From: Candidatus Abyssobacteria bacterium SURF_5
GTDB lineage: Bacteria; Abyssobacteria; SURF-5
Direction of reading: 5' to 3'
Length of the DNA stretch: 64,000 bases
Assembly: GCA_003598085.1 (NCBI GenBank)
Contig: QZKU01000042.1
Span: 1-64,000, forward strand
The notes under the pieces are model-generated. The model had not been told where the DNA came from. It did no database searches and saw only the letters and a program-made list of their open reading frames with translations. Both the position numbers and the translations under genes were made by a program. This document shows positions 1 through 64,000 of the stretch, piece after piece; the first letter of the stretch is position 1, and every line of letters begins with the position of its first letter.

Positions 1-3
1 GCA

Positions 4-1737
4 CTACATTTCGACTTCCGGAAAATCGAACCCCCAAAAAATAAGGGGTTTTTGCAGATTTTTGACCAAACCCAAGCCCAAAGTGTCCAAAATGAGTCTC
101 AATGCCTCCTTCGCGAGGGCTTCGACAGAGCGGCGTGCGTAAGTCAGGTGGATCGGTTTCGAGAAATCCAGTAATTCCTCAATAAGTTGGTTCAATATCT
201 CGATGCCATGTCTAATCTCTCCAAGGGTCTCTTCATGTTCTCCTCCCGGCTTCAGCTGCAAGCGGAGGATATCCAGGCCGAGCGTTATGTTGTTGAGCGG
301 GTTCCTGATTTCGTGTGCGAGCATCGATATCGTCCGGCCGACCGCAGCCAGATTCTCCGCTTCTCGCAGCTTGTCGACCTGCTCCTTGACCATTGCCTCG
401 AGTTTCTCCGACAGATGCCGGTAACGCTCTTCCGATTTCCGCAGCGCATCCTCGGTTTCCTTTATTCGGCTGATGTCGCGGATGACGGTGGACATGTAGC
501 GGATGTTGTTTCTGGAGTCGGCGTGTGCCAGGATCACCTGCGAGACCGGGATCTCTGTTCTTCCATCTCCTTTCAGCACAGCGGTTTCGCCCCGCCAGAC
601 AGTTTCCTTTAATGCTATTGGAATGGCTTGGTTGCAGATGATCTGAAGTGCCCACTTGGGATAGAATTGGGTAATGTTCCGGTTTGGAAGATATTCATCC
701 GGACTAACGCCCAGTGTGTGCTTCGCTGATTTATTAAAGTAGAGCACCCGCCCCTGGAGGTCGGCCGTACCAACAAGATCAGGCGTCTCTTCAACAATGG
801 CAACCAGTTGTCTCAGTTGGTCTTCAATTGCCTTACGCTCGGTTATATCCCAATCCAACCCTGCTTGCCGAACAGGCCTGCCGCTTTCGTCCCGCCAACA
901 TTTGCCACAACTGTGAATCCACCGAATGCCGCCGTCTTTATGCCGGATACGGTAATCTAAGTCGTGATTGTCCGTACGCCCTGCGAGTATGGAGCGCGTC
1001 GCCTCTTCTATTAAGAGAAGGTCTTCCGGGACTATTCGAGCCTGCCACGCCTCGACGGAATCCGGAAATTCATCGTCATTAAAGCCGATGAGGCGCTTCA
1101 TTTCCGGAGACGCGAATACTTTCCGGGGCACGGGCATGCCCGAATCCGTAAAATCATATTCCACCTCCCAAAGGCCGGCTTTTGAGCCGGAAATCGCGAG
1201 GTCCAGCCGTTCCTCAACTAATTTAAGCGCCTGCTCGGAAAGCTTTGATTCCGTGATATCGTAAATAACGCCTTCCACCCGCGAGAGATTTCCCGTTTCG
1301 TCGCGAACAGTTCGAATATGCTCGCGAACCCAACGTATTGTTCCATTTTTGTGGAGGATGCGGTATTCCCGCTGCAAGTGGTTCTGTGATCTAGATGCCA
1401 TTTCCTCGGCGCTTGCCAGCACCTGCTGGAGGTCTTCGGGATGGATGAGACTGTCCCACTTCACCTTCAGATCGAGGAAGTCCTTCCGGGTATAGCCGGT
1501 GATTTGTTCCACGGAGCCGTGAAAAAATTCAGGGATGAAGTTCCTATCGCCCCGAAAGGCGATTCCGTGAAAGCTTTCGACAATCGAGCGATATTTTCTT
1601 TCACTTTCCTCCAGGTCGCGCCTCAATTTATCCGCTTCTGTGTATCTTTGCCGGAAATTTTCGGATTCGGCTAATCGGGCGCGTAAAATATTTACTTCTG
1701 CCTGAAGTTCAGCGCTCGTTTTCTCCAGGTTCTTCAT
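4..1737 (-). CDS. Multi-PAS sensor histidine kinase lacking its ATPase domain
   Basis: The 577-residue soluble protein begins with a coiled coil (about residues 1-50). Three PAS/PAC modules follow (about 50-165, 175-305 and 310-430; PAC-like ends DITESK, DITERK, DISRIK), then a second coiled coil and a HisKA dimerisation domain with the phospho-acceptor motif AHEIRNPL (His475). The reading frame ends at a TAG at bases 4-6, right after FDFPEVEM, which is where the HATPase_c domain normally starts. The N, G1 and G2 boxes are therefore absent. No membrane segment is seen, so it should sense a cytoplasmic signal. The downstream DNA lies outside the window, so I cannot tell a nonsense mutation or assembly error from a real truncation. 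It stands alone, with its own likely extended -10 promoter at 1880-1885. Confidence 0.8.
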   Translation of the reverse strand: MKNLEKTSAELQAEVNILRARLAESENFRQRYTEADKLRRDLEESERKYRSIVESFHGIAFRGDRNFIPEFFHGSVEQITGYTRKDFLDLKVKWDSLIHPEDLQQVLASAEEMASRSQNHLQREYRILHKNGTIRWVREHIRTVRDETGNLSRVEGVIYDITESKLSEQALKLVEERLDLAISGSKAGLWEVEYDFTDSGMPVPRKVFASPEMKRLIGFNDDEFPDSVEAWQARIVPEDLLLIEEATRSILAGRTDNHDLDYRIRHKDGGIRWIHSCGKCWRDESGRPVRQAGLDWDITERKAIEDQLRQLVAIVEETPDLVGTADLQGRVLYFNKSAKHTLGVSPDEYLPNRNITQFYPKWALQIICNQAIPIALKETVWRGETAVLKGDGRTEIPVSQVILAHADSRNNIRYMSTVIRDISRIKETEDALRKSEERYRHLSEKLEAMVKEQVDKLREAENLAAVGRTISMLAHEIRNPLNNITLGLDILRLQLKPGGEHEETLGEIRHGIEILNQLIEELLDFSKPIHLTYARRSVEALAKEALRLILDTLGLGLVKNLQKPLIFWGFDFPEVEM

Positions 1738-1879
1738 CTGAGGCCTCCGTGTTCAGATGGGGTTCGAGTGCAGCGGGAAGAACCTTGGCATTCGGACATA
1801 AGCAGATAGGAAGAAAAGAGATGCTTCTCTGAGGATGGATATTCATCGGGGTCTCCCCGTCGCGGTTGCCAGTGAAGGA

Positions 1880-1888
1880 ATTATAACA
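1880..1888 (-). promoter_or_regulatory. Extended -10 promoter for the PAS kinase
   Basis: On the minus strand TATAAT (1885 to 1880) is preceded by TGT, giving the extended -10 form TGTTATAAT. The -35 region is weak. Transcription would begin near 1873, leaving a leader of roughly 135 bases before the kinase start at 1737. Confidence 0.45.
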
Positions 1889-2121
1889 CATTCTTTCCGA
1901 ATTAGTGATATCTGTGGATAAAAAAAAGAACATAAGAGAGAATTCTTTCAAGAGCCGACCTTGGGGACGATTGTGTTAGACCTGTAGGAGTACCCTTTAA
2001 AGTCCCTTTGAACGGGTGGAAGGTTTTGGGGTTGAAGAGCGCCTGCGGAAAAGCATTAGAACGAAAAGGAAGATTTCTCTCGAACACCGGCATTCTTCCA
2101 AATTTTCTGTCCAATTTTTTC

Positions 2122-2151
2122 TTGACAGCCTTTGACAAATTCTGATAGTAT
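2122..2151 (+). promoter_or_regulatory. Sigma-70-type promoter of the nuo operon
   Basis: TTGACA (2122-2127) and TAGTAT (2146-2151) are separated by 18 bases. The site lies about 75 bases upstream of nuoA in the right orientation. A second TTGACA at 2132-2137 may blur the -35 choice. Confidence 0.5.
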
Positions 2152-2224
2152 TATTTCGATATCAAACACTTTCACCCCAGCAGTTGACGTAAAATCAGTG
2201 TTCGAATAGGAGACATTCAACTCG

Positions 2225-2578
2225 ATGAGTGTGCATATCCCTATTTTTGCGATGTTTATCGTCGCTTTCCTGATCGGAATAGGATTCTTGCTGGTATCGG
2301 TGCTGCTCGGGCCGAAGCGGCTCTCGAAGGAGAAGCTCGACCCGTTCGATTGCGGCAATCCCCCCATGGGCACTCCCCGCGTTCAGATATCGATCAAATA
2401 CTATGTGGTAGCGATTCTTTTTATTCTGTTTGACGTTGAGGCCGTATTTCTGTATGCATGGGCGATCATCTTTCGAGACCTTGGGCTTTTCGGCCTGATC
2501 GAGATGTTCATTTTCATCCTGATCCTGGTCGGCGGCCTCGCATATGTGTGGAAAAAAGGAGCGCTGGAATGGGAATAG
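2225..2578 (+). CDS. nuoA: NADH-quinone oxidoreductase subunit A
   Basis: This 117-residue membrane subunit of complex I has three hydrophobic segments, the usual size and topology of NuoA. The family loop is recognisable between segments 1 and 2 (LLGPKRLSKEKLDPFDCGNPP), with the conserved Cys that moves between states in complex I. The start ATG follows AGGAG at a distance of about a dozen bases. It opens the operon nuoA-B-C-D-H-I and its last ten bases overlap nuoB, so the two are translationally linked. NuoA packs beside NuoH and NuoJ and helps close the quinone cavity; nuoJ is not in this window. Confidence 0.95.
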   Translation: MSVHIPIFAMFIVAFLIGIGFLLVSVLLGPKRLSKEKLDPFDCGNPPMGTPRVQISIKYYVVAILFILFDVEAVFLYAWAIIFRDLGLFGLIEMFIFILILVGGLAYVWKKGALEWE

Positions 2579-3051
2579 AATCGGCTCTGCCCGAAGGGAT
2601 TATCACCACTCGCTTGGACAAGGTCATCAACTGGGGCCGCAAGTGGTCCTTCTTCTGCTACCCGTTCATCACCGCTTGTTGCGGCATGGAGTATATGGCC
2701 GCGGCGGCGTCGCATTATGATATTGCGCGTTTTGGGGCTGAATTTCCTCGTTTTTCGCCGCGTCAGGCCGATCTGATGCTGGTGGTGGGCACCATCAGTC
2801 ATAAGGTGGCGCCGGTGCTGCGACTGGTATACGAGCAGATGTGCGAGCCGAAATGGGTGATGGCAGTGGGCGCATGCGCGTGTTCAGGCGGATTTTATCG
2901 GAATTATTCGGTGGTGCAGGGCGCCGACCGCATTATTCCGATTGATGTCTATGTCACCGGTTGTCCTCCGCGGCCGGAGGCATTTCTGGACGGCATCATG
3001 AAGATGCAGGCAAAAGTGGATACCGAATCGATCCTCTCGCGCAGGAACTAG
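2569..3051 (+). CDS. nuoB: NADH-quinone oxidoreductase subunit B (N2 cluster)
   Basis: The protein has 160 residues and carries the ligands of the terminal [4Fe-4S] cluster N2: the adjacent cysteines of ITACCGMEYM, the cysteine of GACACSGG and that of TGCPPRPE. N2 passes electrons to quinone at the NuoB/NuoD interface. I place the start at 2569 because the ATG has AAGGAG eight bases upstream and gives the family's normal length. The same frame stays open further upstream inside nuoA, but without similarity to NuoB. Confidence 0.95.
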   Translation: MGIESALPEGIITTRLDKVINWGRKWSFFCYPFITACCGMEYMAAAASHYDIARFGAEFPRFSPRQADLMLVVGTISHKVAPVLRLVYEQMCEPKWVMAVGACACSGGFYRNYSVVQGADRIIPIDVYVTGCPPRPEAFLDGIMKMQAKVDTESILSRRN

Positions 3052-3066
3052 AGTTGAGGTTATCGA

Positions 3067-3570
3067 ATGGCTGAAAGCATAACGATACGGAAACTGAAGG
3101 AGCGTTTTGGCGACCGGATAAAGGTTGTGCCGTCGCCATTCGACGGAATGGATACCGTCGCCGTCAAGCGTGGGGATATTGCCGACGTGTGCCGGTTCCT
3201 GCGCAGGGAAGAGGATCTGGATTATGATTTGTTCCGCGACCTTACCTGCGTTGATTATATCAACGAGACACCCCGGTTCGAGGTGGTCTACCATCTGTAT
3301 TCGATTTCACATGCGCACGCGGTGCGTCTGAAGGCTCGCGTGCCGGAAGAGGATCCGACCATCGACACGATCAGCGGCATATGGGTCGGCGCCAACTGGT
3401 TTGAACGCGAGGCCTACGATATGTACGGTGTCAAATTCAATGGGCATCCGGACTTGCGCCGCCTCCTGCTGTACCCCGAGTTCGTCGGGCATCCGCTCCG
3501 CAAGGATTATCCGATCGATAAGGAGCAGCCCCTTGTTCAACTGCGCGAGGAGATGAAAGGGGTGCGGTAA
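3067..3570 (+). CDS. nuoC: NADH-quinone oxidoreductase subunit C (30 kDa)
   Basis: This is a 167-residue peripheral-arm subunit with the 30-kDa family signature near the C-terminus: a WFEREAYDMYG core, then RRLLLYPEF and HPLRKDYP. NuoC contacts NuoD and NuoB near the quinone site and has no cofactor. It is a separate gene, not the NuoCD fusion of enterobacteria. It lies 15 bases after nuoB and 23 bases before nuoD. Confidence 0.95.
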   Translation: MAESITIRKLKERFGDRIKVVPSPFDGMDTVAVKRGDIADVCRFLRREEDLDYDLFRDLTCVDYINETPRFEVVYHLYSISHAHAVRLKARVPEEDPTIDTISGIWVGANWFEREAYDMYGVKFNGHPDLRRLLLYPEFVGHPLRKDYPIDKEQPLVQLREEMKGVR

Positions 3571-3593
3571 GGGCCGCGCCCGGATGAAGGAAC

Positions 3594-4796
3594 ATGGCAG
3601 ACCTGATCAAAGACCTGACAAAAGAACTTCATACGCAATGCATGACGATGCAGATGGGGCCGTCGCATCCTGCGATGCACGGGACGGTCAAGCTGCTGAT
3701 CGACATTGACGGCGAGGACATTCACACGGTGATTCCCGAGGTGGGGTATCTGCACCGCGGCTTCGAGAAGATGTGCGAGAACAGCACATATCATCAGGTG
3801 ATTCCCTACACCGACCGTCTGAATTACGTTTCGCCGTTCATCAACAATGTCGGATACGTGATGGCGGTTGAGAAGATGCTCGGAATTGAGACGCCCGAGC
3901 GGTGCCAGTATTTGCGCGTGCTGGCGAGCGAGATATCGCGGCTCACCGACCATTTGACGTGTGTCGGGGCGAGCGCGATGGAATTGGCGGCATTTACGGC
4001 GATGTTGTACGCCATACAGGGTCGTGAATGGTTGTGGGAGCTGATTGAGTCTCTGTGCGGGGCGCGGCTTACGACCACGTACACGCGCATTGGCGGAGTG
4101 GCCTACGACCTGCCGGAAGGTTTCCGGCCTCAAACGCGAAAGATTCTCGACAAGGTGCAGTCACTTATCGACGACATGCGCGGCCTGCTCGAGAAAAACC
4201 GCATCTTCTATGACCGCATGCGCGGAACGGGCGTGCTCAATGCTGAAGATTGCCTCGCTTATGGCGTGACCGGACCGTGTCTTAGAGCGGCCGGCGTGTA
4301 TTACGACGTGCGCAAGGCGATGCCGTATCTCGTTTACGATCGGCTTGACTTCGAGGTGCCGCTCGGCAAGGCGGGCGACAATTACGACAAGTTCATGGTG
4401 CGCGTCTTCGAGATGGAGCAGAGCATCCGCATCATCGACCAGGTGCTCGCGCAAATGCCCGAGGGCCCGATCGCGGTGGATGACCCCAAGGTCACGCTGC
4501 CGCCGAAGGAGAAAGTGTACAACTCGATCGAAGGCCTCGTGCATCATTTTAATATCATCATCAAAGGGATTCGGCCGCCGAAGGGAGAAGTGTATTTCGC
4601 CGTCGAGGGAGGCAACGGCGAACTCGGCTTCTACATCGTTTCCGACGGCTCGGAAAAACCCTGGAAGTGCCGCTGCCGGCCCCCGTGCTTCCCGATTGTC
4701 GAGGCGATGCCGAAGATGCTGGAAGGGGCCATGATAGCGGACATCATACCCACATTTGGCATGGTGAACATGATCGGCGGCGAAATGGACAGGTAA
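3594..4796 (+). CDS. nuoD: NADH-quinone oxidoreductase subunit D (49 kDa)
   Basis: The 400-residue protein is related to the large subunit of [NiFe] hydrogenases and forms most of the quinone-reduction chamber. The family's N-terminal QMGPSHPAMHG is present, with the quinone-loop histidine, as are the HRGFEKMCE segment and a C-terminus ending IIGGEMDR-like (MIGGEMDR). The hydrogenase nickel cysteines are absent, as expected for complex I. The stop is one base before the nuoH start, so coupled translation is likely. Confidence 0.95.
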   Translation: MADLIKDLTKELHTQCMTMQMGPSHPAMHGTVKLLIDIDGEDIHTVIPEVGYLHRGFEKMCENSTYHQVIPYTDRLNYVSPFINNVGYVMAVEKMLGIETPERCQYLRVLASEISRLTDHLTCVGASAMELAAFTAMLYAIQGREWLWELIESLCGARLTTTYTRIGGVAYDLPEGFRPQTRKILDKVQSLIDDMRGLLEKNRIFYDRMRGTGVLNAEDCLAYGVTGPCLRAAGVYYDVRKAMPYLVYDRLDFEVPLGKAGDNYDKFMVRVFEMEQSIRIIDQVLAQMPEGPIAVDDPKVTLPPKEKVYNSIEGLVHHFNIIIKGIRPPKGEVYFAVEGGNGELGFYIVSDGSEKPWKCRCRPPCFPIVEAMPKMLEGAMIADIIPTFGMVNMIGGEMDR

Positions 4797-4797
4797 C

Positions 4798-5865
4798 ATG
4801 GTTGAAGCCATCATTCTCGCAATCAAGATAGCAATCGCAACTCTGTTCGTGCTCAACCTGGCGGGCCTGCTGACGTGGGCGGAACGCAGGCAGAGCGCCT
4901 TTATTCAGGACCGGCTCGGGCCCAACCGCGCAAACGTGTTCGGCATCACACTGGCCGGACTGCTGCATCCGGTGGCCGACGGCATCAAGATGATGATGAA
5001 GGAAGACTTCATTCCTGCCGGCGCCGACCGCATCGTGCACACGGTGGCGCCATTCATCGCGCTGTTTCCGGCGTTCGTGGTGTACGCGGTTATCCCGTTT
5101 GCCGACAAGCTGCCGGTATTCGGGTATGAAATCAACTTTGTCGTGTCCGAGATCAACATCGGTCTGCTGTTCATTGTGGCGGTGATGTCGACCGCGATCT
5201 TCGGTGTGTTTCTGGGCGGGTGGGCCTCGAACAACAAGTGGTCTTTGCTTGGGGCGCTGCGTTCGGCGGCGCAGATGATTTCGTACGAGGTCACGCTCGG
5301 ACTCACGATCATCGGCATCCTTATGGTGTACCAGTCGGTTCGGCTCGATGAGATCGTGCGCGCGCAGGGGAATCTGCTGTTCGGCTTCATCCCGGCGTGG
5401 GGCATTGTCACTCAGCCTGTCGCATTCCTTTTGTTTTTTACGGCGGCAATGGCCGAGACCAAGCGGACGCCGTTCGATTTGCCTGAAGGCGAATCCGAGT
5501 TGGTGGCGGGCTATTTCCTCGAATACAGCGGAATGAAATTCGGCATGTTCTTCATGGGTGAGTTTGCCGAGCTGGTGGTTATTGCCGGGATCGTGGCGTC
5601 GCTGTTTTTCGGCGGATGGCAGATACCGTGGGTCACGACCGATATGCTGCTCGGCTTCTTCAAGTCGGGCCTGATTGTGGCGCTGATACAGATGGGCGTG
5701 TTCACGGTGAAGGTGGTCGCGTTGTGCTGGCTTCAGTTGACGGTGCGCTGGACGCTGCCGCGGTTCAGATATGATCAATTGATGCGGCTCGGCTGGAAGA
5801 TGCTGCTTCCGCTGTCGCTCGCAAATATTTTCGTGACTGGCGTAGTTATCCTGTTGCTGCAATAA
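4798..5865 (+). CDS. nuoH: NADH-quinone oxidoreductase subunit H
   Basis: A 355-residue membrane subunit with about eight hydrophobic helices, it joins the membrane arm to the peripheral arm and lines the quinone tunnel. Family motifs are clear: TWAERRQSAFIQDRLGPNR near the N-terminus, RSAAQMISYE and MAETKRTPFDLPEGESELV in the acidic cytoplasmic loops, and RWTLPRFRYDQLM near the end. It directly follows nuoD; the nuoE, nuoF and nuoG genes that lie here in many bacteria are missing. Confidence 0.95.
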   Translation: MVEAIILAIKIAIATLFVLNLAGLLTWAERRQSAFIQDRLGPNRANVFGITLAGLLHPVADGIKMMMKEDFIPAGADRIVHTVAPFIALFPAFVVYAVIPFADKLPVFGYEINFVVSEINIGLLFIVAVMSTAIFGVFLGGWASNNKWSLLGALRSAAQMISYEVTLGLTIIGILMVYQSVRLDEIVRAQGNLLFGFIPAWGIVTQPVAFLLFFTAAMAETKRTPFDLPEGESELVAGYFLEYSGMKFGMFFMGEFAELVVIAGIVASLFFGGWQIPWVTTDMLLGFFKSGLIVALIQMGVFTVKVVALCWLQLTVRWTLPRFRYDQLMRLGWKMLLPLSLANIFVTGVVILLLQ

Positions 5866-5918
5866 GATTAAGAAGGCCTGAGCCGCGCAAGCGTGCCGGG
5901 CCCGGAGATGAACAGGCA

Positions 5919-6401
5919 ATGGCATCATCAATCAAAACGAAACTGAATTTCCTCGAGCGCCTGTATTTTCCCGAAATCTTCAGGGGAGTCTATATAACCT
6001 CTCGCCACTTCTTCAAGAACCTGTCGAACCCGTTCAAGAATCCGGTCACTATTGAGTACCCCGACAAGAACCGGCCTATCAGTCCGCGCTGGCGAGGACG
6101 TCACCGCCTGATGCAGCGCCAGGACGGGTCGTCGCGCTGCGTGGCTTGCATGTGTTGCGCAACCGTCTGCCCCGCCCGCTGCATAACGATTGAGCCCGGC
6201 GAACATCCCGATCCGGGCGTCATGAAGCAGCCGATCTCCTTCGACATCGACTACACCCGCTGTGTCTTCTGCGGCTTCTGCGTGGAGGCATGTCCGGTCG
6301 ATGCCATCCGCATGGACTCGGGCGTCATTTCGCTCGTCGAGTACTCGCGCTCCTCGCTCCAGCTCAACAAAGAGAAACTGCTCGAGCTGGGGAACAGGTA
6401 A
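5919..6401 (+). CDS. nuoI: NADH-quinone oxidoreductase subunit I (2x[4Fe-4S])
   Basis: The 160-residue ferredoxin-like subunit has two [4Fe-4S] motifs, CVACMCCATVCP and CVFCGFCVEACP, which hold clusters N6a and N6b in the peripheral arm. The N-terminal amphipathic region (FFKNLSNPFKNPVTIEYP) is typical of NuoI. It is the last nuo gene here. The next gene, 44 bases on, is on the opposite strand, so nuoJKLMN and nuoEFG must be elsewhere or absent. No hairpin-plus-T-run terminator is visible in the gap. Confidence 0.95.
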   Translation: MASSIKTKLNFLERLYFPEIFRGVYITSRHFFKNLSNPFKNPVTIEYPDKNRPISPRWRGRHRLMQRQDGSSRCVACMCCATVCPARCITIEPGEHPDPGVMKQPISFDIDYTRCVFCGFCVEACPVDAIRMDSGVISLVEYSRSSLQLNKEKLLELGNR

Positions 6402-6445
6402 GAGTTGTTTGCTCCCTTCGGTAACTTCCGCTGAACCATGTCTTT

Positions 6446-7369
6446 TCAGTCACCCATGCCCTTCGTCTCTCCTTTTTGCGGAGGAGTGGATTGCCATTCC
6501 GGAGAATCGATCGGTTTTACACAGCGGAATCCTCTCGCGTCGCTGGCGCTGAAGGGAAAGTCGGCGCCGCGGTAAGCCGAGCGCATACCGAGCGGGCAAT
6601 AATCCCACGCGCCGCCCCGCATGACCCGGTAAGGAGCCGAGGCCTCATTCAGGGGGTTAAGCCCGGGACTGCGTGAGTAGAAGGCGTCGTCATAATAATC
6701 CAGGCACCATTCCCACACGTTCCCGTGCATGTCATAGATGCCGAATGGATTAGGCGGGAAGCTTGCGGCCGGAGAGGTGCCGTCCCAAATGTCCAATTCT
6801 TCGGAACCGAAATAATTCGCGTGATCGTGTGAAATCGTGTTGCCGGCGGAGTAGGCCGTCAGGGTGCCGCACCGGCAAGCGTATTCCCATTCAGCTTCGG
6901 TTGGGAGGCGTTTGGCCGCCCAGTTACAATAGGCGGTGGCGTCGTTCCAGCTTACCTGAACGACGGGATGGTCCATGATGGTCTCGATGCTGCTTGAAGG
7001 CCCTTTGGGATGCCGCCAATCGGCTCCGGCCATCTCTTTCCATTGTTCGTCCCAAATCCAGGCCTTACCGCGTTTTTCCGCGTCGGTGACATAGCCGGTC
7101 GCGTCAATGAATTCCTTGAATCTCCGATTGGTGAGCTCGCAGGCATCCATCCAAAAACCAGATACTGATACCTCGTGTTGAGGGCGCTCATTTTTTTCGC
7201 CCTGCGCGTCGGGGCTGCCCATCAAGAAAGTCCCGGGCGGGATATAAACCATTTTCTCGTCGAGTTGTATCGGCTCTTGCTTCGAGGCTATTGAAGAGCA
7301 AGACGTTGTCGAAACCAGGATAACAAGCATCAAAACCACAAGCGGCAACTCTGTTTTCTTTTTCGGCAT
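6446..7369 (-). CDS. SUMF1/FGE-fold lipoprotein
   Basis: The start at 7369 has an excellent GGAGGTGA five bases upstream and gives a clean lipoprotein signal peptide (LVSTTSC, lipidated Cys at about residue 24); a longer frame upstream is not needed. The mature part is a formylglycine-generating-enzyme (SUMF1, C-type-lectin-like) domain: YIPPGTFLMGS, PTEAEWEYACR, GIYDMHGNVWEWC and RVMRGGAWDY. In the active-site stretch the FGE cysteine pair is not conserved: GGAWDYCPLGMRSAYR has one Cys, out of register. Sulfatase activation is therefore unlikely, and a binding or other role is more plausible. It probably ends an operon with the radical SAM gene 81 bases upstream. Confidence 0.85.
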   Translation of the reverse strand: MPKKKTELPLVVLMLVILVSTTSCSSIASKQEPIQLDEKMVYIPPGTFLMGSPDAQGEKNERPQHEVSVSGFWMDACELTNRRFKEFIDATGYVTDAEKRGKAWIWDEQWKEMAGADWRHPKGPSSSIETIMDHPVVQVSWNDATAYCNWAAKRLPTEAEWEYACRCGTLTAYSAGNTISHDHANYFGSEELDIWDGTSPAASFPPNPFGIYDMHGNVWEWCLDYYDDAFYSRSPGLNPLNEASAPYRVMRGGAWDYCPLGMRSAYRGADFPFSASDARGFRCVKPIDSPEWQSTPPQKGETKGMGD

Positions 7370-7450
7370 CGGTTCACCTCCGTCTGGAGTGGATTGGCCG
7401 GCGGAATAATATTTCAGGATACCCATGTGCAAGAAGATCGGTAAAGCGCG

Positions 7451-8494
7451 TCAGCCGATAAAAAGCTTTGGGCACTCGCGGCAAATGGCGGCTTTTCCGG
7501 CCGCATGCGAATGCCTGAAAGCGGCATAAGTTCTTGTTCGCCAAATCCGGGAGAGCGATTGCTCGCTGACGTTGCCGAAAGTGAGAGGTTCCAAAGGTCG
7601 CCCATTTGCCTCGACCATCCGCGCCGCCGCATCGGACAGCGGCAAGTTGGTGAAAACACAAGGGGAAACCCGGCCGTCGGCGGAAACGAAAAGGGCGCGC
7701 AGGACGTTTTCGGTACAAACCGGACGGCGCTTGCCGGGATGCCTGATTTGGTAATGCACGTCAATATTCAGACGTCCCGCCTCGGCGGCGATCGCGTCCA
7801 ATCTGGCCCGCACCTTTTCATATTCATCGTTCGTTCTGGGGCGGACCGCTTCTCGTTCAAGCTCCTTGCCAAGCACAAGATCAAGCGTGCTGATGACTAC
7901 TTGAGCAACCCCGGCATTATCCAGCAGGCGCGGCAGCTTTTGGAGGCTGTCAAAGGCGGAATTGAGCAGCAAGTACGCTATGTGTATCGCCGGACGGATG
8001 CTCTTATTGGCTTCCTTTTCACGGTTCAGTTCTCGAATTGCTCTTAATACCGTTTCCAGACGAGTCCCTTTTCGGTAAGTGTCGTTCATCTCATCGCTAC
8101 CAGCCAATGAAAAGGCGACCACATCAATCTGCTGCCGCACCAACGTCCAGATGACATTATCGTCAAGCAGCATTCCGTTTGTCGTCACTCCAACGCGGCA
8201 ACCTGCTTTCTTTGCCATCTCGGCCATTGCGAAAAAATCGGGGTTCATGAAGGGCTCGCCCCAGCCCTGCAGATAAATGAGTTGTGTGCGGGAAGCGGCA
8301 GAAAGGATGCGTTTAAAGGCGTCAATGGGCAGATGCCGGTTTGCCCATTTCTCGCGGAAGATCGTGTGTGGGCAATAAATGCATCTTGCGTTGCAGAAGG
8401 TGGTAACTTCAACTTGAATCCAGTCTAATTCGGGCGAAAAGAGGCGGTGGAGATATCCGGGCCGAGGTATGGTCTTTTCGCGATTGTCACTCAT
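7451..8494 (-). CDS. Radical SAM protein with SPASM-like C-terminus
   Basis: This is a 347-residue radical SAM enzyme. The S-adenosylmethionine [4Fe-4S] motif CNARCIYC lies at about residue 33, followed by the GWGEPFMNP (GGE-type) and TTNGMLLDD strands of the barrel. The C-terminal part has cysteines in SPASM/twitch-like positions (RPVCTENV, SPCVFTNLP, CRECPKLF) that probably bind an auxiliary Fe-S cluster. Such proteins usually modify peptides or proteins, but no precursor peptide is evident nearby and the substrate is unknown. It starts 20 bases after the MIP18-like gene, so the two are co-transcribed. Confidence 0.88.
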   Translation of the reverse strand: MSDNREKTIPRPGYLHRLFSPELDWIQVEVTTFCNARCIYCPHTIFREKWANRHLPIDAFKRILSAASRTQLIYLQGWGEPFMNPDFFAMAEMAKKAGCRVGVTTNGMLLDDNVIWTLVRQQIDVVAFSLAGSDEMNDTYRKGTRLETVLRAIRELNREKEANKSIRPAIHIAYLLLNSAFDSLQKLPRLLDNAGVAQVVISTLDLVLGKELEREAVRPRTNDEYEKVRARLDAIAAEAGRLNIDVHYQIRHPGKRRPVCTENVLRALFVSADGRVSPCVFTNLPLSDAAARMVEANGRPLEPLTFGNVSEQSLSRIWRTRTYAAFRHSHAAGKAAICRECPKLFIG

Positions 8495-8514
8495 GTATTA
8501 TCAACTGGAGTAGA

Positions 8515-8832
8515 TCACGTCTCTCTCATTTCAGAATTCCGAGCTTTGCCGCCCGACAATACCTGATTTAGCTCCCTTGCGTGTATGAAGTCCGCGACCT
8601 CAACTTTTGCGGAATTTACGCCGGGGACTGCCTTCAAGGCGTCACGGATGTCGACAGCCAGCCTGAAGGCGAGCGGGCAAAAGTAGGAGGTTGGCCGGAA
8701 CAAGACGTGTACATTTCCCTGAGTTTCATCGATACTGACTTCGTGAACCAAACCCATGCGAACGACATTCAGTCCGGTTTCCGGATCGATTACCTGCGCG
8801 AGGCCCCGCATTATGTGATCCTTCAGTGTCAT
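8515..8832 (-). CDS. MIP18/DUF59 family Fe-S assembly factor
   Basis: This 105-residue protein of the MIP18 (SufT/PaaD, DUF59) family has the family features ALAQVIDPETGLNVVRMGLV (residues about 10-29, as RGLAQVIDPE then GLNVVRMGLV) and a Cys in a TSYFCPLA context. The family helps insert or repair Fe-S clusters. AAGGA eight bases upstream supports the start. Its place before a radical SAM gene suggests it matures that enzyme or others nearby. The last 20 residues extend beyond the usual domain end. Confidence 0.85.
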   Translation of the reverse strand: MTLKDHIMRGLAQVIDPETGLNVVRMGLVHEVSIDETQGNVHVLFRPTSYFCPLAFRLAVDIRDALKAVPGVNSAKVEVADFIHARELNQVLSGGKARNSEMRET

Positions 8833-9004
8833 TGGAATCCTTTCTTGGCAAGCTCATTGCATTTTCATTTCTAAAAAGGTGATCAGGCAGTGATCATGCC
8901 AATGGATGGCGGTTTTCAGGATTAATTTAAATCCTTGCCATCGAACGACATGTAAAATTCCTGGCGCGGCGCCGTCAAACGCGGCGAACGCCGGTCGTTG
9001 CGGG

Positions 9005-9044
9005 AATGCATTTCCTACGCCTGCGGACAGTGCAGAAATGCATT
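9005..9044. repeat. 10-bp perfect inverted repeat
   Basis: The arms AATGCATTTC (9005-9014) and GAAATGCATT (9035-9044) are exact reverse complements across a 20-base spacer. Confidence 0.6.
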
Positions 9045-9051
9045 GAGGTGA

Positions 9052-9105
9052 CCCCTTCGGGCATATCGCACAGGCCGGGCGAGGACGGGGCGACAACCGA
9101 AGGGG
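9052..9105. repeat. 9-bp perfect inverted repeat
   Basis: The arms CCCCTTCGG (9052-9060) and CCGAAGGGG (9097-9105) are exact reverse complements around a GC-rich interior, just upstream of the CGGC gene. Confidence 0.55.
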
Positions 9106-9184
9106 CGACAAGTCTTCGAGAGCTTTACCTCCGCAGGACGTAATGATATCACCAGGCGCTTCTGAGAAAGGGCGGGACCAGAAA

Positions 9185-9573
9185 ATGACTAGAATCGGCA
9201 TCATCCGCTGCGAAAAAAAGAAGAACATTGTCCAATTACCAGTTGTCTGAAAAGCTTGAAAGGCACCGAACAGGCGTTTTCATTCTATGAAAGCGCCGAA
9301 TTGATCGGTGTATTCACCTGCCGGTGTCCTGGCGATAAAGTCGTCGCCATGGCAAAGATATTGAAAAGCAAAGGTGCGGAGGCGATACATTTCTGCACCT
9401 GTGCGTTCGCTCATCGAGAAGATGGAAAATGGGTAATGGGCGGGGGATTTTGCGATCATTTAGACATGCTCCTGCGCGGAATCTCGGAGGAAGTGGGCAT
9501 TCCTTGTCTCAAGGGGACGGCTCATTTGCCCGAGGGCTATGTAGTTGAAGTTTTTGAAGGGAAACAGGATTAA
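9185..9573 (+). CDS. CGGC-domain protein, split by a -1 frameshift
   Basis: The main frame (from about 9193) encodes a cysteine-rich CGGC-domain protein: GVFTCRCPGDKV, EAIHFCTCAFAH, GGGFCDH, GIPCLKGTAHLPEGY. It has no good start. The family N-terminus MTRIGIIRCEKK lies instead in the overlapping frame, from an ATG at 9185 to the heptamer A-AAA-AAG at 9214-9220. A -1 shift there joins the two into a 129-residue protein that continues EEHCPITSCLKSLKGT, with cysteines where the family has them. The upstream frame alone stops at TGA 9248-9250. A TTG start at 9256 would drop the conserved N-terminus. The cause may be programmed frameshifting, a one-base error in the A7 run, or a mutation. Biochemical function is unknown, though metal binding is likely. 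Confidence 0.75.
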
Positions 9574-9607
9574 CAAGCTCTGTCAGAGCTGTATTAGAGG
9601 TGTAGGG

Positions 9608-10096
9608 ATGACTGATGCAGGTGTCGGAAAGAATGATGCGTTTGATGCTTTTCTGGAGCAATTACAGCAGTATATTTTAGATGAGACAAAGCGGGGCTTT
9701 GGAGATAAAGTCGTCGAGCGCTGGCAGCATCCTCTTTACATGCGAGCGATGGATGATGCCGATGGGCATGCCACGGTAAAAGGGATATGTGGCGACAGCA
9801 TGGAAATTTTTCTCAAATTTCAAGACAACGCCGTTCTCAGCGCTTCGTTCCTCACTGACGGCTGCGGCGCGACGGTGGTATGCGGCTCTTATGCCGCGGA
9901 AATGTCTTTTGGCAAGGCGCCGGATGACCTGCTTGAAATCACGGGTGAAAGCATCCTAACGGAGCTTGGAGGGCTTCCTCCCGATCATCAGCATTGCGCC
10001 TTTCTTGCGGCCGCGTCGCTGCATGCGGCGGTTGACGATTACCTGGTCAAACTAGCGCGGAAACGCCGAACTGAAGGCGCGCTGGACGGCACATAG
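9608..10096 (+). CDS. NifU/IscU-like Fe-S scaffold protein
   Basis: This 162-residue protein resembles the NifU N-terminal/IscU scaffold family, on which [2Fe-2S] and [4Fe-4S] clusters are built before transfer. The three ligand regions are present: VKGICGDSMEIFL, TDGCGATVVCGS and DHQHCAF. The start at 9608 has GAGGTG six bases upstream; an upstream extension of the frame looks unrelated. No cysteine desulfurase sits beside it. It follows the CGGC gene by 34 bases and faces the methyltransferase gene tail to tail, 7 bases away. Confidence 0.87.
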   Translation: MTDAGVGKNDAFDAFLEQLQQYILDETKRGFGDKVVERWQHPLYMRAMDDADGHATVKGICGDSMEIFLKFQDNAVLSASFLTDGCGATVVCGSYAAEMSFGKAPDDLLEITGESILTELGGLPPDHQHCAFLAAASLHAAVDDYLVKLARKRRTEGALDGT

Positions 10097-10103
10097 GCAC
10101 CGA

Positions 10104-10706
10104 TCAAATTCTCTTTTTCGCTTTTACGCAATACAGGCTTGAATGGGCCGGGTCCGCCGATTTAAAAAGTTCGGGTCCTCTTATTCCGAGGAAGTATTCC
10201 GTTTTTTCCAGTGCGAAGATTTGGGAAATCGCCTGTTCGATGGCTTTCAAGTTCACGTGCCTGATCTTATTGACGTAGGACTCAGGATCCCTCCTTTTCT
10301 GTTTGAAGAAGAACGATTCTGGATTCAGAAGCATAACAAGGATGGTTCCTCCAGGTCTGAGGATCCTCTCGCTTTCGCGGAGCGCTTCAGAATAGTTGTC
10401 TATAAACTGGAGAGACGCCACGTATATTATTGCGTCGAAGCTTGAGCTTTCGATATTAGTCTGCTCCGCTGAGCCCAGCACGGTCCTCACTTGATCGGGA
10501 GCTTGATTCAGAGCTTCTTGAGAAATATCCAGCCCCGTGACGTCAAATCCGTAATGACCAAGCATGCCCTCTATAATCGCTGGTCCACAGCCAACACTCA
10601 GGAGGTTTTTGCAACCGGCTAGTTCTCTCCGGAGATAGTCTACCTCTTGTTGGAAGACGCGCTTCCAAAAGTCGCTTCTGCATGACTCGTAATATGAACT
10701 TGTCAT
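10104..10706 (-). CDS. Class I SAM-dependent methyltransferase
   Basis: The 200-residue protein has the class I methyltransferase fold. Motif I is LLSVGCGPAIIEGML, followed by the acidic VTGLDISQEAL, FDAIIYVASLQF and the ILRPGGTILV strand. The substrate is unknown; the overall layout resembles UbiE/small-molecule methyltransferases. The start overlaps the stop of the CooC remnant as ATGA, so it is probably the last gene of the sigma-54-driven cluster. Confidence 0.85.
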   Translation of the reverse strand: MTSSYYESCRSDFWKRVFQQEVDYLRRELAGCKNLLSVGCGPAIIEGMLGHYGFDVTGLDISQEALNQAPDQVRTVLGSAEQTNIESSSFDAIIYVASLQFIDNYSEALRESERILRPGGTILVMLLNPESFFFKQKRRDPESYVNKIRHVNLKAIEQAISQIFALEKTEYFLGIRGPELFKSADPAHSSLYCVKAKKRI

Positions 10707-10951
10707 CGTACAACCCTTTTACCGTCGTCCTGGTCGCGCGAGTGCCGGCTGAGCAATTTGCCGGTTATCCTTGCCACCTCGGCAGCCGCTGCGCCGTCAA
10801 GATTCAGGCGGCGTCCGGTGAGACAAGAAGATTGGATCTCACAATGAAATCCTACCGTGCCGATGACCGGAATATGCAATTCCGTCAATCTTGCCGCCAC
10901 CGTATTCCCCTGCTCGGCGCTTCCTCCTTTTCCACAGATACATATTTTCAT
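10703..10951 (-). pseudogene. CooC-like ATPase remnant with internal deletion
   Basis: The 82-residue frame starts as the P-loop of a CooC/NifH-like metallo-enzyme maturation ATPase (MKICICGKGGS). After GKGGS it jumps straight to the C-terminal end of that family (IPVIGTVGF, SSCLTGRRLNLDGAAAAEV). The Walker A lysine/serine GKST, the switch regions and the metal-binding cysteines are all gone, which fits a single in-frame deletion of most of a roughly 250-residue gene. It cannot hydrolyse ATP. Translation may persist only to couple the overlapping methyltransferase. The intact form would fit the corrinoid/CO chemistry suggested by the RACo-like neighbour. Confidence 0.6.
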
Positions 10952-11034
10952 TGTGATACTCCTTGAGAGTCGTTTTCATCGGATCGGCGAGGAGCAATCA
11001 GACACGCTTTTGCGCGGGTCTGCCTAAGGTCCGT

Positions 11035-12732
11035 TTATTTAGCTCCATTTCCCGTAACGAGTTCAAAGGGCCAGGTGACTACTCCGCCGTCCATAAATTT
11101 GGTGTCTTTGAATCCGGCTGCGTCGAGAATTTTGCAGGCCTCATATCCCCTGAGGCTTATCTTGCAAAACGCGATGATTTCCTTATCCTTCGGCAATTCA
11201 TTCAAACGCGTTCTCAATTGGCCGAGTGGAATGAATTTTGTGCCTTTTATGCGCACCTCATCGTATTCATTCTGGTTGCGTACATCAAGGAATACAAAGT
11301 CATCGCCCCTATCGAGCTTTCCCTTTACTGCCAGGGGGGAGATTCCTCTTGCCTCTCCGCACAGCTTATTGCGCATGACATTGATCGCGGTAAGCGCGGG
11401 CCCAATCGGCGAGGAATACGGCGGGGCGTAGCAGAGGTCAAGATTGCCGATGGATTCAGCCGTGGCTCCACCGTTTATGAGAGTTGCAAAGATGTCGGTT
11501 CGCTTGTCGACATCGCCCATGCCGACCACCTGAGCGCCGACCAGTCTGCCGCCCGCTTTCTCGGCCAAAAGTTTTGTGGCGATGAGTTTGGCGCCGGGAT
11601 AGTAATGGGCGCGGTCGGGTATTGGGACGATGACAGTCTCGACATCAAGACCGAGCTTACGGGCGTCTCTCTCGCTGAGTCCGGTTCTTCCGATATTCAT
11701 ATCGAAGGTTTTAAACACCATTGTTCCCAATATGCCAGGAAACGTCTCCGCGCCTCCCGTGACGTTGATGCCAACGATGCGGCCCTGTTTGTTTGCGGTC
11801 GATCCGAGTGGGACAAAGGCAGGCTTTTTCGTGACAAGGTTGTAGGTCTCGACGCAATCGCCGGCCGCGAAGATGTTAGGATCGCACGTTCGCATGTATT
11901 TGTCAACTCGAATAGCGCCGGTCTCGCCCACATCGATGCCGGCTTCTTTAGCGAGTTTCACATTCGGTCTTACGCCGATGCCGAGGACGGCGAGATCGGC
12001 TTTCAGGACTCCTTTTTCCGTGATTACCTGGCTCAGATTGCCGGCATTGTCTCCCTTGAATTCAATTACGCCGTCGGATGTCCTCACCACGACGCCCTTA
12101 TCCTCGAGGTGTCTCCTTACCATGATCGACATTTCATAATCGAGGCCGAGCATTATCTGGTCCATTTTTTCCACGATAGTGGTTTCAACGCCCCGCTCAA
12201 CGAGGGCTTCCGCCGCCTCGAGGCCGATAAAGCCGCCGCCGATAATCACGCCCTTCTTGCCTTTGCCGACGAGACCGCGGAGCGCTTCGGCATCTTCTAT
12301 GGATTGCAGTGTATGGATGTTCTTCAGGTTGATTCCTGGAATAGGAGGCACAACCGCTTGAGCGCCGGTAGCCAGAAGGAGCTTGTCATATGGGAGAGAG
12401 AAGCCTTCGCCGGTATCCAGGTTTTTCCCCACGACTTTCTTGTTTTTGCGGTCGATGGAGGTGACTTCCTGATGCGTGATGATTTCCACTTCCTTCATCT
12501 TGAGGAAAAATTCCGGGGTCCGGGGTATCCCGATGATATTCGAGTAAAGAGCCTCCTGCTTTTGAATCGCTCCCGCGACATAATAGGGGAGCCCGCAAGC
12601 GGCGAACGAGATGAAGGTGCCTTTCTCGAGGACGGTGATTTTGATGCCGGGGTTGCGGCGGCGTGCCTTTGAAGCAGCCTTGAGGCCTGCGGCGCTGGCG
12701 CCGATCACGATGAAATTCATTGTCTCGCCCAT
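11035..12732 (-). CDS. CoA-disulfide reductase-type flavoprotein with rhodanese domain
   Basis: This 565-residue fusion starts with a pyridine-nucleotide-disulfide oxidoreductase (FAD motif IVIGASAAGLKAA, NAD(P) motif GVIIGGGFIGLEAA, FAD motif NIFAAGDCVE). It carries the single redox Cys of CoA-disulfide reductases and NADH:polysulfide/peroxidase enzymes in SFAACGLPYY (Cys46). A rhodanese domain occupies about residues 465-560 with catalytic Cys523 in FCKISLRGYEA. The domain order matches CoADR-Rhd, which reduces CoA disulfides, CoA persulfide or polysulfide. GGAGGAG precedes the start. It follows the RACo-like gene by 39 bases, suggesting thiol/persulfide chemistry coupled to corrinoid or Fe-S metabolism. 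Confidence 0.9.
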   Translation of the reverse strand: MGETMNFIVIGASAAGLKAASKARRRNPGIKITVLEKGTFISFAACGLPYYVAGAIQKQEALYSNIIGIPRTPEFFLKMKEVEIITHQEVTSIDRKNKKVVGKNLDTGEGFSLPYDKLLLATGAQAVVPPIPGINLKNIHTLQSIEDAEALRGLVGKGKKGVIIGGGFIGLEAAEALVERGVETTIVEKMDQIMLGLDYEMSIMVRRHLEDKGVVVRTSDGVIEFKGDNAGNLSQVITEKGVLKADLAVLGIGVRPNVKLAKEAGIDVGETGAIRVDKYMRTCDPNIFAAGDCVETYNLVTKKPAFVPLGSTANKQGRIVGINVTGGAETFPGILGTMVFKTFDMNIGRTGLSERDARKLGLDVETVIVPIPDRAHYYPGAKLIATKLLAEKAGGRLVGAQVVGMGDVDKRTDIFATLINGGATAESIGNLDLCYAPPYSSPIGPALTAINVMRNKLCGEARGISPLAVKGKLDRGDDFVFLDVRNQNEYDEVRIKGTKFIPLGQLRTRLNELPKDKEIIAFCKISLRGYEACKILDAAGFKDTKFMDGGVVTWPFELVTGNGAK

Positions 12733-12771
12733 GTTTTCTCCTCCTTCTTGATCTTACCATGATCCATGCTG

Positions 12772-14862
12772 TCACGAAATGGTTGCATTCTTTGCTGATG
12801 AGAACAACTGCAAATTTGTATGCGGCAAGAACAGCGCCGCCGAATACTGGTCCATGAATTCCTGTGAAGTGCTGAAGTCGAGATAGGTCATCATGCCGGC
12901 TATTCGATTACATTCGTCTCTGCTTTCATGGCAGAGCAATGCCTGGTAGGCCCCCTGTACGGCGCTGTTGCCAAGATATTGAAATTTGGATTCTTCCAAA
13001 TCGGGCAACATGCCGATCGCGATTGCCTGCGGTATCTTGATGTATCGGCCGAATCCGCCGGCGATCATGATCCGGTCGATCTGTGCGAACGTCAGACCCA
13101 CGCGGGCCAGCATTGTGGCAAAGCCGGCATAAATAGCGGCTTTACTTCGCATCAGGGTATCGACGTCGGCCTGTGTGAACACGATATCCTCTCCCAGCTC
13201 TGACTCTTCAGCCGGTACCAGCACATACTCCGGCCCGGCCTCGCTCTGCCTGACGTATTGGTTGGCGCCTCTTTCCTTGAACCTTCCTCTGCGGTCTATA
13301 ATGTCGGCTTGAAGCATGGCGGAGAGCAGGTCGATCATGCCGGAGCCGCATATGCCTCTCGGGGGCAGGTCTCCATTGACCTCATAGGTCGGCGCGAGGG
13401 TAAGCGGGTCGATGTTGATGTGTTCGATGGCGCCTTCTTCCGCCCGCATGCCGCAGCGGATTCCACCGCCCTCGAAAGCCGGTCCTGCGGAGCATGAGGC
13501 CGTCATCAGCCAATCGGAATTGCCGAGGACAATTTCGCCATTGGTGCCAACGTCTATAAACAGAGTCGTGCGGGGGTCCCTTTGCATGCCTGAGGCGAGG
13601 ACACCCGCCACGATGTCGCCTCCCACGTACGCCGTATTTCCGGGAACAATATGAACTATGGCGTTTGGACAGTAGCCCAGCCCGATATCCTTTGAGCGCA
13701 GTACCGAAAATGTCGTCGCGGTAGGCAGGTACGGCTCGCGTCGGATGTATTGAGGGTCGATTTGCAGCAGGAGGTGCATCATCGTGGTATTTCCTGCGAT
13801 CGAGATGCTGTCGATATCGGCGGGCGCGACGGCTGCAGACGTTACGATTTCCCTCAGCAATCCCTCCAAAGTGCCCACAATGAGCCGATGCAGCTTCTCC
13901 TGACAGCCGGGAGTGCTTTGCGTGCAAACGATTCGCGAGATGACATCTTCTCCATGCGCCACCTGCGCATTCTGGCTTGAAGCGGCTGCCACCACTCTTC
14001 CGTCCGACAGATTGACAAGATAGGTAACGACAGAAGTTGTGCCGACATCCACCGCAACTCCGTAGCCGTTACCCGAGGTCGTGGTATTTTTCAGATCGAC
14101 TATTTCGCAAACGCCATCGTCTTTGTACAGGCTGATTGTGGCGCGCCAATCGTTTTTTCTCAGCGTTTCGCCAAGCTTGCGGATTACCGGCAAATCGACG
14201 CGAAAGAAAGTTGAGAGATGCCCCGCCCTTCGCAGCGCCCGGACCACCCTATCGAGGTCGCTAGAGGAATCCTCAATTGTAGGCGGCGGCAAATCAACCG
14301 AGGCGCGTTCGGTCAACGGGCTCAATTTTGTTGACGAGCTGCACAGGACGGATGTAACGGCGGCGGCATCGTCAAGGATTTTTATCTTGCGTCGCTGGGA
14401 TTGCGGTGGTATGGTGACCGTGAGGTCATCTGTTACCCGGGTGGTGCATGCCAGCGTGAAACCGTCTTTGATTTCGTCAGGGGTGAGATAGGGATTGGAT
14501 GCAGAAAGATATTTTCCCCCTTCGATACGAACCTTGCATTTGCCACAGATTCCGCGACCGCCGCATGAGTTGTTCAGGAAAAGTCCCGCCTCCTCAACTC
14601 CCTCAAAGATAGTTTTCCCCTCTTGGACAACCACTTCCTTTTCATAAGGCAGGAATTTCACCTTGAAGCTCTTGGCTGACTCTTTCTGGAGAGGGGCAAG
14701 TTCGGCTTCCCCGTACTTTTGCATCTCCCATATGATGCAACCGGTTCTGTACTTGCAATAGATATCCGGGTTGCGGCATGTCAGGCACTCCTGGCATAGA
14801 TAGACATCGTCTTTCTGGCAGCGAAAGGTCGCTTCCCGGTCGGGATGATTACTGCACTTCAT
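12772..14862 (-). CDS. RACo-like reductive activator of corrinoid proteins
   Basis: The 696-residue protein has a [2Fe-2S] ferredoxin domain (cysteines 100, 106, 109 and 139 in NNSCGGRGICGKCK and LACTT), a linker, and an ASKHA ATPase-type domain from about residue 265 (VAVDVGTTSVVTYLVNL, IAGNTTMMHLLL, FIDVGTNGEIVLG, GGFGRYI). This is the layout of RACo/AcsV/RamA-type ATP-dependent activators that reduce Co(II) corrinoid to Co(I). It carries an extra N-terminal Cys/His-rich zinc-binding module (residues 3-42, B-box-like) that typical RACo lacks. AGGAGGT precedes the start. No corrinoid protein or methyltransferase of that system is in the window, so the client is unknown. Confidence 0.88.
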   Translation of the reverse strand: MKCSNHPDREATFRCQKDDVYLCQECLTCRNPDIYCKYRTGCIIWEMQKYGEAELAPLQKESAKSFKVKFLPYEKEVVVQEGKTIFEGVEEAGLFLNNSCGGRGICGKCKVRIEGGKYLSASNPYLTPDEIKDGFTLACTTRVTDDLTVTIPPQSQRRKIKILDDAAAVTSVLCSSSTKLSPLTERASVDLPPPTIEDSSSDLDRVVRALRRAGHLSTFFRVDLPVIRKLGETLRKNDWRATISLYKDDGVCEIVDLKNTTTSGNGYGVAVDVGTTSVVTYLVNLSDGRVVAAASSQNAQVAHGEDVISRIVCTQSTPGCQEKLHRLIVGTLEGLLREIVTSAAVAPADIDSISIAGNTTMMHLLLQIDPQYIRREPYLPTATTFSVLRSKDIGLGYCPNAIVHIVPGNTAYVGGDIVAGVLASGMQRDPRTTLFIDVGTNGEIVLGNSDWLMTASCSAGPAFEGGGIRCGMRAEEGAIEHINIDPLTLAPTYEVNGDLPPRGICGSGMIDLLSAMLQADIIDRRGRFKERGANQYVRQSEAGPEYVLVPAEESELGEDIVFTQADVDTLMRSKAAIYAGFATMLARVGLTFAQIDRIMIAGGFGRYIKIPQAIAIGMLPDLEESKFQYLGNSAVQGAYQALLCHESRDECNRIAGMMTYLDFSTSQEFMDQYSAALFLPHTNLQLFSSAKNATIS

Positions 14863-14958
14863 CGCGCTACTACCTCCTGGTCAATGCGGTTTTTAGTGTA
14901 GCCCCTAACTCTTTACATTTGGCATTGGGCAGTCCCGATTCTTTTGCGGCTTTGAAAG

Positions 14959-16227
14959 TCATATCTTCCGGGTTCCGACTTTTTCCAGCGCAAGCCAGAC
15001 TTCGACGATATTGGCGGGGCGACGTTTTTCGTTTTTTTCGAGCATTTTCACGATAATCGAATCCAGCTGCCCTGGAAGCGACGGAATAAGGTGCGATGGG
15101 AAGGGTGGACGGAAATGAGGCGAGAGCACTCTCGCCACCAAATCGCCCTTGCCCGAGCGCCCATTCCAGGGAGAATGACTTGTGAACAGCTCATACAGAG
15201 TGACCCCCAGACAAAAAATGTCAGAGCGAAACGTCGCTTTTCTCTTAATGATCTGTTCCGGCGACATGTACCTCATGTCGCCCCCCTTCACATGGGCTGA
15301 GGAGTGGAAGATCCCCTTTATGAGGCTCGCCAATGCGAAGTCTGAAATTTTGACCTCCTTGTGGACCGGGAAAAAAGGCCCCATCATGTCCCGGGATACC
15401 AGGATGTTTTCCGGCTTGATCTGGCCGTGGACAATCCTTTGGTCGTGAAGATAGATGAGGCCCTCGCATATTCTCTGGGCCGTATCCATCAGGTGGTTGA
15501 AGCGGATATGTGGGTCGGGGAAGGACTTCGCGCTTTCCTCGATGCAATGCCGGAGATTGAACCCGTTCATATACTCCGTCACGAGATATCCGAATTTGCC
15601 ATCTGTGAAGAAATCATAGCATTGGAGGATGTTCTTGTGTTTCAGGGGACAATGAAACTCGGGCTCCGAATATTTTCTTCCGGAGCCGGCATGAGCCTTT
15701 GGGAGAAGGACTTTTATCGTCACCATCCTTGATGTTGGTCTGTGGATGGCGCGGTACACCTTGCTTGACTGGCTTTCGCCTATTTGCTCGCAGAACTCGT
15801 AATCCCTGTTCATTATTTCGAATTTGTCAGGACTTTTCGGGAATCCCGCCGAGCTGTGCGCTGCGGCATACTCAGAAGCCTTTCGCAGTAAGTCCTTCCA
15901 ATCGACAACACCAACAATGCGTTCTCTCACCGTACCGTCCACGATGATTAATAAGGTAGGCACAGCCGCTATATCGTATGTAGTCGCTATCAAAGGATAT
16001 TTCTCAACATTCACCCTCACGATATTGAGGCTGCTCGAGAGTTTTTCACGGAGGGCATCAAGCATCGGCAGCATCCGTTTACATGGAACGCATGATGGTG
16101 TGAAACACGCAACGAAAACGGGTCTGCCCGAGCAGGAACACAGCCTTTGCAGTTCTTGGTCTGATAGTTGCGGGATGCCCGGCAAAGCAATACCCTCCTC
16201 CGAATCCGCACATGTCCGATTCGCCAT
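14959..16227 (-). CDS. Thioredoxin-Ser/Thr pseudokinase fusion
   Basis: The 422-residue protein joins a thioredoxin domain (about 15-125; active site SCVPC with Cys46 and Cys49, cis-Pro in AVPT at residue 90) to a protein-kinase fold (about 140-415). The kinase has a degraded glycine loop (IGESQSSKV) and the ATP-binding Lys172 in VTIKV. Its catalytic loop reads HGQIKPEN instead of HRDLKPEN, so the catalytic aspartate is Gln269. DFG is DFA (296-298), SPE stands for APE, and the F-helix Asp in RSDIFCLGV is kept. It is most likely a pseudokinase using the fold for binding or scaffolding, possibly redox-gated by the thioredoxin. It follows a small lipoprotein gene under a sigma-54 promoter. Confidence 0.9.
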   Translation of the reverse strand: MANRTCADSEEGIALPGIPQLSDQELQRLCSCSGRPVFVACFTPSCVPCKRMLPMLDALREKLSSSLNIVRVNVEKYPLIATTYDIAAVPTLLIIVDGTVRERIVGVVDWKDLLRKASEYAAAHSSAGFPKSPDKFEIMNRDYEFCEQIGESQSSKVYRAIHRPTSRMVTIKVLLPKAHAGSGRKYSEPEFHCPLKHKNILQCYDFFTDGKFGYLVTEYMNGFNLRHCIEESAKSFPDPHIRFNHLMDTAQRICEGLIYLHDQRIVHGQIKPENILVSRDMMGPFFPVHKEVKISDFALASLIKGIFHSSAHVKGGDMRYMSPEQIIKRKATFRSDIFCLGVTLYELFTSHSPWNGRSGKGDLVARVLSPHFRPPFPSHLIPSLPGQLDSIIVKMLEKNEKRRPANIVEVWLALEKVGTRKI

Positions 16228-16284
16228 TACAGCAAGATTCCATTACTTATCCGCCTTGAGGGGGCGGCTCTCAAAGATTTCACT

Positions 16285-16476
16285 TCAGTATCCAAAGGGG
16301 GTGTCATAGAGCCACCAATCGGGCTGGTCAGCCGAAGCCGTTTGAACTTGAGACTGGCTCGAATCCCCCATTCCCAACTTCTCGATTTTAGAATTGGTTC
16401 TTGTTGTCGCGCCGCAAGCCATGAAGCTCGCCGTTATTCCCAACACGATTATGAGGAGCAGCAATCTTCTCTTCAT
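16285..16476 (-). CDS. Small lipoprotein
   Basis: This 63-residue protein has a type II signal peptide: positive start (MKRR), a Leu/Ile-rich core and lipobox FMAC with Cys21. The mature part is 43 residues, Ser/Gln-rich, ending WWLYDTPFGY. GGAGG lies eight bases upstream of the ATG. It is the first gene after the sigma-54 promoter and 57 bases before the thioredoxin-pseudokinase gene. I do not recognise a family. Confidence 0.75.
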   Translation of the reverse strand: MKRRLLLLIIVLGITASFMACGATTRTNSKIEKLGMGDSSQSQVQTASADQPDWWLYDTPFGY

Positions 16477-16544
16477 GACGATGCCTCCTTCATGCGTTTC
16501 TTTCTGCTTCCCGGGGTACCGTAATATTCATGCATCATAAATTG

Positions 16545-16559
16545 GCAATACACGTGCCA
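16545..16559 (-). promoter_or_regulatory. Sigma-54 (-24/-12) promoter
   Basis: The minus strand reads TGGCACGTGTATTGC, matching the sigma-54 consensus TGGCAC-N5-TTGC at every defined base, with the GG and GC elements at the required spacing. It lies about 70 bases upstream of the lipoprotein start at 16476 in the correct orientation. It should drive the lipoprotein, thioredoxin-pseudokinase, RACo-like and CoADR-rhodanese genes. Confidence 0.85.
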
Positions 16560-16667
16560 AAAAGCCGGGAGAAAAGAAGAAGGGATATGTGCGACATAAC
16601 TATTTGATAGACAGAACCTTATGATTTGACTCCGATTCTGATGCTGTGGCATGCGGAAAATAGACAG

Positions 16668-16681
16668 CGTTACATGTAACG
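16668..16681. promoter_or_regulatory. Palindromic upstream activator site 1
   Basis: CGTTACATGTAACG is a perfect 14-base palindrome about 110 bases upstream of the sigma-54 promoter, a normal position for an enhancer-binding protein dimer. Confidence 0.7.
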
Positions 16682-16701
16682 ATTAAGCTTTGCAATGCTA
16701 T

Positions 16702-16715
16702 CGTTGCATGTTACG
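16702..16715. promoter_or_regulatory. Palindromic upstream activator site 2
   Basis: CGTTGCATGTTACG is a two-mismatch copy of site 1. Its centre is 34 bases away, about three helical turns, and it overlaps the stop codon of the sigma-54 activator gene. Two sites on one face of the helix would let activator dimers bind cooperatively. Confidence 0.65.
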
Positions 16716-18126
16716 GTTCTGCGGAAGGATTCTCGTGAAGGCCATATTTCTTGATGTTGCGCCACACCGTAGTGCGCGTGACGCCGAGGAGTCTGGCCGC
16801 TTTAGCTTTGTTCCATCCGGCTTTGGCGAGTGCGCTTTGGAGTGTTTCCCTGGTGATGGTGCCGGTAACTGAGGGGGTGCCGGAATCGGTTGCGTGGCAA
16901 ACAGGGCACGGCGAAATCTCTATGGGGAGAAGGTCCGGCGTGATGATCCTGCTTTTGGCGAGCACGAAGGCATGTTCGATCGCATTTTCAAGCTCGCGAA
17001 TGTTACCGGGCCACGCGTATGACATCAGGGTTCGAAGTGCGTCGGGATTTATTCCCCCGACAGGTTTCCCGGTCTGTTGGCGGAATTTCTGTATGAAGTG
17101 TTCAACCAGAAGAGGGATATCGTCTTTTCGTTCGGATAGAGGGGGAAGAAAGAGTGATACGACCTTGAGGCGATAATAGAGGTCGTCCCGAAAGGTTCCC
17201 TCTTTCATGAGTTGTCTGAGGTCCTGGTGCGTGGCGGCGATGATGCGGACGTCTACATGAAGGGGCTTGATATCTCCGACCCGTTCTATCACTTTCTCCT
17301 GGAGTGCGCGGAGCAGTTTCACCTGCACATTGAGAGAAATATCTCCTATTTCATCCAGGAAAAGGGTGCCGCCATTTGCCAGTTCGAAGCGTCCAATTTT
17401 ATCGCGGATGGCGCCAGTAAAAGCGCCGCGGACATGGCCGAACAATTCGCTTTCGAGCAGATTTTCCGAGAGGGCGGCGCAATTCAGCTTGACGAAGGGA
17501 CCGTCCGCGCGGAGGCTCTTGAAATGCAGGGCGCTGGCAACGAGTTCCTTGCCGGTTCCACTTTCGCCGAAGATGAGGACGGATGCGGATGTGGGCGCCA
17601 CGTCTTCAATGAGGTTGTAAACCTCCTGCATGCGCGCGTCCTTGCCGATGATACCCTCGAATTTGTGGCGTTCCCTCAGCTCTCTGCGGAGGAGGCGGAC
17701 TTCCTCTTGGGCCCGTTTAAGGTTTGTTATATCGGTCAGGTTTTCGACTCCGCCGATGATGTTTCCGTTTTTGTCCCTAAGCACTCGCGCATTTTTCAGG
17801 AGAGTCACGAAGTGTCCGTCTTTGGTTCGGATGGTGCACTCGTTGTTAGAGACCTCGCCTTTTTCAAATAATCCACAACTGCGGATGCCGTCAACGCAGT
17901 TGGTGCCGAGACAATTATCTCCCTCAAGAATGTCGCAGTTTTTTCCGATGACATCTTCTGCGGTGTAGCCGGTGATTCTTTCGGCACCCTTATTCCAGAA
18001 CGTAATGGTTCCATCGAGATCGACGGTGAACAAGCCATCGGCCATGGTGTCGCAGATGACCTCGAGCAAGGGAGGTCGCAGCGAGGCGGCTGCCTTTTTG
18101 TTTGTGTTATCTTGTCTGACTTTCAC
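16711..18126 (-). CDS. PAS-type sigma-54 activator (NtrC family)
   Basis: This 471-residue regulator has an N-terminal PAS domain (about 20-135), an AAA+ sigma-54-interaction domain (about 160-395) and a Fis-type helix-turn-helix (about 425-465, [20 protein letters not shown]). The AAA+ part is intact: Walker A GESGTGKE, the GAFTGA loop that contacts sigma-54, Walker B LFLDEIGD. It has no receiver domain. The PAS domain contains a cluster of cysteines (64, 72, 77, 84, 97), suggesting redox, metal or cluster sensing rather than phosphorylation. It lies directly upstream of a sigma-54 promoter with two palindromes on the same strand, which it very probably controls. Confidence 0.92.
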
Positions 18127-18370
18127 GGGAAAACCTTCGCGACAGGTTTGGGTCTTTCGTGCTCAAGAGCATGTTACCATATCTCATTCACCGTTTCAAT
18201 GAAGTCGAGACCAAGGCCTTTCTCTCCGGTAAGAACTCTGATAGAGGGCCGGGGAAAGGAATGTTAAGTTTTAAGTAGGGAGGAAAAACAAGGGTCCAGA
18301 GAATGTGCAGCGAGAGACTCTATCAAGAATCCCGTCGCCCGGCGGGTTTTGCAGGAGAAGGAGGAATCGC

Positions 18371-19594
18371 ATGGAATATATAGATCTTATAACGCTCGAT
18401 GATTTGAGGATACTTGCGGAAAAACGAGAGGAATACTGCGTGTCGCTGTACATGCCGATGCAGCGAATGGCGAAGGAAACGCGGCAGAATCCTATCCTCT
18501 TGAAGAACCTGATAGGAAAAGCGGAGGAAGAATTAATCGCGCTCGGGATGCGACGCCCGGAGGCAGGCGGTTTTCTCAAAAAGGCTCGTTCTTACTTAGG
18601 TGAAGGGCCGTTTTGGCAGCATCAGAGCGATGGGTTGGCAATGTTTATCACCCGCGACGACACTCGTGCGTTTCGAGTACCGGTTCCCTTTACCGATCTG
18701 GTTGTAGTGACCGATCGATTTCACCTCAAGCCCATGTTGGCGCTGTTCACCGGCGATGGGCGTTACTATGTGCTTGCCCTGAGCCAGAATGAAGCGCGTT
18801 TGTTTCACTGCACGCGTTATTCAGCCCACGAGGTGCGTGTTGATGGGATGCCCAGAGGGCTTGCGGATGCTTTGAAATACGACGTTCTGGAAAAGCATCT
18901 TCAATTCCACACGCGAACGCCGGCGATACAGGGAGGCGGCCGGGCTTTTTCATCGGGCGCGAAAGAGGGCAAGAGACCGGCGATTTTTCACGGCCACGGC
19001 TCCGGAACGGATGATGAGAAGGACCGGATCATGCAGTACTTTCTGCAGGTGGATCGCATCCTTCAAAAGGTGCTGTACAGAGATCAGGCGCCATTGGTAC
19101 TGGCGGGCGTGGAGTATCTGTTTTCCATCTATCGGGCGGCCAATAGCTATCAGTACCTGCTTGATGATGGGGTCGGTGGAAACCCGGAGATATTGAAACC
19201 TGAAGAGCTGCGGCAGCAGGCGTGGGCAGTGGTTGCACCCCATTTTTCCGAGACCCAGGCTAAGGCCGGCGAGCGATTCATGCAGGAACTGGGGACGGGG
19301 CACGCGTCAAAGGATATCAAGGAGATTCTTCGGGGTGCGTCACAGGGGCGGGTGGACACGCTACGTCTCTGGCTTGGGGGCCGCTGGGAATGTAAGTTTG
19401 TACCGGTTGGCTTGCAGGTTTGGGGCGTTTTCACCAATGGAGGGGTGCACGTGCACGAGAAGGAAGAGCCGGGCGATGAGGACCTGCTTGATGTTGCCGC
19501 CATCCAGACAGTGCTCAATGGCGGGACAGTGTATGCGGTGAAGCCGGAAGAGGTGCCGGGCGGTTCGCCTCTGGCGGCCATTTTCAGATACTGA
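18371..19594 (+). CDS. Bacterial eRF1-like (BaeRF) family protein
   Basis: The 407-residue protein resembles the bacterial archaeo-eukaryotic release factor (BaeRF) family. It has an alpha/beta N-terminal part (YCVSLYMPM), a middle domain (YYVLALSQNEARLFHCTRYSAHEV), a flexible Gly/His-rich loop (about 195-230) where eRF1 carries its GGQ tip, and a C-terminal RNase-H-like half (VLAGVEYLFSIYRAAN). A true GGQ is absent; QGGGR stands near its place. Family members are thought to act on ribosomes, some as hibernation-type factors, but this one is uncharacterised. AAGGAGGA six bases upstream fixes the start. Confidence 0.75.
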   Translation: MEYIDLITLDDLRILAEKREEYCVSLYMPMQRMAKETRQNPILLKNLIGKAEEELIALGMRRPEAGGFLKKARSYLGEGPFWQHQSDGLAMFITRDDTRAFRVPVPFTDLVVVTDRFHLKPMLALFTGDGRYYVLALSQNEARLFHCTRYSAHEVRVDGMPRGLADALKYDVLEKHLQFHTRTPAIQGGGRAFSSGAKEGKRPAIFHGHGSGTDDEKDRIMQYFLQVDRILQKVLYRDQAPLVLAGVEYLFSIYRAANSYQYLLDDGVGGNPEILKPEELRQQAWAVVAPHFSETQAKAGERFMQELGTGHASKDIKEILRGASQGRVDTLRLWLGGRWECKFVPVGLQVWGVFTNGGVHVHEKEEPGDEDLLDVAAIQTVLNGGTVYAVKPEEVPGGSPLAAIFRY

Positions 19595-19612
19595 ATATAC
19601 TCAAGGTAGAAC

Positions 19613-19951
19613 CTATGCCGCCGTTATTCTATCAAAGAAGCTGGTGAGGGAGGTTTCTTTCTGTTCGAGGACTTCCGCCAGTTCAGGCTCTGAGAATGCG
19701 TGCAGTTCATCCTCGTTGCCCTCTTCGGGAATCCATCCGAGCGAGACCCGTTTGAGCTTGCCCTGCACCAGCACCAGGGTGAAGATGGTGGGTTTACCGA
19801 TAGCATGTCCGAGACCGAATTCCATTTCATCGAATTCCTCGAGTGTCTCCGGCACGTAGCGCACTTCAATTCCCAGTGATGACAACCACGGCACGTCCTT
19901 CAGCGGTTCAAGCTTTACCTCTCGGTCGATGTATTTTTGCAGGCGTTTCAT
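19613..19951 (-). CDS. Hypothetical 112-residue protein
   Basis: This small, strongly acidic soluble protein has no recognised family. It begins with a basic segment (MKRLQKYIDREVKLEPL), then predicted beta strands (GIEVRYVP, TIFTLVLVQGKLKRVSLGWIP) and ends with a Glu-rich helix. There are no cysteines and no signal peptide. It is 86 bases downstream of selD on the same strand and is probably the last gene of that operon. Confidence 0.6.
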   Translation of the reverse strand: MKRLQKYIDREVKLEPLKDVPWLSSLGIEVRYVPETLEEFDEMEFGLGHAIGKPTIFTLVLVQGKLKRVSLGWIPEEGNEDELHAFSEPELAEVLEQKETSLTSFFDRITAA

Positions 19952-20037
19952 TATTCGAGCCTCCAGCTCATTGGAATTCGGCAGACTGTTTCATGAAGTC
20001 GAGCCTCTTCGTGCGAGTTACGTCTATGCGGCGTCTG

Positions 20038-21084
20038 TCAAGGCTCGACAAGGATGCAGCATGCAGGGTCTTTTTCGATTCGTCCGATGACGACAGCGGC
20101 CTGTATGCCGGCCTCATGCAACGTGAAGAGCATCTGTGACGCCTTTTCCGGCGACACGGCGATGAGGAGGCCCCCGGAGGTTTGCGCGTCGCAGAGAGCG
20201 AGGCGGACAGGCTCCTTGACGTCTTCGTGCCATCGGGTCACGTCATCGGCATATTTCTTGTTCGACAAGCTGCCGCCGGGCACGCATTCCTCCTTGATGA
20301 GTCTCCAGATCTCCTCCATGATGGGCACCTTCGAGGCATTGATCCGGGCGGCCACTTTACTTGAGGAAATCATCTCATGCAGATGTCCGAGCAACCCGAA
20401 ACCGGTGATATCGGTGCAGGCGTTCGCGCCGACCTCGACCATCACTTCCGAGGCTTTCTTATTCAGCGCAGCCATGAGGGCGGTCACTTTTTGGATGGTT
20501 TCCGGCGGCACCTCGCCGGCTTTAATTCCGGTGGTGATGATACCGGTGCCGAGCGGCTTGGTCAAGATCAAGAGATCTCCGGCGCGTGCGGTTGAATTTC
20601 TCACGATCTTATCGGGCGCGACGATTCCGGTGACAGCGAGTCCGTATTTCGGCTCCTGATCGACGACGGTGTGGCCGCCCACAATCGCTATGCCCGCTTC
20701 CGCCGCCTTGTCGATACCGCCCCTAAGGATTTCCGCGAGGAGCGAGATCGGGCGATCCTTCGTGGGGAATCCGACGAGGTTGAGGGCGAAAAGGGGCCTT
20801 GCTCCCATGGCGTAGATGTCTGATAACGAGTTTGCGGCCGCGATCCGTCCGAAATCGTATGGATTATCCACGATGGGCGTAAAGTAGTCGGCGGTTTGTA
20901 CAATCGCGGTTTTGTCATCGAGACGGAAGACGGCTGCATCGTCGGCGGTATCGGCGCCGACGAGTATCCTCGGGTCGGTCGCGGGGGGCAGGAGGCGCAG
21001 GACCTGCGCCAGGTCGGCCTGGCTGGCCTTACAAGCTCACCCGCCGCTGGTGGTCAGCGCTGTCAGCCTGATCTTGTCTTCCAT
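20038..21084 (-). CDS. selD: Selenide, water dikinase with in-frame Sec (UGA)
   Basis: SelD makes selenophosphate from selenide and ATP for selenocysteine and selenouridine synthesis. The complete gene is 348 residues and runs through an in-frame TGA at 21037-21039. The reconstructed N-terminus is MEDKIRLTALTTSGG-U16-ACK19, the family active site in which U16 and Lys19 match Cys17 and Lys20 of E. coli SelD. The frame continues VGADTADDAAVF, QTADYFTP, NPYDFGRIAAAN, GGHTVVDQEPKYG and DITGFGLLGHLHE without a break. A start after the TGA would lose the catalytic residues. A hairpin follows the UGA (21008-21023). It is third in a minus-strand operon, 11 bases after a HAD phosphatase gene. Confidence 0.93.
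21008..21023 (-). promoter_or_regulatory. Candidate bacterial SECIS hairpin in selD
   Basis: On the coding strand GCCAGG-CCGA-CCTGGC forms a perfect six-base-pair stem with a four-base loop. The loop is at +20 to +23 after the UGA, within the window where SelB-binding SECIS loops lie in bacteria. Loop identity cannot be checked by eye. Confidence 0.55.
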
Positions 21085-21095
21085 GGTTGTCCTCT

Positions 21096-21743
21096 TCAGA
21101 ATCTGGTGACGGACCAGCCGCGCCTGGCGGCTTCGGCCTCGAGCATGCGGTCGGGATTCACCGGGCAGGGGTAGCCGACGCGCTCGAGCACGGGGAGATC
21201 GGTATAGCTGTCGGTATAGAAATAGCAGTCGCTCAGGTTGAGGCCTTTTTCATTGGCGAACTGTTCGGCCCAATACAGTTTTCCCTCTCCGTAACAATAC
21301 GGCTCGACGAGCTTGCCGGTGAAACAGCCGTCTTTGACAATAAGGTGCGTGCACAGTCCGTGATCGATCCGAAGATATTTTTTCACCGGGTTCACCGTGT
21401 ACGGGGTTGCCGCGGAAAGGATGGCCAGCACGTGCCCCTTGGCGCGATGTTGGTTCACCACCTCGACGGCGCGCGGAGAAATGTAATGGCGCACCATCTC
21501 GTGAAACCAGCGGTCGCAGAGTTCGATCATTTCAGGCTCGGACATTCCGGTGATCTTACGGACTTCGCGTTCGGCGAGCGAGCGGATATCGAGCGTGTTC
21601 ATCCGGTATCGAAGCCAGAAATAAAGCGCTTTGGCGGTATCGAGGAAGCTTGCGCGTCCGTTCTGACGAAGAAATTTGTACCAGAGCAATCCGGTGCTTT
21701 TTGTTATAAGAGTATTATCCAGATCAAAGAAGACGCCCGTCAT
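21096..21743 (-). CDS. HAD-superfamily IB phosphatase (SerB-like)
   Basis: The 215-residue soluble hydrolase has the HAD motifs: FFDLDNTL at the N-terminus (nucleophile and acid/base Asp pair), SAATPYT as motif II and SYTDLPVL as the motif III/IV acidic pair, with GKLYWAEQF supplying the Lys region. Subfamily IB includes phosphoserine phosphatase and other small-metabolite phosphatases; the substrate cannot be told. It sits between the isomerase-like gene and selD with gaps of 18 and 11 bases. Confidence 0.85.
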   Translation of the reverse strand: MTGVFFDLDNTLITKSTGLLWYKFLRQNGRASFLDTAKALYFWLRYRMNTLDIRSLAEREVRKITGMSEPEMIELCDRWFHEMVRHYISPRAVEVVNQHRAKGHVLAILSAATPYTVNPVKKYLRIDHGLCTHLIVKDGCFTGKLVEPYCYGEGKLYWAEQFANEKGLNLSDCYFYTDSYTDLPVLERVGYPCPVNPDRMLEAEAARRGWSVTRF

Positions 21744-21761
21744 GATTCAGAACCAATCGAC

Positions 21762-22613
21762 TTATCGAAGGCTGCCATTCGACACGTATTTTTCAGCCGC
21801 GGCCATGGCTGCGCCTGCCACTTCGATGGCGCTCATATCCAGCAGCCTCGGCGAAAGGACTTTCAGGGAAACGGCTCCCGAGAATCCTGAGGACGCGACT
21901 GCCGAGAGCATGGCTTCCAGGTCTGCCTTTCCCTCGCCCGGCAGGAGTCGGGCGGTATCGGTAATAAGCGGAAGCGGCACGTCGCCGCAATCGCTCAGCC
22001 GCATGACGAAGATTTTTGCGGGGTCGAGCGAGGTGATAATCCCGGGTTCGGCGCCGACGATGTGAAGATCAAAAGTATCCAGAACAAGTCCGGCTCGCCG
22101 CGCCTTGTGATATTCCACCGCCTTGATCGCGCCGGCAAGGGTATTGATCGAGCACCAGGAGAACCCCCTGAAGGCCAGTGCGACGCCGACGCCCTCCGGC
22201 TCGACAACATCGAGCACAGCTCCGAGCGATAATCTAATTTCCTCCGCGAGTGCGTCGGAGCCGGTTCCTCTGGGCTTGACCGAGCCGCTGACGACGAGGT
22301 ATGGGCAATTGAGTGCGCGCGCAACGGCGGCGAGATGCGCGCAACGACCGCGAAGTTCCGCGGCCTGAGCAGGCGTGCAAAAAGTAATCGACTCGATATC
22401 CCCGATGCTTGATACGCGCATGCGGCTCTCGTCGAGCAGCTTTCGCAAATCCTCTATCGAATTGTTCTTCAGATATGTCTCCAGCGGGTCAACCCAGAGT
22501 TCGACGAATTCGAAACCGGCCTCTGCGGCGGCAGCGATTCCGCTCTTGATATCGGCTCTCAAGAGAGTGATCAGGTTGAGGCTCGGACGCAACTCTTTCG
22601 CAGATTTGGTCAT
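21762..22613 (-). CDS. Sugar-phosphate isomerase/epimerase-like TIM barrel
   Basis: This 283-residue protein has the xylose-isomerase-like/AP-endonuclease-2 TIM barrel pattern: AGFEFVELWVDP near the N-terminus, LNCPYLVVSGS, VALAFRGFSWCSIN, GLVLDTFDLHIVG, DPAKIFVMRLSDC and LLPGEGKADLE. Expected metal ligands (Glu, Asp, His in strands 4 to 8) are partly recognisable. The substrate is unknown. It is the first gene of the operon ending with selD, preceded by a good promoter at 22669-22697. Confidence 0.75.
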   Translation of the reverse strand: MTKSAKELRPSLNLITLLRADIKSGIAAAAEAGFEFVELWVDPLETYLKNNSIEDLRKLLDESRMRVSSIGDIESITFCTPAQAAELRGRCAHLAAVARALNCPYLVVSGSVKPRGTGSDALAEEIRLSLGAVLDVVEPEGVGVALAFRGFSWCSINTLAGAIKAVEYHKARRAGLVLDTFDLHIVGAEPGIITSLDPAKIFVMRLSDCGDVPLPLITDTARLLPGEGKADLEAMLSAVASSGFSGAVSLKVLSPRLLDMSAIEVAGAAMAAAEKYVSNGSLR

Positions 22614-22668
22614 CGGGAGTCCTAACGTGTTCCGATTGGAGCGACTTCAAAAAAACATTTACGCCTTT

Positions 22669-22697
22669 ATTCTAACATTCGGCATGATGAGCGTCAA
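22669..22697 (-). promoter_or_regulatory. Sigma-70-type promoter of the isomerase-HAD-selD operon
   Basis: The minus strand shows TTGACG (22697-22692), a 17-base spacer and TAGAAT (22674-22669), about 55 bases upstream of the first gene. Confidence 0.6.
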
Positions 22698-22878
22698 TTG
22701 AGAATTGCCGGGCCTGACAGAGACATCTGAAGAGAGATTCTTCGCTCCGCGATGAATGGCGTCCCAGCGTGGGAGAACGAATCGTTGCGGAGATAGGAGA
22801 AGAAGGAATGACGAGCATCCGACGAAAGTGACGATCGGTTGCGACTGTCTGATAAGTTCAAAATATTGAATAACGAAC

Positions 22879-22979
22879 AAAATATGGGGACAGAGACCAT
22901 ATTTTAAATGTAATGAAGTTAAATATATAAACGATAAAAATATGGTCTCTGTCCCCATATTTTGCTGTCCCCATATTTT
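22879..22979. repeat. 27-bp perfect inverted repeat plus a third half copy
   Basis: Arm 1 (22879-22905) and arm 2 (22937-22963) are exact 27-base reverse complements built from AAAATATGGGGACAGAGACC, separated by 31 AT-rich bases. A partial third copy (CTGTCCCCATATTTT, ending 22979) follows directly after arm 2. The structure resembles REP/BIME or mobile-element end sequences. No transposase is beside it. Confidence 0.85.
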
Positions 22980-22983
22980 GGGA

Positions 22984-23013
22984 TTGAGGGCTGCAAGAGA
23001 TGTATGGTATAAT
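22984..23013 (+). promoter_or_regulatory. Promoter of the membrane-TPR gene
   Basis: TTGAGG (22984-22989), an 18-base spacer and TATAAT (23008-23013). Transcription would start near 23020, only about six bases before the ATG at 23026, and there is no Shine-Dalgarno sequence. Confidence 0.55.
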
Positions 23014-23025
23014 TTTGTCTAAGTT

Positions 23026-24846
23026 ATGGCATATCAAACGATACCGGAGACGGGAAGAGCAAGCCGGGAAGTCTGTGGTCAGCACCGTGAAGGGAACGCC
23101 TGTATTTGGCCAGTGTTGCTGCTTCTCGGGGCGGCGGTAGCCGCGAATCTGACCGTTCTTGCGGGTGGCTTCATTTGGGACGACGGCTCGCTGATTGTCG
23201 GGAATCCGACCATCAAGCAGTGGGGCACGCTGCCCGACATCTTCAGCAAGCCCTTTCTCACCAAGTATTACCGGCCGGTAGTGCTTCTCTCGTTTGCGGC
23301 TGAATATGCAGTTTGGGGGCTGCAGCCGCTTGGGTATCACCTGACCAATCTCGTTCTTCATTGCGCAAACGTCTTATTGGTGTTCTTCCTATCACAGCGA
23401 TTCACGAGCAACCGAAGAGCCGCATTTCTGGGCAGTCTTCTTTTTGCCATTCATCCGGTGCACAAAGGAGTTGCCTACATTTCAGATCGGACGGGCCTGC
23501 TCGCGGCCTTTTTCTTTCTTGCGGCGCTACTTTTGTATATAGCATTTCGGGACGCAAGCCGGATTAGCCGCGCGGTTGGCTGTTATGTGATTTCGGTGGC
23601 TCTGTTTGCACTCGGAGCGTTTTCCAAGGAAGAGGCGCTGACGCTTCCGCTGATGCTTAGCGTAACGGACTTTGTCTTTTTTCGTGAGAGACTGAAACAG
23701 AATCCGTTGCGCGGGGCGGTTCCTTACATTCCGTTTCTCCTGGTGGCCGTGCTGTACGTATGGTTAAGGGGGCGCGCGGTCGATCTGCCCGTGGGTTTAA
23801 CGGCGGCGTTCTTGATCGAGCCTGTGCGGCGGATGATGACCATTCCATCGCTCTTGCTCCATTACCTTTCGCTGCTTGTGTTTCCCTTGCGGATTGATTA
23901 CGAAGCGCGATTTCCCTTGGTTGCCTCTGTGGCGGATGCCGGGGGATGGGCGGGGATGGCTGTGATTCTGCTTGTGACGTGCATGGCGCTCTTCCTTTAC
24001 AAGCGAGCGCCCGCCATAGCGTATGGGATACTCTGGTACCTTATTGTTTTCGGACCCATGAGCAACGTGATTCCGATTTTTCCGGAGGAGGCCGAACGGG
24101 AATTATTCAACCCCGTCCATTTTCTCTATCTGCCATCCATCGGCGCGTTCCTCTGTGCGGGAGTCGGTCTGGAAAAGATATTTACGGTGGTCGGGAGCAC
24201 TTCCTATCGTTTCCGCAGCGCCGTCTTTCGGCTTGCCATCGTCTTGATCACGTTATTTTTTTGCATGCTTTCGCTGAGACGAAACGTCATGTGGAGGAGC
24301 GACATCAGTCTTTTCAGTCATACGAATGAGATGCACCCTGACAGGATGGCGCTGAACCTTGCGGTCGCGTACATGGGCGCGGGCGAATTGCAGAAGGCAA
24401 TTCAGTTGTATGAACGTTCCGTCGCGCTCAGCCCGAATTCTGAAAAGGCGCACAACGGGCTCGGCGTCGCATATTTGAACGCCGGCATGCTCGACCATGC
24501 GATGCGCGAGTTCCTGAAAGGGATCGAATTGAAGCCCGATGACGCGACCGCATATGCGAATCTGGCGGTGGCATATGTGCAGAAGGGGTGGCTGCAAAAG
24601 GCGCTCGAGGCAAGTGAAAAAGCCGTGGAGCGCGCGCCTTCCTCTTCGTTGTTTCGAACCAACACGGCGCTGATCCTGGTCCAAATGCGAGAATGGGAGC
24701 GAGCGGAGGAAGAGTTGCTGGGCGCCATAGCCGCGGATCCGCAGGATGCTGAAGCGTACGGCGTTCTTGCAGACTTGCTTGAGCGCCGGGGAGATATCGA
24801 GCGGGCACAGGCGTATCGAAAAGAAGCGCTGCGCCTGCGAAATTGA
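23026..24846 (+). CDS. TMTC-like membrane protein with TPR repeats (copy 1)
   Basis: The 606-residue protein has about ten membrane helices (residues 25-430) and then four to five tetratricopeptide repeats (about 440-606: GELQKAIQLYERSVALSPNS and similar). The first large loop has the acidic WDD motif (GGFIWDDGSLIVGNP), then YYRPVVLLSF and GYHLTNLVLHCANVLLVF, the signature of bacterial relatives of TMTC proteins (GT-C-like O-mannosyltransferase type). The donor and acceptor are unknown. A near-identical layout follows immediately in the next gene, so this is a tandem duplication. Confidence 0.85.
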   Translation: MAYQTIPETGRASREVCGQHREGNACIWPVLLLLGAAVAANLTVLAGGFIWDDGSLIVGNPTIKQWGTLPDIFSKPFLTKYYRPVVLLSFAAEYAVWGLQPLGYHLTNLVLHCANVLLVFFLSQRFTSNRRAAFLGSLLFAIHPVHKGVAYISDRTGLLAAFFFLAALLLYIAFRDASRISRAVGCYVISVALFALGAFSKEEALTLPLMLSVTDFVFFRERLKQNPLRGAVPYIPFLLVAVLYVWLRGRAVDLPVGLTAAFLIEPVRRMMTIPSLLLHYLSLLVFPLRIDYEARFPLVASVADAGGWAGMAVILLVTCMALFLYKRAPAIAYGILWYLIVFGPMSNVIPIFPEEAERELFNPVHFLYLPSIGAFLCAGVGLEKIFTVVGSTSYRFRSAVFRLAIVLITLFFCMLSLRRNVMWRSDISLFSHTNEMHPDRMALNLAVAYMGAGELQKAIQLYERSVALSPNSEKAHNGLGVAYLNAGMLDHAMREFLKGIELKPDDATAYANLAVAYVQKGWLQKALEASEKAVERAPSSSLFRTNTALILVQMREWERAEEELLGAIAADPQDAEAYGVLADLLERRGDIERAQAYRKEALRLRN

Positions 24847-26759
24847 ATCTGCGACCGCGAAATCTTCTGAGAGATCATATTGTGACCATGCATCCTAAAA
24901 AATCGTGGGCCGAGAAGCAGCGGTCTTCGGGAATATCTTTCGCGGCTGCCGCGGCGGGAAGTGAATTATTCCTGCCGGCGGTGCTGATCTTCGGCATGGC
25001 CTTTATCGCCAATTTGAATGTGCTACAGGCCGGTTTCGTCTGGGATGACAGGGCGATCATTCTCGGCAATCCTCTCATTGTCAGTTGGAAGCATCTGCCC
25101 GGTCTGTTTCGTCAACCATTCCTGGGGATGTACTATCGTCCGGTGGTTATCGCATCATTCATGGCGGACTATCAGCTTTGGGGATTCAGCCCGTGGGGCT
25201 ATCACCTGTCGAATCTCCTGCTTCACTGCGCGAATGCGCTCATCGTCTTCTTTCTCCTTTTCCGCCTGACGCAGAACAGGCGATTGGCATTTCTGACCGC
25301 GCTTCTTTTCGCCGTTCATCCGGCGCACAAAGGAGTGGTGGCTATCGCTGATCGAACGGGAATCCTTTCTGCCTTTTTCTTCCTGCTCTCGCTCTTATTG
25401 TATCTCCGCTATTGCCAGTCGAAAAGCAAGAGAGCGGCGATCACACTGTATTTCGGGGCATTGATCTCATGCGCGATCGCATTCTTTTCGAAAGAGGAAA
25501 CTCTCGGACTTCCGCTCATCCTCCTGGTTATGGACCGGTTGGTTCCAGAGCGAAGAAAAAATGGCCTCCTCCGCCTTCTCATAAATTGCACGCCTTTTTT
25601 CTTGCTGGCTTTCATGTACGTGGGAATACGTACAGCAGTGCTGGGAGCAGGGACGGGATTTCTTTCTGCTTTTTTCATTAAGCCGCTCGCCAGGTTGATT
25701 ACTCTTCCGGTCGTTTTCCTTGATTATCTTTTGATCCTGCTTTTCCCGCTGCACCTCGATTATGAACCCCGGACCCCCTTAGGCTCGATCGGAGAAATCC
25801 GTACCTTGCTCGGTTTTCTCTTCGCATGCATGGGCGCAGTATTTGCCTGGAAATCCCGGCGGACGAATGCCACTGTCTTCGGCCTCCTCTGGTTTCTCAT
25901 TGTGTTCCTTCCGATGAGCAACATCGTTCCCATATATCCGGAGGCCGCTCATACGCATCTGTTCACGCCAATCCATTTTCTGTATCTGCCCTCTATCGGC
26001 ATTTTCCTTTGCATTGCGGTCGCTTTCGATGTGTTTCTTCAGAAGATCGGCAGTTCGGGCGTCTTCCTCTTCTCGAAAGGAGCGGTAGCTGGTCTGCTCT
26101 GTTGTATCCTTTTTTTGCTGTCGCTGCTGTCGATGAAGCGCAACTTCATCTGGCAGGACGAACTGCGCCTCTATCGGTACATCGTTCAGATGCATCCGGA
26201 GAATCCGCGAATGAGACTGAACCTGGGAAATGTATGTCTGGAACGCGGGCATGTGGAAGAGGCGCTCAAGCATTTGAAGGAGGCGGTTGTGCTGGCGCCG
26301 GATCTCCCGATGTTCCGCAACAGTCTGGCGCTTGCATACAAGGAGAAATTGTGGCTGGATCGGGCGACTGAGGAACTTCAACAGGCGCTGCGGCTTGATC
26401 CTGATTCGGCCGGCTCATACATGAATCTTGCCGCCGTGTACCGGGCTCGCAAGGAGCCTTTGCCGGCGGTCTCCGCCGCGCTGAAAGCGGTAGCGCTTTC
26501 TCCTTCCTCGGCGGCGGCGCGGGTGACCCTGGGACTCAGCTACATGGATGCGAACAATTTTCGTGAGGCCGAGGACCATCTCCTGCTGGCGATCGAACTT
26601 GATCCGGCGAGCGCCGAGGCTCACAACAGCCTGGGGATTCTGTATGCGAGGGAAAAACGATATGATCTCGCCCGACAACACTGGGAAAAAGCACTGAAGC
26701 TGAGACCGCTGCCCGAAGCGATTGAAAACCTGCAGATGTTGAAGAAAATGGGGTATTAG
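24843..26759 (+). CDS. TMTC-like membrane protein with TPR repeats (copy 2)
   Basis: A paralogue of the preceding gene, up to 638 residues, it has the same WDD loop (AGFVWDDRAIILGNP), YYRPVVIASF, HPAHKGVVAIADRTGILSAF and C-terminal TPRs (about 455-638), with one or two more repeats than copy 1. The start is uncertain: TTG at 24843 overlaps the previous stop, while ATG at 24888 begins MHPKKSWAEK and is equally likely. No strong ribosome-binding site marks either. The two copies have clearly diverged, so the duplication is not recent. Confidence 0.85.
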   Translation: MNLRPRNLLRDHIVTMHPKKSWAEKQRSSGISFAAAAAGSELFLPAVLIFGMAFIANLNVLQAGFVWDDRAIILGNPLIVSWKHLPGLFRQPFLGMYYRPVVIASFMADYQLWGFSPWGYHLSNLLLHCANALIVFFLLFRLTQNRRLAFLTALLFAVHPAHKGVVAIADRTGILSAFFFLLSLLLYLRYCQSKSKRAAITLYFGALISCAIAFFSKEETLGLPLILLVMDRLVPERRKNGLLRLLINCTPFFLLAFMYVGIRTAVLGAGTGFLSAFFIKPLARLITLPVVFLDYLLILLFPLHLDYEPRTPLGSIGEIRTLLGFLFACMGAVFAWKSRRTNATVFGLLWFLIVFLPMSNIVPIYPEAAHTHLFTPIHFLYLPSIGIFLCIAVAFDVFLQKIGSSGVFLFSKGAVAGLLCCILFLLSLLSMKRNFIWQDELRLYRYIVQMHPENPRMRLNLGNVCLERGHVEEALKHLKEAVVLAPDLPMFRNSLALAYKEKLWLDRATEELQQALRLDPDSAGSYMNLAAVYRARKEPLPAVSAALKAVALSPSSAAARVTLGLSYMDANNFREAEDHLLLAIELDPASAEAHNSLGILYAREKRYDLARQHWEKALKLRPLPEAIENLQMLKKMGY

Positions 26760-26969
26760 AGGTCTGTGCGCAAACCGTCCGAATTTGACGGCGACAATAA
26801 ACGAATTCAGATGATTCTTGACAACCAATTCCATTTTTTGGTAGGGTAACTCCTTGAAAAGATGTATCGCAAGGAGGAATTTCTGAAGATGCGGCGGAAG
26901 GTTTAAGAAGAGGACCAGAAACGCTGTCGCACCCAAACCATCCCAGGCTGAGCTGATTGAAACGAATAT

Positions 26970-27842
26970 ATGATGCAAGAGGAACTGCCCGAGCAACTAA
27001 TCGAAAATATCGTTACGCTTCCGACGATCCCGGTGGTCCTGGCGCAACTGAATTCCGCCATCGCGAATGCAGACTCATCAGCCGCGGACATAGCGAAAAT
27101 CATATCGCACGATCCTTCAACGGCGACGAAAGTGTTGCGCCTGGCCAACTCGGCCTATTATGGGCTCCGCAACAAGGTTACGACGATCAACCATGCGGTC
27201 ACGATGCTGGGGTTTAACATTATCCGCAACCTCGTGACGACGGCCACGGTTTTTGACACTCCATATGACAGCGATATGTGCGGGCTCTTTGACCGCGAGA
27301 AGTTCTGGCAGCACTCGCTCGCGACGGGTTATTGCTCGCAGATTCTGGCGCGCGAAGCTCTTCATCTGGATCGGCGCAGCGACGACTTCTTTATCTGCGG
27401 TCTGTTGCACGATCTGGGCAAGATCATATTCGGGCAGTATCTGCAGGCACAATTCCAGGAGGCGCTGGAGGTAAGCCGGGATGAGGCCATCCCGCTCTTT
27501 GAGGCGGAAAAGAAAGTTATCGGCTGCACTCATACGGACGTGGGCGGCCTCCTGGCAAAAAGGTGGAACCTGTCTCAGGACATTATTTCGGCGCTAACGT
27601 ACCATCATTTGCCGCTGAAGGCGTCTGAGAAGGTACAAAATTATACGATTGTGACGCATGTTTCCGATTATCTGGTCAGAAAGAAACAGATCGGAGCGGG
27701 CGGCGGGAGCGATCCCGGCATCGATCAAGCAGCCTGGGAGACCTTGCGGCTGGATAAAAAAGCTGTTCCCGAGATACTGGTGGAAGTGCATAACCTTATG
27801 AATCAAGAGGGTTTAGAGCTAAGGAAGCCGGGAACCGCCTGA
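26970..27842 (+). CDS. HDOD-domain signalling protein
   Basis: This 290-residue protein is a single HDOD domain, the catalytically reduced HD relative used as a protein-protein output in bacterial signalling, motility and development. Typical features are LPTIPVVLAQLNSAIANADSS, KIISHDPSTATKVLRLANSAYYGLR and the HD-like LLHDLGKIIFGQ. There is no GGDEF or EAL partner. A TTGACA about 150 bases upstream, with a weak -10, may be its promoter. It is followed by a FlgM-like gene, which hints at a motility or sigma-28 link. Confidence 0.88.
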   Translation: MMQEELPEQLIENIVTLPTIPVVLAQLNSAIANADSSAADIAKIISHDPSTATKVLRLANSAYYGLRNKVTTINHAVTMLGFNIIRNLVTTATVFDTPYDSDMCGLFDREKFWQHSLATGYCSQILAREALHLDRRSDDFFICGLLHDLGKIIFGQYLQAQFQEALEVSRDEAIPLFEAEKKVIGCTHTDVGGLLAKRWNLSQDIISALTYHHLPLKASEKVQNYTIVTHVSDYLVRKKQIGAGGGSDPGIDQAAWETLRLDKKAVPEILVEVHNLMNQEGLELRKPGTA

Positions 27843-27928
27843 GATTTGGCGCAGGCGCTAAAGAAATCAGGAATTGTGCCGATAGATATAGTGAGAGAAT
27901 CACGAGGACAAGAAAAGGAGCAGCGTTC

Positions 27929-28222
27929 GTGGATATCAACCGAATAGATGGCGTTCACGAACCATCGCTGAATCAGGCGCGGCAGGAAGAGCAGCGGCGG
28001 CGTTCGACGGAGGATGTTCGGCCGGCGGATCAGGTGAATATTTCGCCGGAAGCCCAGAAGGCCGCCGATGTTGCGCGTTATGTGTCTCTTGCGAAGAAGC
28101 TCCCTGACGTTCGCCCCGAGAAGCTTGCCGAAGCCAAAGAACGTCTGGATGCTCAGTCCGTGCAGGACGATGAAAACATATATCGCACCGTAGCCCGCCG
28201 AATGCTGGACGACCTGCTGTAG
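27929..28222 (+). CDS. flgM: FlgM-like anti-sigma factor
   Basis: The 97-residue protein matches the FlgM pattern: a disordered, charged N-terminus, then DQVNISPEAQKAADVARYV, LPDVRPEKLAEAKERL and a C-terminal helix ending VARRMLDDLL. FlgM binds and inhibits the flagellar sigma factor FliA. It starts at GTG after AAAAGGAG, 86 bases after the HDOD gene. No flagellar structural gene is in the window, and the N-terminus is longer and more polar than in enteric FlgM. Confidence 0.72.
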   Translation: MDINRIDGVHEPSLNQARQEEQRRRSTEDVRPADQVNISPEAQKAADVARYVSLAKKLPDVRPEKLAEAKERLDAQSVQDDENIYRTVARRMLDDLL

Positions 28223-28285
28223 AGAAGACTCCTCAAGCTTACCTTTGCGTAAACCTGCCACAGGGAAAACTTTTTTGGACGCGAT

Positions 28286-29263
28286 CTAAGGGTATTTCCC
28301 CATTCTGACGGTTATTTGCGGCAGAGATGCCACGACGACGTCTCCGATGATCTGCAGAGATTCAGGGTTCACCTTGTCGAGGGTATCCTCCGGCGAATGC
28401 CAGAATTCATTTGTACGTGACGCGGGGCCATAATGAAAATCGATGATGTTCAGAGCCGGAATTTTTCTCTTCAGGAAGGGGAGGTGGTCGTTTTGAATCC
28501 AGGCCGGCGCGGTAGTGAATTGTTTTTGATAACCCATGCGTTCGGCGGTATTCCACACGATGTTTCTCAGCCAGCGCGTTGAATACAGTTCGGTCTCGAT
28601 TGAAAGATGCGAATCGCCCACCATATCAAGGAGGATCATCGCCTTCACGTTCTTGATCTCACCCGATGCCTGAAGTCGATCGACATAATGGTTGCTTCCG
28701 TACAGGCTGTCGGCGGGGCTCCATTTGACGAAGGCTTCTTCGCCGTCAAAGAAAACCAGCCACAGGGTCGTCCCCGTTTGTTTTGGCTGCAGACATTGCG
28801 AAAGTTCGAGCAAGACCGCCGTTCCCGAGGCGCCGTCATTTGCTCCGACGAATTCGAACCCATTGAATAATTTAGTGTCGTAATGGGCGCCCACTATGAT
28901 TACGTCGCTGGATAAGCCGGGCAAAACGCCGATGATATTCTTCATCTTCTTTGTGCCGAGTGGCGTTCGAGCCTCGAACGGCTGCTCCTTGACATCAACA
29001 CCATTGACACGCAGGTGATTCAAGATGTAGTCCTGTGCCCTGGCCGCTGCGGGAGTTCCGGGCACCCGCGGCCCCAGCTTCACCAGAGAACGAAGATGCT
29101 CAAAGGCCCGATTCCCATTGAACGAGCACGCTGTTCTTTCGGCGGTCGCGTTCGTTGGTTTGAAAGCGAGGTATCCGGCTGTAAGAAGGGCGCACAGAAC
29201 GGCAAGCAAAGCAAGCGCCGATGTTTTACAGAAAATCTCCAGGATGATCCGAAGGGATTTCAT
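28286..29263 (-). CDS. M28-family glutaminyl-peptide cyclotransferase-like enzyme
   Basis: This 325-residue exported or membrane-anchored protein has one N-terminal hydrophobic segment (about 8-32). The zinc-site sequences IVGAHYDTK, GANDGASGTAV, FFDGEEAFVKW and MVGDSHL are those of the M28 fold, and EEAFVKWSPADSLYGSNH is especially close to glutaminyl-peptide cyclotransferases, which make N-terminal pyroglutamate. A late WHSPEDTLDKV provides the last ligand region. It overlaps the upstream DUF2723 gene by 38 bases, so the two form an operon. Confidence 0.82.
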   Translation of the reverse strand: MKSLRIILEIFCKTSALALLAVLCALLTAGYLAFKPTNATAERTACSFNGNRAFEHLRSLVKLGPRVPGTPAAARAQDYILNHLRVNGVDVKEQPFEARTPLGTKKMKNIIGVLPGLSSDVIIVGAHYDTKLFNGFEFVGANDGASGTAVLLELSQCLQPKQTGTTLWLVFFDGEEAFVKWSPADSLYGSNHYVDRLQASGEIKNVKAMILLDMVGDSHLSIETELYSTRWLRNIVWNTAERMGYQKQFTTAPAWIQNDHLPFLKRKIPALNIIDFHYGPASRTNEFWHSPEDTLDKVNPESLQIIGDVVVASLPQITVRMGKYP

Positions 29264-30710
29264 GTATTCCTCTCCCGGTCATGAAGAAGACGGGTCGTGA
29301 CGAATTCAGGGCCGCCATGGCCTCGGGGTTTGCCGCGATCCGCTCGCGATAATCATCGGTTTCGGAATGCAGCACGAGGGCAAGGTCGGGTCGTATGCCC
29401 TCGACGTATTGCGCATATTTCATGAGCGTGAAGTAAGTCCATGAAGTGACAATGACCGAATTCTCCGGGAGTCGCTCGTTGATGAGGTTGATGTACTCCC
29501 TGCCCCTGCGCTCACGACGCCAGTCGATTGTCGGGAATGAGCAGCCGGCTTCAACGCTCCATTGGAGGAATCGGGATGAGGGGAAGATGAGATATGCGGT
29601 GACGGCCCAGGCGGCAAGCAGAGTCCAGAAAGCGACATGAGAGCCTGCCGGGGACTTGCGGCTGATCCAATCGCGCATCGCATCAGCCCCGGCGGCGATC
29701 CAGACAGCGGAAACGATGCAACTGGGAATGAGGTAATGAAAAAAGGAGAAGTAATAGCTGAAGTTGGTCAGGTAGAGCGAATTTGCGGCCTGGATCAAGC
29801 CGAGAAAAATAGATATCCGCCAGTTGCGTTTCCAGAACGTGAGGATGCCGGCGATCAATAAAGGAATCATGATATGGAAGCTGCCCAGATAGACTTTCAG
29901 AAGATAGAGGGAGCTCCTGGCGATTGTCCCAAAGCCGCTGAACGAAGCCGGATTGTGCGAGAGTCCGAGGACGTAATACAGGAGACTCACGGGAGTCGTC
30001 GGAGAAGAAAACGTATCGAATGGCGGCGCCACGGTCGCGCGATGCATCATCCAGATATATGGAGCAAGCCCCAGCGCGAAGAGGCACCCTCCCAACAACA
30101 GATTCCTTGGCTGCAACTCATTTCTTTTTGTGAGCACGAGCCAACCGATAGCGGGCAGGTGCAGCAGATTCTGCATATGCGCCGTCCAACTCAGGCCGAA
30201 GACGAGCATGCCGGCCAGGAAATGGAGGCGTGATCCCCGGATTAGGAACAGGCTGAACAGGAGGATGTACGAGGCTGTCAACATACCCGCGAAAGCATGC
30301 ACGTTCGCGGACTCGGCTCGCGACCAGAGGACGGGGGAGAACCCAAGAACTATTCCGCCGAAAATCGCTAATGAATCCTTTTCCAGCAGGACGCGAATGG
30401 TCAAGGCGGCGAGCATGACGGTTATCGCGGCGCTTGCTGCGGAGAACATATTGAGCCGATACGCCACGGTGCCGACAGGCAGAAAAGAGAACAGTTTTCC
30501 CGCGACCACTGTGATCGGATAACCGGTTTGATGGCAGACGCCGATCAGGTACGACTGAGCCACCAAATCTGCGCTGTCACCGGTAACGATGTCGGGGGCC
30601 AGAAAATGACGATATATAAGAAAGAAGAATAAGGCGGCGCCCGCGCAGGCGATATATGTGGTTCGAGGTAGTGAATTCATCTGGCGTTTTGAGATCTTGC
30701 GGCCCCCCAT
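29226..30710 (-). CDS. DUF2723 polytopic membrane protein
   Basis: The roughly 494-residue protein has about ten membrane helices and a soluble C-terminal tail. The N-terminal loop VTGDSADLVAQSYLIGVCHQTGYP resembles the DUF2723 family (GT-C superfamily-like, possible protein or lipid glycosylation), with its acidic residues and HQTGYP. I take the ATG at 30710; an ATG two codons upstream overlaps the predicted transcription start. Its C-terminus (EGIRPDLALVLHSETDDYRERI) is soluble and periplasmic by prediction. Confidence 0.75.
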   Translation of the reverse strand: MGGRKISKRQMNSLPRTTYIACAGAALFFFLIYRHFLAPDIVTGDSADLVAQSYLIGVCHQTGYPITVVAGKLFSFLPVGTVAYRLNMFSAASAAITVMLAALTIRVLLEKDSLAIFGGIVLGFSPVLWSRAESANVHAFAGMLTASYILLFSLFLIRGSRLHFLAGMLVFGLSWTAHMQNLLHLPAIGWLVLTKRNELQPRNLLLGGCLFALGLAPYIWMMHRATVAPPFDTFSSPTTPVSLLYYVLGLSHNPASFSGFGTIARSSLYLLKVYLGSFHIMIPLLIAGILTFWKRNWRISIFLGLIQAANSLYLTNFSYYFSFFHYLIPSCIVSAVWIAAGADAMRDWISRKSPAGSHVAFWTLLAAWAVTAYLIFPSSRFLQWSVEAGCSFPTIDWRRERRGREYINLINERLPENSVIVTSWTYFTLMKYAQYVEGIRPDLALVLHSETDDYRERIAANPEAMAALNSSRPVFFMTGRGIHEIPSDHPGDFL

Positions 30711-30718
30711 TGACATTA

Positions 30719-30727
30719 ATTATATCA
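30719..30727 (-). promoter_or_regulatory. Extended -10 promoter of the DUF2723 gene
   Basis: On the minus strand TATAAT (30724 to 30719) is preceded by TGA, the extended -10 form. Transcription would start near 30712, essentially at the start codon 30710, so the mRNA would be leaderless. Confidence 0.45.
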
Positions 30728-30834
30728 TGGCGATTAACAACGGTTGAAGGCAATAACGATCATCCGGTTGACATGTGAATCAAAATTCGCGAGAATAGTT
30801 AGTAGAAAAACGTTTGTTTGCGGGAGGTGAAGCA

Positions 30835-31092
30835 ATGCCGACATATATCTATAAGGCCAGGAACGGCGGCTGTTCTTTCTGCAAAAAATCCTTCGAGCAA
30901 AAGCAAGGAATACAAGAAGCGCCTTTGTCAATCTGCCCCCAATGCGGCGCGGCGATCGAAAGAGTCATTTGCGCGCCGAACCTGATGACGGGGCGAAGCG
31001 AGAAGTCGATCCTTTCCGACGGCAACCTCCAGAAGCACGGGTTCACGAAATTAATAAATGAGGGTGGCGGAAAGTTTCGCAAGACGTGGTGA
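30835..31092 (+). CDS. FmdB-type zinc-ribbon protein
   Basis: This 85-residue protein has an FmdB-like zinc ribbon: MPTYIYKA start, then CSFCKKSFE and CPQCGAAIERV giving two CxxC pairs. The family is a putative regulatory or chaperone-like ribbon; the role is unproven. GGGAGGTG eight bases upstream fixes the ATG at 30835. The last 40 residues carry a basic tail. Confidence 0.8.
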   Translation: MPTYIYKARNGGCSFCKKSFEQKQGIQEAPLSICPQCGAAIERVICAPNLMTGRSEKSILSDGNLQKHGFTKLINEGGGKFRKTW

Positions 31093-31138
31093 CTTTTCCG
31101 GGAGATGAGGGAGGGCTCAGTTCCAGCCGAACGCCTTC

Positions 31139-31429
31139 TCATTTATCCAGTTCTCGATACAGAATCCATTCGAGATCGGGGCCCTTTCGATCCAGATAGA
31201 TTTCGAAGACGCGCCCTTCCCGAGTCAGCACCTGAAAATACGTGCGGTGGCGGCGCAGCTTCCATGTTTTCCGCTTGGGCGAACCGGGAGGGAATCCCCA
31301 GTCCTGCCAAATCCTGATGATTTTCTGAATGTGGAACTCTTTCCCGCGCCAGGTAAAGGCCACCGGTTGTACGGGCTCGCCTGCGCCCTCGATCTCGATT
31401 TTTTCAGAGAAGATTTCCATGAGGATCAC
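31139..31429 (-). CDS. DUF6504-like small protein
   Basis: The 96-residue protein is beta-rich with many aromatic and basic residues (PVAFTWRGKEFHIQKIIRIWQDWG, HRTYFQVLTREGRVFEIYLDR, EWILYRELD). This is the DUF6504 pattern, of unknown function, often found beside DNA-repair genes. It overlaps the previous gene as ATGA and ends an operon that contains uvrA. Confidence 0.7.
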   Translation of the reverse strand: MILMEIFSEKIEIEGAGEPVQPVAFTWRGKEFHIQKIIRIWQDWGFPPGSPKRKTWKLRRHRTYFQVLTREGRVFEIYLDRKGPDLEWILYRELDK

Positions 31430-33369
31430 GTGATCGAGCGCCCTGACTCTTCACCTTTGTTTTTCGTTTTTGCGAGCGCCCAAATGGACAGCAGAGTCGC
31501 TTGCAGAACGATGCCGGCAACGCCCAGCATTTTCCAATGATCGGCGAGAATATCCGCCAGAAATGAAAGCTGGTTCTGCTCCTTCAGGGCCCAATTCTTT
31601 TCACCAGCCCAGCCCCAGTTATTGCGGATGATCAGGAGAGGGAACCAGAGTATCAGCAAGTTCTCCGCCATAATCGGCAAGACGAGCAGGAGCTTCAGTT
31701 TTCTCGGGAAATCGGCTGCGATCCGCGCAAGGAAAAGCAATGTCAGAACAACGGCTGTCGCACTGCCGGCGCTTATTGTTCCGTGTATATATATCTCGTG
31801 AACTGTGATTATTCCGCCAAGATAGCCGGCAATCGCCATCCAGTACAACAGGTATGCGCCGGCAAGTTTATCATCGTCAGGGATCCGCTCTGCGCTGGAT
31901 CTTTTCTTGACCGAGAGAGCGAAAAATGCCAAACCTAAAGCAACTGCACCTGCTCCGAAGTAGCCTGCGAACATTTTTCTCGCGAAATCCGGGTGATTAA
32001 AATAGCGGGGGAAAAAGTTCTGCCCGAAATTCTGTCCCGCCAGAAGGAAGCCCGCAATCAATGCCGCCCACAGTGAAAGCACGAGCAGCGGGAGGCGAAC
32101 GCGCTTTCCATGAAGCGATTGCACAAATGGGGCATCTTCCCGCGTGCGCGAGATTCTGTATACGATGGCGGCCAGCGCCGATGCAAAAAGCGTCGCAGTG
32201 CCGATGCCGAAAACAGAGTTGTACGAGAGCGCCTGCAGGTTCTGGAGGAATCGCAGGTAGTCGAGATTTTGCCCCGCGATGTCGTACAGAAAGAGCGGCG
32301 AGAACATAGCGGCAAGGACATGATACGTAAAAAGGGTGACATATCCAGCCAATCCACCCACAGCGGCTGGACGCTCATAATAGGAAAGAAACGTTCCAGC
32401 AACCCCGAAGAAGCGGGTGGACCAGGCAAACCAGATGCCGTCGATGATGAAAAAACAGACGACACAGGCGATCCCCATCCGAAGCGCTCTTGCCGGTTCT
32501 CTTTTTACAGCGGGCAAGAACATGTCCACGAGAATCACGACGGTAGAGAACAACGAAGACTGATGCGCGAGGAATCCGGCCCAGATCAGCACAAAAACCG
32601 GTAAGGCAGCTTGTATATCGGGGAACCGGTGCTGTTTCCGATTGATCAGATAGAAATATGCGGCTGCCAGTGCAAAATATGCGGCAAACAGTTTTGGCCA
32701 GGGATACCAGCTATTGTGGACGAGCGACGGCGAGAAAAACAGGGCGGCCATAATCAATAAGGTTCTTTTTCTGCCGGTGAGATGAGCGCAGAGCGCGAAG
32801 GCCGGCAACACGAAGATCGAGTTGAGAAGAGAGGCCGCAAGCTGATAGACCCAGAAATGATCGCCGAAGATCGAGAGGAAGAAAGCGGTGTTGAGGTTGA
32901 GCAGCGGAGTTCGGGAGGCGAAGTTGTACATCCCGAGCCACAGGTGGTCGTGGGTGATCTTGCCGAGATACATCTGCGAAAGACTGTAGTGCTGCCACCA
33001 ATCGAAGTACCAGAAACCACCGAGATAGATCGGGAATGCCGCCTGAAGCAGCAGGATAAGCGCCAGGAACAGCGTGCCTATCACCAATGGCAGCCTGTAT
33101 GTTTTTTCGGGGCCGGTTGTTCCTCGAAGCGCTGGAATAATTGAAAGGACCATTAGCGCGAGAATCAGCGTGTGAAGCGCGAACTGAGGGAGGCCAAGAG
33201 CATGAGTGACAAAAGCAATTCCTCCGATTAGAAGCGACGCGGCTGCGGGCGCGAGGACGGCGGCATCAATCGAGCTGAAGCGATTCAGCCGCCGCAGATG
33301 AAAGAAAGGGGCGGCATATGCGAGCGCAATCGCCGCGAGAGTAATCATTATATGGATGATTTCGCGCAT
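31426..33369 (-). CDS. Polytopic membrane protein, GT-C-like
   Basis: A 647-residue protein with roughly 14 hydrophobic segments. The first periplasmic loop (YFDWWQHYSLSQMYLGKITHDH) and the NLNTAFFLSIFG segment resemble GT-C-type glycosyltransferases acting on lipid-linked sugars, but no family is certain. It starts nine bases after the neighbouring GT39-like gene and overlaps the DUF6504 gene at its end, so all three are co-translated. Confidence 0.65.
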   Translation of the reverse strand: MREIIHIMITLAAIALAYAAPFFHLRRLNRFSSIDAAVLAPAAASLLIGGIAFVTHALGLPQFALHTLILALMVLSIIPALRGTTGPEKTYRLPLVIGTLFLALILLLQAAFPIYLGGFWYFDWWQHYSLSQMYLGKITHDHLWLGMYNFASRTPLLNLNTAFFLSIFGDHFWVYQLAASLLNSIFVLPAFALCAHLTGRKRTLLIMAALFFSPSLVHNSWYPWPKLFAAYFALAAAYFYLINRKQHRFPDIQAALPVFVLIWAGFLAHQSSLFSTVVILVDMFLPAVKREPARALRMGIACVVCFFIIDGIWFAWSTRFFGVAGTFLSYYERPAAVGGLAGYVTLFTYHVLAAMFSPLFLYDIAGQNLDYLRFLQNLQALSYNSVFGIGTATLFASALAAIVYRISRTREDAPFVQSLHGKRVRLPLLVLSLWAALIAGFLLAGQNFGQNFFPRYFNHPDFARKMFAGYFGAGAVALGLAFFALSVKKRSSAERIPDDDKLAGAYLLYWMAIAGYLGGIITVHEIYIHGTISAGSATAVVLTLLFLARIAADFPRKLKLLLVLPIMAENLLILWFPLLIIRNNWGWAGEKNWALKEQNQLSFLADILADHWKMLGVAGIVLQATLLSIWALAKTKNKGEESGRSIT

Positions 33370-33378
33370 ATGTACGAG

Positions 33379-35025
33379 CTAGCCTGCTCCCCCACCGGTA
33401 GGCGAATCCCGTCTCGGTCGAATATAAATCAATGCGTTCGCCTCTTTCGTCAATAGATCATACCCGTTCTGCGCCACGGCCTCAAGATAGATGCTTTGCC
33501 ACCAGTGCATGCAGTTGCCGGCAACGACCACCTGCACGCGCGGGTCGGCGATGGCGCGGCGGAGATCGTCTTTGCGCAGCAACTTTAAAGCGTCGGCGGT
33601 TTCAGGGGGAATATCTTCGGAAACGCCGATCGAAATCTGATTTTCCATTTTTGGATAGATGGTTCTGTCGGCAGAAAGGAGGTAACCGGGCCAGGAGCTT
33701 ACCACCGGCGATCCCTCGCTCGATGATTCGACTATAGCGGCTATTTTGTTAGCGGTGGCGATAGACCAGTCGTTTGGATCGCTTCCGTCTGGAATGCCGG
33801 GAACATTACGACCTTTGAAAAATAAGGAATGGACGCGTGGAGCCGCCGCTGTCGCGGCGAGGAGTGCAATGAGGGCAATGGAAGCGCATATTATCTTCCG
33901 CATTGCTGCCGGCAGAGGACGACTATAGGCGTGAATAGCCTGGAGCAGCGAGAGGGCCAGGAACGGGACGAGTACGCAGAAGTATTGTCCGAAGGTTGGC
34001 GTGGGCAGCAGCGAGGCGATTCCGAGAAGCGCGGCTGCAGCCGCGGCCAATTTTCCGCTGTCGCTCATGCGTTTCCACGCGATAATGGCAACCGGAAACG
34101 CGGCGAACAGAAGGGACAATTGTGTGGGGCGAAAAGTTCCGGGGCTGAAGACAAGTTTTCGCACTACCTCGAACTTTTGCGGCAGGTCCCCGACAAATCC
34201 CGCGGGATCACGAAGGGCGTGATACGTCACGTTATCGAAGAGGAACTGTCGGGGCGCCAGACAAAGGAGGATAAGGGACGGAATCAGCCCGAGAACGAAT
34301 CCAGTCGAGAAATCCCTGAAGGCTGCGAGGCGGCGCCGATCAATCTGTTTCCAAAGAAAAAAGAGCAACGCAGGCGCGGCGGCAAGAAAGAAAAGACGGG
34401 TTTGCACGCTGAGCGCCAGGAGAAACCCTGCGGCGCCGAATCGATATTTTCCTTTGTACTCTCCGAGCAAGATGATGCTGCTGAAGAGAAGGGACGTCGA
34501 GAGAGCATACGTTTTAGCGGTAAGGAAGAAAAGGAGCACGGAGAGATTCAGCGTGTATAGCAGGAAAGCGGCGACAGCGAGCAGCCGGCTACTTGTTGTC
34601 TTTTCGACCGCCCACACGAGAAGTGCGCCGGTTGCGGCTGAGAGGAGAGCAGAAAAGATACGGCCTGCTTCCCATGTATAGCCGAACAGGCGCATCCAGC
34701 AGCCGTACAGGTAGGGCAAAAGCGGCATCTGCTGATAGAAGACGTCTCTGTAGGGTATCGCTCCTTCAGAGAAGACGATTTTCGAGATGTAGAGATAGAA
34801 TCCTTCGTCGCTGTCAATGAGCCGGCGTACTGCCAAGAGCGAGAAGAAGGACAATTGGATCAGAAAAAGGAGGGTGAAGGGGATCAGCCGGCGAAGGCGG
34901 GATGCGCTTTCTATCGTTTCGACTTCATCCCGCATTGTTTCCGGCACAGGCGGAGAGCCTGCGGGCGAAGCGGCGGGTTGTGATGACAGCCGGGGATTAG
35001 ATGGCACTGCCGGTTCCGACGACAC
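33379..35025 (-). CDS. GT39/ArnT-like membrane glycosyltransferase
   Basis: This 548-residue protein has a Pro/Ser-rich cytoplasmic head (1-40) and about 11 membrane helices. The first outer loop, [20 protein letters not shown] followed by [18 protein letters not shown], is the signature of GT39/83 dolichyl-phosphate-mannose-type transferases with the catalytic Asp-Glu pair. It would transfer a sugar from a polyprenyl phosphate donor on the periplasmic side. Its start lies 29 bases inside the end of uvrA. Confidence 0.82.
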
Positions 35026-37876
35026 TTTTTCTTTCTAAAACGGGTTTGAGAAAACGTCCGGTATATGATTTTTGGGAGGCGCTTATTTCTTCGGGAGTGC
35101 CAGCGCCAATGAGAAAGCCTCCCTCGTCGCCTCCTTCCGGTCCGAGATCGATTATATAGTCGGCTGTTTTGATAACATCGAGATTGTGCTCGATAACAAT
35201 AACTGTGTTGCCGGCGTCGACCAGTCGCGCCAGGATGGCCAGGAGCCGCTTGATGTCGTCGAAATGCAGACCGGTTGTCGGCTCATCGAGGATATAGAGT
35301 GTTTTCCCGGTATCGCGCCGGGACAGTTCGGTGGATAATTTCACGCGTTGGGCTTCGCCTCCCGAAAGTGTGGTGGATGACTGCCCGAGCTTGACGTAGC
35401 CAAGGCCGACGTCGAAAAGCGTTTGCATCTTCTGTTTGATAGCGGGGATTTCTGCAAAGAACGCGAGCGCGTCCTCGACCGTCATATCGAGAACTTCGGC
35501 GATATTTTTTCCCTTATACCTGACAGCGAGCGTTTCACGGTTATAGCGCAGGCCGCCGCAGGCCTCGCAGGTGACGTACACGTCGGGCAAGAAGTGCATC
35601 TCGATCTTGATCAGGCCGTCCCCTTTGCAGGCCTCGCACCGTCCGCCTTTCACGTTGAAGCTGAAGCGGCCCGGCCTGTATCCTCTCACTTTTGCGTCGG
35701 GCACGCGGGAGAACAGGTCGCGGATATGGGTGAAGACGCCGGTGTAGGTGGCGGGATTTGATCGCGGGGTTCGACCAATCGGCGATTGGTCGATATCGAT
35801 CACCTTATCGATATACTGGGCGCCCTTTAGGTCGTTATACGGTCCGGGTTTGGTTTTCGATCGATAGAGCTTTCGCGCCAGCGCGGGATAAAGCGTTTCG
35901 TCGACGAGTGAAGATTTGCCGGAGCCGGATACGCCCGTGACGGCGATGAAAAGACCGAGCGGGAATGAGACGTCGATATTCTTCAAATTATTGTGGCGCA
36001 CGCCGATCAATTCGAGATTTTTGCCGTTTCCCTGTCGCCTCACCGCAGGCATTTCGATCTGGAGCTCGCCGGTCAGGTATTTTCCGGTCATCGAGCGGTC
36101 GCACATCATGATTTCGTCCGGTGTGCCGGAAATCACCACCTCGCCGCCATGGACACCTGCCATCGGGCCGAGGTCGATTATGTAATCGGCGGTCCGCATG
36201 GTGGCCTCATCATGCTCGACAACAATAACAGTGTTTCCGATGTCCCGCAGCCTGAGCAGCGTTTGCAGGAGGCGGTGGTTGTCGCGCTGGTGCAGTCCGA
36301 TGCTCGGCTCATCCAGGATGTAGAGGACTCCGACCAATCCGGAGCCCACCTGTGTGGCCAGCCGTATTCGTTGTGATTCACCGCCCGCAAGCGTGCCGGC
36401 GGGTCGGTCAAGCGTGAGGTAATCGAGGCCGACATTGAGCATGAAGTCGAGCCGCTCGCGCATTTCCTTCAGAATTCGCCCCGCGATCTGTGATTCCACT
36501 TTCGAGAGCCTAAGCCGGCCGAAGAACTGCCGCGCCTCCTTAATGGACAGAGCCGTCACCCCGGCGATGTTCTTTTCGCCCACCCGCACGGCAAGGCTCT
36601 CGGGCTTCAATCTGGCGCCTCCGCATGCAGTGCAGGGGCGCGGCCTCATATAGGACTCGATCCACTCTCTGATCGCGACCGAATCGGTTTCCTTATACCG
36701 CCGTTTCAGGTTTGGGATAACGCCTTCGTAGGTCTTATGGAAGGCATACTTGTTGCGCCCATGCGACAGCGCAAAATCGAGTTCTTCTTCATTAGTGCCG
36801 TAGAGGAGGATATCACGATGTTTCGGCGAGAGATTCTTGAAGCTGGTGTTGATGTCGAAGCCGTAATGCCGGCTCACCTGTTCAAGCATCTGGGTGAAGT
36901 AGCGCGAGTTTTTCTGAATCGTTTGCCAGGGCTCGATGGCCCCCTGTCGAATGCTTTTAGTCGGGTCCGGCACTACGAGCTCGGGCTCGATCTCCAAGCT
37001 GGTTCCTAATCCGCCGCATGCCGGACATGCGCCGTGGGGGCTATTGAATGAGAACATTCGCGGTTCGAGTTCGGGATAGCTGATCCCGCACTCGATGCAT
37101 GCCAATTTTTCGCTGAAAATCTTTTCCCGGCTCTTGGCGCGACCGCCGGCGGGCTCCTCAGATAAGAGGCTCACGATGCCTTTGCCAAGCCGCAAAGCGG
37201 TCTCAACCGAGTCGTTCAGTCGCGAGCGAATTCCGTGCTTTACGACGAGGCGGTCAATGACGACGTCAACATCGTGGGCTTTGCGTTTGGCGAGTTTGAT
37301 CTCCTCGCTGGCGACATCGTACATCTTGCCATCTACGCGCACGCGCACGTAGCCCTCTTTGCGGACGTTCTCGAAAATGTGGCGATACTCGCCTTTTCGC
37401 CCGCGCACGAGCGGGGCGAGCAGGATGAGGCGCGTTCCTTCCGGGAGGGAGGCGATCTGGTCGGTAATTTCCTGTGCAGTCTGCGAAGAGATGATTTTGC
37501 CGCACTTGTAGCAATGGGGCGTGCCGATGCGGGCATACAGGACCCGCAAATAGTCGTAAATTTCAGTGACCGTTCCGACCGTCGAGCGGGGGTTTCTTCC
37601 GGCCGTTTTCTGTTCGATGGAGATTGCGGGTGAAAGACCCTCGATGTGTTCGACGTCGGGTTTCTGCATCTGCTCGAGGAACTGGCGAGCATAAGCTGAG
37701 AGGCTCTCGACATAGCGGCGTTGTCCTTCGGCGTATATGGTATCGAATGCAAGAGAGGACTTGCCCGAGCCGCTCAGTCCCGTGATCACGACGAGTTTAT
37801 CGCGCGGAATGCGCAGATCGATGTTTTTCAGGTTATGTTCCTTGGCACCGCGTATATCAATGAACCGGTCATTCAT
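34997..37876 (-). CDS. uvrA: Excinuclease ABC subunit A
   Basis: UvrA, 959 residues, recognises DNA damage in nucleotide-excision repair and loads UvrB. Two ABC ATPase halves are complete: Walker [10 protein letters not shown] and GVSGSGKSS, signatures [12 protein letters not shown] and [12 protein letters not shown], Walker B regions ending LYILDEPS and [12 protein letters not shown]. Zinc modules are visible ([10 protein letters not shown] with [14 protein letters not shown] with CEACGG). Length is normal. It follows pcm by six bases and is unusual in leading into membrane glycosyltransferase genes. Confidence 0.97.
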
Positions 37877-37882
37877 CCGGAA

Positions 37883-38554
37883 TTAAATCTCCCATCCGAA
37901 TCTTCCAACCAGCGGCACAAAAACGCAGCTGGTGAGATCGGTTTCCTCGAACTTTCGTCCGCGCCGAACGATCCGTTTGCACACCTGGATCATTTTTTGG
38001 CCGACCGGGATGATGAGCCTGCCGTCATCGGCCAACTGTTCCAGGAGCACCTCCGGCACTTCCGGCGCTGCGGCTGTAACGAGAATCGCATCGAAGGGCG
38101 CGTGTTCGGGGAGTCCCCGGCTCCCGTCGCCGCAGAAGACGGCGATGTTGGCATACCCTACCTGTTTGAGGGTAGCGTACGCAAGGCAGGCCAAGCGCTG
38201 GCGCCGCTCGATTGTGTAGACAAATGACGTCAATCTGGAGAGGACGCCCGCCTGATAGCCGCTGCCCGTGCCGACCTCGAGCACGACATCGGAAGGCCGC
38301 AACATCAGCTCCTGCGTCATGACGGCCACCATGTAAGGCTGAGAGATCGTCTGATTCTCCCCAATGGACAGCGGGTGGTCCTCATAAGCCTGGTGCCTGA
38401 GTTCCTGCGGAACAAATTCATGGCGCGGCACCAGGAGCATTGCTGCCAGGACGCGTTCATCGCGGATTCCGCGACCGCGCAATTGTCGCTCCACCATGAG
38501 GCGCCGGGCGAGCTTCAACTTGGGCGGGTCATGGAAGGCGGCGCTTACTGCCAT
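37883..38554 (-). CDS. pcm: Protein-L-isoaspartate O-methyltransferase
   Basis: This 223-residue SAM-dependent enzyme repairs isoaspartyl residues in aged proteins. The family motifs are [36 protein letters not shown] and [15 protein letters not shown], with GRLIIPVG near the end. The start could be a few codons further in ([11 protein letters not shown]); the conserved core is unaffected. It is the second gene of an operon that continues into uvrA. Confidence 0.93.
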
Positions 38555-38608
38555 AAGGCGAAATGAGGATGTGCCGGTAGCCTGCGCATGGCGGGTATTG
38601 GGCCGTTG

Positions 38609-38755
38609 CTATTTTGAGATCAGGGAGTCCATGTCATTCACCACGGCCTCGGCGATCTCTTTTTTGATGGCATCCGAAACTTTATAATTGTGTTGTTTTT
38701 CCAGAATTTCCAGTGTTTTCATAACGAGACTGTACGTAAATTCCTCTAATTTCAC
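38609..38755 (-). CDS. Small protein of 48 residues
   Basis: I place a GTG start at 38755, where GGAGG lies six bases upstream. The product is a short, charged, mostly helical protein (KLEEFTYSLVMKTLEILEKQ, ending AVVNDMDSLISK) with no cysteine, signal or recognised family. It opens the pcm-uvrA operon behind a good promoter, 54 bases before pcm. Confidence 0.55.
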   Translation of the reverse strand: MKLEEFTYSLVMKTLEILEKQHNYKVSDAIKKEIAEAVVNDMDSLISK

Positions 38756-38819
38756 AATCAGCCTCCATGACTGACATCGAGTTAAGGTCGTATGAAAGAA
38801 GTTATCCAATACCAAGAAA

Positions 38820-38849
38820 ATTATAACATGGAGCGAAAACGACAGTCAA
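38820..38849 (-). promoter_or_regulatory. Promoter of the pcm-uvrA operon
   Basis: The minus strand has TTGACT (38849-38844), an 18-base spacer and TATAAT (38825-38820). Transcription would start near 38813, about 60 bases before the small gene. Confidence 0.6.
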
Positions 38850-38909
38850 TCGATCATCAGTGTGGGTGGCAGAGAAGAAGCGGCGTATTCTGCGGGGACA
38901 GGGAAAACG

Positions 38910-39293
38910 TTACTTCCTCGGGGATTCTTTTTCGACGATTTCGCGAATGACTTTCAGTGCGCGGTTCACATTGAAAGGTTTTTCCAGACAGAGAAGTGCG
39001 CCCATACTGAGGGCTTCCTGCACGTTCTTGTCCATTCCGAATCCGGTGGTGACGAGCACCGGGACACTTGAATTGAACTGACGGATCGCCTTGAAGGTGT
39101 CCAATCCGTTCAGGTCGGGCATGTGCATGTCGAGGATGACGAGATCGAAGTGAGTCGCCTTCAGTTGTTGGAGGGCGGCGACGCCGCCGCCGACGGGCCT
39201 CGGGGCATAGCCGAGGATCTCGATGATGTCGCAGAACAGCTGGCGGACCTCTTCATTATCATCAATAATCAGTATCTGCCTATTATCAACCAT
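38910..39293 (-). CDS. Single-domain response regulator
   Basis: The 127-residue protein is a stand-alone receiver: IIDDNEEVR acidic pocket, phospho-acceptor Asp in VILDMHMPD, Thr in LVTTGFG and Lys in LEKPFN. No output domain follows. The start at 39293 gives a normal receiver length, with GAGAGGGAG upstream. It is the last of a four-gene signalling operon and may be a phospho-relay partner of the active kinase at 39982-41988. Confidence 0.88.
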   Translation of the reverse strand: MVDNRQILIIDDNEEVRQLFCDIIEILGYAPRPVGGGVAALQQLKATHFDLVILDMHMPDLNGLDTFKAIRQFNSSVPVLVTTGFGMDKNVQEALSMGALLCLEKPFNVNRALKVIREIVEKESPRK

Positions 39294-39312
39294 GCGCTTC
39301 TCCCTCTCGGTC

Positions 39313-39960
39313 CTAAAGCATTTCGAAATCCTGGCCGGAATTGTCATTGAGCAGGCTTCGGGCGAACCGCCGGAACTGCAGGTTCATCTGGTGCATGCTT
39401 TCGGAGGCTTTGATAATGGAATTCACCTGGCGCTTCGTGGTGTTGTCACCGCTTTCTTCGAGTCGAATCTGCAGGAGCTGTGCGAAGCCGGAGGTGATGG
39501 AAAGCGGGTTATTAAGTTCGTTATTCAATGCGATGGCCCGCTCGGCGACCTGGGCGAGTTTTCGAGTCTTTTCGAGTTCCCGTTCGAGCTTGAGCTTATC
39601 CCAGGCGCGCTCGACCGAGATCTTAATGATTTCGAAATCGAACGGTTTGAGGATGTAATCATACGCGCCGCTGCGGATGGCTCTGACGGCGGACTCGACT
39701 GAGGCGTAGCCGGTAATGACGATCACGAGCGTGTTTGGGCAGTTCTCCTTGATGTACTTCATGACGGCGAAGCCATCGAGTTCGGGCATCATGAGATCTG
39801 TGATGACGAGGCCGAATGTATGATTTTTCAGCTTCTCAATACCAGAACGCCCATTTTCGGCAGTGTCCACTTCATATCCGATGTTTGACAGCAGGACTTT
39901 GATGCTGTCACACATCCTTTTTTCGTCGTCTATCACCAGAATTCGGTTCTTCTCGGCCAC
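39313..39960 (-). CDS. Receiver fused to a His-less DHp domain
   Basis: In this 215-residue protein an intact receiver (Asp55 in VITDLMMPE, Thr in VITGYAS, Lys in LKPFD) is followed by a kinase-type dimerisation helix pair (about 130-210). The H-box reads LNNELNNPL, so the phospho-accepting His is Asn146, and there is no ATPase domain. It cannot autophosphorylate or carry phosphate on the DHp; it may dimerise or dock other kinases in a receiver-dependent way. It lies between the active kinase gene and the single receiver in the same operon. Confidence 0.85.
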   Translation of the reverse strand: MAEKNRILVIDDEKRMCDSIKVLLSNIGYEVDTAENGRSGIEKLKNHTFGLVITDLMMPELDGFAVMKYIKENCPNTLVIVITGYASVESAVRAIRSGAYDYILKPFDFEIIKISVERAWDKLKLERELEKTRKLAQVAERAIALNNELNNPLSITSGFAQLLQIRLEESGDNTTKRQVNSIIKASESMHQMNLQFRRFARSLLNDNSGQDFEML

Positions 39961-39981
39961 CTGAAAACCCCCTCTCTTGCA

Positions 39982-41988
39982 TTATGAAGACTGGATAACC
40001 TGAAACACCTTGTCGCTGACGACTGGAAGCTGGATGGTGAAGGTAGTGCCGCGGCCGGGCTCGCTGTCCACGCTGATCTCTCCGTTGTAGTTCTTGATGA
40101 TGCCGTATGAAACCGAGAGGCCGAGGCCCGTTCCCTTCACGCCCTTGGTCGTGAAGAACGGTTCGAAGATATTCTTGATATTTTCCGGCGGAATTCCGCA
40201 TCCGTCATCAGCGACATCGATTTCGACCCGCCCTTTTCTGTAGCGGGTGCGAACAGTCATTTTTCCTCCTTCGGGCATTGCGTCTTCCGCGTTTTTTATC
40301 AAATTGAGGAAGACCTGTCTGATCTGGTCGGTGGAGACGTTGACTTCGGGCAGGTTTTCGGCCAGTTCAGAGGTAACCTCGATCTTGCGCCGGAACAATT
40401 GGCCTCTCAGCAGAGCCAGCAGTTCTTCGAGGACCTGGTTGATCTGCACCGATTGGATGTCTTCGGCGCCCGGTTTGGCGAACCGCAGCAGCCTGCGTAC
40501 GATGCCGGCAATCCGGTTGATTTCCTGGTCGACGATTTTCATGTTCTCGCGGTTAGGGTCTTCCTCGGGCATCAGCAGCTTGGCGATACCGACGTAATTC
40601 TTGATAATGCCGAGGGGATTATTGATTTCGTGCGCGATCTGCGCGGCCAGTTCGCCGGTGGCGGCCATGCGTTCGGATTGCATCAACTGGGCTTGCAGTC
40701 TTCTCAACTGGTTGACTTTCTGCTCGAGTTCCTTGCTATGCCGCTGCAACTGTTCCTGCGCGCGCTGCATGCGGTCCGCCATCCGGTTGAATTCGACGGC
40801 GAGCAGTTCGATTTCGTCGCCGCTTCTGATGTCGATGCGGTGCTCGAGGTTTCCCTGTCCAATCTCCTGCACCCCCAGTTGCAGGACGCGGATCGGTTTG
40901 AGCGCCCGTCTGGCCATCGCCAAGCCGCTCAGCGAGAGCGACACCAGCACGATCGCGCTGAAGATGAGCGCCTGGAAGAAAAGTGAATTCAGCGGACGCA
41001 TGACTATATCTTCCGGGATTGCGACGACTGCGCTCCAGTCGCTTCCGTCGTAGGTGAAGAGAGGCGGGGAGGAAGACGGCCGCAACACGGGCGCGAAGCC
41101 GGCAAATGCGGTAATTCCCAACTGATCCAGAGGAACCAGGGACTGGCCGATCTCGCCGAAATCGAACTTTTGGAGTCCACTGGTGATTCTCACCATGCGA
41201 GGGGTCTGGCTGTCATTCTTGAAAACCCACAGATTTCGCTCGTTGCCTGCCCCGATGAGCAGGGCGGTTATTTCCTGTGACTTTTCATGGATCAGCATGT
41301 GGTCGAGGCTGTATTCAGCGTAAAGGATCCATTGCGCGGACCCGGTCGCGGAAGGGAAAATGGGGACGGTCATGGGCACGACGACGGAAGCGGGTTCTTC
41401 GGTGAAAAGCGGTTCATAGAGTCGCGGGCGGTCGCGTTCGAACGCCTCTGTCTGCTGCCACCATTCTTCCTGGATGACACTGGGCCCGTGCAACTCGCCA
41501 TACGCCGCGATCACGATTCCCGCCTGGTCGATCACGCGCAAGAGCCGGAAGCCCGGATATGCGATGGCCACGGCCTGCAGGGCAGCGGCGAGTTCATTAT
41601 TTTGAAGGGCTTGCAGTTCAGCCTGAGGGCGACTGGATACCTTCCACAGCGCCATTTCCTTGATGGCGAGGTCTGCGATTTCCGGGGCGGAAAGCGATCT
41701 ATACCTCTGGCTCTGGTCGCTGACTGCTTCCTGTAACCGGTCGGATTGCGACAGGCTTACGAGCAGGGAAAGTCCGGCGCTCAGGGCGGTATGGATCTCA
41801 CTTGCCCGGCCTTCGGCCACCCGCTGTACGGCGACGCCCGCTCCTTCGCTGCGGATTTTGTAGCCATGATAGTAGCTGAACAGGGCGCTGCACAGAATGG
41901 CGAATCCGGCTCCCACGGCCATGATGGTGACAAACCTTCTGGTCAAGGTTTGCCTGGTCATGCCGGAGAAAACGTCCGCTTGTCTCAT
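39982..41988 (-). CDS. Membrane sensor histidine kinase (HAMP-HisKA-HATPase)
   Basis: A complete 668-residue kinase: N-terminal membrane helix (about 20-42), a large periplasmic sensory region (about 45-320, Cache-like by length), a second helix (about 330-355), HAMP, coiled coil, HisKA with AHEINNPLG and a full ATPase domain ([35 protein letters not shown]). Nothing essential is missing. The start overlaps the stop of the degenerate kinase gene upstream as ATGA. It is probably the sole active kinase of the operon. Confidence 0.93.
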
Positions 41989-44027
41989 AGCGACGCCTCT
42001 TGAAGAAATGAGGGGGGATTCAAGGGAATGCTGACGCTGAAGACACTCCCTCCGTCACCCGTGTTGACGACCTTGATATCGCCGCCATAGCTCTGGATTA
42101 TGTTGTGGACCATGTACAATCCCAGCCCCTTCGGGACAAGTCCTTTCGCGACGCCGCTAGGAAGGAAAAGCTCGTTTGCCTCGGCCGGCGAATGTTGGGC
42201 TGCGGAGTTAGAGAACTCGACGCACAAGAAGGGATCGTCCCTGCGAGTACAGACGGCGAGGGTGCCTCCGTGCGGCATCTCGGCCATGGCGAGGCGCACA
42301 AGATTGGAAAACACCATATTCATCTGGTTGGGGATGACGACGACTTCGGGCAGCGTTTGTTCGAGCTCAAGTTTCGTTTTGATGCCGGCCGCCTGAAGCT
42401 TATCGCGAGCCGATGCGATTGTGTTCTCGATGAGGAGGTTGATCGGGGTATCCCTGGGTTCTTCGAAATAGGCTTCGGAGAAATTCAGGAGTTGGTCGGT
42501 AATATTCGCGATACGATCCACTTCTTCCGAAAGGACGGCCAATTCGCCTTTACTTTCGGCAGAGGCTGTTTTTTCGTCCAATATGCGGATATAGTTTTTG
42601 ACAATCCCGAGGGGGTCCTTCATTTCCCGGGCCACTACGCCCGCCAGTCTTGAAGCGGTTATGGGAGATCGCAACTGCGACAGGCGAAGCTGTGTGGCCG
42701 TGCATTCGTGAAACAGCGTCGCATGTCTGAGCGAGACTGCCGCGAAACTTGAGATCACCTCCATCAGTTCGAGGTCTTTTTTCGTAAATGCGCCGCCCAC
42801 CTTGTTTATGAGTTCAATGACGCCCACGATCTCATTTCCGATCTTCATGGGTGCGGCGAGAATTGATTTGGAGACGAAGCCGGTCGCCTGTTCCACCTGC
42901 GGATAATAGCGCTCGTCTTTGTGGACGTCGCGGACGATAACCGCTTTCTCGTGCTCGGCCACCCATCCTGCAATGCCCTGCCCCAGTTTGAGGCGGAACG
43001 GTTTGACGCATTCGGCTTTTTCACCAAGGGCGGCCAGGAAAATCAGTTGAGAGTCTTCGAGCTTCAGGATGGAACCTGCTTCGACCTTGATGACGCGGGC
43101 GATGCTTTTCAGAATACTGGTGAGGACCGCCTCGATAGCCAGATCCGCCGAGCTGATCGCGCGCGCCACTTCGTTGATCAACTGGAGGCGCAGGGCCTTC
43201 TGCTGGATCTCGAATTCAATTTTTTTCCGTTCCTTTATGTCACGGATAATGGCAAGAATATATTTTTTCCCGTCGATGAGAACAGCGGTGGCGCTCACGT
43301 CGACAGGAATTGGATTCCGTTTTTTCGAAAAGATGGAGAGGTTGTCGAACCTGACGGCTCCCTGCTCGACGGCGTCGTTTATCTTTTCGATCATAAGGTT
43401 CAGGTCGAAGACGGAGACGAGCGAATTCAGGCCGGTCTGTTTCAACTCCGTCTCCGTATAGCCGGTCAGCCTGCAAGCCGCCTCATTGACTTCCACAAAC
43501 ATACCCGACTCATACTCGACCAGCACGATCGCATCGCTCGCCATTTTGAGCAGGCGGGAATACTTGTTTTCGGCGCGGCTGATCTCTCGCGACTGTCTCT
43601 TTTCGCCGGCCACACTGCTTTGCAGGAGGAGATGGTGAATGTTTCTGGTCAGGATCGACGAGAGCCGATGCAATTTTGCCGGCTGTCGCAGCAATTCTTT
43701 CAGGACCGCCGCCTGAGCGTGTTGAAAGAGGATGAGCTGAAGCTGTTGGACTTCGTGCGGCGAAAGATCTTTGAGGTATTTTTTCCGGGCTTTCTTCAAC
43801 CGGAAAGAAGGCGTCGCCGGCCTCTTCTGAGATGAAAGGGCGGGGATCAGTGAAACGTAAATATCTTCGGCAAGTTCGGAGAATCGTTCGGAGGATAGAC
43901 TTCCCGCGATCTTTTTTCGAAGCGACGATACTGCGAAAATATCGGTAACCGTCTGCCGAACCACCGACTCTTGCTGCTTGGAGAGGAGCCTTGCGAGTTC
44001 ATTCGTACCGACTTTTGGAGACGCCAT
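41985..44027 (-). CDS. PAS-GAF degenerate histidine kinase
   Basis: The 680-residue soluble protein has an N-terminal helical region, PAS (about 150-270), GAF (about 290-440, with LGQGIAGWVAEHEKAVIV) and a kinase-like end. The H-box reads REMKDPLG, placing Arg467 where His should be. In the ATPase part the N-box Asn is replaced (FSNLVRLAMAEMP), the G1 DxGxG is gone, and only the G2-like KGLGLYMVHNI remains. It is almost certainly not a kinase. Its gene overlaps that of an intact kinase, so it may act as a sensory partner that heterodimerises with or tunes it. Confidence 0.88.
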   Translation of the reverse strand: MASPKVGTNELARLLSKQQESVVRQTVTDIFAVSSLRKKIAGSLSSERFSELAEDIYVSLIPALSSQKRPATPSFRLKKARKKYLKDLSPHEVQQLQLILFQHAQAAVLKELLRQPAKLHRLSSILTRNIHHLLLQSSVAGEKRQSREISRAENKYSRLLKMASDAIVLVEYESGMFVEVNEAACRLTGYTETELKQTGLNSLVSVFDLNLMIEKINDAVEQGAVRFDNLSIFSKKRNPIPVDVSATAVLIDGKKYILAIIRDIKERKKIEFEIQQKALRLQLINEVARAISSADLAIEAVLTSILKSIARVIKVEAGSILKLEDSQLIFLAALGEKAECVKPFRLKLGQGIAGWVAEHEKAVIVRDVHKDERYYPQVEQATGFVSKSILAAPMKIGNEIVGVIELINKVGGAFTKKDLELMEVISSFAAVSLRHATLFHECTATQLRLSQLRSPITASRLAGVVAREMKDPLGIVKNYIRILDEKTASAESKGELAVLSEEVDRIANITDQLLNFSEAYFEEPRDTPINLLIENTIASARDKLQAAGIKTKLELEQTLPEVVVIPNQMNMVFSNLVRLAMAEMPHGGTLAVCTRRDDPFLCVEFSNSAAQHSPAEANELFLPSGVAKGLVPKGLGLYMVHNIIQSYGGDIKVVNTGDGGSVFSVSIPLNPPSFLQEASL

Positions 44028-44101
44028 CCGCGGCCGACCCCTTTCGCCGTCGACAGGCTGTCCGGTACCCCAAGTGCCAGTCCTATTACAACTTTGTGAT
44101 T

Positions 44102-44130
44102 ATTATAGCGGGTACTCTATTAATTTGCAA
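44102..44130 (-). promoter_or_regulatory. Promoter of the four-gene signalling operon
   Basis: The minus strand has TTGCAA (44130-44125), a 17-base spacer and TATAAT (44107-44102), about 75 bases upstream of the degenerate kinase start. Confidence 0.6.
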
Positions 44131-44178
44131 CAGTTTTCCCGGGCGTGAGCGGTACGAAATGGTTTGACGAAGCAGCGG

Positions 44179-44598
44179 TTAAAAGTTCCGGCGTTCTTCG
44201 ACATACAGGATCCGGAAAACCACGCTTTCTCCGCCGATATCCATGATGATCTCACTGAATTGACCCGGTTCCAGCTTGAAGAGGACGTCTTCGAGATTCT
44301 TAGGCAGGACGCCTTTGCCGATCCAACCCATATCGCCGCGATGACTTGCGCTGAGTGCTTCTGATTTGGACCCGGCAAGTTCGGCAAAATTCGCACCCGT
44401 TTTCAGGAGCTCGTGAATCTCGTTTGCCTTTTTGCGGGCGCGCTCGATATCTTCCGGATCGGACGGATTAGCCTGAACCACGATAATGCGGCCTTTGACC
44501 TCCGGCTGTGGTTTCCGGCCCGGGCCAATAATTGCTACTCCAATAACAAGAAGGAAAACCAATGGAACAGCCAGCCATAGAATCTTTGTCATCCGCAT
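44179..44598 (-). CDS. Membrane-anchored parvulin-type peptidyl-prolyl isomerase
   Basis: From the ATG at 44598 (AAGGA nine bases upstream) the product has 139 residues: one N-terminal membrane helix (ILWLAVPLVFLLVIGVAII) and a parvulin (PpiC/SurA-like) rotamase domain. Family features are ARKKANEIHELLKTGANFAELA, GDMGWIGKGVLP and LEPGQFSEIIMDIGGESVVF. It should help fold exported proteins outside the inner membrane. The domain is short but reaches its usual C-terminus. No SurA-type chaperone part is present. Confidence 0.82.
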   Translation of the reverse strand: MRMTKILWLAVPLVFLLVIGVAIIGPGRKPQPEVKGRIIVVQANPSDPEDIERARKKANEIHELLKTGANFAELAGSKSEALSASHRGDMGWIGKGVLPKNLEDVLFKLEPGQFSEIIMDIGGESVVFRILYVEERRNF

Positions 44599-44946
44599 TC
44601 TTACCAATCCTTCGACAACCCCCAGAATAACGTTATTTAATCCTATCATAGGCCGCAGGCGGATTTCAAGGCGTCCTCGAGCATTTTTCACCCAAAAAGA
44701 TGCTCTTTGTAGCAGGTGAGACGGAGTTAAACAGCGTGTCCAAATCTAATAAGAAGCGTCTTGCCATCCTTGCCATCATTATCGCATTCAGATATACTCG
44801 CATAGTCTCGCGCGGACGGATAGCTTCGCTCGCGCTTGAAGAGCGCTAACGATGTGTTTTGTGGCTTTTGCTCGGCATTGCGGGAGATTTTGAGTATCTT
44901 TACCGCTCTCATCGGAAGACATTCGAATGAGGAGAAACCTGGTTCT
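44599..44946. other. Divergent intergenic region
   Basis: These 348 bases lie between the parvulin and inositol-monophosphatase genes. A promoter for the latter is at 44770-44798. Open frames run into the region from both sides, but the parts beyond the chosen starts have no family similarity. Nothing else is seen. Confidence 0.5.
44770..44798 (+). promoter_or_regulatory. Promoter of the inositol-monophosphatase gene
   Basis: TTGCCA (44770-44775), a 17-base spacer and TATACT (44793-44798). The predicted leader is about 140 bases. Confidence 0.5.
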
Positions 44947-45756
44947 ATGAAGGATCCAATTGAAGAGCAACCGGTGGAACAGTATTTAAAGCTGGCCGTT
45001 GATGCGGCCAGGGCCGCGGGAAAAATTTTGATTAAAACATTAGGGTCGGTCGGCAGAATAGAACACAAGGGAGCGATCAATCTTGTGACCGAGATGGACG
45101 TGAGGTCGGAGGAATTGATAAAGAAGAAGATTCTGAAAGCTTACCCCGAACATCAGATCATGGCCGAGGAAAGCGACATGCCCGAAAAGAGCGCGGAGTT
45201 TCGGTGGATCATCGATCCGCTGGACGGCACCACGAACTACGCGCACGGGTTTCCGCTTTTCTGCGTGTCAATCGCGCTGGAAATAAGCGGGACAATAGAA
45301 GTGGGCGCCGTTTATGATCCGACCCGCTCCGACCTCTTCACCGCTGTGCGCGGCGGGGGCGCATTTCTGAACGGGAAGAAACTAGCGGTCTCGGAAACCA
45401 CGAGCGTCAACAATTCGCTGTTGGCGACCGGCTTTCCGTACGACCTGCGCGAGAGCGAGGCGAACAACGTGGACAACTGGAACGCCATGCTGCCTCGTGC
45501 GCAGGCGGTGCGCCGGGCCGGCTCGGCTGCACTCGATCTTTGTTATACAGCCTGTGGGCGCTTTGACGGGTTTTGGGAGTTGAAGCTGTTTCCGTGGGAT
45601 GTGGCGGCCGGATCGCTCATGGTGAAGGAAGCCGGTGGAGAGGTGACGGATATGGGTGGCGGGCCGTTTTCGATTTATTCCAAAGAGATCCTCGCCAGCA
45701 ACGGCAGGATCCACCGGGAAATGGTGGAGATCCTCGGCAAAGGAAGAAGGCCGTAG
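44947..45756 (+). CDS. Inositol-monophosphatase family phosphatase
   Basis: This 269-residue Mg-dependent phosphatase has the family metal sites: GAINLVTEMDVRSE, IMAEESD (Glu ligand), WIIDPLDGTTNYAHGFP (the Asp ligands) and the late FPWDVAAGSLMVKEAGG. Substrates can be inositol-1-phosphate, fructose-1,6-bisphosphate or similar compounds. The ATG at 44947 follows GAGGAG and gives the normal length; the open frame extends upstream without similarity. It is followed 51 bases later by a sulfotransferase gene. Confidence 0.92.
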   Translation: MKDPIEEQPVEQYLKLAVDAARAAGKILIKTLGSVGRIEHKGAINLVTEMDVRSEELIKKKILKAYPEHQIMAEESDMPEKSAEFRWIIDPLDGTTNYAHGFPLFCVSIALEISGTIEVGAVYDPTRSDLFTAVRGGGAFLNGKKLAVSETTSVNNSLLATGFPYDLRESEANNVDNWNAMLPRAQAVRRAGSAALDLCYTACGRFDGFWELKLFPWDVAAGSLMVKEAGGEVTDMGGGPFSIYSKEILASNGRIHREMVEILGKGRRP

Positions 45757-45807
45757 TTTATTACCAGCCTTAACTTCGTTTCCACAAAAGGCAAGCAAGG
45801 ATTGTTG

Positions 45808-46611
45808 GTGTCAAATTCACCCATATTTATCGGCGGCGCGGGCCGGTCGGGAACAACTCTGATCCGCGTGATCCTCGATTCGCACCCGAACATAGCCTGC
45901 GGCCCTGAACTGAAAGTGACGCCGATTGTGGCGGATTTGTGGCACAAGTTTCAGACCGCTCATTATCCGCCGCTGAAAGAATACCTTCTGACGCCGGCAG
46001 ATATCAACCAGGTGTTCCGGCAGATGCTGCTTTCGCTTCTGGAGAAATACAGGCTGCAGTCGGGCAAAAGGCGGATTGCCGAAAAATCGCCGAACAACGT
46101 TTTTTTCTTTCACCACCTGCACGCACTGTTTCCGGAGAGCCCGCTCGTGCATGTGATCCGTGACGGGCGCGATGTTGTCTGTTCGCTGCTCACCATGAAC
46201 TGGATCAATCCGCAAACGGGCCAGCGCGTCGATTACACCCGCGATTCCCGCAAAGCGGCGGAATATTGGGTATCGGCGGTGACAATGGGCAGGCGCGCGG
46301 GCGCGAATCCGGCGATACGCCCGCGGTACCTTGAGATAAAATACGAGGATTTGGTTATTTCGCCGGAGGACACGCTGAGGCGGCTGCTGATACATATTGG
46401 CGAGCCGTGGGATCCAACAGTGCTCGCGTATTATGAGAAGGAGCGGAACCTTGCCGGCGAGTCGAGCGCCGAGCAGGTATCAAAGCCGCTCTATACCGGC
46501 TCCGCCGGTCGCTGGAAAAAAGATCTCGCCGTCGCAGAGAGGAAAGCCATAAAAGAGGTTGCGGGGAAGCTGCTGGTTGAGCTGGGATATGCGTCGGATT
46601 TGGAGTGGTGA
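45808..46611 (+). CDS. Sulfotransferase family protein
   Basis: The roughly 267-residue protein has the PAPS-dependent sulfotransferase fold. The 5'-phosphosulfate-binding loop is FIGGAGRSGTTLIRVIL, followed by AEKSPNNVFF and the 3'-phosphate-binding LVHVIRDGRDVVCSLL, with YLEIKYEDLV later. The acceptor could be a lipid, sugar or protein tyrosine. I favour GTG at 45808 (AAGGA upstream) over TTG at 45802. The neighbouring phosphatase could remove 3'-phosphoadenosine phosphate, as IMPase-family CysQ-type enzymes do, but this is speculative. Confidence 0.85.
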   Translation: MSNSPIFIGGAGRSGTTLIRVILDSHPNIACGPELKVTPIVADLWHKFQTAHYPPLKEYLLTPADINQVFRQMLLSLLEKYRLQSGKRRIAEKSPNNVFFFHHLHALFPESPLVHVIRDGRDVVCSLLTMNWINPQTGQRVDYTRDSRKAAEYWVSAVTMGRRAGANPAIRPRYLEIKYEDLVISPEDTLRRLLIHIGEPWDPTVLAYYEKERNLAGESSAEQVSKPLYTGSAGRWKKDLAVAERKAIKEVAGKLLVELGYASDLEW

Positions 46612-46617
46612 GAGGGT

Positions 46618-46735
46618 AGTGAAGACACGGACACACGGACGGACACGGACAGGTCGGACGAGTAGGACAGGTCGGCCGGGTCAGACACGTCGGACAGGTC
46701 AGACGGGGGCGCAGGCGACGGCGGGGACGCATCGG
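46618..46735. repeat. GGACA-rich degenerate repeat tract
   Basis: After the sulfotransferase stop the DNA is made of degenerate units such as CACGGACACACGGACGG and GGACAGGTCGGAC. It has no credible coding frame. A similar tract lies at 63415-63640, also just after a gene. Confidence 0.65.
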
Positions 46736-46769
46736 AGGCGTGGAGTCGCCGATAATTCTAGATGCTTTT

Positions 46770-48281
46770 CTAGAGCATTTCGCGCAATTTCATGCGCTGG
46801 ATTTTGCCGGAGGGGCCTTTCGGGAGTTCCTCGAGGAGTCTGATGAGTTTGGGCGTCTTGAATTTTCCCAGTAATTCACGGCAATGATTTTGCAGTTCCT
46901 GTTCTGTCGCATGGCAGCCCGGCTTGAGAACGACGCAGCACATGATTTCCTCGCCATAATGATCGTCGGGAATGCCGACGGCGGCGCAATCAAGCACCGC
47001 CGGGTGACAATACAGCGCCTCGTCTATCTCGCGCGGCGCGATGTTCTCGCCACCCTTGATGATAAGTTCCTTGATCCGCCCGGTAACGAAGACGAATCCA
47101 TCCGCGTCCATGTATCCGATGTCACCGGTATGGAGCCAGCCGTCCGGCTCGATCGCCTTGGCGGTGATGTCGGGCGCCTTATAGTATTGCTTCATCACAT
47201 TCTCGCCGCGTACCACGATCTCGCCCTGCGTGCCGTATGGGACTTCATTGCCTTCACGATCCACGATTTTGGCTTCATTTCCGACGGCGCAGCCGGGCGA
47301 CCCGTACTTTCTTTTGGCCGGGTCGAGCGGGTTGGAGAATATAGGGGCGGCCGTTTCCGTCAATCCCATGGTTTCGATGATGGAGATGTTGAACTTCTCT
47401 TCGAATGCCTTATGCAGAGCGGGCGGGAGAGCGGACGAAGCCGATCGGCCGAAGCGCACCCGCGAGAGATCGAGGTTTTTGCCGGCGAGATCGGTTGAAT
47501 TGAGCAGATATGAGATGATAGTCGGCACAACGCTGAACCACGTGCAGTTGTATTGCGATAGCTGTTCCCAGAAGTTGCTGACGCTGAACCGGTGCGGCAT
47601 GACAACGGTTCCTCTGCTCAGGAGGGGAGCGATGACGGTCACGACGGCGCCATTGATGTGGTATACGGGCAATGAACACAAGGCGCGGTCGTCCGGCCCG
47701 AGCGCGTGAGCCATCATCGTGAAGCGGCCTCCTGCCAAGAGGTTCTTATGGGAGAGAACGACTCCTTTCGGAAGGCCGGTCGTGCCGGATGTATAGAGCA
47801 AGAGCGCGTCATCGTCTTCAGCGACATCCGGCAGAGACAAATCCATGCGATCCTGAGTCTCCGGGAAAATCATTTCCGAATCATTATCAACCGGAACAAG
47901 TTGGATGCCGCGATTGATTTTGGAAACCGCCGCCTCCAGTTTTTCCTTGTGGTCCTCTGTGAAAAAAACGAGTTTTGTGTCCGAATGATCGAGGACGTAG
48001 GCGAGCTGAGACGGCTGGGCCAGCAGGTTGAGGGGCGCGACAGTGAAGCCGGAATACATCGCGCCGAGAAATATCTTGACGGTCTGATAGCCGTTTCCCA
48101 TCATGTAGGACAACTTGTCGCCTTTGGCAAGCCCGATTTCCAGCAGGCGTTTTCCGAATGTGATCGAGTCGCGCCTCAAGCGGCCATACGTGAGCTCGAG
48201 GCGGGGTTCGGGGGCAATCAGAAAGATTTTTTGCGGGTGCTGCTCGGCTCTTTCATCGACGACGTGTCTGAGGGTGCGCAT
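46770..48281 (-). CDS. AMP-forming acyl-CoA synthetase (ANL superfamily)
   Basis: The 503-residue enzyme activates a carboxylic acid with ATP and CoA. Core motifs are LLYTSGTTGLPKGVVLSHKN, ETMGLTETA, GWLHTGDIGYMDADGF and TGRIKELIIKGGENIAPREID, with the catalytic Lys near the C-terminus in KGPSGKIQRMKL. The start at 48281 (MRTLRHVVDE) gives the normal length. It is the last gene after a 2-oxoacid oxidoreductase, so it may convert the free acid formed or used there; aryl, branched or fatty acids are all possible. Confidence 0.88.
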   Translation of the reverse strand: MRTLRHVVDERAEQHPQKIFLIAPEPRLELTYGRLRRDSITFGKRLLEIGLAKGDKLSYMMGNGYQTVKIFLGAMYSGFTVAPLNLLAQPSQLAYVLDHSDTKLVFFTEDHKEKLEAAVSKINRGIQLVPVDNDSEMIFPETQDRMDLSLPDVAEDDDALLLYTSGTTGLPKGVVLSHKNLLAGGRFTMMAHALGPDDRALCSLPVYHINGAVVTVIAPLLSRGTVVMPHRFSVSNFWEQLSQYNCTWFSVVPTIISYLLNSTDLAGKNLDLSRVRFGRSASSALPPALHKAFEEKFNISIIETMGLTETAAPIFSNPLDPAKRKYGSPGCAVGNEAKIVDREGNEVPYGTQGEIVVRGENVMKQYYKAPDITAKAIEPDGWLHTGDIGYMDADGFVFVTGRIKELIIKGGENIAPREIDEALYCHPAVLDCAAVGIPDDHYGEEIMCCVVLKPGCHATEQELQNHCRELLGKFKTPKLIRLLEELPKGPSGKIQRMKLREML

Positions 48282-48327
48282 TGCTGTTTTACCATTGCGG
48301 CGGGCACCGGGGCTGGGGGGTAAGTGC

Positions 48328-48864
48328 TCATTTCCGGAACAAATCATAGCCGATGCGGAATGCCTCGCGGTTCTGGTCGTGGAATTTCGGCATGACGCTC
48401 AGGAGGCTCTTGAGGACGATGTCCTGTTTGAGGATGTCAACGGCGGCGGCGACTACGCCGAGCATGAGCGAGTTTGCGAACAGGGGGCCGTCGAAGTGTT
48501 TGACCGAGAGTTCGTTTGCCGGCACCGCCTTCTGCCTGCATTGAAGCGTTGAGTCGGTCTCATTGACGAAAGCCGGATCGAAGAGAATCAGTCCGTAATC
48601 CGGCATCAGGCGTTTGAACTGGTTGTAAGCGGCGCCCGAGAGCGCGATGAAGCAGTCGGGGGATTCGCAAATGGGGCTGTCGATAATCTCTGGTGAAAGC
48701 ACGACCTGGCTGCGGACATAGCCGCCGCGCATTTCGGTTCCGTGGCTTTTCAGCATGCTGACGCGAAGTCCCTGTCGGACGCCCGCTTCGCCGATGATCT
48801 GTCCGAGGCGGACGACTCCCTGGCCTCCGAATCCGCTTGCAAGAATTTCGGTGCGCTCGTTCAT
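48328..48864 (-). CDS. korC: 2-Oxoacid:ferredoxin oxidoreductase, gamma subunit
   Basis: This 178-residue gamma domain of the pyruvate/2-oxoglutarate:ferredoxin oxidoreductase family has the signature ILASGFGGQGVVRLGQIIGEAG near the N-terminus, HGTEMRGGYVRSQVV and NSLMLGVVAAAV. It binds no cofactor itself but completes the holoenzyme. Its start codon shares a base with the stop of the beta-subunit gene, so translation is coupled. Confidence 0.9.
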   Translation of the reverse strand: MNERTEILASGFGGQGVVRLGQIIGEAGVRQGLRVSMLKSHGTEMRGGYVRSQVVLSPEIIDSPICESPDCFIALSGAAYNQFKRLMPDYGLILFDPAFVNETDSTLQCRQKAVPANELSVKHFDGPLFANSLMLGVVAAAVDILKQDIVLKSLLSVMPKFHDQNREAFRIGYDLFRK

Positions 48865-49697
48865 CAGGAATATCTCCCGCGAATTTCATCGACTTTGCGG
48901 CGCATGAGGGTCGAAAACTCCGGCCTCGAGTTGCTCGCATCATGATAAATGCCGGTGCGCCAGATGGTTTCTTCTTTTTCCTTGCCCAGAGGCGCGGCGT
49001 GCCGTTTGATCCAATTGAATATCTCGACTGGTTTTCTCGTGCCGAGCGCGTTCTTTCCGAAGTTGGTGGTGCACGGATAGACCACGTGGACCAGCGAAAG
49101 CCCGTTATTCTGAAGCGCCTTTGTGAGGCTCTCGACGAGAGAGGCGCCGTCCATGCTCACGTGCCTCGCGAGAAAGGTGGCGCCGGCTTCTTTCAGGATG
49201 CGCAGGACATCACGTTCCGGCTGGACCCAGTTCGGTTCAAACATTCCGTAGGGACTGCTGTCGGTCACAACGCCCGGCGGAGTCGTCCATCCGAACTGTC
49301 CGCCGGTTGATTGATAACCGAGGTTGTCGCAGACCATGATGGTCATTTGCGCGTTCGTTCTGACGGCATGGAGTAGATGATTAAAGCCGATTCCGAACGC
49401 ATCTCCGTCGCCCACGGTGAGAACGATCCGCTTCTCCGGCGGGAGCGCCAGCCGCAGACCGCGGGCAATCGCGTACACGCGTCCATGGGTTCCGGCGAAG
49501 CTGTCGCCTTTCCAGGTGGCGAACGTTTGCCGGCCCGCACAGCCGATGGAGGTTCCCCAGACGATATCACTGACCGTTAAGCCGACACCGTCGATCGCTT
49601 TGACGAGCGCCTTATGGCACTGTCCGAGTCCGCAGCCCGAACAAGCGGTGCTCGGTATTTTCCTTGAGCGCAGGTATTCGGTCGCGAGATAATCCAT
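48864..49697 (-). CDS. korB: 2-Oxoacid:ferredoxin oxidoreductase, beta subunit
   Basis: The 277-residue beta subunit binds thiamine diphosphate (VGDGDAFGIGFNHLLHAVRTN, with the Mg/diphosphate GDGD-x-N type motif) and has cluster-ligand cysteines in TACSGCGLGQCHKAL, SIGCAGR and VVYPCTTNFG. The start at 49697 overlaps the alpha-subunit stop as TAATG; an upstream extension inside korA looks unrelated. With korA and korC it should oxidise a 2-oxoacid to acyl-CoA plus CO2 and reduce ferredoxin, or run in reverse. The exact oxoacid is not readable. Confidence 0.92.
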   Translation of the reverse strand: MDYLATEYLRSRKIPSTACSGCGLGQCHKALVKAIDGVGLTVSDIVWGTSIGCAGRQTFATWKGDSFAGTHGRVYAIARGLRLALPPEKRIVLTVGDGDAFGIGFNHLLHAVRTNAQMTIMVCDNLGYQSTGGQFGWTTPPGVVTDSSPYGMFEPNWVQPERDVLRILKEAGATFLARHVSMDGASLVESLTKALQNNGLSLVHVVYPCTTNFGKNALGTRKPVEIFNWIKRHAAPLGKEKEETIWRTGIYHDASNSRPEFSTLMRRKVDEIRGRYS

Positions 49698-50869
49698 TAC
49701 CACGCCTCCGTTTCCCAGCCGCGGCGGCGGGGCGGCTTGCCTTGGAGCAGGTCGTCGAATATTTGGCTTAATTCGGCCACAGTGGGCAGTTCTCCGCATT
49801 TGCCGAAGAAATGCACTGAACTTTCGCGCGGGGCGGCTCGCTGAATTTCGCGCACCATTTGGCCGTCATAATTCAACTCGACCGACAGATATGTTGCGTT
49901 TCGCTTGAAGAGTTCGTCCGGGAACGGCCACAGCGATATCGGCCTGATCATGCCGATTTTCTTTCCTTGCGCGCGCGCCTTTTTCACCGCCGTCTTGACG
50001 ACGCGTGAAGGCGTGCCGAAGGCCACCGCGATGATTTTGGGATCATCATCGAGGAACAGGGACTCGTGCCGCGTGATGAGATCCCGATGATTTCGTATTT
50101 TGTAAATCAGCCGATAGGCATGTTTATGCTGCGCCTCGACAGTCTCGATGTCGTATCCTTCCTCGGTCGGCGTCCAATCAGAGCAGAGCGCGCCGGTGTC
50201 CTTGCCAAGGACGACGGGCGGAATATCGATCTCGTCGGTCGGCGGATAGAACTGCGGGCCCGGATGCGCTTTTCTCTCGGCGAAACGAAGCCCCATCGCC
50301 TGCTTTTCCTCGTCGGTCTCAGGGATGCTGAGGTCTTCCCAGCCGTCGGTGATAAGCTGGTCGGCGAGAACGGTGACGGGGGTCCGGAAGCGTTCTGAGA
50401 GATAGAAGGCTTCAATAGTCAGGAAAAAAGCTTCCTGCGCGCTGTTCGGCGCGAGCACGATTGTCTCGAAGTTGCCGCCCTGCGTCACATAGCGGCTGAG
50501 GTAGAATTCTCCCTGGCCGGGAGCGCCGGTAATTCCGCTGACGGGCCCAACCCTTTGCGAGTTGAGGACGACGAGCGGGATCTCGCATCCAATCGCCCAG
50601 CCGTAGGGGTCGGCGTACAGGATGAAGCCGGGACCTGAGGTGGCGGTCATGGCTTTCATACCGCCGAGGGCCGCTCCAATCGCCATATGCATTGCGGCAG
50701 TCTCATCCTCCGTCTGCACATAGAATCCGCCGACGCGGGGCAGCAGTCCGGACATGGCTTCGGCTATCTCGGTTGCCGGAGTGATCGGGTATCCGCAGAA
50801 AACGCGGCATCCTGCCATAACTGCCGCCTGCGCCACGCCGAAGTTTCCCGTTTCCAAATAGCGTTTCAT
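49697..50869 (-). CDS. korA: 2-Oxoacid:ferredoxin oxidoreductase, alpha subunit
   Basis: This 390-residue alpha subunit contains the conserved CGYPITPATEIAEAMS, VQTEDETAAMHMAIGAALGG and TATSGPGFILYADPYGW regions, and GAPGQGEFYLSRY before the domain III part. It is the separate alpha chain of the OGOR/VOR kind, not the fused pyruvate:ferredoxin enzyme. It lies 67 bases after the GltD-like gene and overlaps korB by one base. Confidence 0.92.
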   Translation of the reverse strand: MKRYLETGNFGVAQAAVMAGCRVFCGYPITPATEIAEAMSGLLPRVGGFYVQTEDETAAMHMAIGAALGGMKAMTATSGPGFILYADPYGWAIGCEIPLVVLNSQRVGPVSGITGAPGQGEFYLSRYVTQGGNFETIVLAPNSAQEAFFLTIEAFYLSERFRTPVTVLADQLITDGWEDLSIPETDEEKQAMGLRFAERKAHPGPQFYPPTDEIDIPPVVLGKDTGALCSDWTPTEEGYDIETVEAQHKHAYRLIYKIRNHRDLITRHESLFLDDDPKIIAVAFGTPSRVVKTAVKKARAQGKKIGMIRPISLWPFPDELFKRNATYLSVELNYDGQMVREIQRAAPRESSVHFFGKCGELPTVAELSQIFDDLLQGKPPRRRGWETEAW

Positions 50870-50935
50870 CCGCTCGTTCCTTCTACCTTCCGCATTATCT
50901 TGGTATTGCAGCGAGCCGTGGAATCAACAACGGCC

Positions 50936-52573
50936 TCATTTTTTCTCGACCACTTCGATTGAAAAATCGGGGCAGGCGTAAAAGCACGCCATGCACCCGA
51001 CGCACTGTTTGCTGCGCGAGGCAAACACCGGCCTGTATCCGCGGTTATTGAATTTTTGTCCTGCTTCAAACACATTCAGGCCGCAGACTTCGATGCAGTA
51101 GCCGCATTCTTTGCATCCTTCCGTATGCACTTCAACTTCATAAAGGCGGGCATCGCAGTTTCTGCAACGGGCCGCCTCTTTCATTGCCATTTGTTTTGTC
51201 AGCCCGATTTCGATTGGGCGGAAACTGCTGGGGTGGTCGCTCAAGGGAATGCAGGGAATCGAAATGCGTTCTTGCTGTGCTGCGCCATCTTCCAGAACGA
51301 CGCTCTCCTCGACCGGCGCGAGCGGCTGATCAATCTGGCCGGGTCCCCCGAGGAATTTATCAATTGATGATGCCGCTTTTCTTCCGTGGGCGATCGCCTC
51401 GATAATGGATGCCGGCCCGCTCACCAGATCGCCTCCGGCGAATAGTCCGTTCGTACCGGTGGACAAGGTATCCGGATCGACTGCAATTCGTTTCGTGTCG
51501 CGCCCGGCTTTTACTCCGATAGATTCGGCGAGATCGGGGGTTTGACCGACCGCTGCGATCACGGTGTCAACGGTCATCCTGAATTCGCTGTTAGGGACAG
51601 GAATGGGAGCAGGCCGCCCGCCGGCGTCCTTCTTTCCCAATTCCATTCGGAGCATGGACAACTCCAGCCGCGAGCTTTTTGGTTCGACGCGAACGGGGGC
51701 GGCAAGAAAGAGAAAAGTGACACCCTCGAAGACTGCGCTTGTAACTTCTTCCTGGTATGCAGTCATTTCGGCTTGCGATCTGCGGTAAACGACAAAAATT
51801 TCGCGGGCGCCGAGGCGGACTGCGCAACGGGCGGCGTCTACAGCGGTATTTCCACCTCCGATCACCGCAACCGTGCCATTCAGCGCAAGCTTCTGTGCCC
51901 GATTCACTTTTCTGAGGAAGGAGATGCCGTCGATGACGCCTGGCAAGTCATCTCCCGGGATACCGAGCGCGGCTCCTTTTTGTGCTCCGCAAGCCAGATA
52001 GACTGCATCAAATCCCTGTTGAAAGAGTTGATCGACCGACTCGACCGGCCGGCGCGTCTCTATCACAACGCCTATCTGCCTGATCTGCTCGATTTCGGCG
52101 TCCAGAACTTCGCGGGGAAGCCGGTATTTCGGAATGCCGAAGCGCAGCATTCCACCGGGTTCCTCGAGCGCTTCGAGAACGGTCACGGCGTGGCCGAGCG
52201 TCGCGAGATAATATGCCGCCGTCAGTCCGCTCGGGCCAGATCCGACGACCGCCACTCGTTTTCCGGTTTTGGGTGCCAGTTTGAGGTTCCTGCGCCAAAG
52301 GTCTCCGCCTTTTTCGGCGGCTGCCCGCTTGAGCGCCCGGATGGCGATCGGGTCGCCGAACTGCCGGTTCGCGCATCCGGCTTCGCAGGGGCTGAAGCAT
52401 GCATGGCCGCACACGGATGGAAAGGGGATGCGCTCGCGGATTACCGCCAGCGCTTCGTCGAACTTGCCCTCGCGGATGCGGCGGATATACCGCGGCACAT
52501 CGATTCCGGCTGGACACGCCTCGCGGCAGCGGGTCAAGCGCAACTGCTCACGGGGCACTTCTTTTGGCTTCAT
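50936..52573 (-). CDS. GltD-like NAD(P)H:ferredoxin flavoprotein with 2x[4Fe-4S] tail
   Basis: The 545-residue protein resembles the glutamate synthase small chain/NfnB group. It has an N-terminal cysteine cluster domain (CREACPAGIDVP, SVCGHACFSPCEAGC), an FAD motif (VAVVGSGPSGLTAAYYL), an NAD(P) motif (VAVIGGGNTAVDAARCA) and C-terminal ferredoxin motifs CKECGYCIEVC and CVGCMACFYACP. It probably moves electrons between NAD(P)H and the ferredoxin pool, and the tail may stand in for the missing delta (ferredoxin) subunit of the oxidoreductase. It opens the kor operon; GGAGG precedes the start. Confidence 0.9.
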   Translation of the reverse strand: MKPKEVPREQLRLTRCREACPAGIDVPRYIRRIREGKFDEALAVIRERIPFPSVCGHACFSPCEAGCANRQFGDPIAIRALKRAAAEKGGDLWRRNLKLAPKTGKRVAVVGSGPSGLTAAYYLATLGHAVTVLEALEEPGGMLRFGIPKYRLPREVLDAEIEQIRQIGVVIETRRPVESVDQLFQQGFDAVYLACGAQKGAALGIPGDDLPGVIDGISFLRKVNRAQKLALNGTVAVIGGGNTAVDAARCAVRLGAREIFVVYRRSQAEMTAYQEEVTSAVFEGVTFLFLAAPVRVEPKSSRLELSMLRMELGKKDAGGRPAPIPVPNSEFRMTVDTVIAAVGQTPDLAESIGVKAGRDTKRIAVDPDTLSTGTNGLFAGGDLVSGPASIIEAIAHGRKAASSIDKFLGGPGQIDQPLAPVEESVVLEDGAAQQERISIPCIPLSDHPSSFRPIEIGLTKQMAMKEAARCRNCDARLYEVEVHTEGCKECGYCIEVCGLNVFEAGQKFNNRGYRPVFASRSKQCVGCMACFYACPDFSIEVVEKK

Positions 52574-52609
52574 TGAGATTCTTTCCTCCAGCGGGATTAG
52601 TTCCTATGG

Positions 52610-52639
52610 AGTATATAGGAAAAGAGGCCGAATTATCAA
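52610..52639 (-). promoter_or_regulatory. Promoter of the kor operon
   Basis: The minus strand has TTGATA (52639-52634), an 18-base spacer and TATACT (52615-52610), about 35 bases upstream of the GltD-like gene. Confidence 0.55.
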
Positions 52640-52802
52640 GTAATTCAGGGCATTTTGAAATATTTACATGAACGGAAAAAGAGGGGGTGAGAAATCCGGC
52701 GAGTTTCGGGGACCACGCGAGGCGCGTGGCTGTCGCTGCGCTCCAGCAACGCGAATTCCGTGATTGGAGCCAGCCCCCTTCGCCCGGACAGGCCTTGCCG
52801 GC

Positions 52803-52831
52803 TTGCATACCTAAGGGGGGTATGGTATAAT
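52803..52831 (+). promoter_or_regulatory. Copper-operon promoter
   Basis: TTGCAT (52803-52808), a 17-base spacer and TATAAT (52826-52831). The spacer is filled by a CsoR-type operator, so repressor and polymerase binding would be mutually exclusive. Confidence 0.8.
52807..52823. promoter_or_regulatory. CsoR-type operator
   Basis: ATACCTAAGGGGGGTAT is an imperfect palindrome with ATACC/GGTAT arms around a G-tract, the form of CsoR/RcnR operators. It sits between the -35 and -10 boxes of the csoR operon, implying autoregulation. Confidence 0.75.
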
Positions 52832-52876
52832 TAAAGCAATGGGAGTATTCGGAAAACGAAATTCAGGAGAACGTAA

Positions 52877-53158
52877 ATGGCTGAGGTGGCCACCACTCAC
52901 AGAGAACAAGTTGCGCGCCTGAAGAGAATCGAGGGGCAGATACGGGGGATACAGCGGATGATCGAAGAGGAGCGTTACTGCATTGATATACTGTATCAGC
53001 TCCAGGCAATTGAAGCGGCCGTAAAGGTTGTCGAGGCGAACATCCTCAAGAAGCATCTTCAGCACTGTGTTGGGGATGCCGTCCGCTCGGGTTCAGAGCG
53101 CGAGCAGGACGCCAAACTTGAGGAGATAATCAAGCTGCTGTTTCGTCTTAAGATGTAG
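52877..53158 (+). CDS. csoR: Copper-sensing repressor CsoR
   Basis: This 93-residue all-helical metalloregulator of the CsoR/RcnR family has the Cu(I)-site ligands of true CsoR: Cys35 (RYCIDIL), His60 and Cys64 (KKHLQHCV). The conserved DNA-facing RLKRIEGQIRGI is present. AGGAGA lies just upstream of the ATG. In the family, Cu(I) binding releases the operator. It is the first gene of a copper operon with the exporter copA. Confidence 0.93.
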   Translation: MAEVATTHREQVARLKRIEGQIRGIQRMIEEERYCIDILYQLQAIEAAVKVVEANILKKHLQHCVGDAVRSGSEREQDAKLEEIIKLLFRLKM

Positions 53159-53176
53159 ATTGCAGAAAGGTAAGCT

Positions 53177-53620
53177 ATGGAAGCCGAAGTTGGGAAAGTC
53201 ATTGATACGCGCCCCGGCCACGCGCACGTGGAGGTCCAGCAAAGCTGCATTTGCTCGAGCTGTAAAGTTGCCTCAAGTTGTGTGCACGGAACAGGCGGCG
53301 CCAGGATCATTGAGGCCCGGGATCCGCTCGGGGTATCGGTTGATCAGCGGGTTCGCATCGAGTTGTCGAGCGGCGGGTTGATCGGCGCCTCTTTTCTCGC
53401 GTACATAGTGCCCATTATCGCCATGTTTATTGGCGTTGTGCTTGGGTACTATCTGCCGGGGGAGGAGCGCAGCGACACGTGGGCCGGTCTTGGAGCGGTA
53501 GCCGGATTGGGAGTCGGCGTGCTGGTTTCTCGCGTTTCGGCGGACTGGCTCGCCAGGCGGGGCAAGATAACGCCAACGATAACGGCCATAGTTGCAGAGG
53601 GCGACATGGAGGAGAGATAG
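53177..53620 (+). CDS. RseC/MucC-family membrane protein
   Basis: This 147-residue protein of the SoxR-reducing-system RseC family has an N-terminal beta domain with clustered cysteines ([13 protein letters not shown]), then two membrane helices (about 78-98 and 105-125). The family is linked to electron delivery by Rnf/Rsx-type complexes and to envelope stress. A place between csoR and copA is unusual and suggests the cysteine cluster handles copper or keeps a copper protein reduced. Sure of family, unsure of role. Confidence 0.8.
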
Positions 53621-53622
53621 AG

Positions 53623-56292
53623 ATGCGAGCGAAGACATTTGCAGTCAATGGCATGACGTGCAACCACTGTGTTCAGACAGTCACGAAAGCTTTGAAGAAT
53701 GTTGCGGGTGTGGAGAGTGCGGACGTTTCGCTCGAGCGGCGATCGGCGGATGTTCGATACGACGAGAAGAAAACCGATCCGGGCGCCATTCGTCGGGCGA
53801 TCATCGAGGCCGGTTATGAAACAGACGAGGATTCAGGGGAGTCGGACGAGACCGGGTCTGGAGGCGATTCGATTGCTTCACGAGATTCGCCTGCGCGAAG
53901 GAGCCGATTCAAGATATCGGGCATGACGTGCGCCAATTGCGCGCGCACGATAGAACGAGGAGTGCAGGCGGTCGAAGGCGTTGTTTCCGCTTCGGTCAAT
54001 CTGGTAGCGGAGACGCTGACGGTAGAATATGCCGATGGCGCCGTCGATGCCGAAGCCGTTAAGAAGAAAGTGGAATCGCTCGGCTACGGGGCGGCGCTGA
54101 GGGACGGCGAGGCGGAGACGCTCATATTCCGCCCGTCCGGGATGCACTGTTCGAGCTGCGCGGGCACGATCGAGAGCAGGCTCCGCCAGACTGCCGGCAT
54201 CAGATCGGTGTCGGTGAATTTTGCGGCCGAGCGGGCGACGGTGGAATTTGACTCATCTCAGATCGATAAATCGCAAATTTTCAGGGTCGTTCGCGATCTT
54301 GGCTATACGCCTGAAGAGGAGCTCGAGGAGGAGCCGGAAGACAAGCGCGATCTGTACTGGCTGTTGTACAGCATTATCCTATCGATTCCAATAGTTTCCT
54401 CGATGTACGTGAATGTTTTCGGGACGGCTGAGCCGTATGTATTATTTGTTTTCACGACGCTGCTCCAATTCACTGCCGGATTGACTTTCTATTCGGGCGC
54501 CTATCATTCATTGAAGAACAGATTCGCCAATATGGACGTACTTGTCGCCCTCGGAATCAGCGCGGCGTACCTCTACAGTGCGGCGGTAACCTTTTTCCCC
54601 TCGTATATGCCTTCGGCGCATCTATTTTATGAGACATCCGCCTTACTGATCGTTTTCATCCGGTTCGGCAAAATGCTTGAGGCTCGCGCCAAGGGGCGGG
54701 CGAGCCGGGCGCTGAGGAAACTGCTCGAGCTTCAGGCGGAGCGTGCTCGTCTTCTGGTGAACGGGACGGAGCGCGAAGTCTCAGCGTCCGAGGTTACGAT
54801 CGATGACGTCGTTGTGGTGCGGGCGGGCGAGAAAATTCCGGTGGACGGCGTGATTGTGGAGGGAAGTTCCAGCATTGATGAATCCATGATCAGCGGCGAG
54901 TCGGTTCCGGTGGACAAGGAACCGGGCAACGAAGTGATCGGAGCGACGATCAATCGGACAGGTCTTCTCACGATTCGGGCGACGCGCGTCGGCAGGGATT
55001 CGGTTCTTTCGCAGATCGTACGGATGGTGGAGGAGGCCCAGAGCGACAAGGCGCCGATCCAGCGGTTCGCGGACGTTGTTTCGAACTATTTTGTGCCGGC
55101 AGTCGTGGTGACGGCGGCTGCGACGTTCATTTTGTGGCTTAGCTTCGGCTCGCCGGCGGCAATCGGGGGAGGCAGCGTTTTCATTTTCGCGCTATCGGCG
55201 GCAATAGCCGTTCTGGTTATCGCGTGTCCGTGTGCGCTTGGCCTCGCTACACCGACGGCCATCATGGTCGGAAGCGGAATCGGGCTCAATCGCGGCATCC
55301 TCTTCAAGCGGGCGTCGGTGCTGGAAAACATCTCGCGGCTGCAGACGATCGTTTTCGATAAGACCGGCACGCTCACCGAAGGCGCGCCTCGTGTGACTGA
55401 TGTCGTTGCGCTCGATGGATCGCTCGATGAGAAGGGGTTGCTGGAGCTGGCGGCGGTGGCGGAGAGCAAGTCGTCGCATCCGCTGGCCCGCGCCGTAGCC
55501 GAAGAGGCAAAGAGACTTGGCCTGCATATCGAGGAGCCGTCGGCGTGTGAAGAAGCCGGCGGGAAAGGGATTATTTGCAGGCTGAATAATGGAGCCGATG
55601 CCGAGTTAATTGTAGGAAACCTGAAGCTGCTGCGCCAATATTCCGTTGAGATGGGCCGGGGAGAGGAGGCGGCGGCCGATCTGATGGCGGACGGCAAGAC
55701 GATAGTATATGTGGCTTCGGGAAGCAAGCTCAGGGGCCTTGTGGCTCTCGCCGATGCGCCGAAACAAAATGCCGCCCGCGCGCTTGACGAACTGCGCCGG
55801 CTCGGCTTGAAGACGTGCATGATCACCGGTGACAACAGAAGGGCGGCCGACGCTATTGCGCGCGATCTCGGAATAGGAGAGGTTGAGGCGGAAGTGATGC
55901 CGGGGGAAAAAATAGAGGCGATCAGGAAGTTCCAATCGAATAATCAGCGGGTCGGCATGGTTGGTGACGGCATCAATGATGCTCCGGCGCTTGCGCAAGC
56001 GGACATCGGAATCGCGATTGGATCGGGCACGGACATCGCCAAGGAGACGGGCGACGTCGTGCTGGTGAAGAGCGACCTGATGGATGTGGTTCGAGCAATC
56101 AGGTTGGGCCGGCTCACGTTGCGAAAGGTGAAGCAGAATCTGTTCTGGGCGATGATTTACAATACGATAGGCATTCCGATTGCGGCTCTTGGTTTTCTGG
56201 AGCCGCGCTGGGCGGGTTTGGCGATGGCGCTCTCATCGGTATCGGTGGTGACAAATTCGCTACTGCTCAAGCGGTCCGGCAGGAAATTATGA
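53623..56292 (+). CDS. copA: Copper-exporting P1B-type ATPase
   Basis: The 889-residue pump carries three N-terminal heavy-metal domains (GMTCNHC, GMTCANC and GMHCSSC), eight expected membrane helices, the transmembrane metal site CPC ([16 protein letters not shown]), the phosphorylation site DKTGTLTEG, the HP motif (SSHPLARA) and hinge [10 protein letters not shown]. It exports Cu(I) from the cytoplasm. The start at 53623 follows GGAGAG; the frame is open further upstream but overlaps the RseC-like gene. Linker residues 67-95 between domains one and two are Glu/Ser/Gly-rich. Confidence 0.95.
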
Positions 56293-56311
56293 CGGTGATG
56301 TCGATAAGTGT

Positions 56312-57031
56312 CTATTCAGATTTCTCCTCATCCGTTGATTTGCCCAGATCAAGCATTCCCATTTGTCCGACATACGGAGCTGAGCGCACGCGCTTCAGGC
56401 GGGTAATGCGCTGGAGCACTTCCTGAATCCTGCTGCAGCTCTTGAGAATGATCTCGATATCTTCCCCGGATAATGGAACACCCTCCTGGAGGTCGCTTTG
56501 CATATTTTCGGCGGAAAGGACGACGGCCTGAAGCGGGTTGTTGATTTCGTGGTGAAGCATGATAGCCATCTCGCCGAGCGCGGCGAGTTTTTCGGCTTCA
56601 GTGAGTTTCTCGCGGGTGGCGCTGAGCTCATCATACAGCGTCTTGGTTCGCATGGCGGAGCGGACGCGAGCCAGAAGCTCCTGTGAATCGAAGGGCTTGG
56701 TCACGTAATCGTAGGCGCCGCTTTCGAGTCCCTTCACTTTACTCCTGAGATCGTCCATTGAGGTGACCAGGATGATGGGCACGTATTTGTTCTCGTGGAT
56801 TTTCATGATCTGTCTGCACAATTCGAACCCGCTCATCTCCGGCATCACCACGTCCAGCAGGATCAGGTGAGGCTGGAATCGCCTGTCTTCGCTAAAGGCT
56901 TTTTCGGCGGTATGGGCGACTGCGACATCATATCCGCTGGCGGCAAGCTTGGTTTGCAAGAGCTCGGCGTTAATCAGGTCGTCGTCCACGACCAGGATTC
57001 TGCCTCGCTCTTTGCTTGTTCTTGCTGTCAT
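56312..57031 (-). CDS. Receiver fused to a DHp domain without ATPase
   Basis: This 239-residue protein has a receiver (Asp60 in LILLDVVMPE, Thr-like LVTSMDD, Lys in VTKPFD) followed by a HisKA-like helix pair with an intact H-box, LHHEINNPL (His151). No HATPase domain follows. It could accept phosphate from another kinase as a phosphotransfer module or only dimerise. Its start overlaps the stop of the propeller gene as ATGA. It shares domain layout with the protein at 39313-39960, but keeps the histidine. Confidence 0.85.
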   Translation of the reverse strand: MTARTSKERGRILVVDDDLINAELLQTKLAASGYDVAVAHTAEKAFSEDRRFQPHLILLDVVMPEMSGFELCRQIMKIHENKYVPIILVTSMDDLRSKVKGLESGAYDYVTKPFDSQELLARVRSAMRTKTLYDELSATREKLTEAEKLAALGEMAIMLHHEINNPLQAVVLSAENMQSDLQEGVPLSGEDIEIILKSCSRIQEVLQRITRLKRVRSAPYVGQMGMLDLGKSTDEEKSE

Positions 57032-59262
57032 TGTGCGATGAAAGTGATTTTGCCTGCGCCGATATTGCCGTAGTAATCGACAGCTTTCAAGACCACCGTG
57101 TGCTCTCCCTCTTCGAGTTCATCCGTTTGAAAGACAACCGTTTCTTCCGAGGAATCGAAAATTCCGTCTTCGGGGAAGACCGGCCGCCATTCACCCGCAT
57201 CGATGCTGTAATGGACAGCATTGAGGGGGCTGATACGATCTGAGATACTGGCGGAGACGCGGTAGCGTCTTGTAGCCTTCACTTTGCCGGCGGTCAATCC
57301 TTCAACTTGAGGGGAGGTATTATCGATGGTGAAAAAGTCACTCATTCGTTCGTCCTCCAAGGCGAGAGTTTCCGGATTGGCCGGTTGATCTGAGGCGACA
57401 ACTTTCACCTGATACTCGCCATCGGGAACGGTTTCAGTATCCCAATCGTACAAGCTCTCGTTGATGTCTTTTTTCAGCGGCTTCCATTTCTGCTCGCCGT
57501 CCCCTCTGAAGAACAGGCCATATCTCAGTTTGTCATTATTCTGATCTTGAGCTTGCCATTGAATGCGGATTTTCGCATTTTTCGCGCTCGGACCGTTAAC
57601 GATCTCTTCATTGTTTGATGCGGGCTTATTTTCGGCCTGGCCGGCAGATGGCGGCATTGCCGGGGGCATTGCCTTCATGGCGGCGGCCAGATCATTCGGG
57701 GCGGCGTCATTGTTATTTGGGGCTTTGCCGCCCACAGAAATCGAGTGGATTTTGGGCGGGAGGTTATTCTGGATATATGCCACTGTCACCTTGCGCAGCT
57801 CCGGTGATTCGTTTGGGTCCGACGTTTGCAGAATTGCGCGCCACTGGATGTAGCGTGCGGCCGGCGACGGAGATACGAAACTCTCTCTCGTTCCTCCATC
57901 GGGCCCCCATGCGCTCCAGGTGTCATCCGGGACCTGGCTATTTCCGCTCCGGGTTGAGAAAAGGATTCCGGTCCCGCGGGGGGTATCGGCTTCCCAGAAT
58001 ACTCGTCCCCATGTCGATACCGCTGTTGCGTCATGGACTTTTGAGAAAAAAGTTCCTTTCGCGGCATAAACCCCGCTGAATTGAATTACCGCCGCATCAT
58101 TTCCCAGACCGGCCGCTATCGAGCCGTCCTTTTTTTGACGCAGCGCCAATACCTGTTTTTGGTCGGCCTTAAAAAAAGTTCCGGCCTCTCCGCCGGGTGA
58201 GACTATATATATTGTACCTTCGTCGCCCGAACCTGCCAGCAGATGTTCTCCCGCGAACGCCAGTGAAAAAATCAGCCGGTCGGGCGAAACCCAAAATTTT
58301 GAGGCGGCGCCGTTTTCGTCTATCTTATAGATTATGCAGCTTCTTTTTTTCGGAGTCGGAACTGCCGGGATTCCGGGAAGCGGGGCGGTCGGCTGGCCGT
58401 TATTGCCACCGTGCCCATTCCCGGACAAATCGATTTGGCCAAGGGCTTGTGCGGAAGACATATCGGCTGGCGCATTTTGGGGAGGTGAGACCTTTACGAA
58501 AAGGTCGCCCGGCGATGAAACCGCATAGAGGTTTCCCTGGGCATCCAGTGTCATTGCGGTGACTTCTTCAAGTTCCGTATCATGGAAGACCGCCGGTTTC
58601 CCCTTTCTATCGAATCGATAAATGATCCCATTCTGATCGGTTCCCGCAAAGACATTTCCGCGATCGTCGCCTATGAGCGAGAGCAGACGGCGCTCACGGG
58701 AGTCGTACAGGATGCGGCCCTTTCTGTCGGGACTGATTGCGAATAATTTCCCGTCATCGCCGGTTCCGGCCATCAAAGTTCCATCTTGTGTTTCCCAGAG
58801 CGCCCAGACAGCGGCCTGGCCGGTGTCGTAGTGTTCAGCGACTTCTCCTTTGGGATTAATCGTATAGATTTTCCCACCGGGGAATCCACCGGCGTACAGG
58901 GTCCCGTTTTTTCCCGCAAGCAGGGCAAATATTTGCTGCAATTTCAGTTGTGCGAAGGGCTCTGGCGTTCCATTGGGACTGATAAAAAAGATTCTGCCAT
59001 CGCTGCCACTTCCTGCATAGAGGCGCCCTGCGGAATCTTCGGCGAGCGTCCACGCATAGCGCGCGTTCAGGTGAGCCGTTTGTGCTTTTGGGGCAAGCAG
59101 GATTCTGCCCGGCGCGATGATGGAAACGCCATCCGGCTCACCGGCGTCGAATGAGTTTTTTGTATTCTGCTCCCAAAGGGAACTGGTGACGGCCGACGCG
59201 CTGACGGCTGAGGTGATCATGAGAAAAAAGACAACTGCTCCAAGAACGGTTCGCCCTCTCAA
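57028..59262 (-). CDS. Secreted beta-propeller protein with C-terminal Ig-like region
   Basis: The 744-residue protein has a Sec signal peptide (MRGRTVLGAVVFFLMITSAV, cleavage near SASA). Repeated blade sequences follow (about 60-400), for example GRIFFISPNG, GKIYTINPKG, GKLFAISPD and GIIYRFDRKG, forming a beta propeller. A Pro/Ala/Asn-rich linker (about 535-570) leads to Ig/fibronectin-like domains (about 570-744). No enzyme motif is seen; ligand binding or scaffolding outside the cytoplasm is likely. It lies between an S55 protease-like gene and the receiver-DHp gene, with 32-base and ATGA spacing. Confidence 0.78.
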   Translation of the reverse strand: MRGRTVLGAVVFFLMITSAVSASAVTSSLWEQNTKNSFDAGEPDGVSIIAPGRILLAPKAQTAHLNARYAWTLAEDSAGRLYAGSGSDGRIFFISPNGTPEPFAQLKLQQIFALLAGKNGTLYAGGFPGGKIYTINPKGEVAEHYDTGQAAVWALWETQDGTLMAGTGDDGKLFAISPDRKGRILYDSRERRLLSLIGDDRGNVFAGTDQNGIIYRFDRKGKPAVFHDTELEEVTAMTLDAQGNLYAVSSPGDLFVKVSPPQNAPADMSSAQALGQIDLSGNGHGGNNGQPTAPLPGIPAVPTPKKRSCIIYKIDENGAASKFWVSPDRLIFSLAFAGEHLLAGSGDEGTIYIVSPGGEAGTFFKADQKQVLALRQKKDGSIAAGLGNDAAVIQFSGVYAAKGTFFSKVHDATAVSTWGRVFWEADTPRGTGILFSTRSGNSQVPDDTWSAWGPDGGTRESFVSPSPAARYIQWRAILQTSDPNESPELRKVTVAYIQNNLPPKIHSISVGGKAPNNNDAAPNDLAAAMKAMPPAMPPSAGQAENKPASNNEEIVNGPSAKNAKIRIQWQAQDQNNDKLRYGLFFRGDGEQKWKPLKKDINESLYDWDTETVPDGEYQVKVVASDQPANPETLALEDERMSDFFTIDNTSPQVEGLTAGKVKATRRYRVSASISDRISPLNAVHYSIDAGEWRPVFPEDGIFDSSEETVVFQTDELEEGEHTVVLKAVDYYGNIGAGKITFIAQ

Positions 59263-59294
59263 TTGCTTCCTCCTTACCTGAAACGGTCAGTCAT

Positions 59295-61124
59295 TTATGA
59301 GGCTTTTCGAGTGACGGTGATTGGCACAGTCACAAAGCCGGAGATTTCATAATCGGTGGTCACATGCTCTTCGAGAAGGATGCTCGAGCGGGTTATCCCG
59401 ATCGGTTCCTTCCCGATGGTTTGGGAAAGCACGGAGAAGATGGATGAAGGCAGCGCCGCCATTTCTTCTCCGTTGATGACCACTCCCGGATCGGTAATGA
59501 GCAGGCGGATATCGATCCGATTGCCGGGATAGGGCTCATTGATGAGCTCAAGAAGATGCTCGATACTGGTTGGCCTGAGCGAGTATGGATTGCGCATGCT
59601 TTCAAAAGCAGCCGTTTGAGAGGCGGCCGATATCTGCAAGAACGCCTGTCCCTCGGGGAAGTTGTCCGGTATCTTCAGACTGACATCCTGCTCCAAGTTC
59701 GCTTTCATGTATGGCTGCATGATGATCTTGAGGTCGATTGTTTCACCCGGCTCCAGCGTGTTCTTCCAAATACGAACGCCGGTGATCTGAGCGGTATCGA
59801 CCGCTTCCTTCACGTCGACGTTAATGGACACCTTCTTGAGGGTCAGTTCCTCGAACTCGTTATTGAGCAGACTGCTCAGGTCCCGGAAAAGTCCCAGCGA
59901 GGCCAGCATAGGCAGGCCGCCGAGGCCGGAGACGAAGTCGTCATTGCTGACGGTAGGATACTTATCCATCTCGATATCGTAATGGATGGAGGCGGCGAAT
60001 TTGCCGAAATTGTTGTAGGCGCTCGTGAACGAGCCGCTCAAGGCCATTCCCACCAGCGGCGCGAGCAGTTGCCGATTGCGCGCCACCTCAAAATGATATT
60101 CTTGCGGCGGCTCGCCTTGCACATGAACCCGCAACTCGACGGGCACCATGCTTGGGGATCCGCCGAGAATGCCGGCAATGCCGGTGCTGCGATCCTGGAC
60201 CAGTGCGCCGACTGACTTAAGGGCAGTGCTCATCTTGGAGGATACAACCATGCTGGACAGCACCGTGTGCACGTATGCGGTTGTCATTGGCAGATCTATC
60301 GGTCCCGACAGCATGAAAGGATGCCCGAAGGCGAGTATTTTCCCGTTATCGTTGAGCGTGACGGTTCCGATAGCCGAGGCGGACAAATCGCCGCGCACGA
60401 GTTGAACGCCGATAGCCGATCCTTCTTCGAAGGGGACTTCGAGACCTGAAAGATGCTCGGCGAACGAACCTCCGATCACGGGGACGACGCCATAGCCTTC
60501 AAGTTGGGGTTTGAAGAATTCAATAGCTTCCGGCGAGAAGCCGGAAAAAACCATCGGGGTCATGATGGGTTTCATGGTCGCATATTCGCTATTGATTACC
60601 GGAAGTGCGACTTTATAATTGGCTGTCTCGGCCCATCCTTTTTGGCCGGAAGCGCCGGTCCTTGTTATTGTTTTCTGTTCGCCGGCACGTTCGAACTTGA
60701 AAATGTCGAGCATCTCTCGAATCGGCGTGATGCCGGCGATTGCCTCTTTTGAGAAGGGCCAGGAATATGCAAGCGCTCCGATGATGCGGCCGTCGATATA
60801 GACGGGGCTGCCGCTCATTCCCGCGATTACGCCGGAGACCGCGATCGGTCCGCCGGAGATGCGCGCAAGGATGAGGTCGCTGCGCGGGGAAACGTTGTAG
60901 ACGACGCTGAGTATTTCCACATCGAACCGTTCGATGGTGGTGCCGGAGAAGACGGTCAGGCCGTATCCTTTCATGCCGGGCTTGACCTCGTCGACGAACA
61001 TAAACCGATCCTCAGCGGATACGGCTTCCGGCTCCGACATTTCCGCAAAAACGGAAGCGCCAAGTGGAAAAATAACGGTCAGCGCCAGGAGAACCACATT
61101 AAATTTTCTCAGATGCTTCATCAT
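59295..61124 (-). CDS. SpoIVB-type (S55) peptidase-like exported protein
   Basis: This 609-residue protein has a signal peptide (FNVVLLALTVIFPLGASVFA). The N-terminal region matches the SpoIVB/S55 fold: GMKGYGLTVFSGTTIERFDV, SDLILARISGGP and the catalytic-serine motif VIAGMSGSPVYIDGRIIGAL, then AGITPIREM. The rest (about 220-609) is beta-rich and unassigned. S55 proteases cleave themselves and activate membrane regulators in sporulation; here a non-sporulation envelope role is likelier. It is the first gene of a three-gene operon behind the promoter at 61198-61226. Confidence 0.8.
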   Translation of the reverse strand: MMKHLRKFNVVLLALTVIFPLGASVFAEMSEPEAVSAEDRFMFVDEVKPGMKGYGLTVFSGTTIERFDVEILSVVYNVSPRSDLILARISGGPIAVSGVIAGMSGSPVYIDGRIIGALAYSWPFSKEAIAGITPIREMLDIFKFERAGEQKTITRTGASGQKGWAETANYKVALPVINSEYATMKPIMTPMVFSGFSPEAIEFFKPQLEGYGVVPVIGGSFAEHLSGLEVPFEEGSAIGVQLVRGDLSASAIGTVTLNDNGKILAFGHPFMLSGPIDLPMTTAYVHTVLSSMVVSSKMSTALKSVGALVQDRSTGIAGILGGSPSMVPVELRVHVQGEPPQEYHFEVARNRQLLAPLVGMALSGSFTSAYNNFGKFAASIHYDIEMDKYPTVSNDDFVSGLGGLPMLASLGLFRDLSSLLNNEFEELTLKKVSINVDVKEAVDTAQITGVRIWKNTLEPGETIDLKIIMQPYMKANLEQDVSLKIPDNFPEGQAFLQISAASQTAAFESMRNPYSLRPTSIEHLLELINEPYPGNRIDIRLLITDPGVVINGEEMAALPSSIFSVLSQTIGKEPIGITRSSILLEEHVTTDYEISGFVTVPITVTRKAS

Positions 61125-61197
61125 CCTGCTTCTTCCTTCATGCCGCCTTCGGCTGCTTCCGCACATGAGTGAAGTCATTTATCAATATTCACTTAAA

Positions 61198-61226
61198 ATT
61201 GTAACGATTTTCAGCGTTTTCGTCAA
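61198..61226 (-). promoter_or_regulatory. Promoter of the S55-propeller-receiver operon
   Basis: The minus strand has TTGACG (61226-61221), a 17-base spacer and TACAAT (61203-61198), about 70 bases upstream of the start at 61124. Confidence 0.6.
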
Positions 61227-61271
61227 ATTTCGCGTTTATGACATATCTAATTGCAAGGAAAAAAATTCCCA

Positions 61272-61300
61272 TTGTTCGGCTTTAGAGGAAATGCTACAAT
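61272..61300 (+). promoter_or_regulatory. Promoter of the ABC ATPase gene
   Basis: TTGTTC (61272-61277), a 17-base spacer and TACAAT (61295-61300). The start codon is 23 bases beyond the -10 box. Confidence 0.5.
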
Positions 61301-61322
61301 AGGCGCCGCAAGCAAAGAACCC

Positions 61323-62261
61323 ATGAAAACGAGACGTTCTATGTCCGAATACGCACTTACCGTCGAAAACCTTCGCAAGTTTTATGGCAATATTTGTGCC
61401 GTAGACGGCATCTCTTTTTCGATCCAACGCGGAACCATCTTTTGTCTGGTTGGCCCGAACGGCGCCGGTAAAACGACAACGATGGAAATGATCGAGGGCC
61501 TGAAAGAACCGGATTCGGGCGAAATCCGCTTGTTGGGGATGCAGATTCCGCAGGAGATCGACCGGGTCAAGCAGTTGATCGGGGTCCAACTGCAGACCAC
61601 CGGCCTTTTTGAACGTTTGAAGGTAAAGGAAATTGTTGATCTATTCCGTTCTTTTTATGCGCATCCGGTTCCGGCTGAACAAGTGCTCGAGGCTGTCTCG
61701 CTCAGGACGAAAGAGGACCAGTTCGTAACGGCGCTTTCGGGGGGGCAGCAGCAGCGCTTGGCGCTTGCGCTCGCACTGGTTAATGATCCCGAAATTGTTT
61801 TTCTTGATGAGCCCACGGCCGGGTTGGATCCGCAGGCGCGGCATGAGGTATGGCGCCTGATCGAGTCCATCAAGGATCGGGGTAAGACCATTTTCTTTAC
61901 TACGCATTATATGGATGAAGCCGAAAAACTCAGTGACGAAGTTGCAATCATCGATAACGGGAAAATAATTGCAATCGATGCGCCGCGAGAACTTGTGGCC
62001 GGGTTGAATAAGGAGCATGTCATCCAGTTCACTGTGGAACCAGGTGTGAGCGGGGAAATTTTTTCCCAGTTGCACAAAGTTGGGGCCGTAAGTATGGCCA
62101 ACGGCAATGTGGTGCTTTATACGGCTGATGTCAAGGAGTGCCTCATCGAACTGCTGAATCTCTCTCAACAGAAGGGGTTGGATATCAGGGACATGCAGTT
62201 TCGCAGCCCTTCTCTCGAAGATGTTTTTCTGGAGCTTACAGGTAAAATGCTGCGGGAGTAA
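61323..62261 (+). CDS. ABC transporter ATP-binding protein (DrrA type)
   Basis: This 312-residue ATPase of the DrrA/ABC-2 exporter class has Walker A GPNGAGKTT, the Q-loop, signature LSGGQQQRLALA, Walker B IVFLDEPTAGLDP and a switch His in FFTTHYMDEAE. The C-terminal 80 residues are the DrrA regulatory tail. The start is ATG 61323 or 61341 (MSEYALTVEN); neither has a strong ribosome-binding site. No permease gene follows on the plus strand, so its membrane partner is encoded elsewhere. Confidence 0.9.
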   Translation: MKTRRSMSEYALTVENLRKFYGNICAVDGISFSIQRGTIFCLVGPNGAGKTTTMEMIEGLKEPDSGEIRLLGMQIPQEIDRVKQLIGVQLQTTGLFERLKVKEIVDLFRSFYAHPVPAEQVLEAVSLRTKEDQFVTALSGGQQQRLALALALVNDPEIVFLDEPTAGLDPQARHEVWRLIESIKDRGKTIFFTTHYMDEAEKLSDEVAIIDNGKIIAIDAPRELVAGLNKEHVIQFTVEPGVSGEIFSQLHKVGAVSMANGNVVLYTADVKECLIELLNLSQQKGLDIRDMQFRSPSLEDVFLELTGKMLRE

Positions 62262-62305
62262 AAGTTGGGATAAGGATAGCCGGGAAAACGCGACGGAAAA
62301 CAGGA

Positions 62306-62614
62306 TCAGCCGAACAAGTCCAGGCGCCGCCCCAAGGCTCTTTGGCCCGTTTGCTGCTGAAGATCAGCGTTAAGCAGAGGAGTTCGCTCGCCGTCTATCT
62401 TGGTGTCTTCTGTTTGCAGACCGCCGACGGCTGAATCCAAGGTGTTTACCTGCGCCTGATCGCCGCGCGAGCCGCGAACAGTATCTTCCGCCCCTAGCCC
62501 GGCAGTCGAGTTATTCACTCCGGTTTTTGCCGGGCGCACCGGATTCAGCGCCGGATCTAGTTGATTCGGCAATGCGGTGGTAAAAGCGAGAGGATTTAGG
62601 CTTCGTTGACCCAT
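62306..62614 (-). CDS. Hypothetical small protein, probably leaderless
   Basis: The 102-residue protein (from MGQRSLNPLAF) is rich in Gln, Asn, Leu and Thr, with no membrane helix, cysteine or recognised family; it looks largely disordered. The ATG lies seven bases after a TATAAT box and has no ribosome-binding site, so I choose it over an ATG 12 codons upstream that lies in the promoter. The good promoter is the main evidence that this is a gene. Confidence 0.5.
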   Translation of the reverse strand: MGQRSLNPLAFTTALPNQLDPALNPVRPAKTGVNNSTAGLGAEDTVRGSRGDQAQVNTLDSAVGGLQTEDTKIDGERTPLLNADLQQQTGQRALGRRLDLFG

Positions 62615-62621
62615 TGGTGAA

Positions 62622-62650
62622 ATTATACCATCCAAATAGGGTTTAGTCAA
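62622..62650 (-). promoter_or_regulatory. Strong sigma-70-type promoter, leaderless start
   Basis: The minus strand has TTGACT (62650-62645), a 17-base spacer and TATAAT (62627-62622). The expected transcription start coincides with the ATG at 62614. Confidence 0.7.
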
Positions 62651-62724
62651 TCTTTGACAACTCTCCTTTCCTCTTGACGACAGCCGGTCGCGGCAGCATC
62701 ATTTTGCAGATAACTTGAAGGAAA

Positions 62725-63408
62725 ATGATGGGAACACGAAGAATGACATATGCGACCTGGTTGGGGGCGGTAATTTGCTTATTTTTTTTGCAGTCGTGCG
62801 CCCTAGTCGGACTGGTTCCGCTTTATCAGGAATCGGTGAAAGATGGCCAAGATATTTATACCATTCCTGCCGAAGACACGTGGCCGGCGGGGCCTCTTCC
62901 GGTAGCGATCGGAGCGATGGCGGCAAATCGAGCGGCGCTGGCTTATCTCGAGGAGGGCCCGCAGAGACTGTCTGCCCCCACGCAAGAGATGGAAACCATT
63001 TCAGGTGACGGTGCTGGAAGCTCTGATTTATTTTCCCTGGAGGAGCTAGGAACGGAGCTTCAGACAATTGTCTCGACTGTGATTTCCGATGACGAACTTT
63101 TCGAGGCGTTTATTCTTGACGAGGAATCGGGACGCCCTCGGATCGTGTGGGAGGCGGCGCACATTTCTGGTAGAGACGTACGATACCATGTCGGCGGGAC
63201 GCTCAGCCTTGACCAAAGATCAAATAGACTTCGCATGCACTTGCGCCTGACGGACAGCCAGACCGGCCAATTGATTGGAACAGCATCGCGGGCGGGGCTT
63301 ACAGTTGATGAAGCCGCCGAACATGCTGCTGAAGGGATTCTGACGTGGTTGAAAAACGACGTCAGACTTTATTTGATCAAAGCCGAGCAGGCGCGGCAGC
63401 AGGATTGA
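62725..63408 (+). CDS. Hypothetical lipoprotein
   Basis: The 227-residue protein has a lipoprotein signal peptide (ICLFFLQSC, lipidated Cys at about residue 25). The mature protein is mixed alpha/beta with an acidic middle (about 90-140), a strand-rich VRYHVGGTLSL/RLRMHLRLTDSQTGQLIGTA section that resembles outer-membrane assembly lipoproteins in style, and a helical C-terminus. No family is recognised. AAGGA precedes the ATG; a second ATG follows directly. Confidence 0.72.
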   Translation: MMGTRRMTYATWLGAVICLFFLQSCALVGLVPLYQESVKDGQDIYTIPAEDTWPAGPLPVAIGAMAANRAALAYLEEGPQRLSAPTQEMETISGDGAGSSDLFSLEELGTELQTIVSTVISDDELFEAFILDEESGRPRIVWEAAHISGRDVRYHVGGTLSLDQRSNRLRMHLRLTDSQTGQLIGTASRAGLTVDEAAEHAAEGILTWLKNDVRLYLIKAEQARQQD

Positions 63409-63414
63409 GACGGG

Positions 63415-63640
63415 GTAGTTGGTGTGGACACGGACACACGGACACACGGACGAGCACGGACTGACACGGACGGCACGGACACAAAAACGGGAAGCGACCG
63501 AAGACAGGGCAGACGGAGAGAAAGAGGCGGGCGAGGGGGGGACAGGCGACACAGACACAGGGACGAACACGGACACACGGACGGGCACGGACGCAAAAGA
63601 GGGAAGCGACCGAAGACAGGGATACACGGCGGGAGAAAAG
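63415..63640. repeat. GGACAC-type repeat tract with an exact 21-base direct repeat
   Basis: Between the lipoprotein stop and the M24 gene the plus strand is almost only G, A and C, in units such as CACGGACACACGGAC. Bases 63489-63509 recur exactly at 63601-63621 (beginning GGGAAGCGACC). The same unit type occurs at 46618-46735. No coding frame is credible. Confidence 0.75.
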
Positions 63641-63683
63641 CAGCGCGAGATTTGGCCAGATATATAAGAGCTTGGATACAGGA

Positions 63684-64000
63684 TCACTTCTCGCAGAGGC
63701 AGTCCTGATCGAGAATGGCTGGTTCGATCGGCATCGCCGAAAGCAGCTCATTCCCGTTCTGCGTGATCAGAAGCGGTCTCTCCAATCTGAATCCGGCGAC
63801 ACCCGGCCGGTTCGCGACGATTGCAATCATCTGGATGTAATTGGGTTTCAGTTCGAACTCCGGCTCCGTGTTGCCCTCCTGCGGGTATTCGACGACGCAC
63901 GGGTACCATTCGTGTCCGAAGTGGCCGATGCCGTGGCCGTAGCCGGGCAGCACGATGTCGTCCCAGTTGTTCTTCGCCACGAACGAAGTGACCTTTTGTG
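63684..64000 (-). CDS. M24 metallopeptidase (Xaa-Pro type), C-terminal part
   Basis: The gene runs off the window edge and only the last 105 codons or so are seen. GHGIGHFGHEWYP carries a metal-ligand histidine of the M24 creatinase/aminopeptidase P fold, and a late VANRPGVAGFRLERPLLITQNG matches the family's final Glu-ligand region. The frame stays open to base 64000, so no start can be assigned. It ends in a Cys-containing tail (DQDCLCEK). Confidence 0.82.
   Translation of the reverse strand, partial: QKVTSFVAKNNWDDIVLPGYGHGIGHFGHEWYPCVVEYPQEGNTEPEFELKPNYIQMIAIVANRPGVAGFRLERPLLITQNGNELLSAMPIEPAILDQDCLCEK

Follow-up and report, generated by a model that had tools for sequence, protein, structure and literature searches.

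The main finding of this work was the identification, on the minus strand of the window (the whole stretch of 64,000 nucleotides of Candidatus Abyssobacteria bacterium SURF_5 that was analysed), of an open reading frame of 422 aa (14959..16227) that joins a thioredoxin domain to a protein-kinase fold best described as a maintained pseudokinase, encoded in a σ54 operon together with a RACo-like corrinoid reductive activator. The genome of SURF_5 comprises 5.1 Mb in 145 contigs, and the comparison within the phylum covered three Abyssubacteria genomes.

Domain layout and the altered kinase site

The reading of the open reading frame, together with Pfam profiles, bore out the strand, length and residues given by the first-pass annotation. 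Only the families PF00069, PF07714 and PF00085 were matched. The thioredoxin domain (residues 21-115; 15883..16167, minus strand) scored 52 bits against a PF00085 cut-off of 23.5 bits, and the kinase fold (residues 143-405; 15013..15801, minus strand) scored 148 bits against a PF00069 cut-off of 31.7 bits, the latter match spanning positions 1-253 of the 263 in the profile; both scores are far beyond chance. The TTG at 16185 (residue 15), which would give a protein of 408 aa, is probably the true start rather than the annotated one, since a strong GGAGG site precedes it, the TTG is kept in SURF_17 and a frame-breaking indel lies upstream of it.

The N-terminal part carries a CVPC active site (Cys46/Cys49; 16081..16092, minus strand) and the cis-Pro motif AVPT, and in the predicted model its strands and helices follow the thioredoxin order. 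It departs from TrxA-type proteins in having SCVPC for WCGPC and ACF for DFW, and it reached 62 bits against the TIGR01068 cut-off of 96.8. Thioredoxin activity is uncertain, because the Trp that precedes the active site in canonical thioredoxins and their buried Asp are both missing.

In the kinase part, the catalytic loop reads H267-G268-Q269-I-K271-P-E-N274 (HGQIKPEN against HRDxKPxN), so that HGQ (267-269; 15421..15429, minus strand) stands in the place of HRD, and the DFG region reads SDFALA, with DFA (D296-F-A298; 15334..15342, minus strand) in the place of DFG. The β3 Lys172 (15712..15714, minus strand), within TIKV, is retained, as had been described for this Lys and for both replacements, and the kinase alignment showed Lys172, Lys271, Asn274 and the DFG Asp296 to be invariant with active kinases. 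Further defects, beyond those described earlier, are a degenerate glycine loop (GESQSS against GxGxxG, with Gly2 and Gly3 gone) and, in the predicted model, the absence of helix αC. Thus, among the features of active Ser/Thr kinases, the β3 Lys, the catalytic Asn and the DFG Asp are present, while the HRD Asp, the glycine-rich loop and helix αC (the last as a prediction) are not. The loss of the HRD Asp places the protein within the sequence definition of a pseudokinase, which asks for at least one of the Lys, the HRD Asp and the DFG Asp to be missing (PMC12599244).

The AlphaFold model (mean pLDDT of 85) displays a thioredoxin fold and a kinase fold, with no helix between β3 and β4, where αC is expected (residues 176-202, sequence PEFHCP; 15622..15702, minus strand). 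An intact HGD paralogue, predicted by the same method from an overlapping alignment, has a clear αC at residues 47-62. Since the αC region has lower pLDDT, its absence is a supported prediction and not a fact. When the model was searched with Foldseek against the PDB, the best matches were PknB-type kinases (TMt ~0.8), and none of the 50 matches listed spans both domains. With a degenerate glycine loop and no αC in the model, the protein may bind nucleotide weakly or not at all; the nucleotide-gated binding proposed in the first-pass annotation may still hold, given that Lys172, Asn274 and Asp296 are kept.

The altered site is shared with the orthologue of SURF_17, which is 77% identical and has the same HGQ and DFA. 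In a set of 66 aligned kinases, drawn from the three Abyssubacteria genomes and from the best matches elsewhere, the HRD position was occupied by HRD in 51, HGD in five, HQN in two and HQD in two, besides singles, and the combination of HGQ and DFA occurred only in the window protein and its SURF_17 orthologue. The nearest paralogues (33-34%), found in all three genomes, have HGDMKPENIL, DFG and a good glycine loop. The first-pass annotation had asked whether the HGQ change is conserved: it is kept in the sole true orthologue. A predominance of HRD among homologues, which that annotation named as contrary to its reading, applies to kinase homologues in general and not to this orthologue.

Between the two orthologues on which conservation was judged, the dN/dS was 0.152 for the thioredoxin, which is 74% identical, and 0.150 for the kinase, with dS of 0.7-0.9. 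As dN/dS is about 0.15 in both domains, the altered site is maintained and not decaying, in line with the pseudokinase status assigned earlier: the catalytic Asp is absent (Gln269) from both orthologues, under purifying selection. That the gene is a decaying, functionless kinase would agree with the lost catalytic residues, but it is a highly improbable explanation, already contradicted by the dN/dS of both domains and by the identity of HGQ and DFA over a long divergence. An origin of the pseudokinase was sought in a tree, where the pair from the window and SURF_17 stood on a long stem without a supported sister and showed no close tie to any one intact kinase.

Loss of the catalytic Asp does not always abolish catalysis. 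ErbB3, with HRN, is still somewhat active (PMC3281104), and SelO, whose kinase fold also lacks this Asp, is a protein AMPylase with an effect on redox homeostasis (PMC3281104, PMC12599244). The fold might therefore still be catalytic, through weak phosphotransfer (as in ErbB3) or another reaction such as the AMPylation of SelO; the thioredoxin would then be its redox switch or its substrate. The four residues kept in common with active kinases agree with this alternative, which we nevertheless regard as unlikely, considering that two of the three loop glycines are lost, that αC is missing from the model and that the protein has a plain Ser/Thr kinase profile with no match to the SelO family.

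Fusion and distribution of the architecture

The two domains are separated in SURF_5 by a linker (15816..15861, minus strand) that is weakly conserved with respect to SURF_17. At its upstream edge lies a 2-nt indel that divides the two parts in SURF_17, where the thioredoxin frame stops at a TAG, the kinase is in another frame and the kinase ATG overlaps that TAG (ATGCCAGTGTATAG). The adjacency of thioredoxin and kinase is thus common to both genomes and the single chain is found in SURF_5 only. The chain described in the first-pass annotation accordingly holds for SURF_5, and in SURF_17 gives way to overlapping genes in different frames; a covalent tie between thiol redox and the kinase fold, likewise proposed there, is weakened, because the only relative has the two parts as overlapping neighbouring genes. 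A programmed frameshift in SURF_17 was considered and rejected, as no slippery context was seen on inspection and the start-stop overlap is simpler.

A sequencing error at the linker is possible in either genome. We consider it quite unlikely that the single chain arose by misassembly, or by a mutation private to one genome, from two genes that naturally overlap and are translationally coupled. The overlapped TAG and ATG of SURF_17, the frames shifted by the 2-nt indel and the weak conservation of the linker would fit such an explanation; nevertheless, the indel lies outside a homopolymer, the sequence of the window reads through it cleanly in one frame and the derived state could be in either genome. 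Moreover, this alternative changes the functional reading little.

Homologues with the same domain order, a search proposed in the first-pass annotation, were found to a limited extent: SURF_17 has the order of thioredoxin and pseudokinase, but split, and no other case appeared. A pattern scan of the genomes of 84,980 species recovered this order at SURF_17 only. Across the domain, 290 genomes gave elsewhere only kinase-only or thioredoxin-only matches, and 396 genomes of one kinase-bearing phylum plus five of another yielded no match at E<1e-33. In the large genome sets, scoring was confined to the few best candidates of each genome, so that a distant fusion could escape. Altogether, the ~690 whole genomes and the pattern scan, with limited sensitivity to distant cases, disclosed no thioredoxin-pseudokinase elsewhere, and no plasmid match covered 80% of the query. 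Two matches that reached the thioredoxin region (G044 and G016) were ordinary long multidomain kinases with HRD or HGD. A bacterial thioredoxin-kinase fusion was not found in a literature search either. The architecture thus appears to be rare and so far confined to two genera.

The operon and its conservation

The gene order in SURF_5 is activator, σ54 promoter with palindrome, lipoprotein, thioredoxin-pseudokinase, RACo-like activator, CoA-disulfide reductase with rhodanese, and CooC-like remnant. The activator (16711..18126, minus strand) is a PAS-AAA+-HTH protein with a Cys-rich PAS domain and is 87-88% identical to that of SURF_17. Its PAS domain has six conserved Cys and a Cys-rich loop, with NNEC in its sequence, which is conserved in SURF_17 and is a possible metal or redox sensor. 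The promoter TGGCACGTGTATTGC (16545..16559, minus strand) has the exact σ54 consensus, is conserved in SURF_17 and is the sole zero-mismatch σ54 match in the window. A perfect palindrome, CGTTACATGTAACG (16668..16681), is a putative upstream activator site; in SURF_5 and SURF_17 alike it precedes the -24 box by 115-116 bp, the spacings of promoter and palindrome being equal within 1 bp. No further exact copies of it were found across the three genomes; a near-copy with one mismatch (G000:C109:15388-15401; L099) may be another site on which the regulator acts.

The first gene of the operon (16285..16476, minus strand) encodes a small lipoprotein of 63 aa, with the lipobox ASFMAC and the ending PDWWLYDTPFGY, which is 59% identical to that of SURF_17 and was found, in the three genomes searched, at two loci only, those of the SURF_5 and SURF_17 operons. 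Its C-terminus has the form PDWW(L/V)YDTP(F/Y)GY, and it has no Pfam match. The thioredoxin-pseudokinase gene is followed, after a gap of 96 nt with no terminator-like site on the minus strand, by the gene of the RACo-like corrinoid reductive activator (12772..14862, minus strand; 84% identity to SURF_17). In this protein, residues 1-60 form an extra Cys/His-rich, B-box-like module before the ferredoxin domain, and similar stretches of 60 aa were seen at three other places (G000:C26, G001:C231 and G002:C20). Next come a CoA-disulfide reductase-like flavoenzyme with a rhodanese domain (11035..12732, minus strand; 78% identity to SURF_17) and the 82-aa remnant of a CooC/MinD-like NTPase (10703..10951, minus strand), which is intact in SURF_17 with 269 aa (L092 3379-4188, minus strand). 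An in-frame internal deletion of ~580 bp, which takes out the P-loop, accounts for the remnant and is either real or an assembly slip.

In SURF_17, a response-regulator gene is cut off by the end of the contig that carries the kinase, and the last 99 bp of this contig recur, without a mismatch, at the start of the contig that carries RACo. Contigs that adjoin in an assembly typically share an exact overlap of fixed length, and we infer that these two adjoin end to end. The possibility that the adjacency to RACo is not conserved, since a response regulator follows in SURF_17, was ruled out by this overlap, with RACo lying beyond it. The joined order is activator, lipoprotein, thioredoxin, pseudokinase, REC, RACo, CoA-disulfide reductase and CooC-like NTPase, which leaves the operon conserved in two genera. 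Its main proteins are 74-88% identical between SURF_5 and SURF_17, and the genome-wide AAI of the pair is ~65% (PMC6121073). The third Abyssubacteria genome lacks orthologues of the activator, the lipoprotein, the thioredoxin-pseudokinase and the operon RACo, and has only distant RACo homologues (42%). As far as sequence comparison goes, the operon is inherited as if it were a single unit. The corrinoid-activation genes pointed out earlier as neighbours have thus proved to be part of a conserved operon with its own σ54 promoter in both SURF_5 and SURF_17.

The pseudokinase could also be an allosteric regulator of the REC protein or of a genuine kinase, such as the HGD kinase at G000:C110, the thioredoxin being a separate housekeeping partner coupled in translation. 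The genome has ~20 Ser/Thr kinase matches, intact HGD paralogues exist in all three genomes, and in SURF_17 a REC gene adjoins and the thioredoxin and kinase are separate. We find this rather unlikely, however, because the two parts remain side by side in each genus, downstream of the same promoter, and because the intact kinases are encoded at other places in the genome and the tree ties the pair closely to none of them.

Candidate role and known systems

An operon that combines a thioredoxin with RACo, a disulfide reductase and a CooC-type NTPase, and that adjoins the gene of a Cys-rich PAS activator, reads as an inducible set for reductive repair or activation. Since the kinase is broken and is encoded with corrinoid-reactivation enzymes, our preferred, though tentative, hypothesis is that thioredoxin and pseudokinase constitute a maintained, redox-linked adaptor that does not transfer phosphate, serving in an inducible operon for the reductive activation of corrinoid or related metallo-proteins. 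RACo-type proteins carry out the ATP-dependent activation of Co(II) corrinoid proteins, RACo itself activating CoFeSP (PMC6739815), and a complete Wood-Ljungdahl pathway has been reported in SURF_5 and SURF_17 (PMC6121073). No corrinoid protein was found within the operon.

In the proposed mechanism, the Cys-rich PAS activator would sense a redox or substrate signal, bind CGTTACATGTAACG and fire the σ54 promoter, from which the genes would be co-transcribed. The RACo-like ATPase would then drive electrons into a corrinoid protein, and the operon would also supply the CoA-disulfide reductase/rhodanese, the CooC-type NTPase and the thioredoxin-pseudokinase. The kinase fold would transfer no phosphate and would serve to dock or regulate a partner, for which RACo, REC or a corrinoid protein are candidates; it would bring the thioredoxin to this partner or gate it there, possibly under the effect of a nucleotide, and the CVPC site would reduce or sense a disulfide of the partner. 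The more specific proposal that thioredoxin-pseudokinase gates RACo-type ATP-driven corrinoid reduction by thiol redox and nucleotide, through its own Cys-rich PAS-σ54 switch, is doubtful. Against the adaptor hypothesis in general, it counts that sharing an operon is no proof of physical coupling. The 1.5-kb flanks of RACo-like genes from other phyla contained no match to a thioredoxin or kinase gene.

Comparison with known systems places the protein near several of them. Bacterial Ser/Thr pseudokinases form at least seven families, including ActPs1-3, GLW, CP1 (in which ~40% of the members are pseudokinases), DYD and DLHK (PMC12599244). Like the window protein, they combine a Hanks-type fold with the loss of one or more catalytic motifs, but most of these families lose the Lys and/or the DFG, whereas here only the HRD Asp of the triad is lost; thioredoxin is not mentioned in that review (PMC12599244). 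The PknB/Stk1-type kinases (PF00069) provide the best sequence and fold matches to the kinase part, which differs from them by HGQ and DFA, by the degenerate glycine loop, by the lack of αC in the model and by the lack of PASTA domains. The SelO AMPylases share with it a kinase fold without the HRD Asp and a redox link (PMC3281104, PMC12599244), but the window protein has a conventional PF00069 profile without a SelO family match, and its CxxC lies in a true thioredoxin domain and not in a C-terminal tail, as in SelO. The operon RACo-like protein shares the 2Fe-2S, linker, middle and ASKHA domains with RACo/AcsV, although its 650 bits are below the AcsV cut-off of 800 and its N-terminal Cys-rich module is extra.

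Bacterial pseudokinases are common and few have a known function. The context of thioredoxin-pseudokinase is testable, as it offers its own promoter, an activator, a redox partner domain and a downstream RACo with an established in vitro assay. If the link is true, a pseudokinase would be tied to the reactivation of corrinoid/Wood-Ljungdahl enzymes, a process of little-known regulation.

A second conserved pseudokinase, of ~278 aa, was also observed, with HQN for HRD, DFY for DFG and the glycine loop GNPQES. Its motifs were read at L094 4983-5819 (minus strand; G000:C53) and at L048 (G001), and a 27% match of equal length (G002:C3:44466-45254) is a probable copy in G002. A PilZ/YcgR-like gene comes after this second pseudokinase.

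Follow-up and report, generated by a model that had tools for sequence, protein, structure and literature searches.

We identified a sigma-54-dependent regulatory circuit in Candidatus Abyssubacteria SURF_5, an uncultured deep-subsurface organism known from a metagenome-assembled genome (5,103,455 bases, 145 contigs). Within the window, which is the whole stretch of 64,000 nucleotides that was analysed, an activator gene, a palindromic array of upstream activating sequences (UAS), a sigma-54 promoter and an operon lie on the same strand and almost certainly form one circuit. The activator (a bEBP, here called EBP) is probably a FisR-like, one-component sigma-54 regulator which senses persulfide or thiol redox and drives an operon for a thioredoxin-pseudokinase, a RACo-like protein and a persulfide-reductase-like enzyme. 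The anatomy of the circuit, its conservation, the recurrence of its layout and the bias among neighbouring genes were read directly from genome sequence, and sigma-54 wiring is thus legible in the DNA of uncultured organisms. To our knowledge, the signal has been established for few one-component sigma-54 activators.

The promoter, TGGCACGTGTATTGCC (16544–16559, minus strand), matches TGGCACRNNNNTTGCW at 15 of 16 positions, and transcription is predicted to start near 16534. It is conserved and carries GG-N10-GC within TGGCAC-N5-TTGC, and TGGCACGTGTATTGC at 16559–16545 (minus strand) has no mismatches and is the sole exact TGGCAC-N5-TTGC in the 64 kb; an earlier note made from this sequence had called the promoter near-perfect. 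That note also described two palindromes upstream, with the activator gene ending at the second, and both were recovered. The proximal palindrome, CGTTACATGTAACG (16668–16681), is a perfect dyad; the distal one, CGTTGCATGTTACG (16702–16715; CGTAACATGCAACG on the minus strand), has two mismatches and holds the EBP stop codon (16713–16711, minus strand). Their centres are 34 bp apart and lie 116 and 150 bp upstream of the −24 T. Two further elements had been overlooked. An extra half-site, CATTGCA (16691–16697), aligns with CGTTGCA in SURF_17 (G002; QZKI01000061.1), the nearest relative, which belongs to a different genus. Between the UAS and the promoter lies an IHF consensus, TATCAAATAGTTA (16597–16609, minus strand), the only perfect match to WATCARNNNNTTR in the 64-kb window. 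The consensus is likewise matched perfectly in SURF_17, at an identical offset; the chance of a perfect match is about 1% per gap. IHF is frequently used at sigma-54 promoters with distant UAS.

The EBP gene (16711–18126, minus strand, GTG start) encodes 471 amino acids, which Pfam divides into PAS, AAA+ and Fis-type helix-turn-helix (HTH) domains. The AAA+ domain (PF00158, 239 bits) has a GESGTGKE Walker A motif and a GAFTGA loop, and the C-terminus is a Fis-type HTH (PF02954), features which place the protein in the NtrC/NifA family of bEBPs. A Response_reg domain was absent in the Pfam scan and PAS occupies the N-terminus, which sets the EBP apart from NtrC in the strict sense and agrees with the earlier description of a receiver-less activator with five clustered PAS cysteines. 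These form the motif C64-x7-C72-x4-C77-x6-C84-x12-C97 (17836–17937, minus strand), in which C64, C72 and C97 were invariant across eight subfamily members and C77 and C84 were present in most (alignment A3). The linker between AAA+ and HTH carries a CPVC motif (C407/C410; 16897–16908, minus strand) that the earlier note did not mention; it is kept in SURF_17 only and is absent from subfamily members outside Abyssubacteria. The EBP is 87–88% identical to its SURF_17 orthologue. Divergent from the EBP gene is a gene for a baeRF-type ribosome hibernation factor (18305–19594), in place of which the SURF_17 EBP has a cation transporter-like neighbour.

All operon genes are on the minus strand. The first encodes a small lipoprotein of 63 amino acids (16285–16476; 62 in the SURF_17 orthologue) with the ribosome-binding site AAGGAGG and a conserved C-terminus, PDWWLYDTPFGY, and without a Pfam match. 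It is followed by a thioredoxin (CVPC) fused to a pseudokinase (14959–16227), in which HRD is replaced by HGQ and DFG by DFA in both SURF_5 and SURF_17. The catalytic Asp and DFG of active protein kinases are thereby lost; paralogous kinases retain them. Thioredoxin and pseudokinase share one open reading frame in SURF_5 and occupy two overlapping frames in SURF_17 (L055 1313–1738 and 409–1332), the only genome in which a contig scan found a thioredoxin-pseudokinase. The earlier note had suggested looking for the palindrome upstream of related genes of this kind, and in SURF_17 it is there.

The RACo-like protein (12772–14862) has an N-terminal Zn-ribbon/B-box-like region followed by 2Fe-2S, linker, middle and ASKHA domains. 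All four RACo/AcsV domains (Fer2, RACo linker, middle, ASKHA) scored above their Pfam cutoffs, and the protein resembles the corrinoid activator RACo/AcsV in these parts (PDB 3zyy, E 2e-158), but it reached 651 bits against an NCBIfam AcsV cutoff of 800 and differs by its extra N-terminal zinc-type domain. This Cys-rich domain of 60 amino acids also occurs as short open reading frames (G000:C26, G001:C231, G002:C20). Elsewhere in the SURF_5 genome there is another RACo-like gene of full length (43% identical). The next gene encodes a CoA-disulfide reductase with a C-terminal rhodanese domain (CoADR-rhodanese; 11035–12732; PF07992, PF02852, PF00581), with active-site cysteines in SFAACGLPYY and CKISLR. 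It combines a PNDOR fold bearing the SFxxCG cysteine with rhodanese, while falling below the NCBIfam CoADR cutoffs. The same fold and Cys-bearing rhodanese domain are found in Npsr (PMC7969121), and by this likeness the window protein is a candidate for the persulfide reductase activity of Npsr. Genes for NifU-like and CGGC proteins are found nearby.

From the operon described in the earlier note, two genes kept in SURF_17 have been deleted. A remnant of about 100 bp (14863–14962, minus strand) is left of a receiver gene, still present in SURF_17 between those for the pseudokinase and RACo; it begins with ATGAC across the kinase stop, as in SURF_17, and probably reflects a gene deletion in SURF_5. 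A CooC/MinD-like ATPase (10703–10951, minus strand) is an internally deleted copy of 82 amino acids that has lost its P-loop, against 269 amino acids in SURF_17. In SURF_17, the receiver gene that follows the pseudokinase runs off the end of contig C21, and contig C92 starts with the same approximately 100 receiver bases before RACo, CoADR-rhodanese and the 269-aa ATPase. Since the two contigs share these bases, the joined SURF_17 order is likely lipoprotein, thioredoxin, pseudokinase, receiver, RACo, CoADR-rhodanese and ATPase. Judged by these remnants, the SURF_5 operon is a reduced version.

The PAS cysteine motif defines a scattered subfamily. A profile of five-cysteine PAS domains was searched against approximately 390 genomes other than SURF_5 and gave eight places at 1e-47 or better before a drop to 1e-32. 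These eight matches include SURF_17 and one G149 fragment at a contig end, and seven of them belong to the profile. The subfamily loci compared here likewise number eight (the window, SURF_17, L155, L156, L157, L160, L162 and L163), of which seven are independent, the SURF_5 and SURF_17 loci not being independent of each other. Identity to the EBP was 55% for L155, 51% for L156 and 50% for L157, with L160, L162 and L163 as variants, and several of the genomes are outside the phylum Abyssubacteria. In a tree built from AAA+/HTH only, the seven five-Cys EBPs that were placed (L162 was not) grouped together with one intruder, and the cysteine motif and the DNA-binding part therefore appear to have travelled together. 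Most PAS-EBP paralogues in three family genomes have another motif, C-x8-C-x3-C, and in several of these, sigma-54-like promoters are preceded by GTTGCA/TGCAAC half-sites. No further subfamily members came to light in the phyla of G315 and G088, because these phyla are tiny, and plasmid searches for annotated or FisR-like homologues returned other PAS-EBPs, mostly near nitrile/nitrate genes.

Layout recurred along with the protein. At least three GTTAC/GTAAC/GTTAAC sites were present beside the EBP in five of eight subfamily loci and in 0 of 33 controls. With a looser half-site pattern, widened after the loci had been inspected, seven of eight loci had a sigma-54 promoter (14–16 of 16) 80–155 bp downstream of at least two half-sites; the best promoter at L157 (12/16) was not convincing. 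The arrangement is tandem in the window, SURF_17, L155 and L160 and divergent in L156, L162 and L163. A perfect IHF consensus was found in six of eight subfamily regions against three of 33 control loci, the latter scanned over a longer stretch (~550 bp). On these sequence comparisons, the same switch recurs in distant bacteria. At L155 (6316–6501, G088), a 61-aa small protein is encoded directly under a 16/16 sigma-54 promoter, with a GTTAAC array and a five-Cys EBP upstream.

Among known regulators, FisR of Cupriavidus pinatubonensis and Acinetobacter baumannii resembles the EBP as a one-component sigma-54 activator with an N-terminal regulatory domain and no receiver, whose promoter and target operon adjoin its gene; FisR responds to persulfide/sulfide (PMC7315123, PMC12170894). 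FisR drives PDO-SQR, whereas the EBP faces the lipoprotein, thioredoxin-pseudokinase, RACo-like and CoADR-rhodanese genes and has no adjacent PDO or SQR. The likeness lies in architecture and gene layout. Li et al. in 2017 reportedly placed the Cupriavidus FisR cysteines at C53, C64 and C71. A. baumannii FisR does not have the Cupriavidus cysteines. The DVU2106/orp regulator of Desulfovibrio vulgaris is also one-component and adjoins its targets, with palindromic sites at −131/−88 and IHF sites between these and its sigma-54 promoters (PMC3897727); unlike the EBP, it controls Mrp/FeMo-co-domain orp genes. EBPs without the five-Cys motif often adjoin FeMo-co-domain, DUF5320 and Mrp-like genes, and these control neighbours resemble the DVU2106 system. 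The best NCBIfam model for the EBP was PrdR (NF041552), a proline-reductase regulator whose PAS-AAA+-HTH aligned over nearly the whole protein, but the score of 397 bits fell short of the 795 required, and no prd genes were seen next to the EBP.

Gene neighbours carry the argument about the signal. Thioredoxin and CoADR-rhodanese lie beside the five-Cys EBP in the window, thioredoxin and CoADR-like genes at L156, thioredoxin and DsrE at L157, an MBL-rhodanese (CstB-like) gene at L160 and rhodanese genes at L163; non-sulfur neighbours were found in two of the seven independent loci (a Kef antiporter and small protein at L155, UspA at L162). Among 112 control open reading frames, the most frequent Pfam families were the FeMo-co domain, DUF5320 and Cys-rich/Fer4, and thioredoxin, rhodanese and DsrE were absent from the 25 families listed, so that each occurs in at most two of the 112. 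FisR (PMC7315123; PMC12170894, citing Li 2017) is a precedent for a sigma-54 EBP activated by sulfane sulfur, and persulfides are reduced by CoADR-rhodanese enzymes (PMC7969121). Given these neighbours, the FisR precedent and this chemistry, we favour, with modest confidence, persulfide or thiol redox as the signal. The earlier suggestion of redox, metal or gas was too broad: the gene neighbourhoods make reactive sulfur or thiol redox the likelier signal, with a metal or Fe-S centre less probable.

The main rival keeps the same circuit but has the PAS domain sense O2/redox, NO or metal through a metal ion or Fe-S cluster bound by its cysteines, with the linker CPVC taking part. A cluster of four or five cysteines at fixed spacing would suit ligation, CPVC sits between AAA+ and HTH, the operon encodes 2Fe-2S and Zn-type proteins, and the NifU-like and CGGC proteins are close by. 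In rhizobial NifA, linker cysteines take part in sensing. However, subfamily members adjoin genes for sulfur transfer and thiol chemistry, not genes for metals or O2, CPVC is not found outside Abyssubacteria and C77 and C84 vary among members, leaving a metal or cluster rather unlikely. Similarly doubtful is a generic redox-stress regulator, for which an oxidant-formed intramolecular disulfide would be the signal and persulfides one trigger among several. Thioredoxin and NAD-disulfide oxidoreductase genes recur, L162 adjoins UspA and, on sequence inspection, G149 appears to adjoin a similar gene; rhodanese, DsrE and MBL-rhodanese genes nonetheless indicate sulfane sulfur specifically.

For the preferred persulfide/thiol reading, we infer the following sequence of events. 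The EBP would dock on the array of half-sites that runs over the stop codon of its gene, and IHF may bend the ~105 bp separating array and promoter such that the AAA+ ring contacts sigma-54-RNA polymerase at −24/−12. The transcript from near 16534 is predicted to span the lipoprotein, thioredoxin-pseudokinase, RACo-like and CoADR-rhodanese genes. Sulfane sulfur (persulfide/polysulfide) or thiol oxidation would join or modify C64, C72 and C97, with or without C77 and C84, and thereby release the ATPase as in FisR activation. Thioredoxin and the NADH-dependent CoADR-rhodanese would then reduce persulfides and undo the stress, while the RACo-like protein might return a corrinoid or another low-potential cofactor to its reduced state. 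The switch thus probably activates sulfur/redox-repair genes under reactive-sulfur or thiol stress. The cysteine motif and the DNA half-site, taken with the bias among neighbouring genes, make the unknown PAS domain the subject of a sulfur/thiol-sensor hypothesis that can be tested across the whole subfamily, and the thioredoxin-pseudokinase and RACo-like protein gain a regulatory context. More tentatively, the five-Cys PAS activators could be an undescribed, widely scattered FisR-equivalent family of sulfane-sulfur/thiol sensors, mostly in uncultured bacteria. In Abyssubacteria, one such activator would have come to govern a thioredoxin linked to a pseudokinase and a RACo-type corrinoid activator, placing low-potential cofactor reactivation under the control of sulfur signalling. 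In the open-access literature searched, neither the five-Cys PAS subfamily nor a fusion of thioredoxin and pseudokinase was found to be described.

Conservation against SURF_17 supports the regulatory DNA itself. The promoter TTGGCACGTGTATTGCC is identical at 17 of 17 bp and the UAS block at 39 of 45 bp, compared to ~46% for the remaining intergenic DNA, and the proximal palindrome lies within a 20-bp block identical in SURF_17. Not one of 20,000 permutations equalled the longest pair of identical runs, of 20 and 17 bp. By this comparison, the identity of promoter and UAS against diverged flanks exceeds chance. The distal dyad has two differences in SURF_17, both in the central dinucleotide and with symmetry retained, and the middle half-site has changed towards the consensus. 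This conservation and the same layout in unrelated genomes give strong support to the wiring from EBP through UAS and sigma-54 to the operon proposed in the earlier note.

It is very improbable that the UAS belongs to another EBP, namely a PAS paralogue using GTTGCA...TGCAAC sites. Such a paralogue exists on contig C15, with CGTTGCATGCAACG between divergent sigma-54 promoters, and the motifs are similar; however, exact CGTTACATGTAACG occurs once per genome in SURF_5 and SURF_17, adjoins its own EBP and is conserved along with it, and G001, without orthologues of the EBP and the thioredoxin part, is also without CGTTACATGTAACG. Least credible of all is a role of the dyads in RNA as a hairpin or terminator ending the EBP mRNA. 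Folding of the SURF_5 stretch is more stable than that of shuffled versions (z −2.5), but this reading was rejected, as SURF_17 takes a different fold (z −1.1), the dyads are not followed by a T-run and the changes preserve half-sites, not a common stem.

A genome-wide palindrome regulon was also rejected. Hits with up to two mismatches were no commoner than with a reversed-pattern control, and the regulon was therefore treated as a single operon; two such hits were one inside dnaE and the C15 paralogue's own site. The latter marks a second sigma-54 circuit (L056 2058–2360, G000:C15), where CGTTGCATGCAACG lies between the sigma-54 promoters of two divergent genes, one multihaem cytochrome-like and one DUF1847; the contig also carries the PAS-EBP paralogue. 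Comparable pairings of promoter and half-sites were observed in SURF_17 (L092) and G001 (L097).
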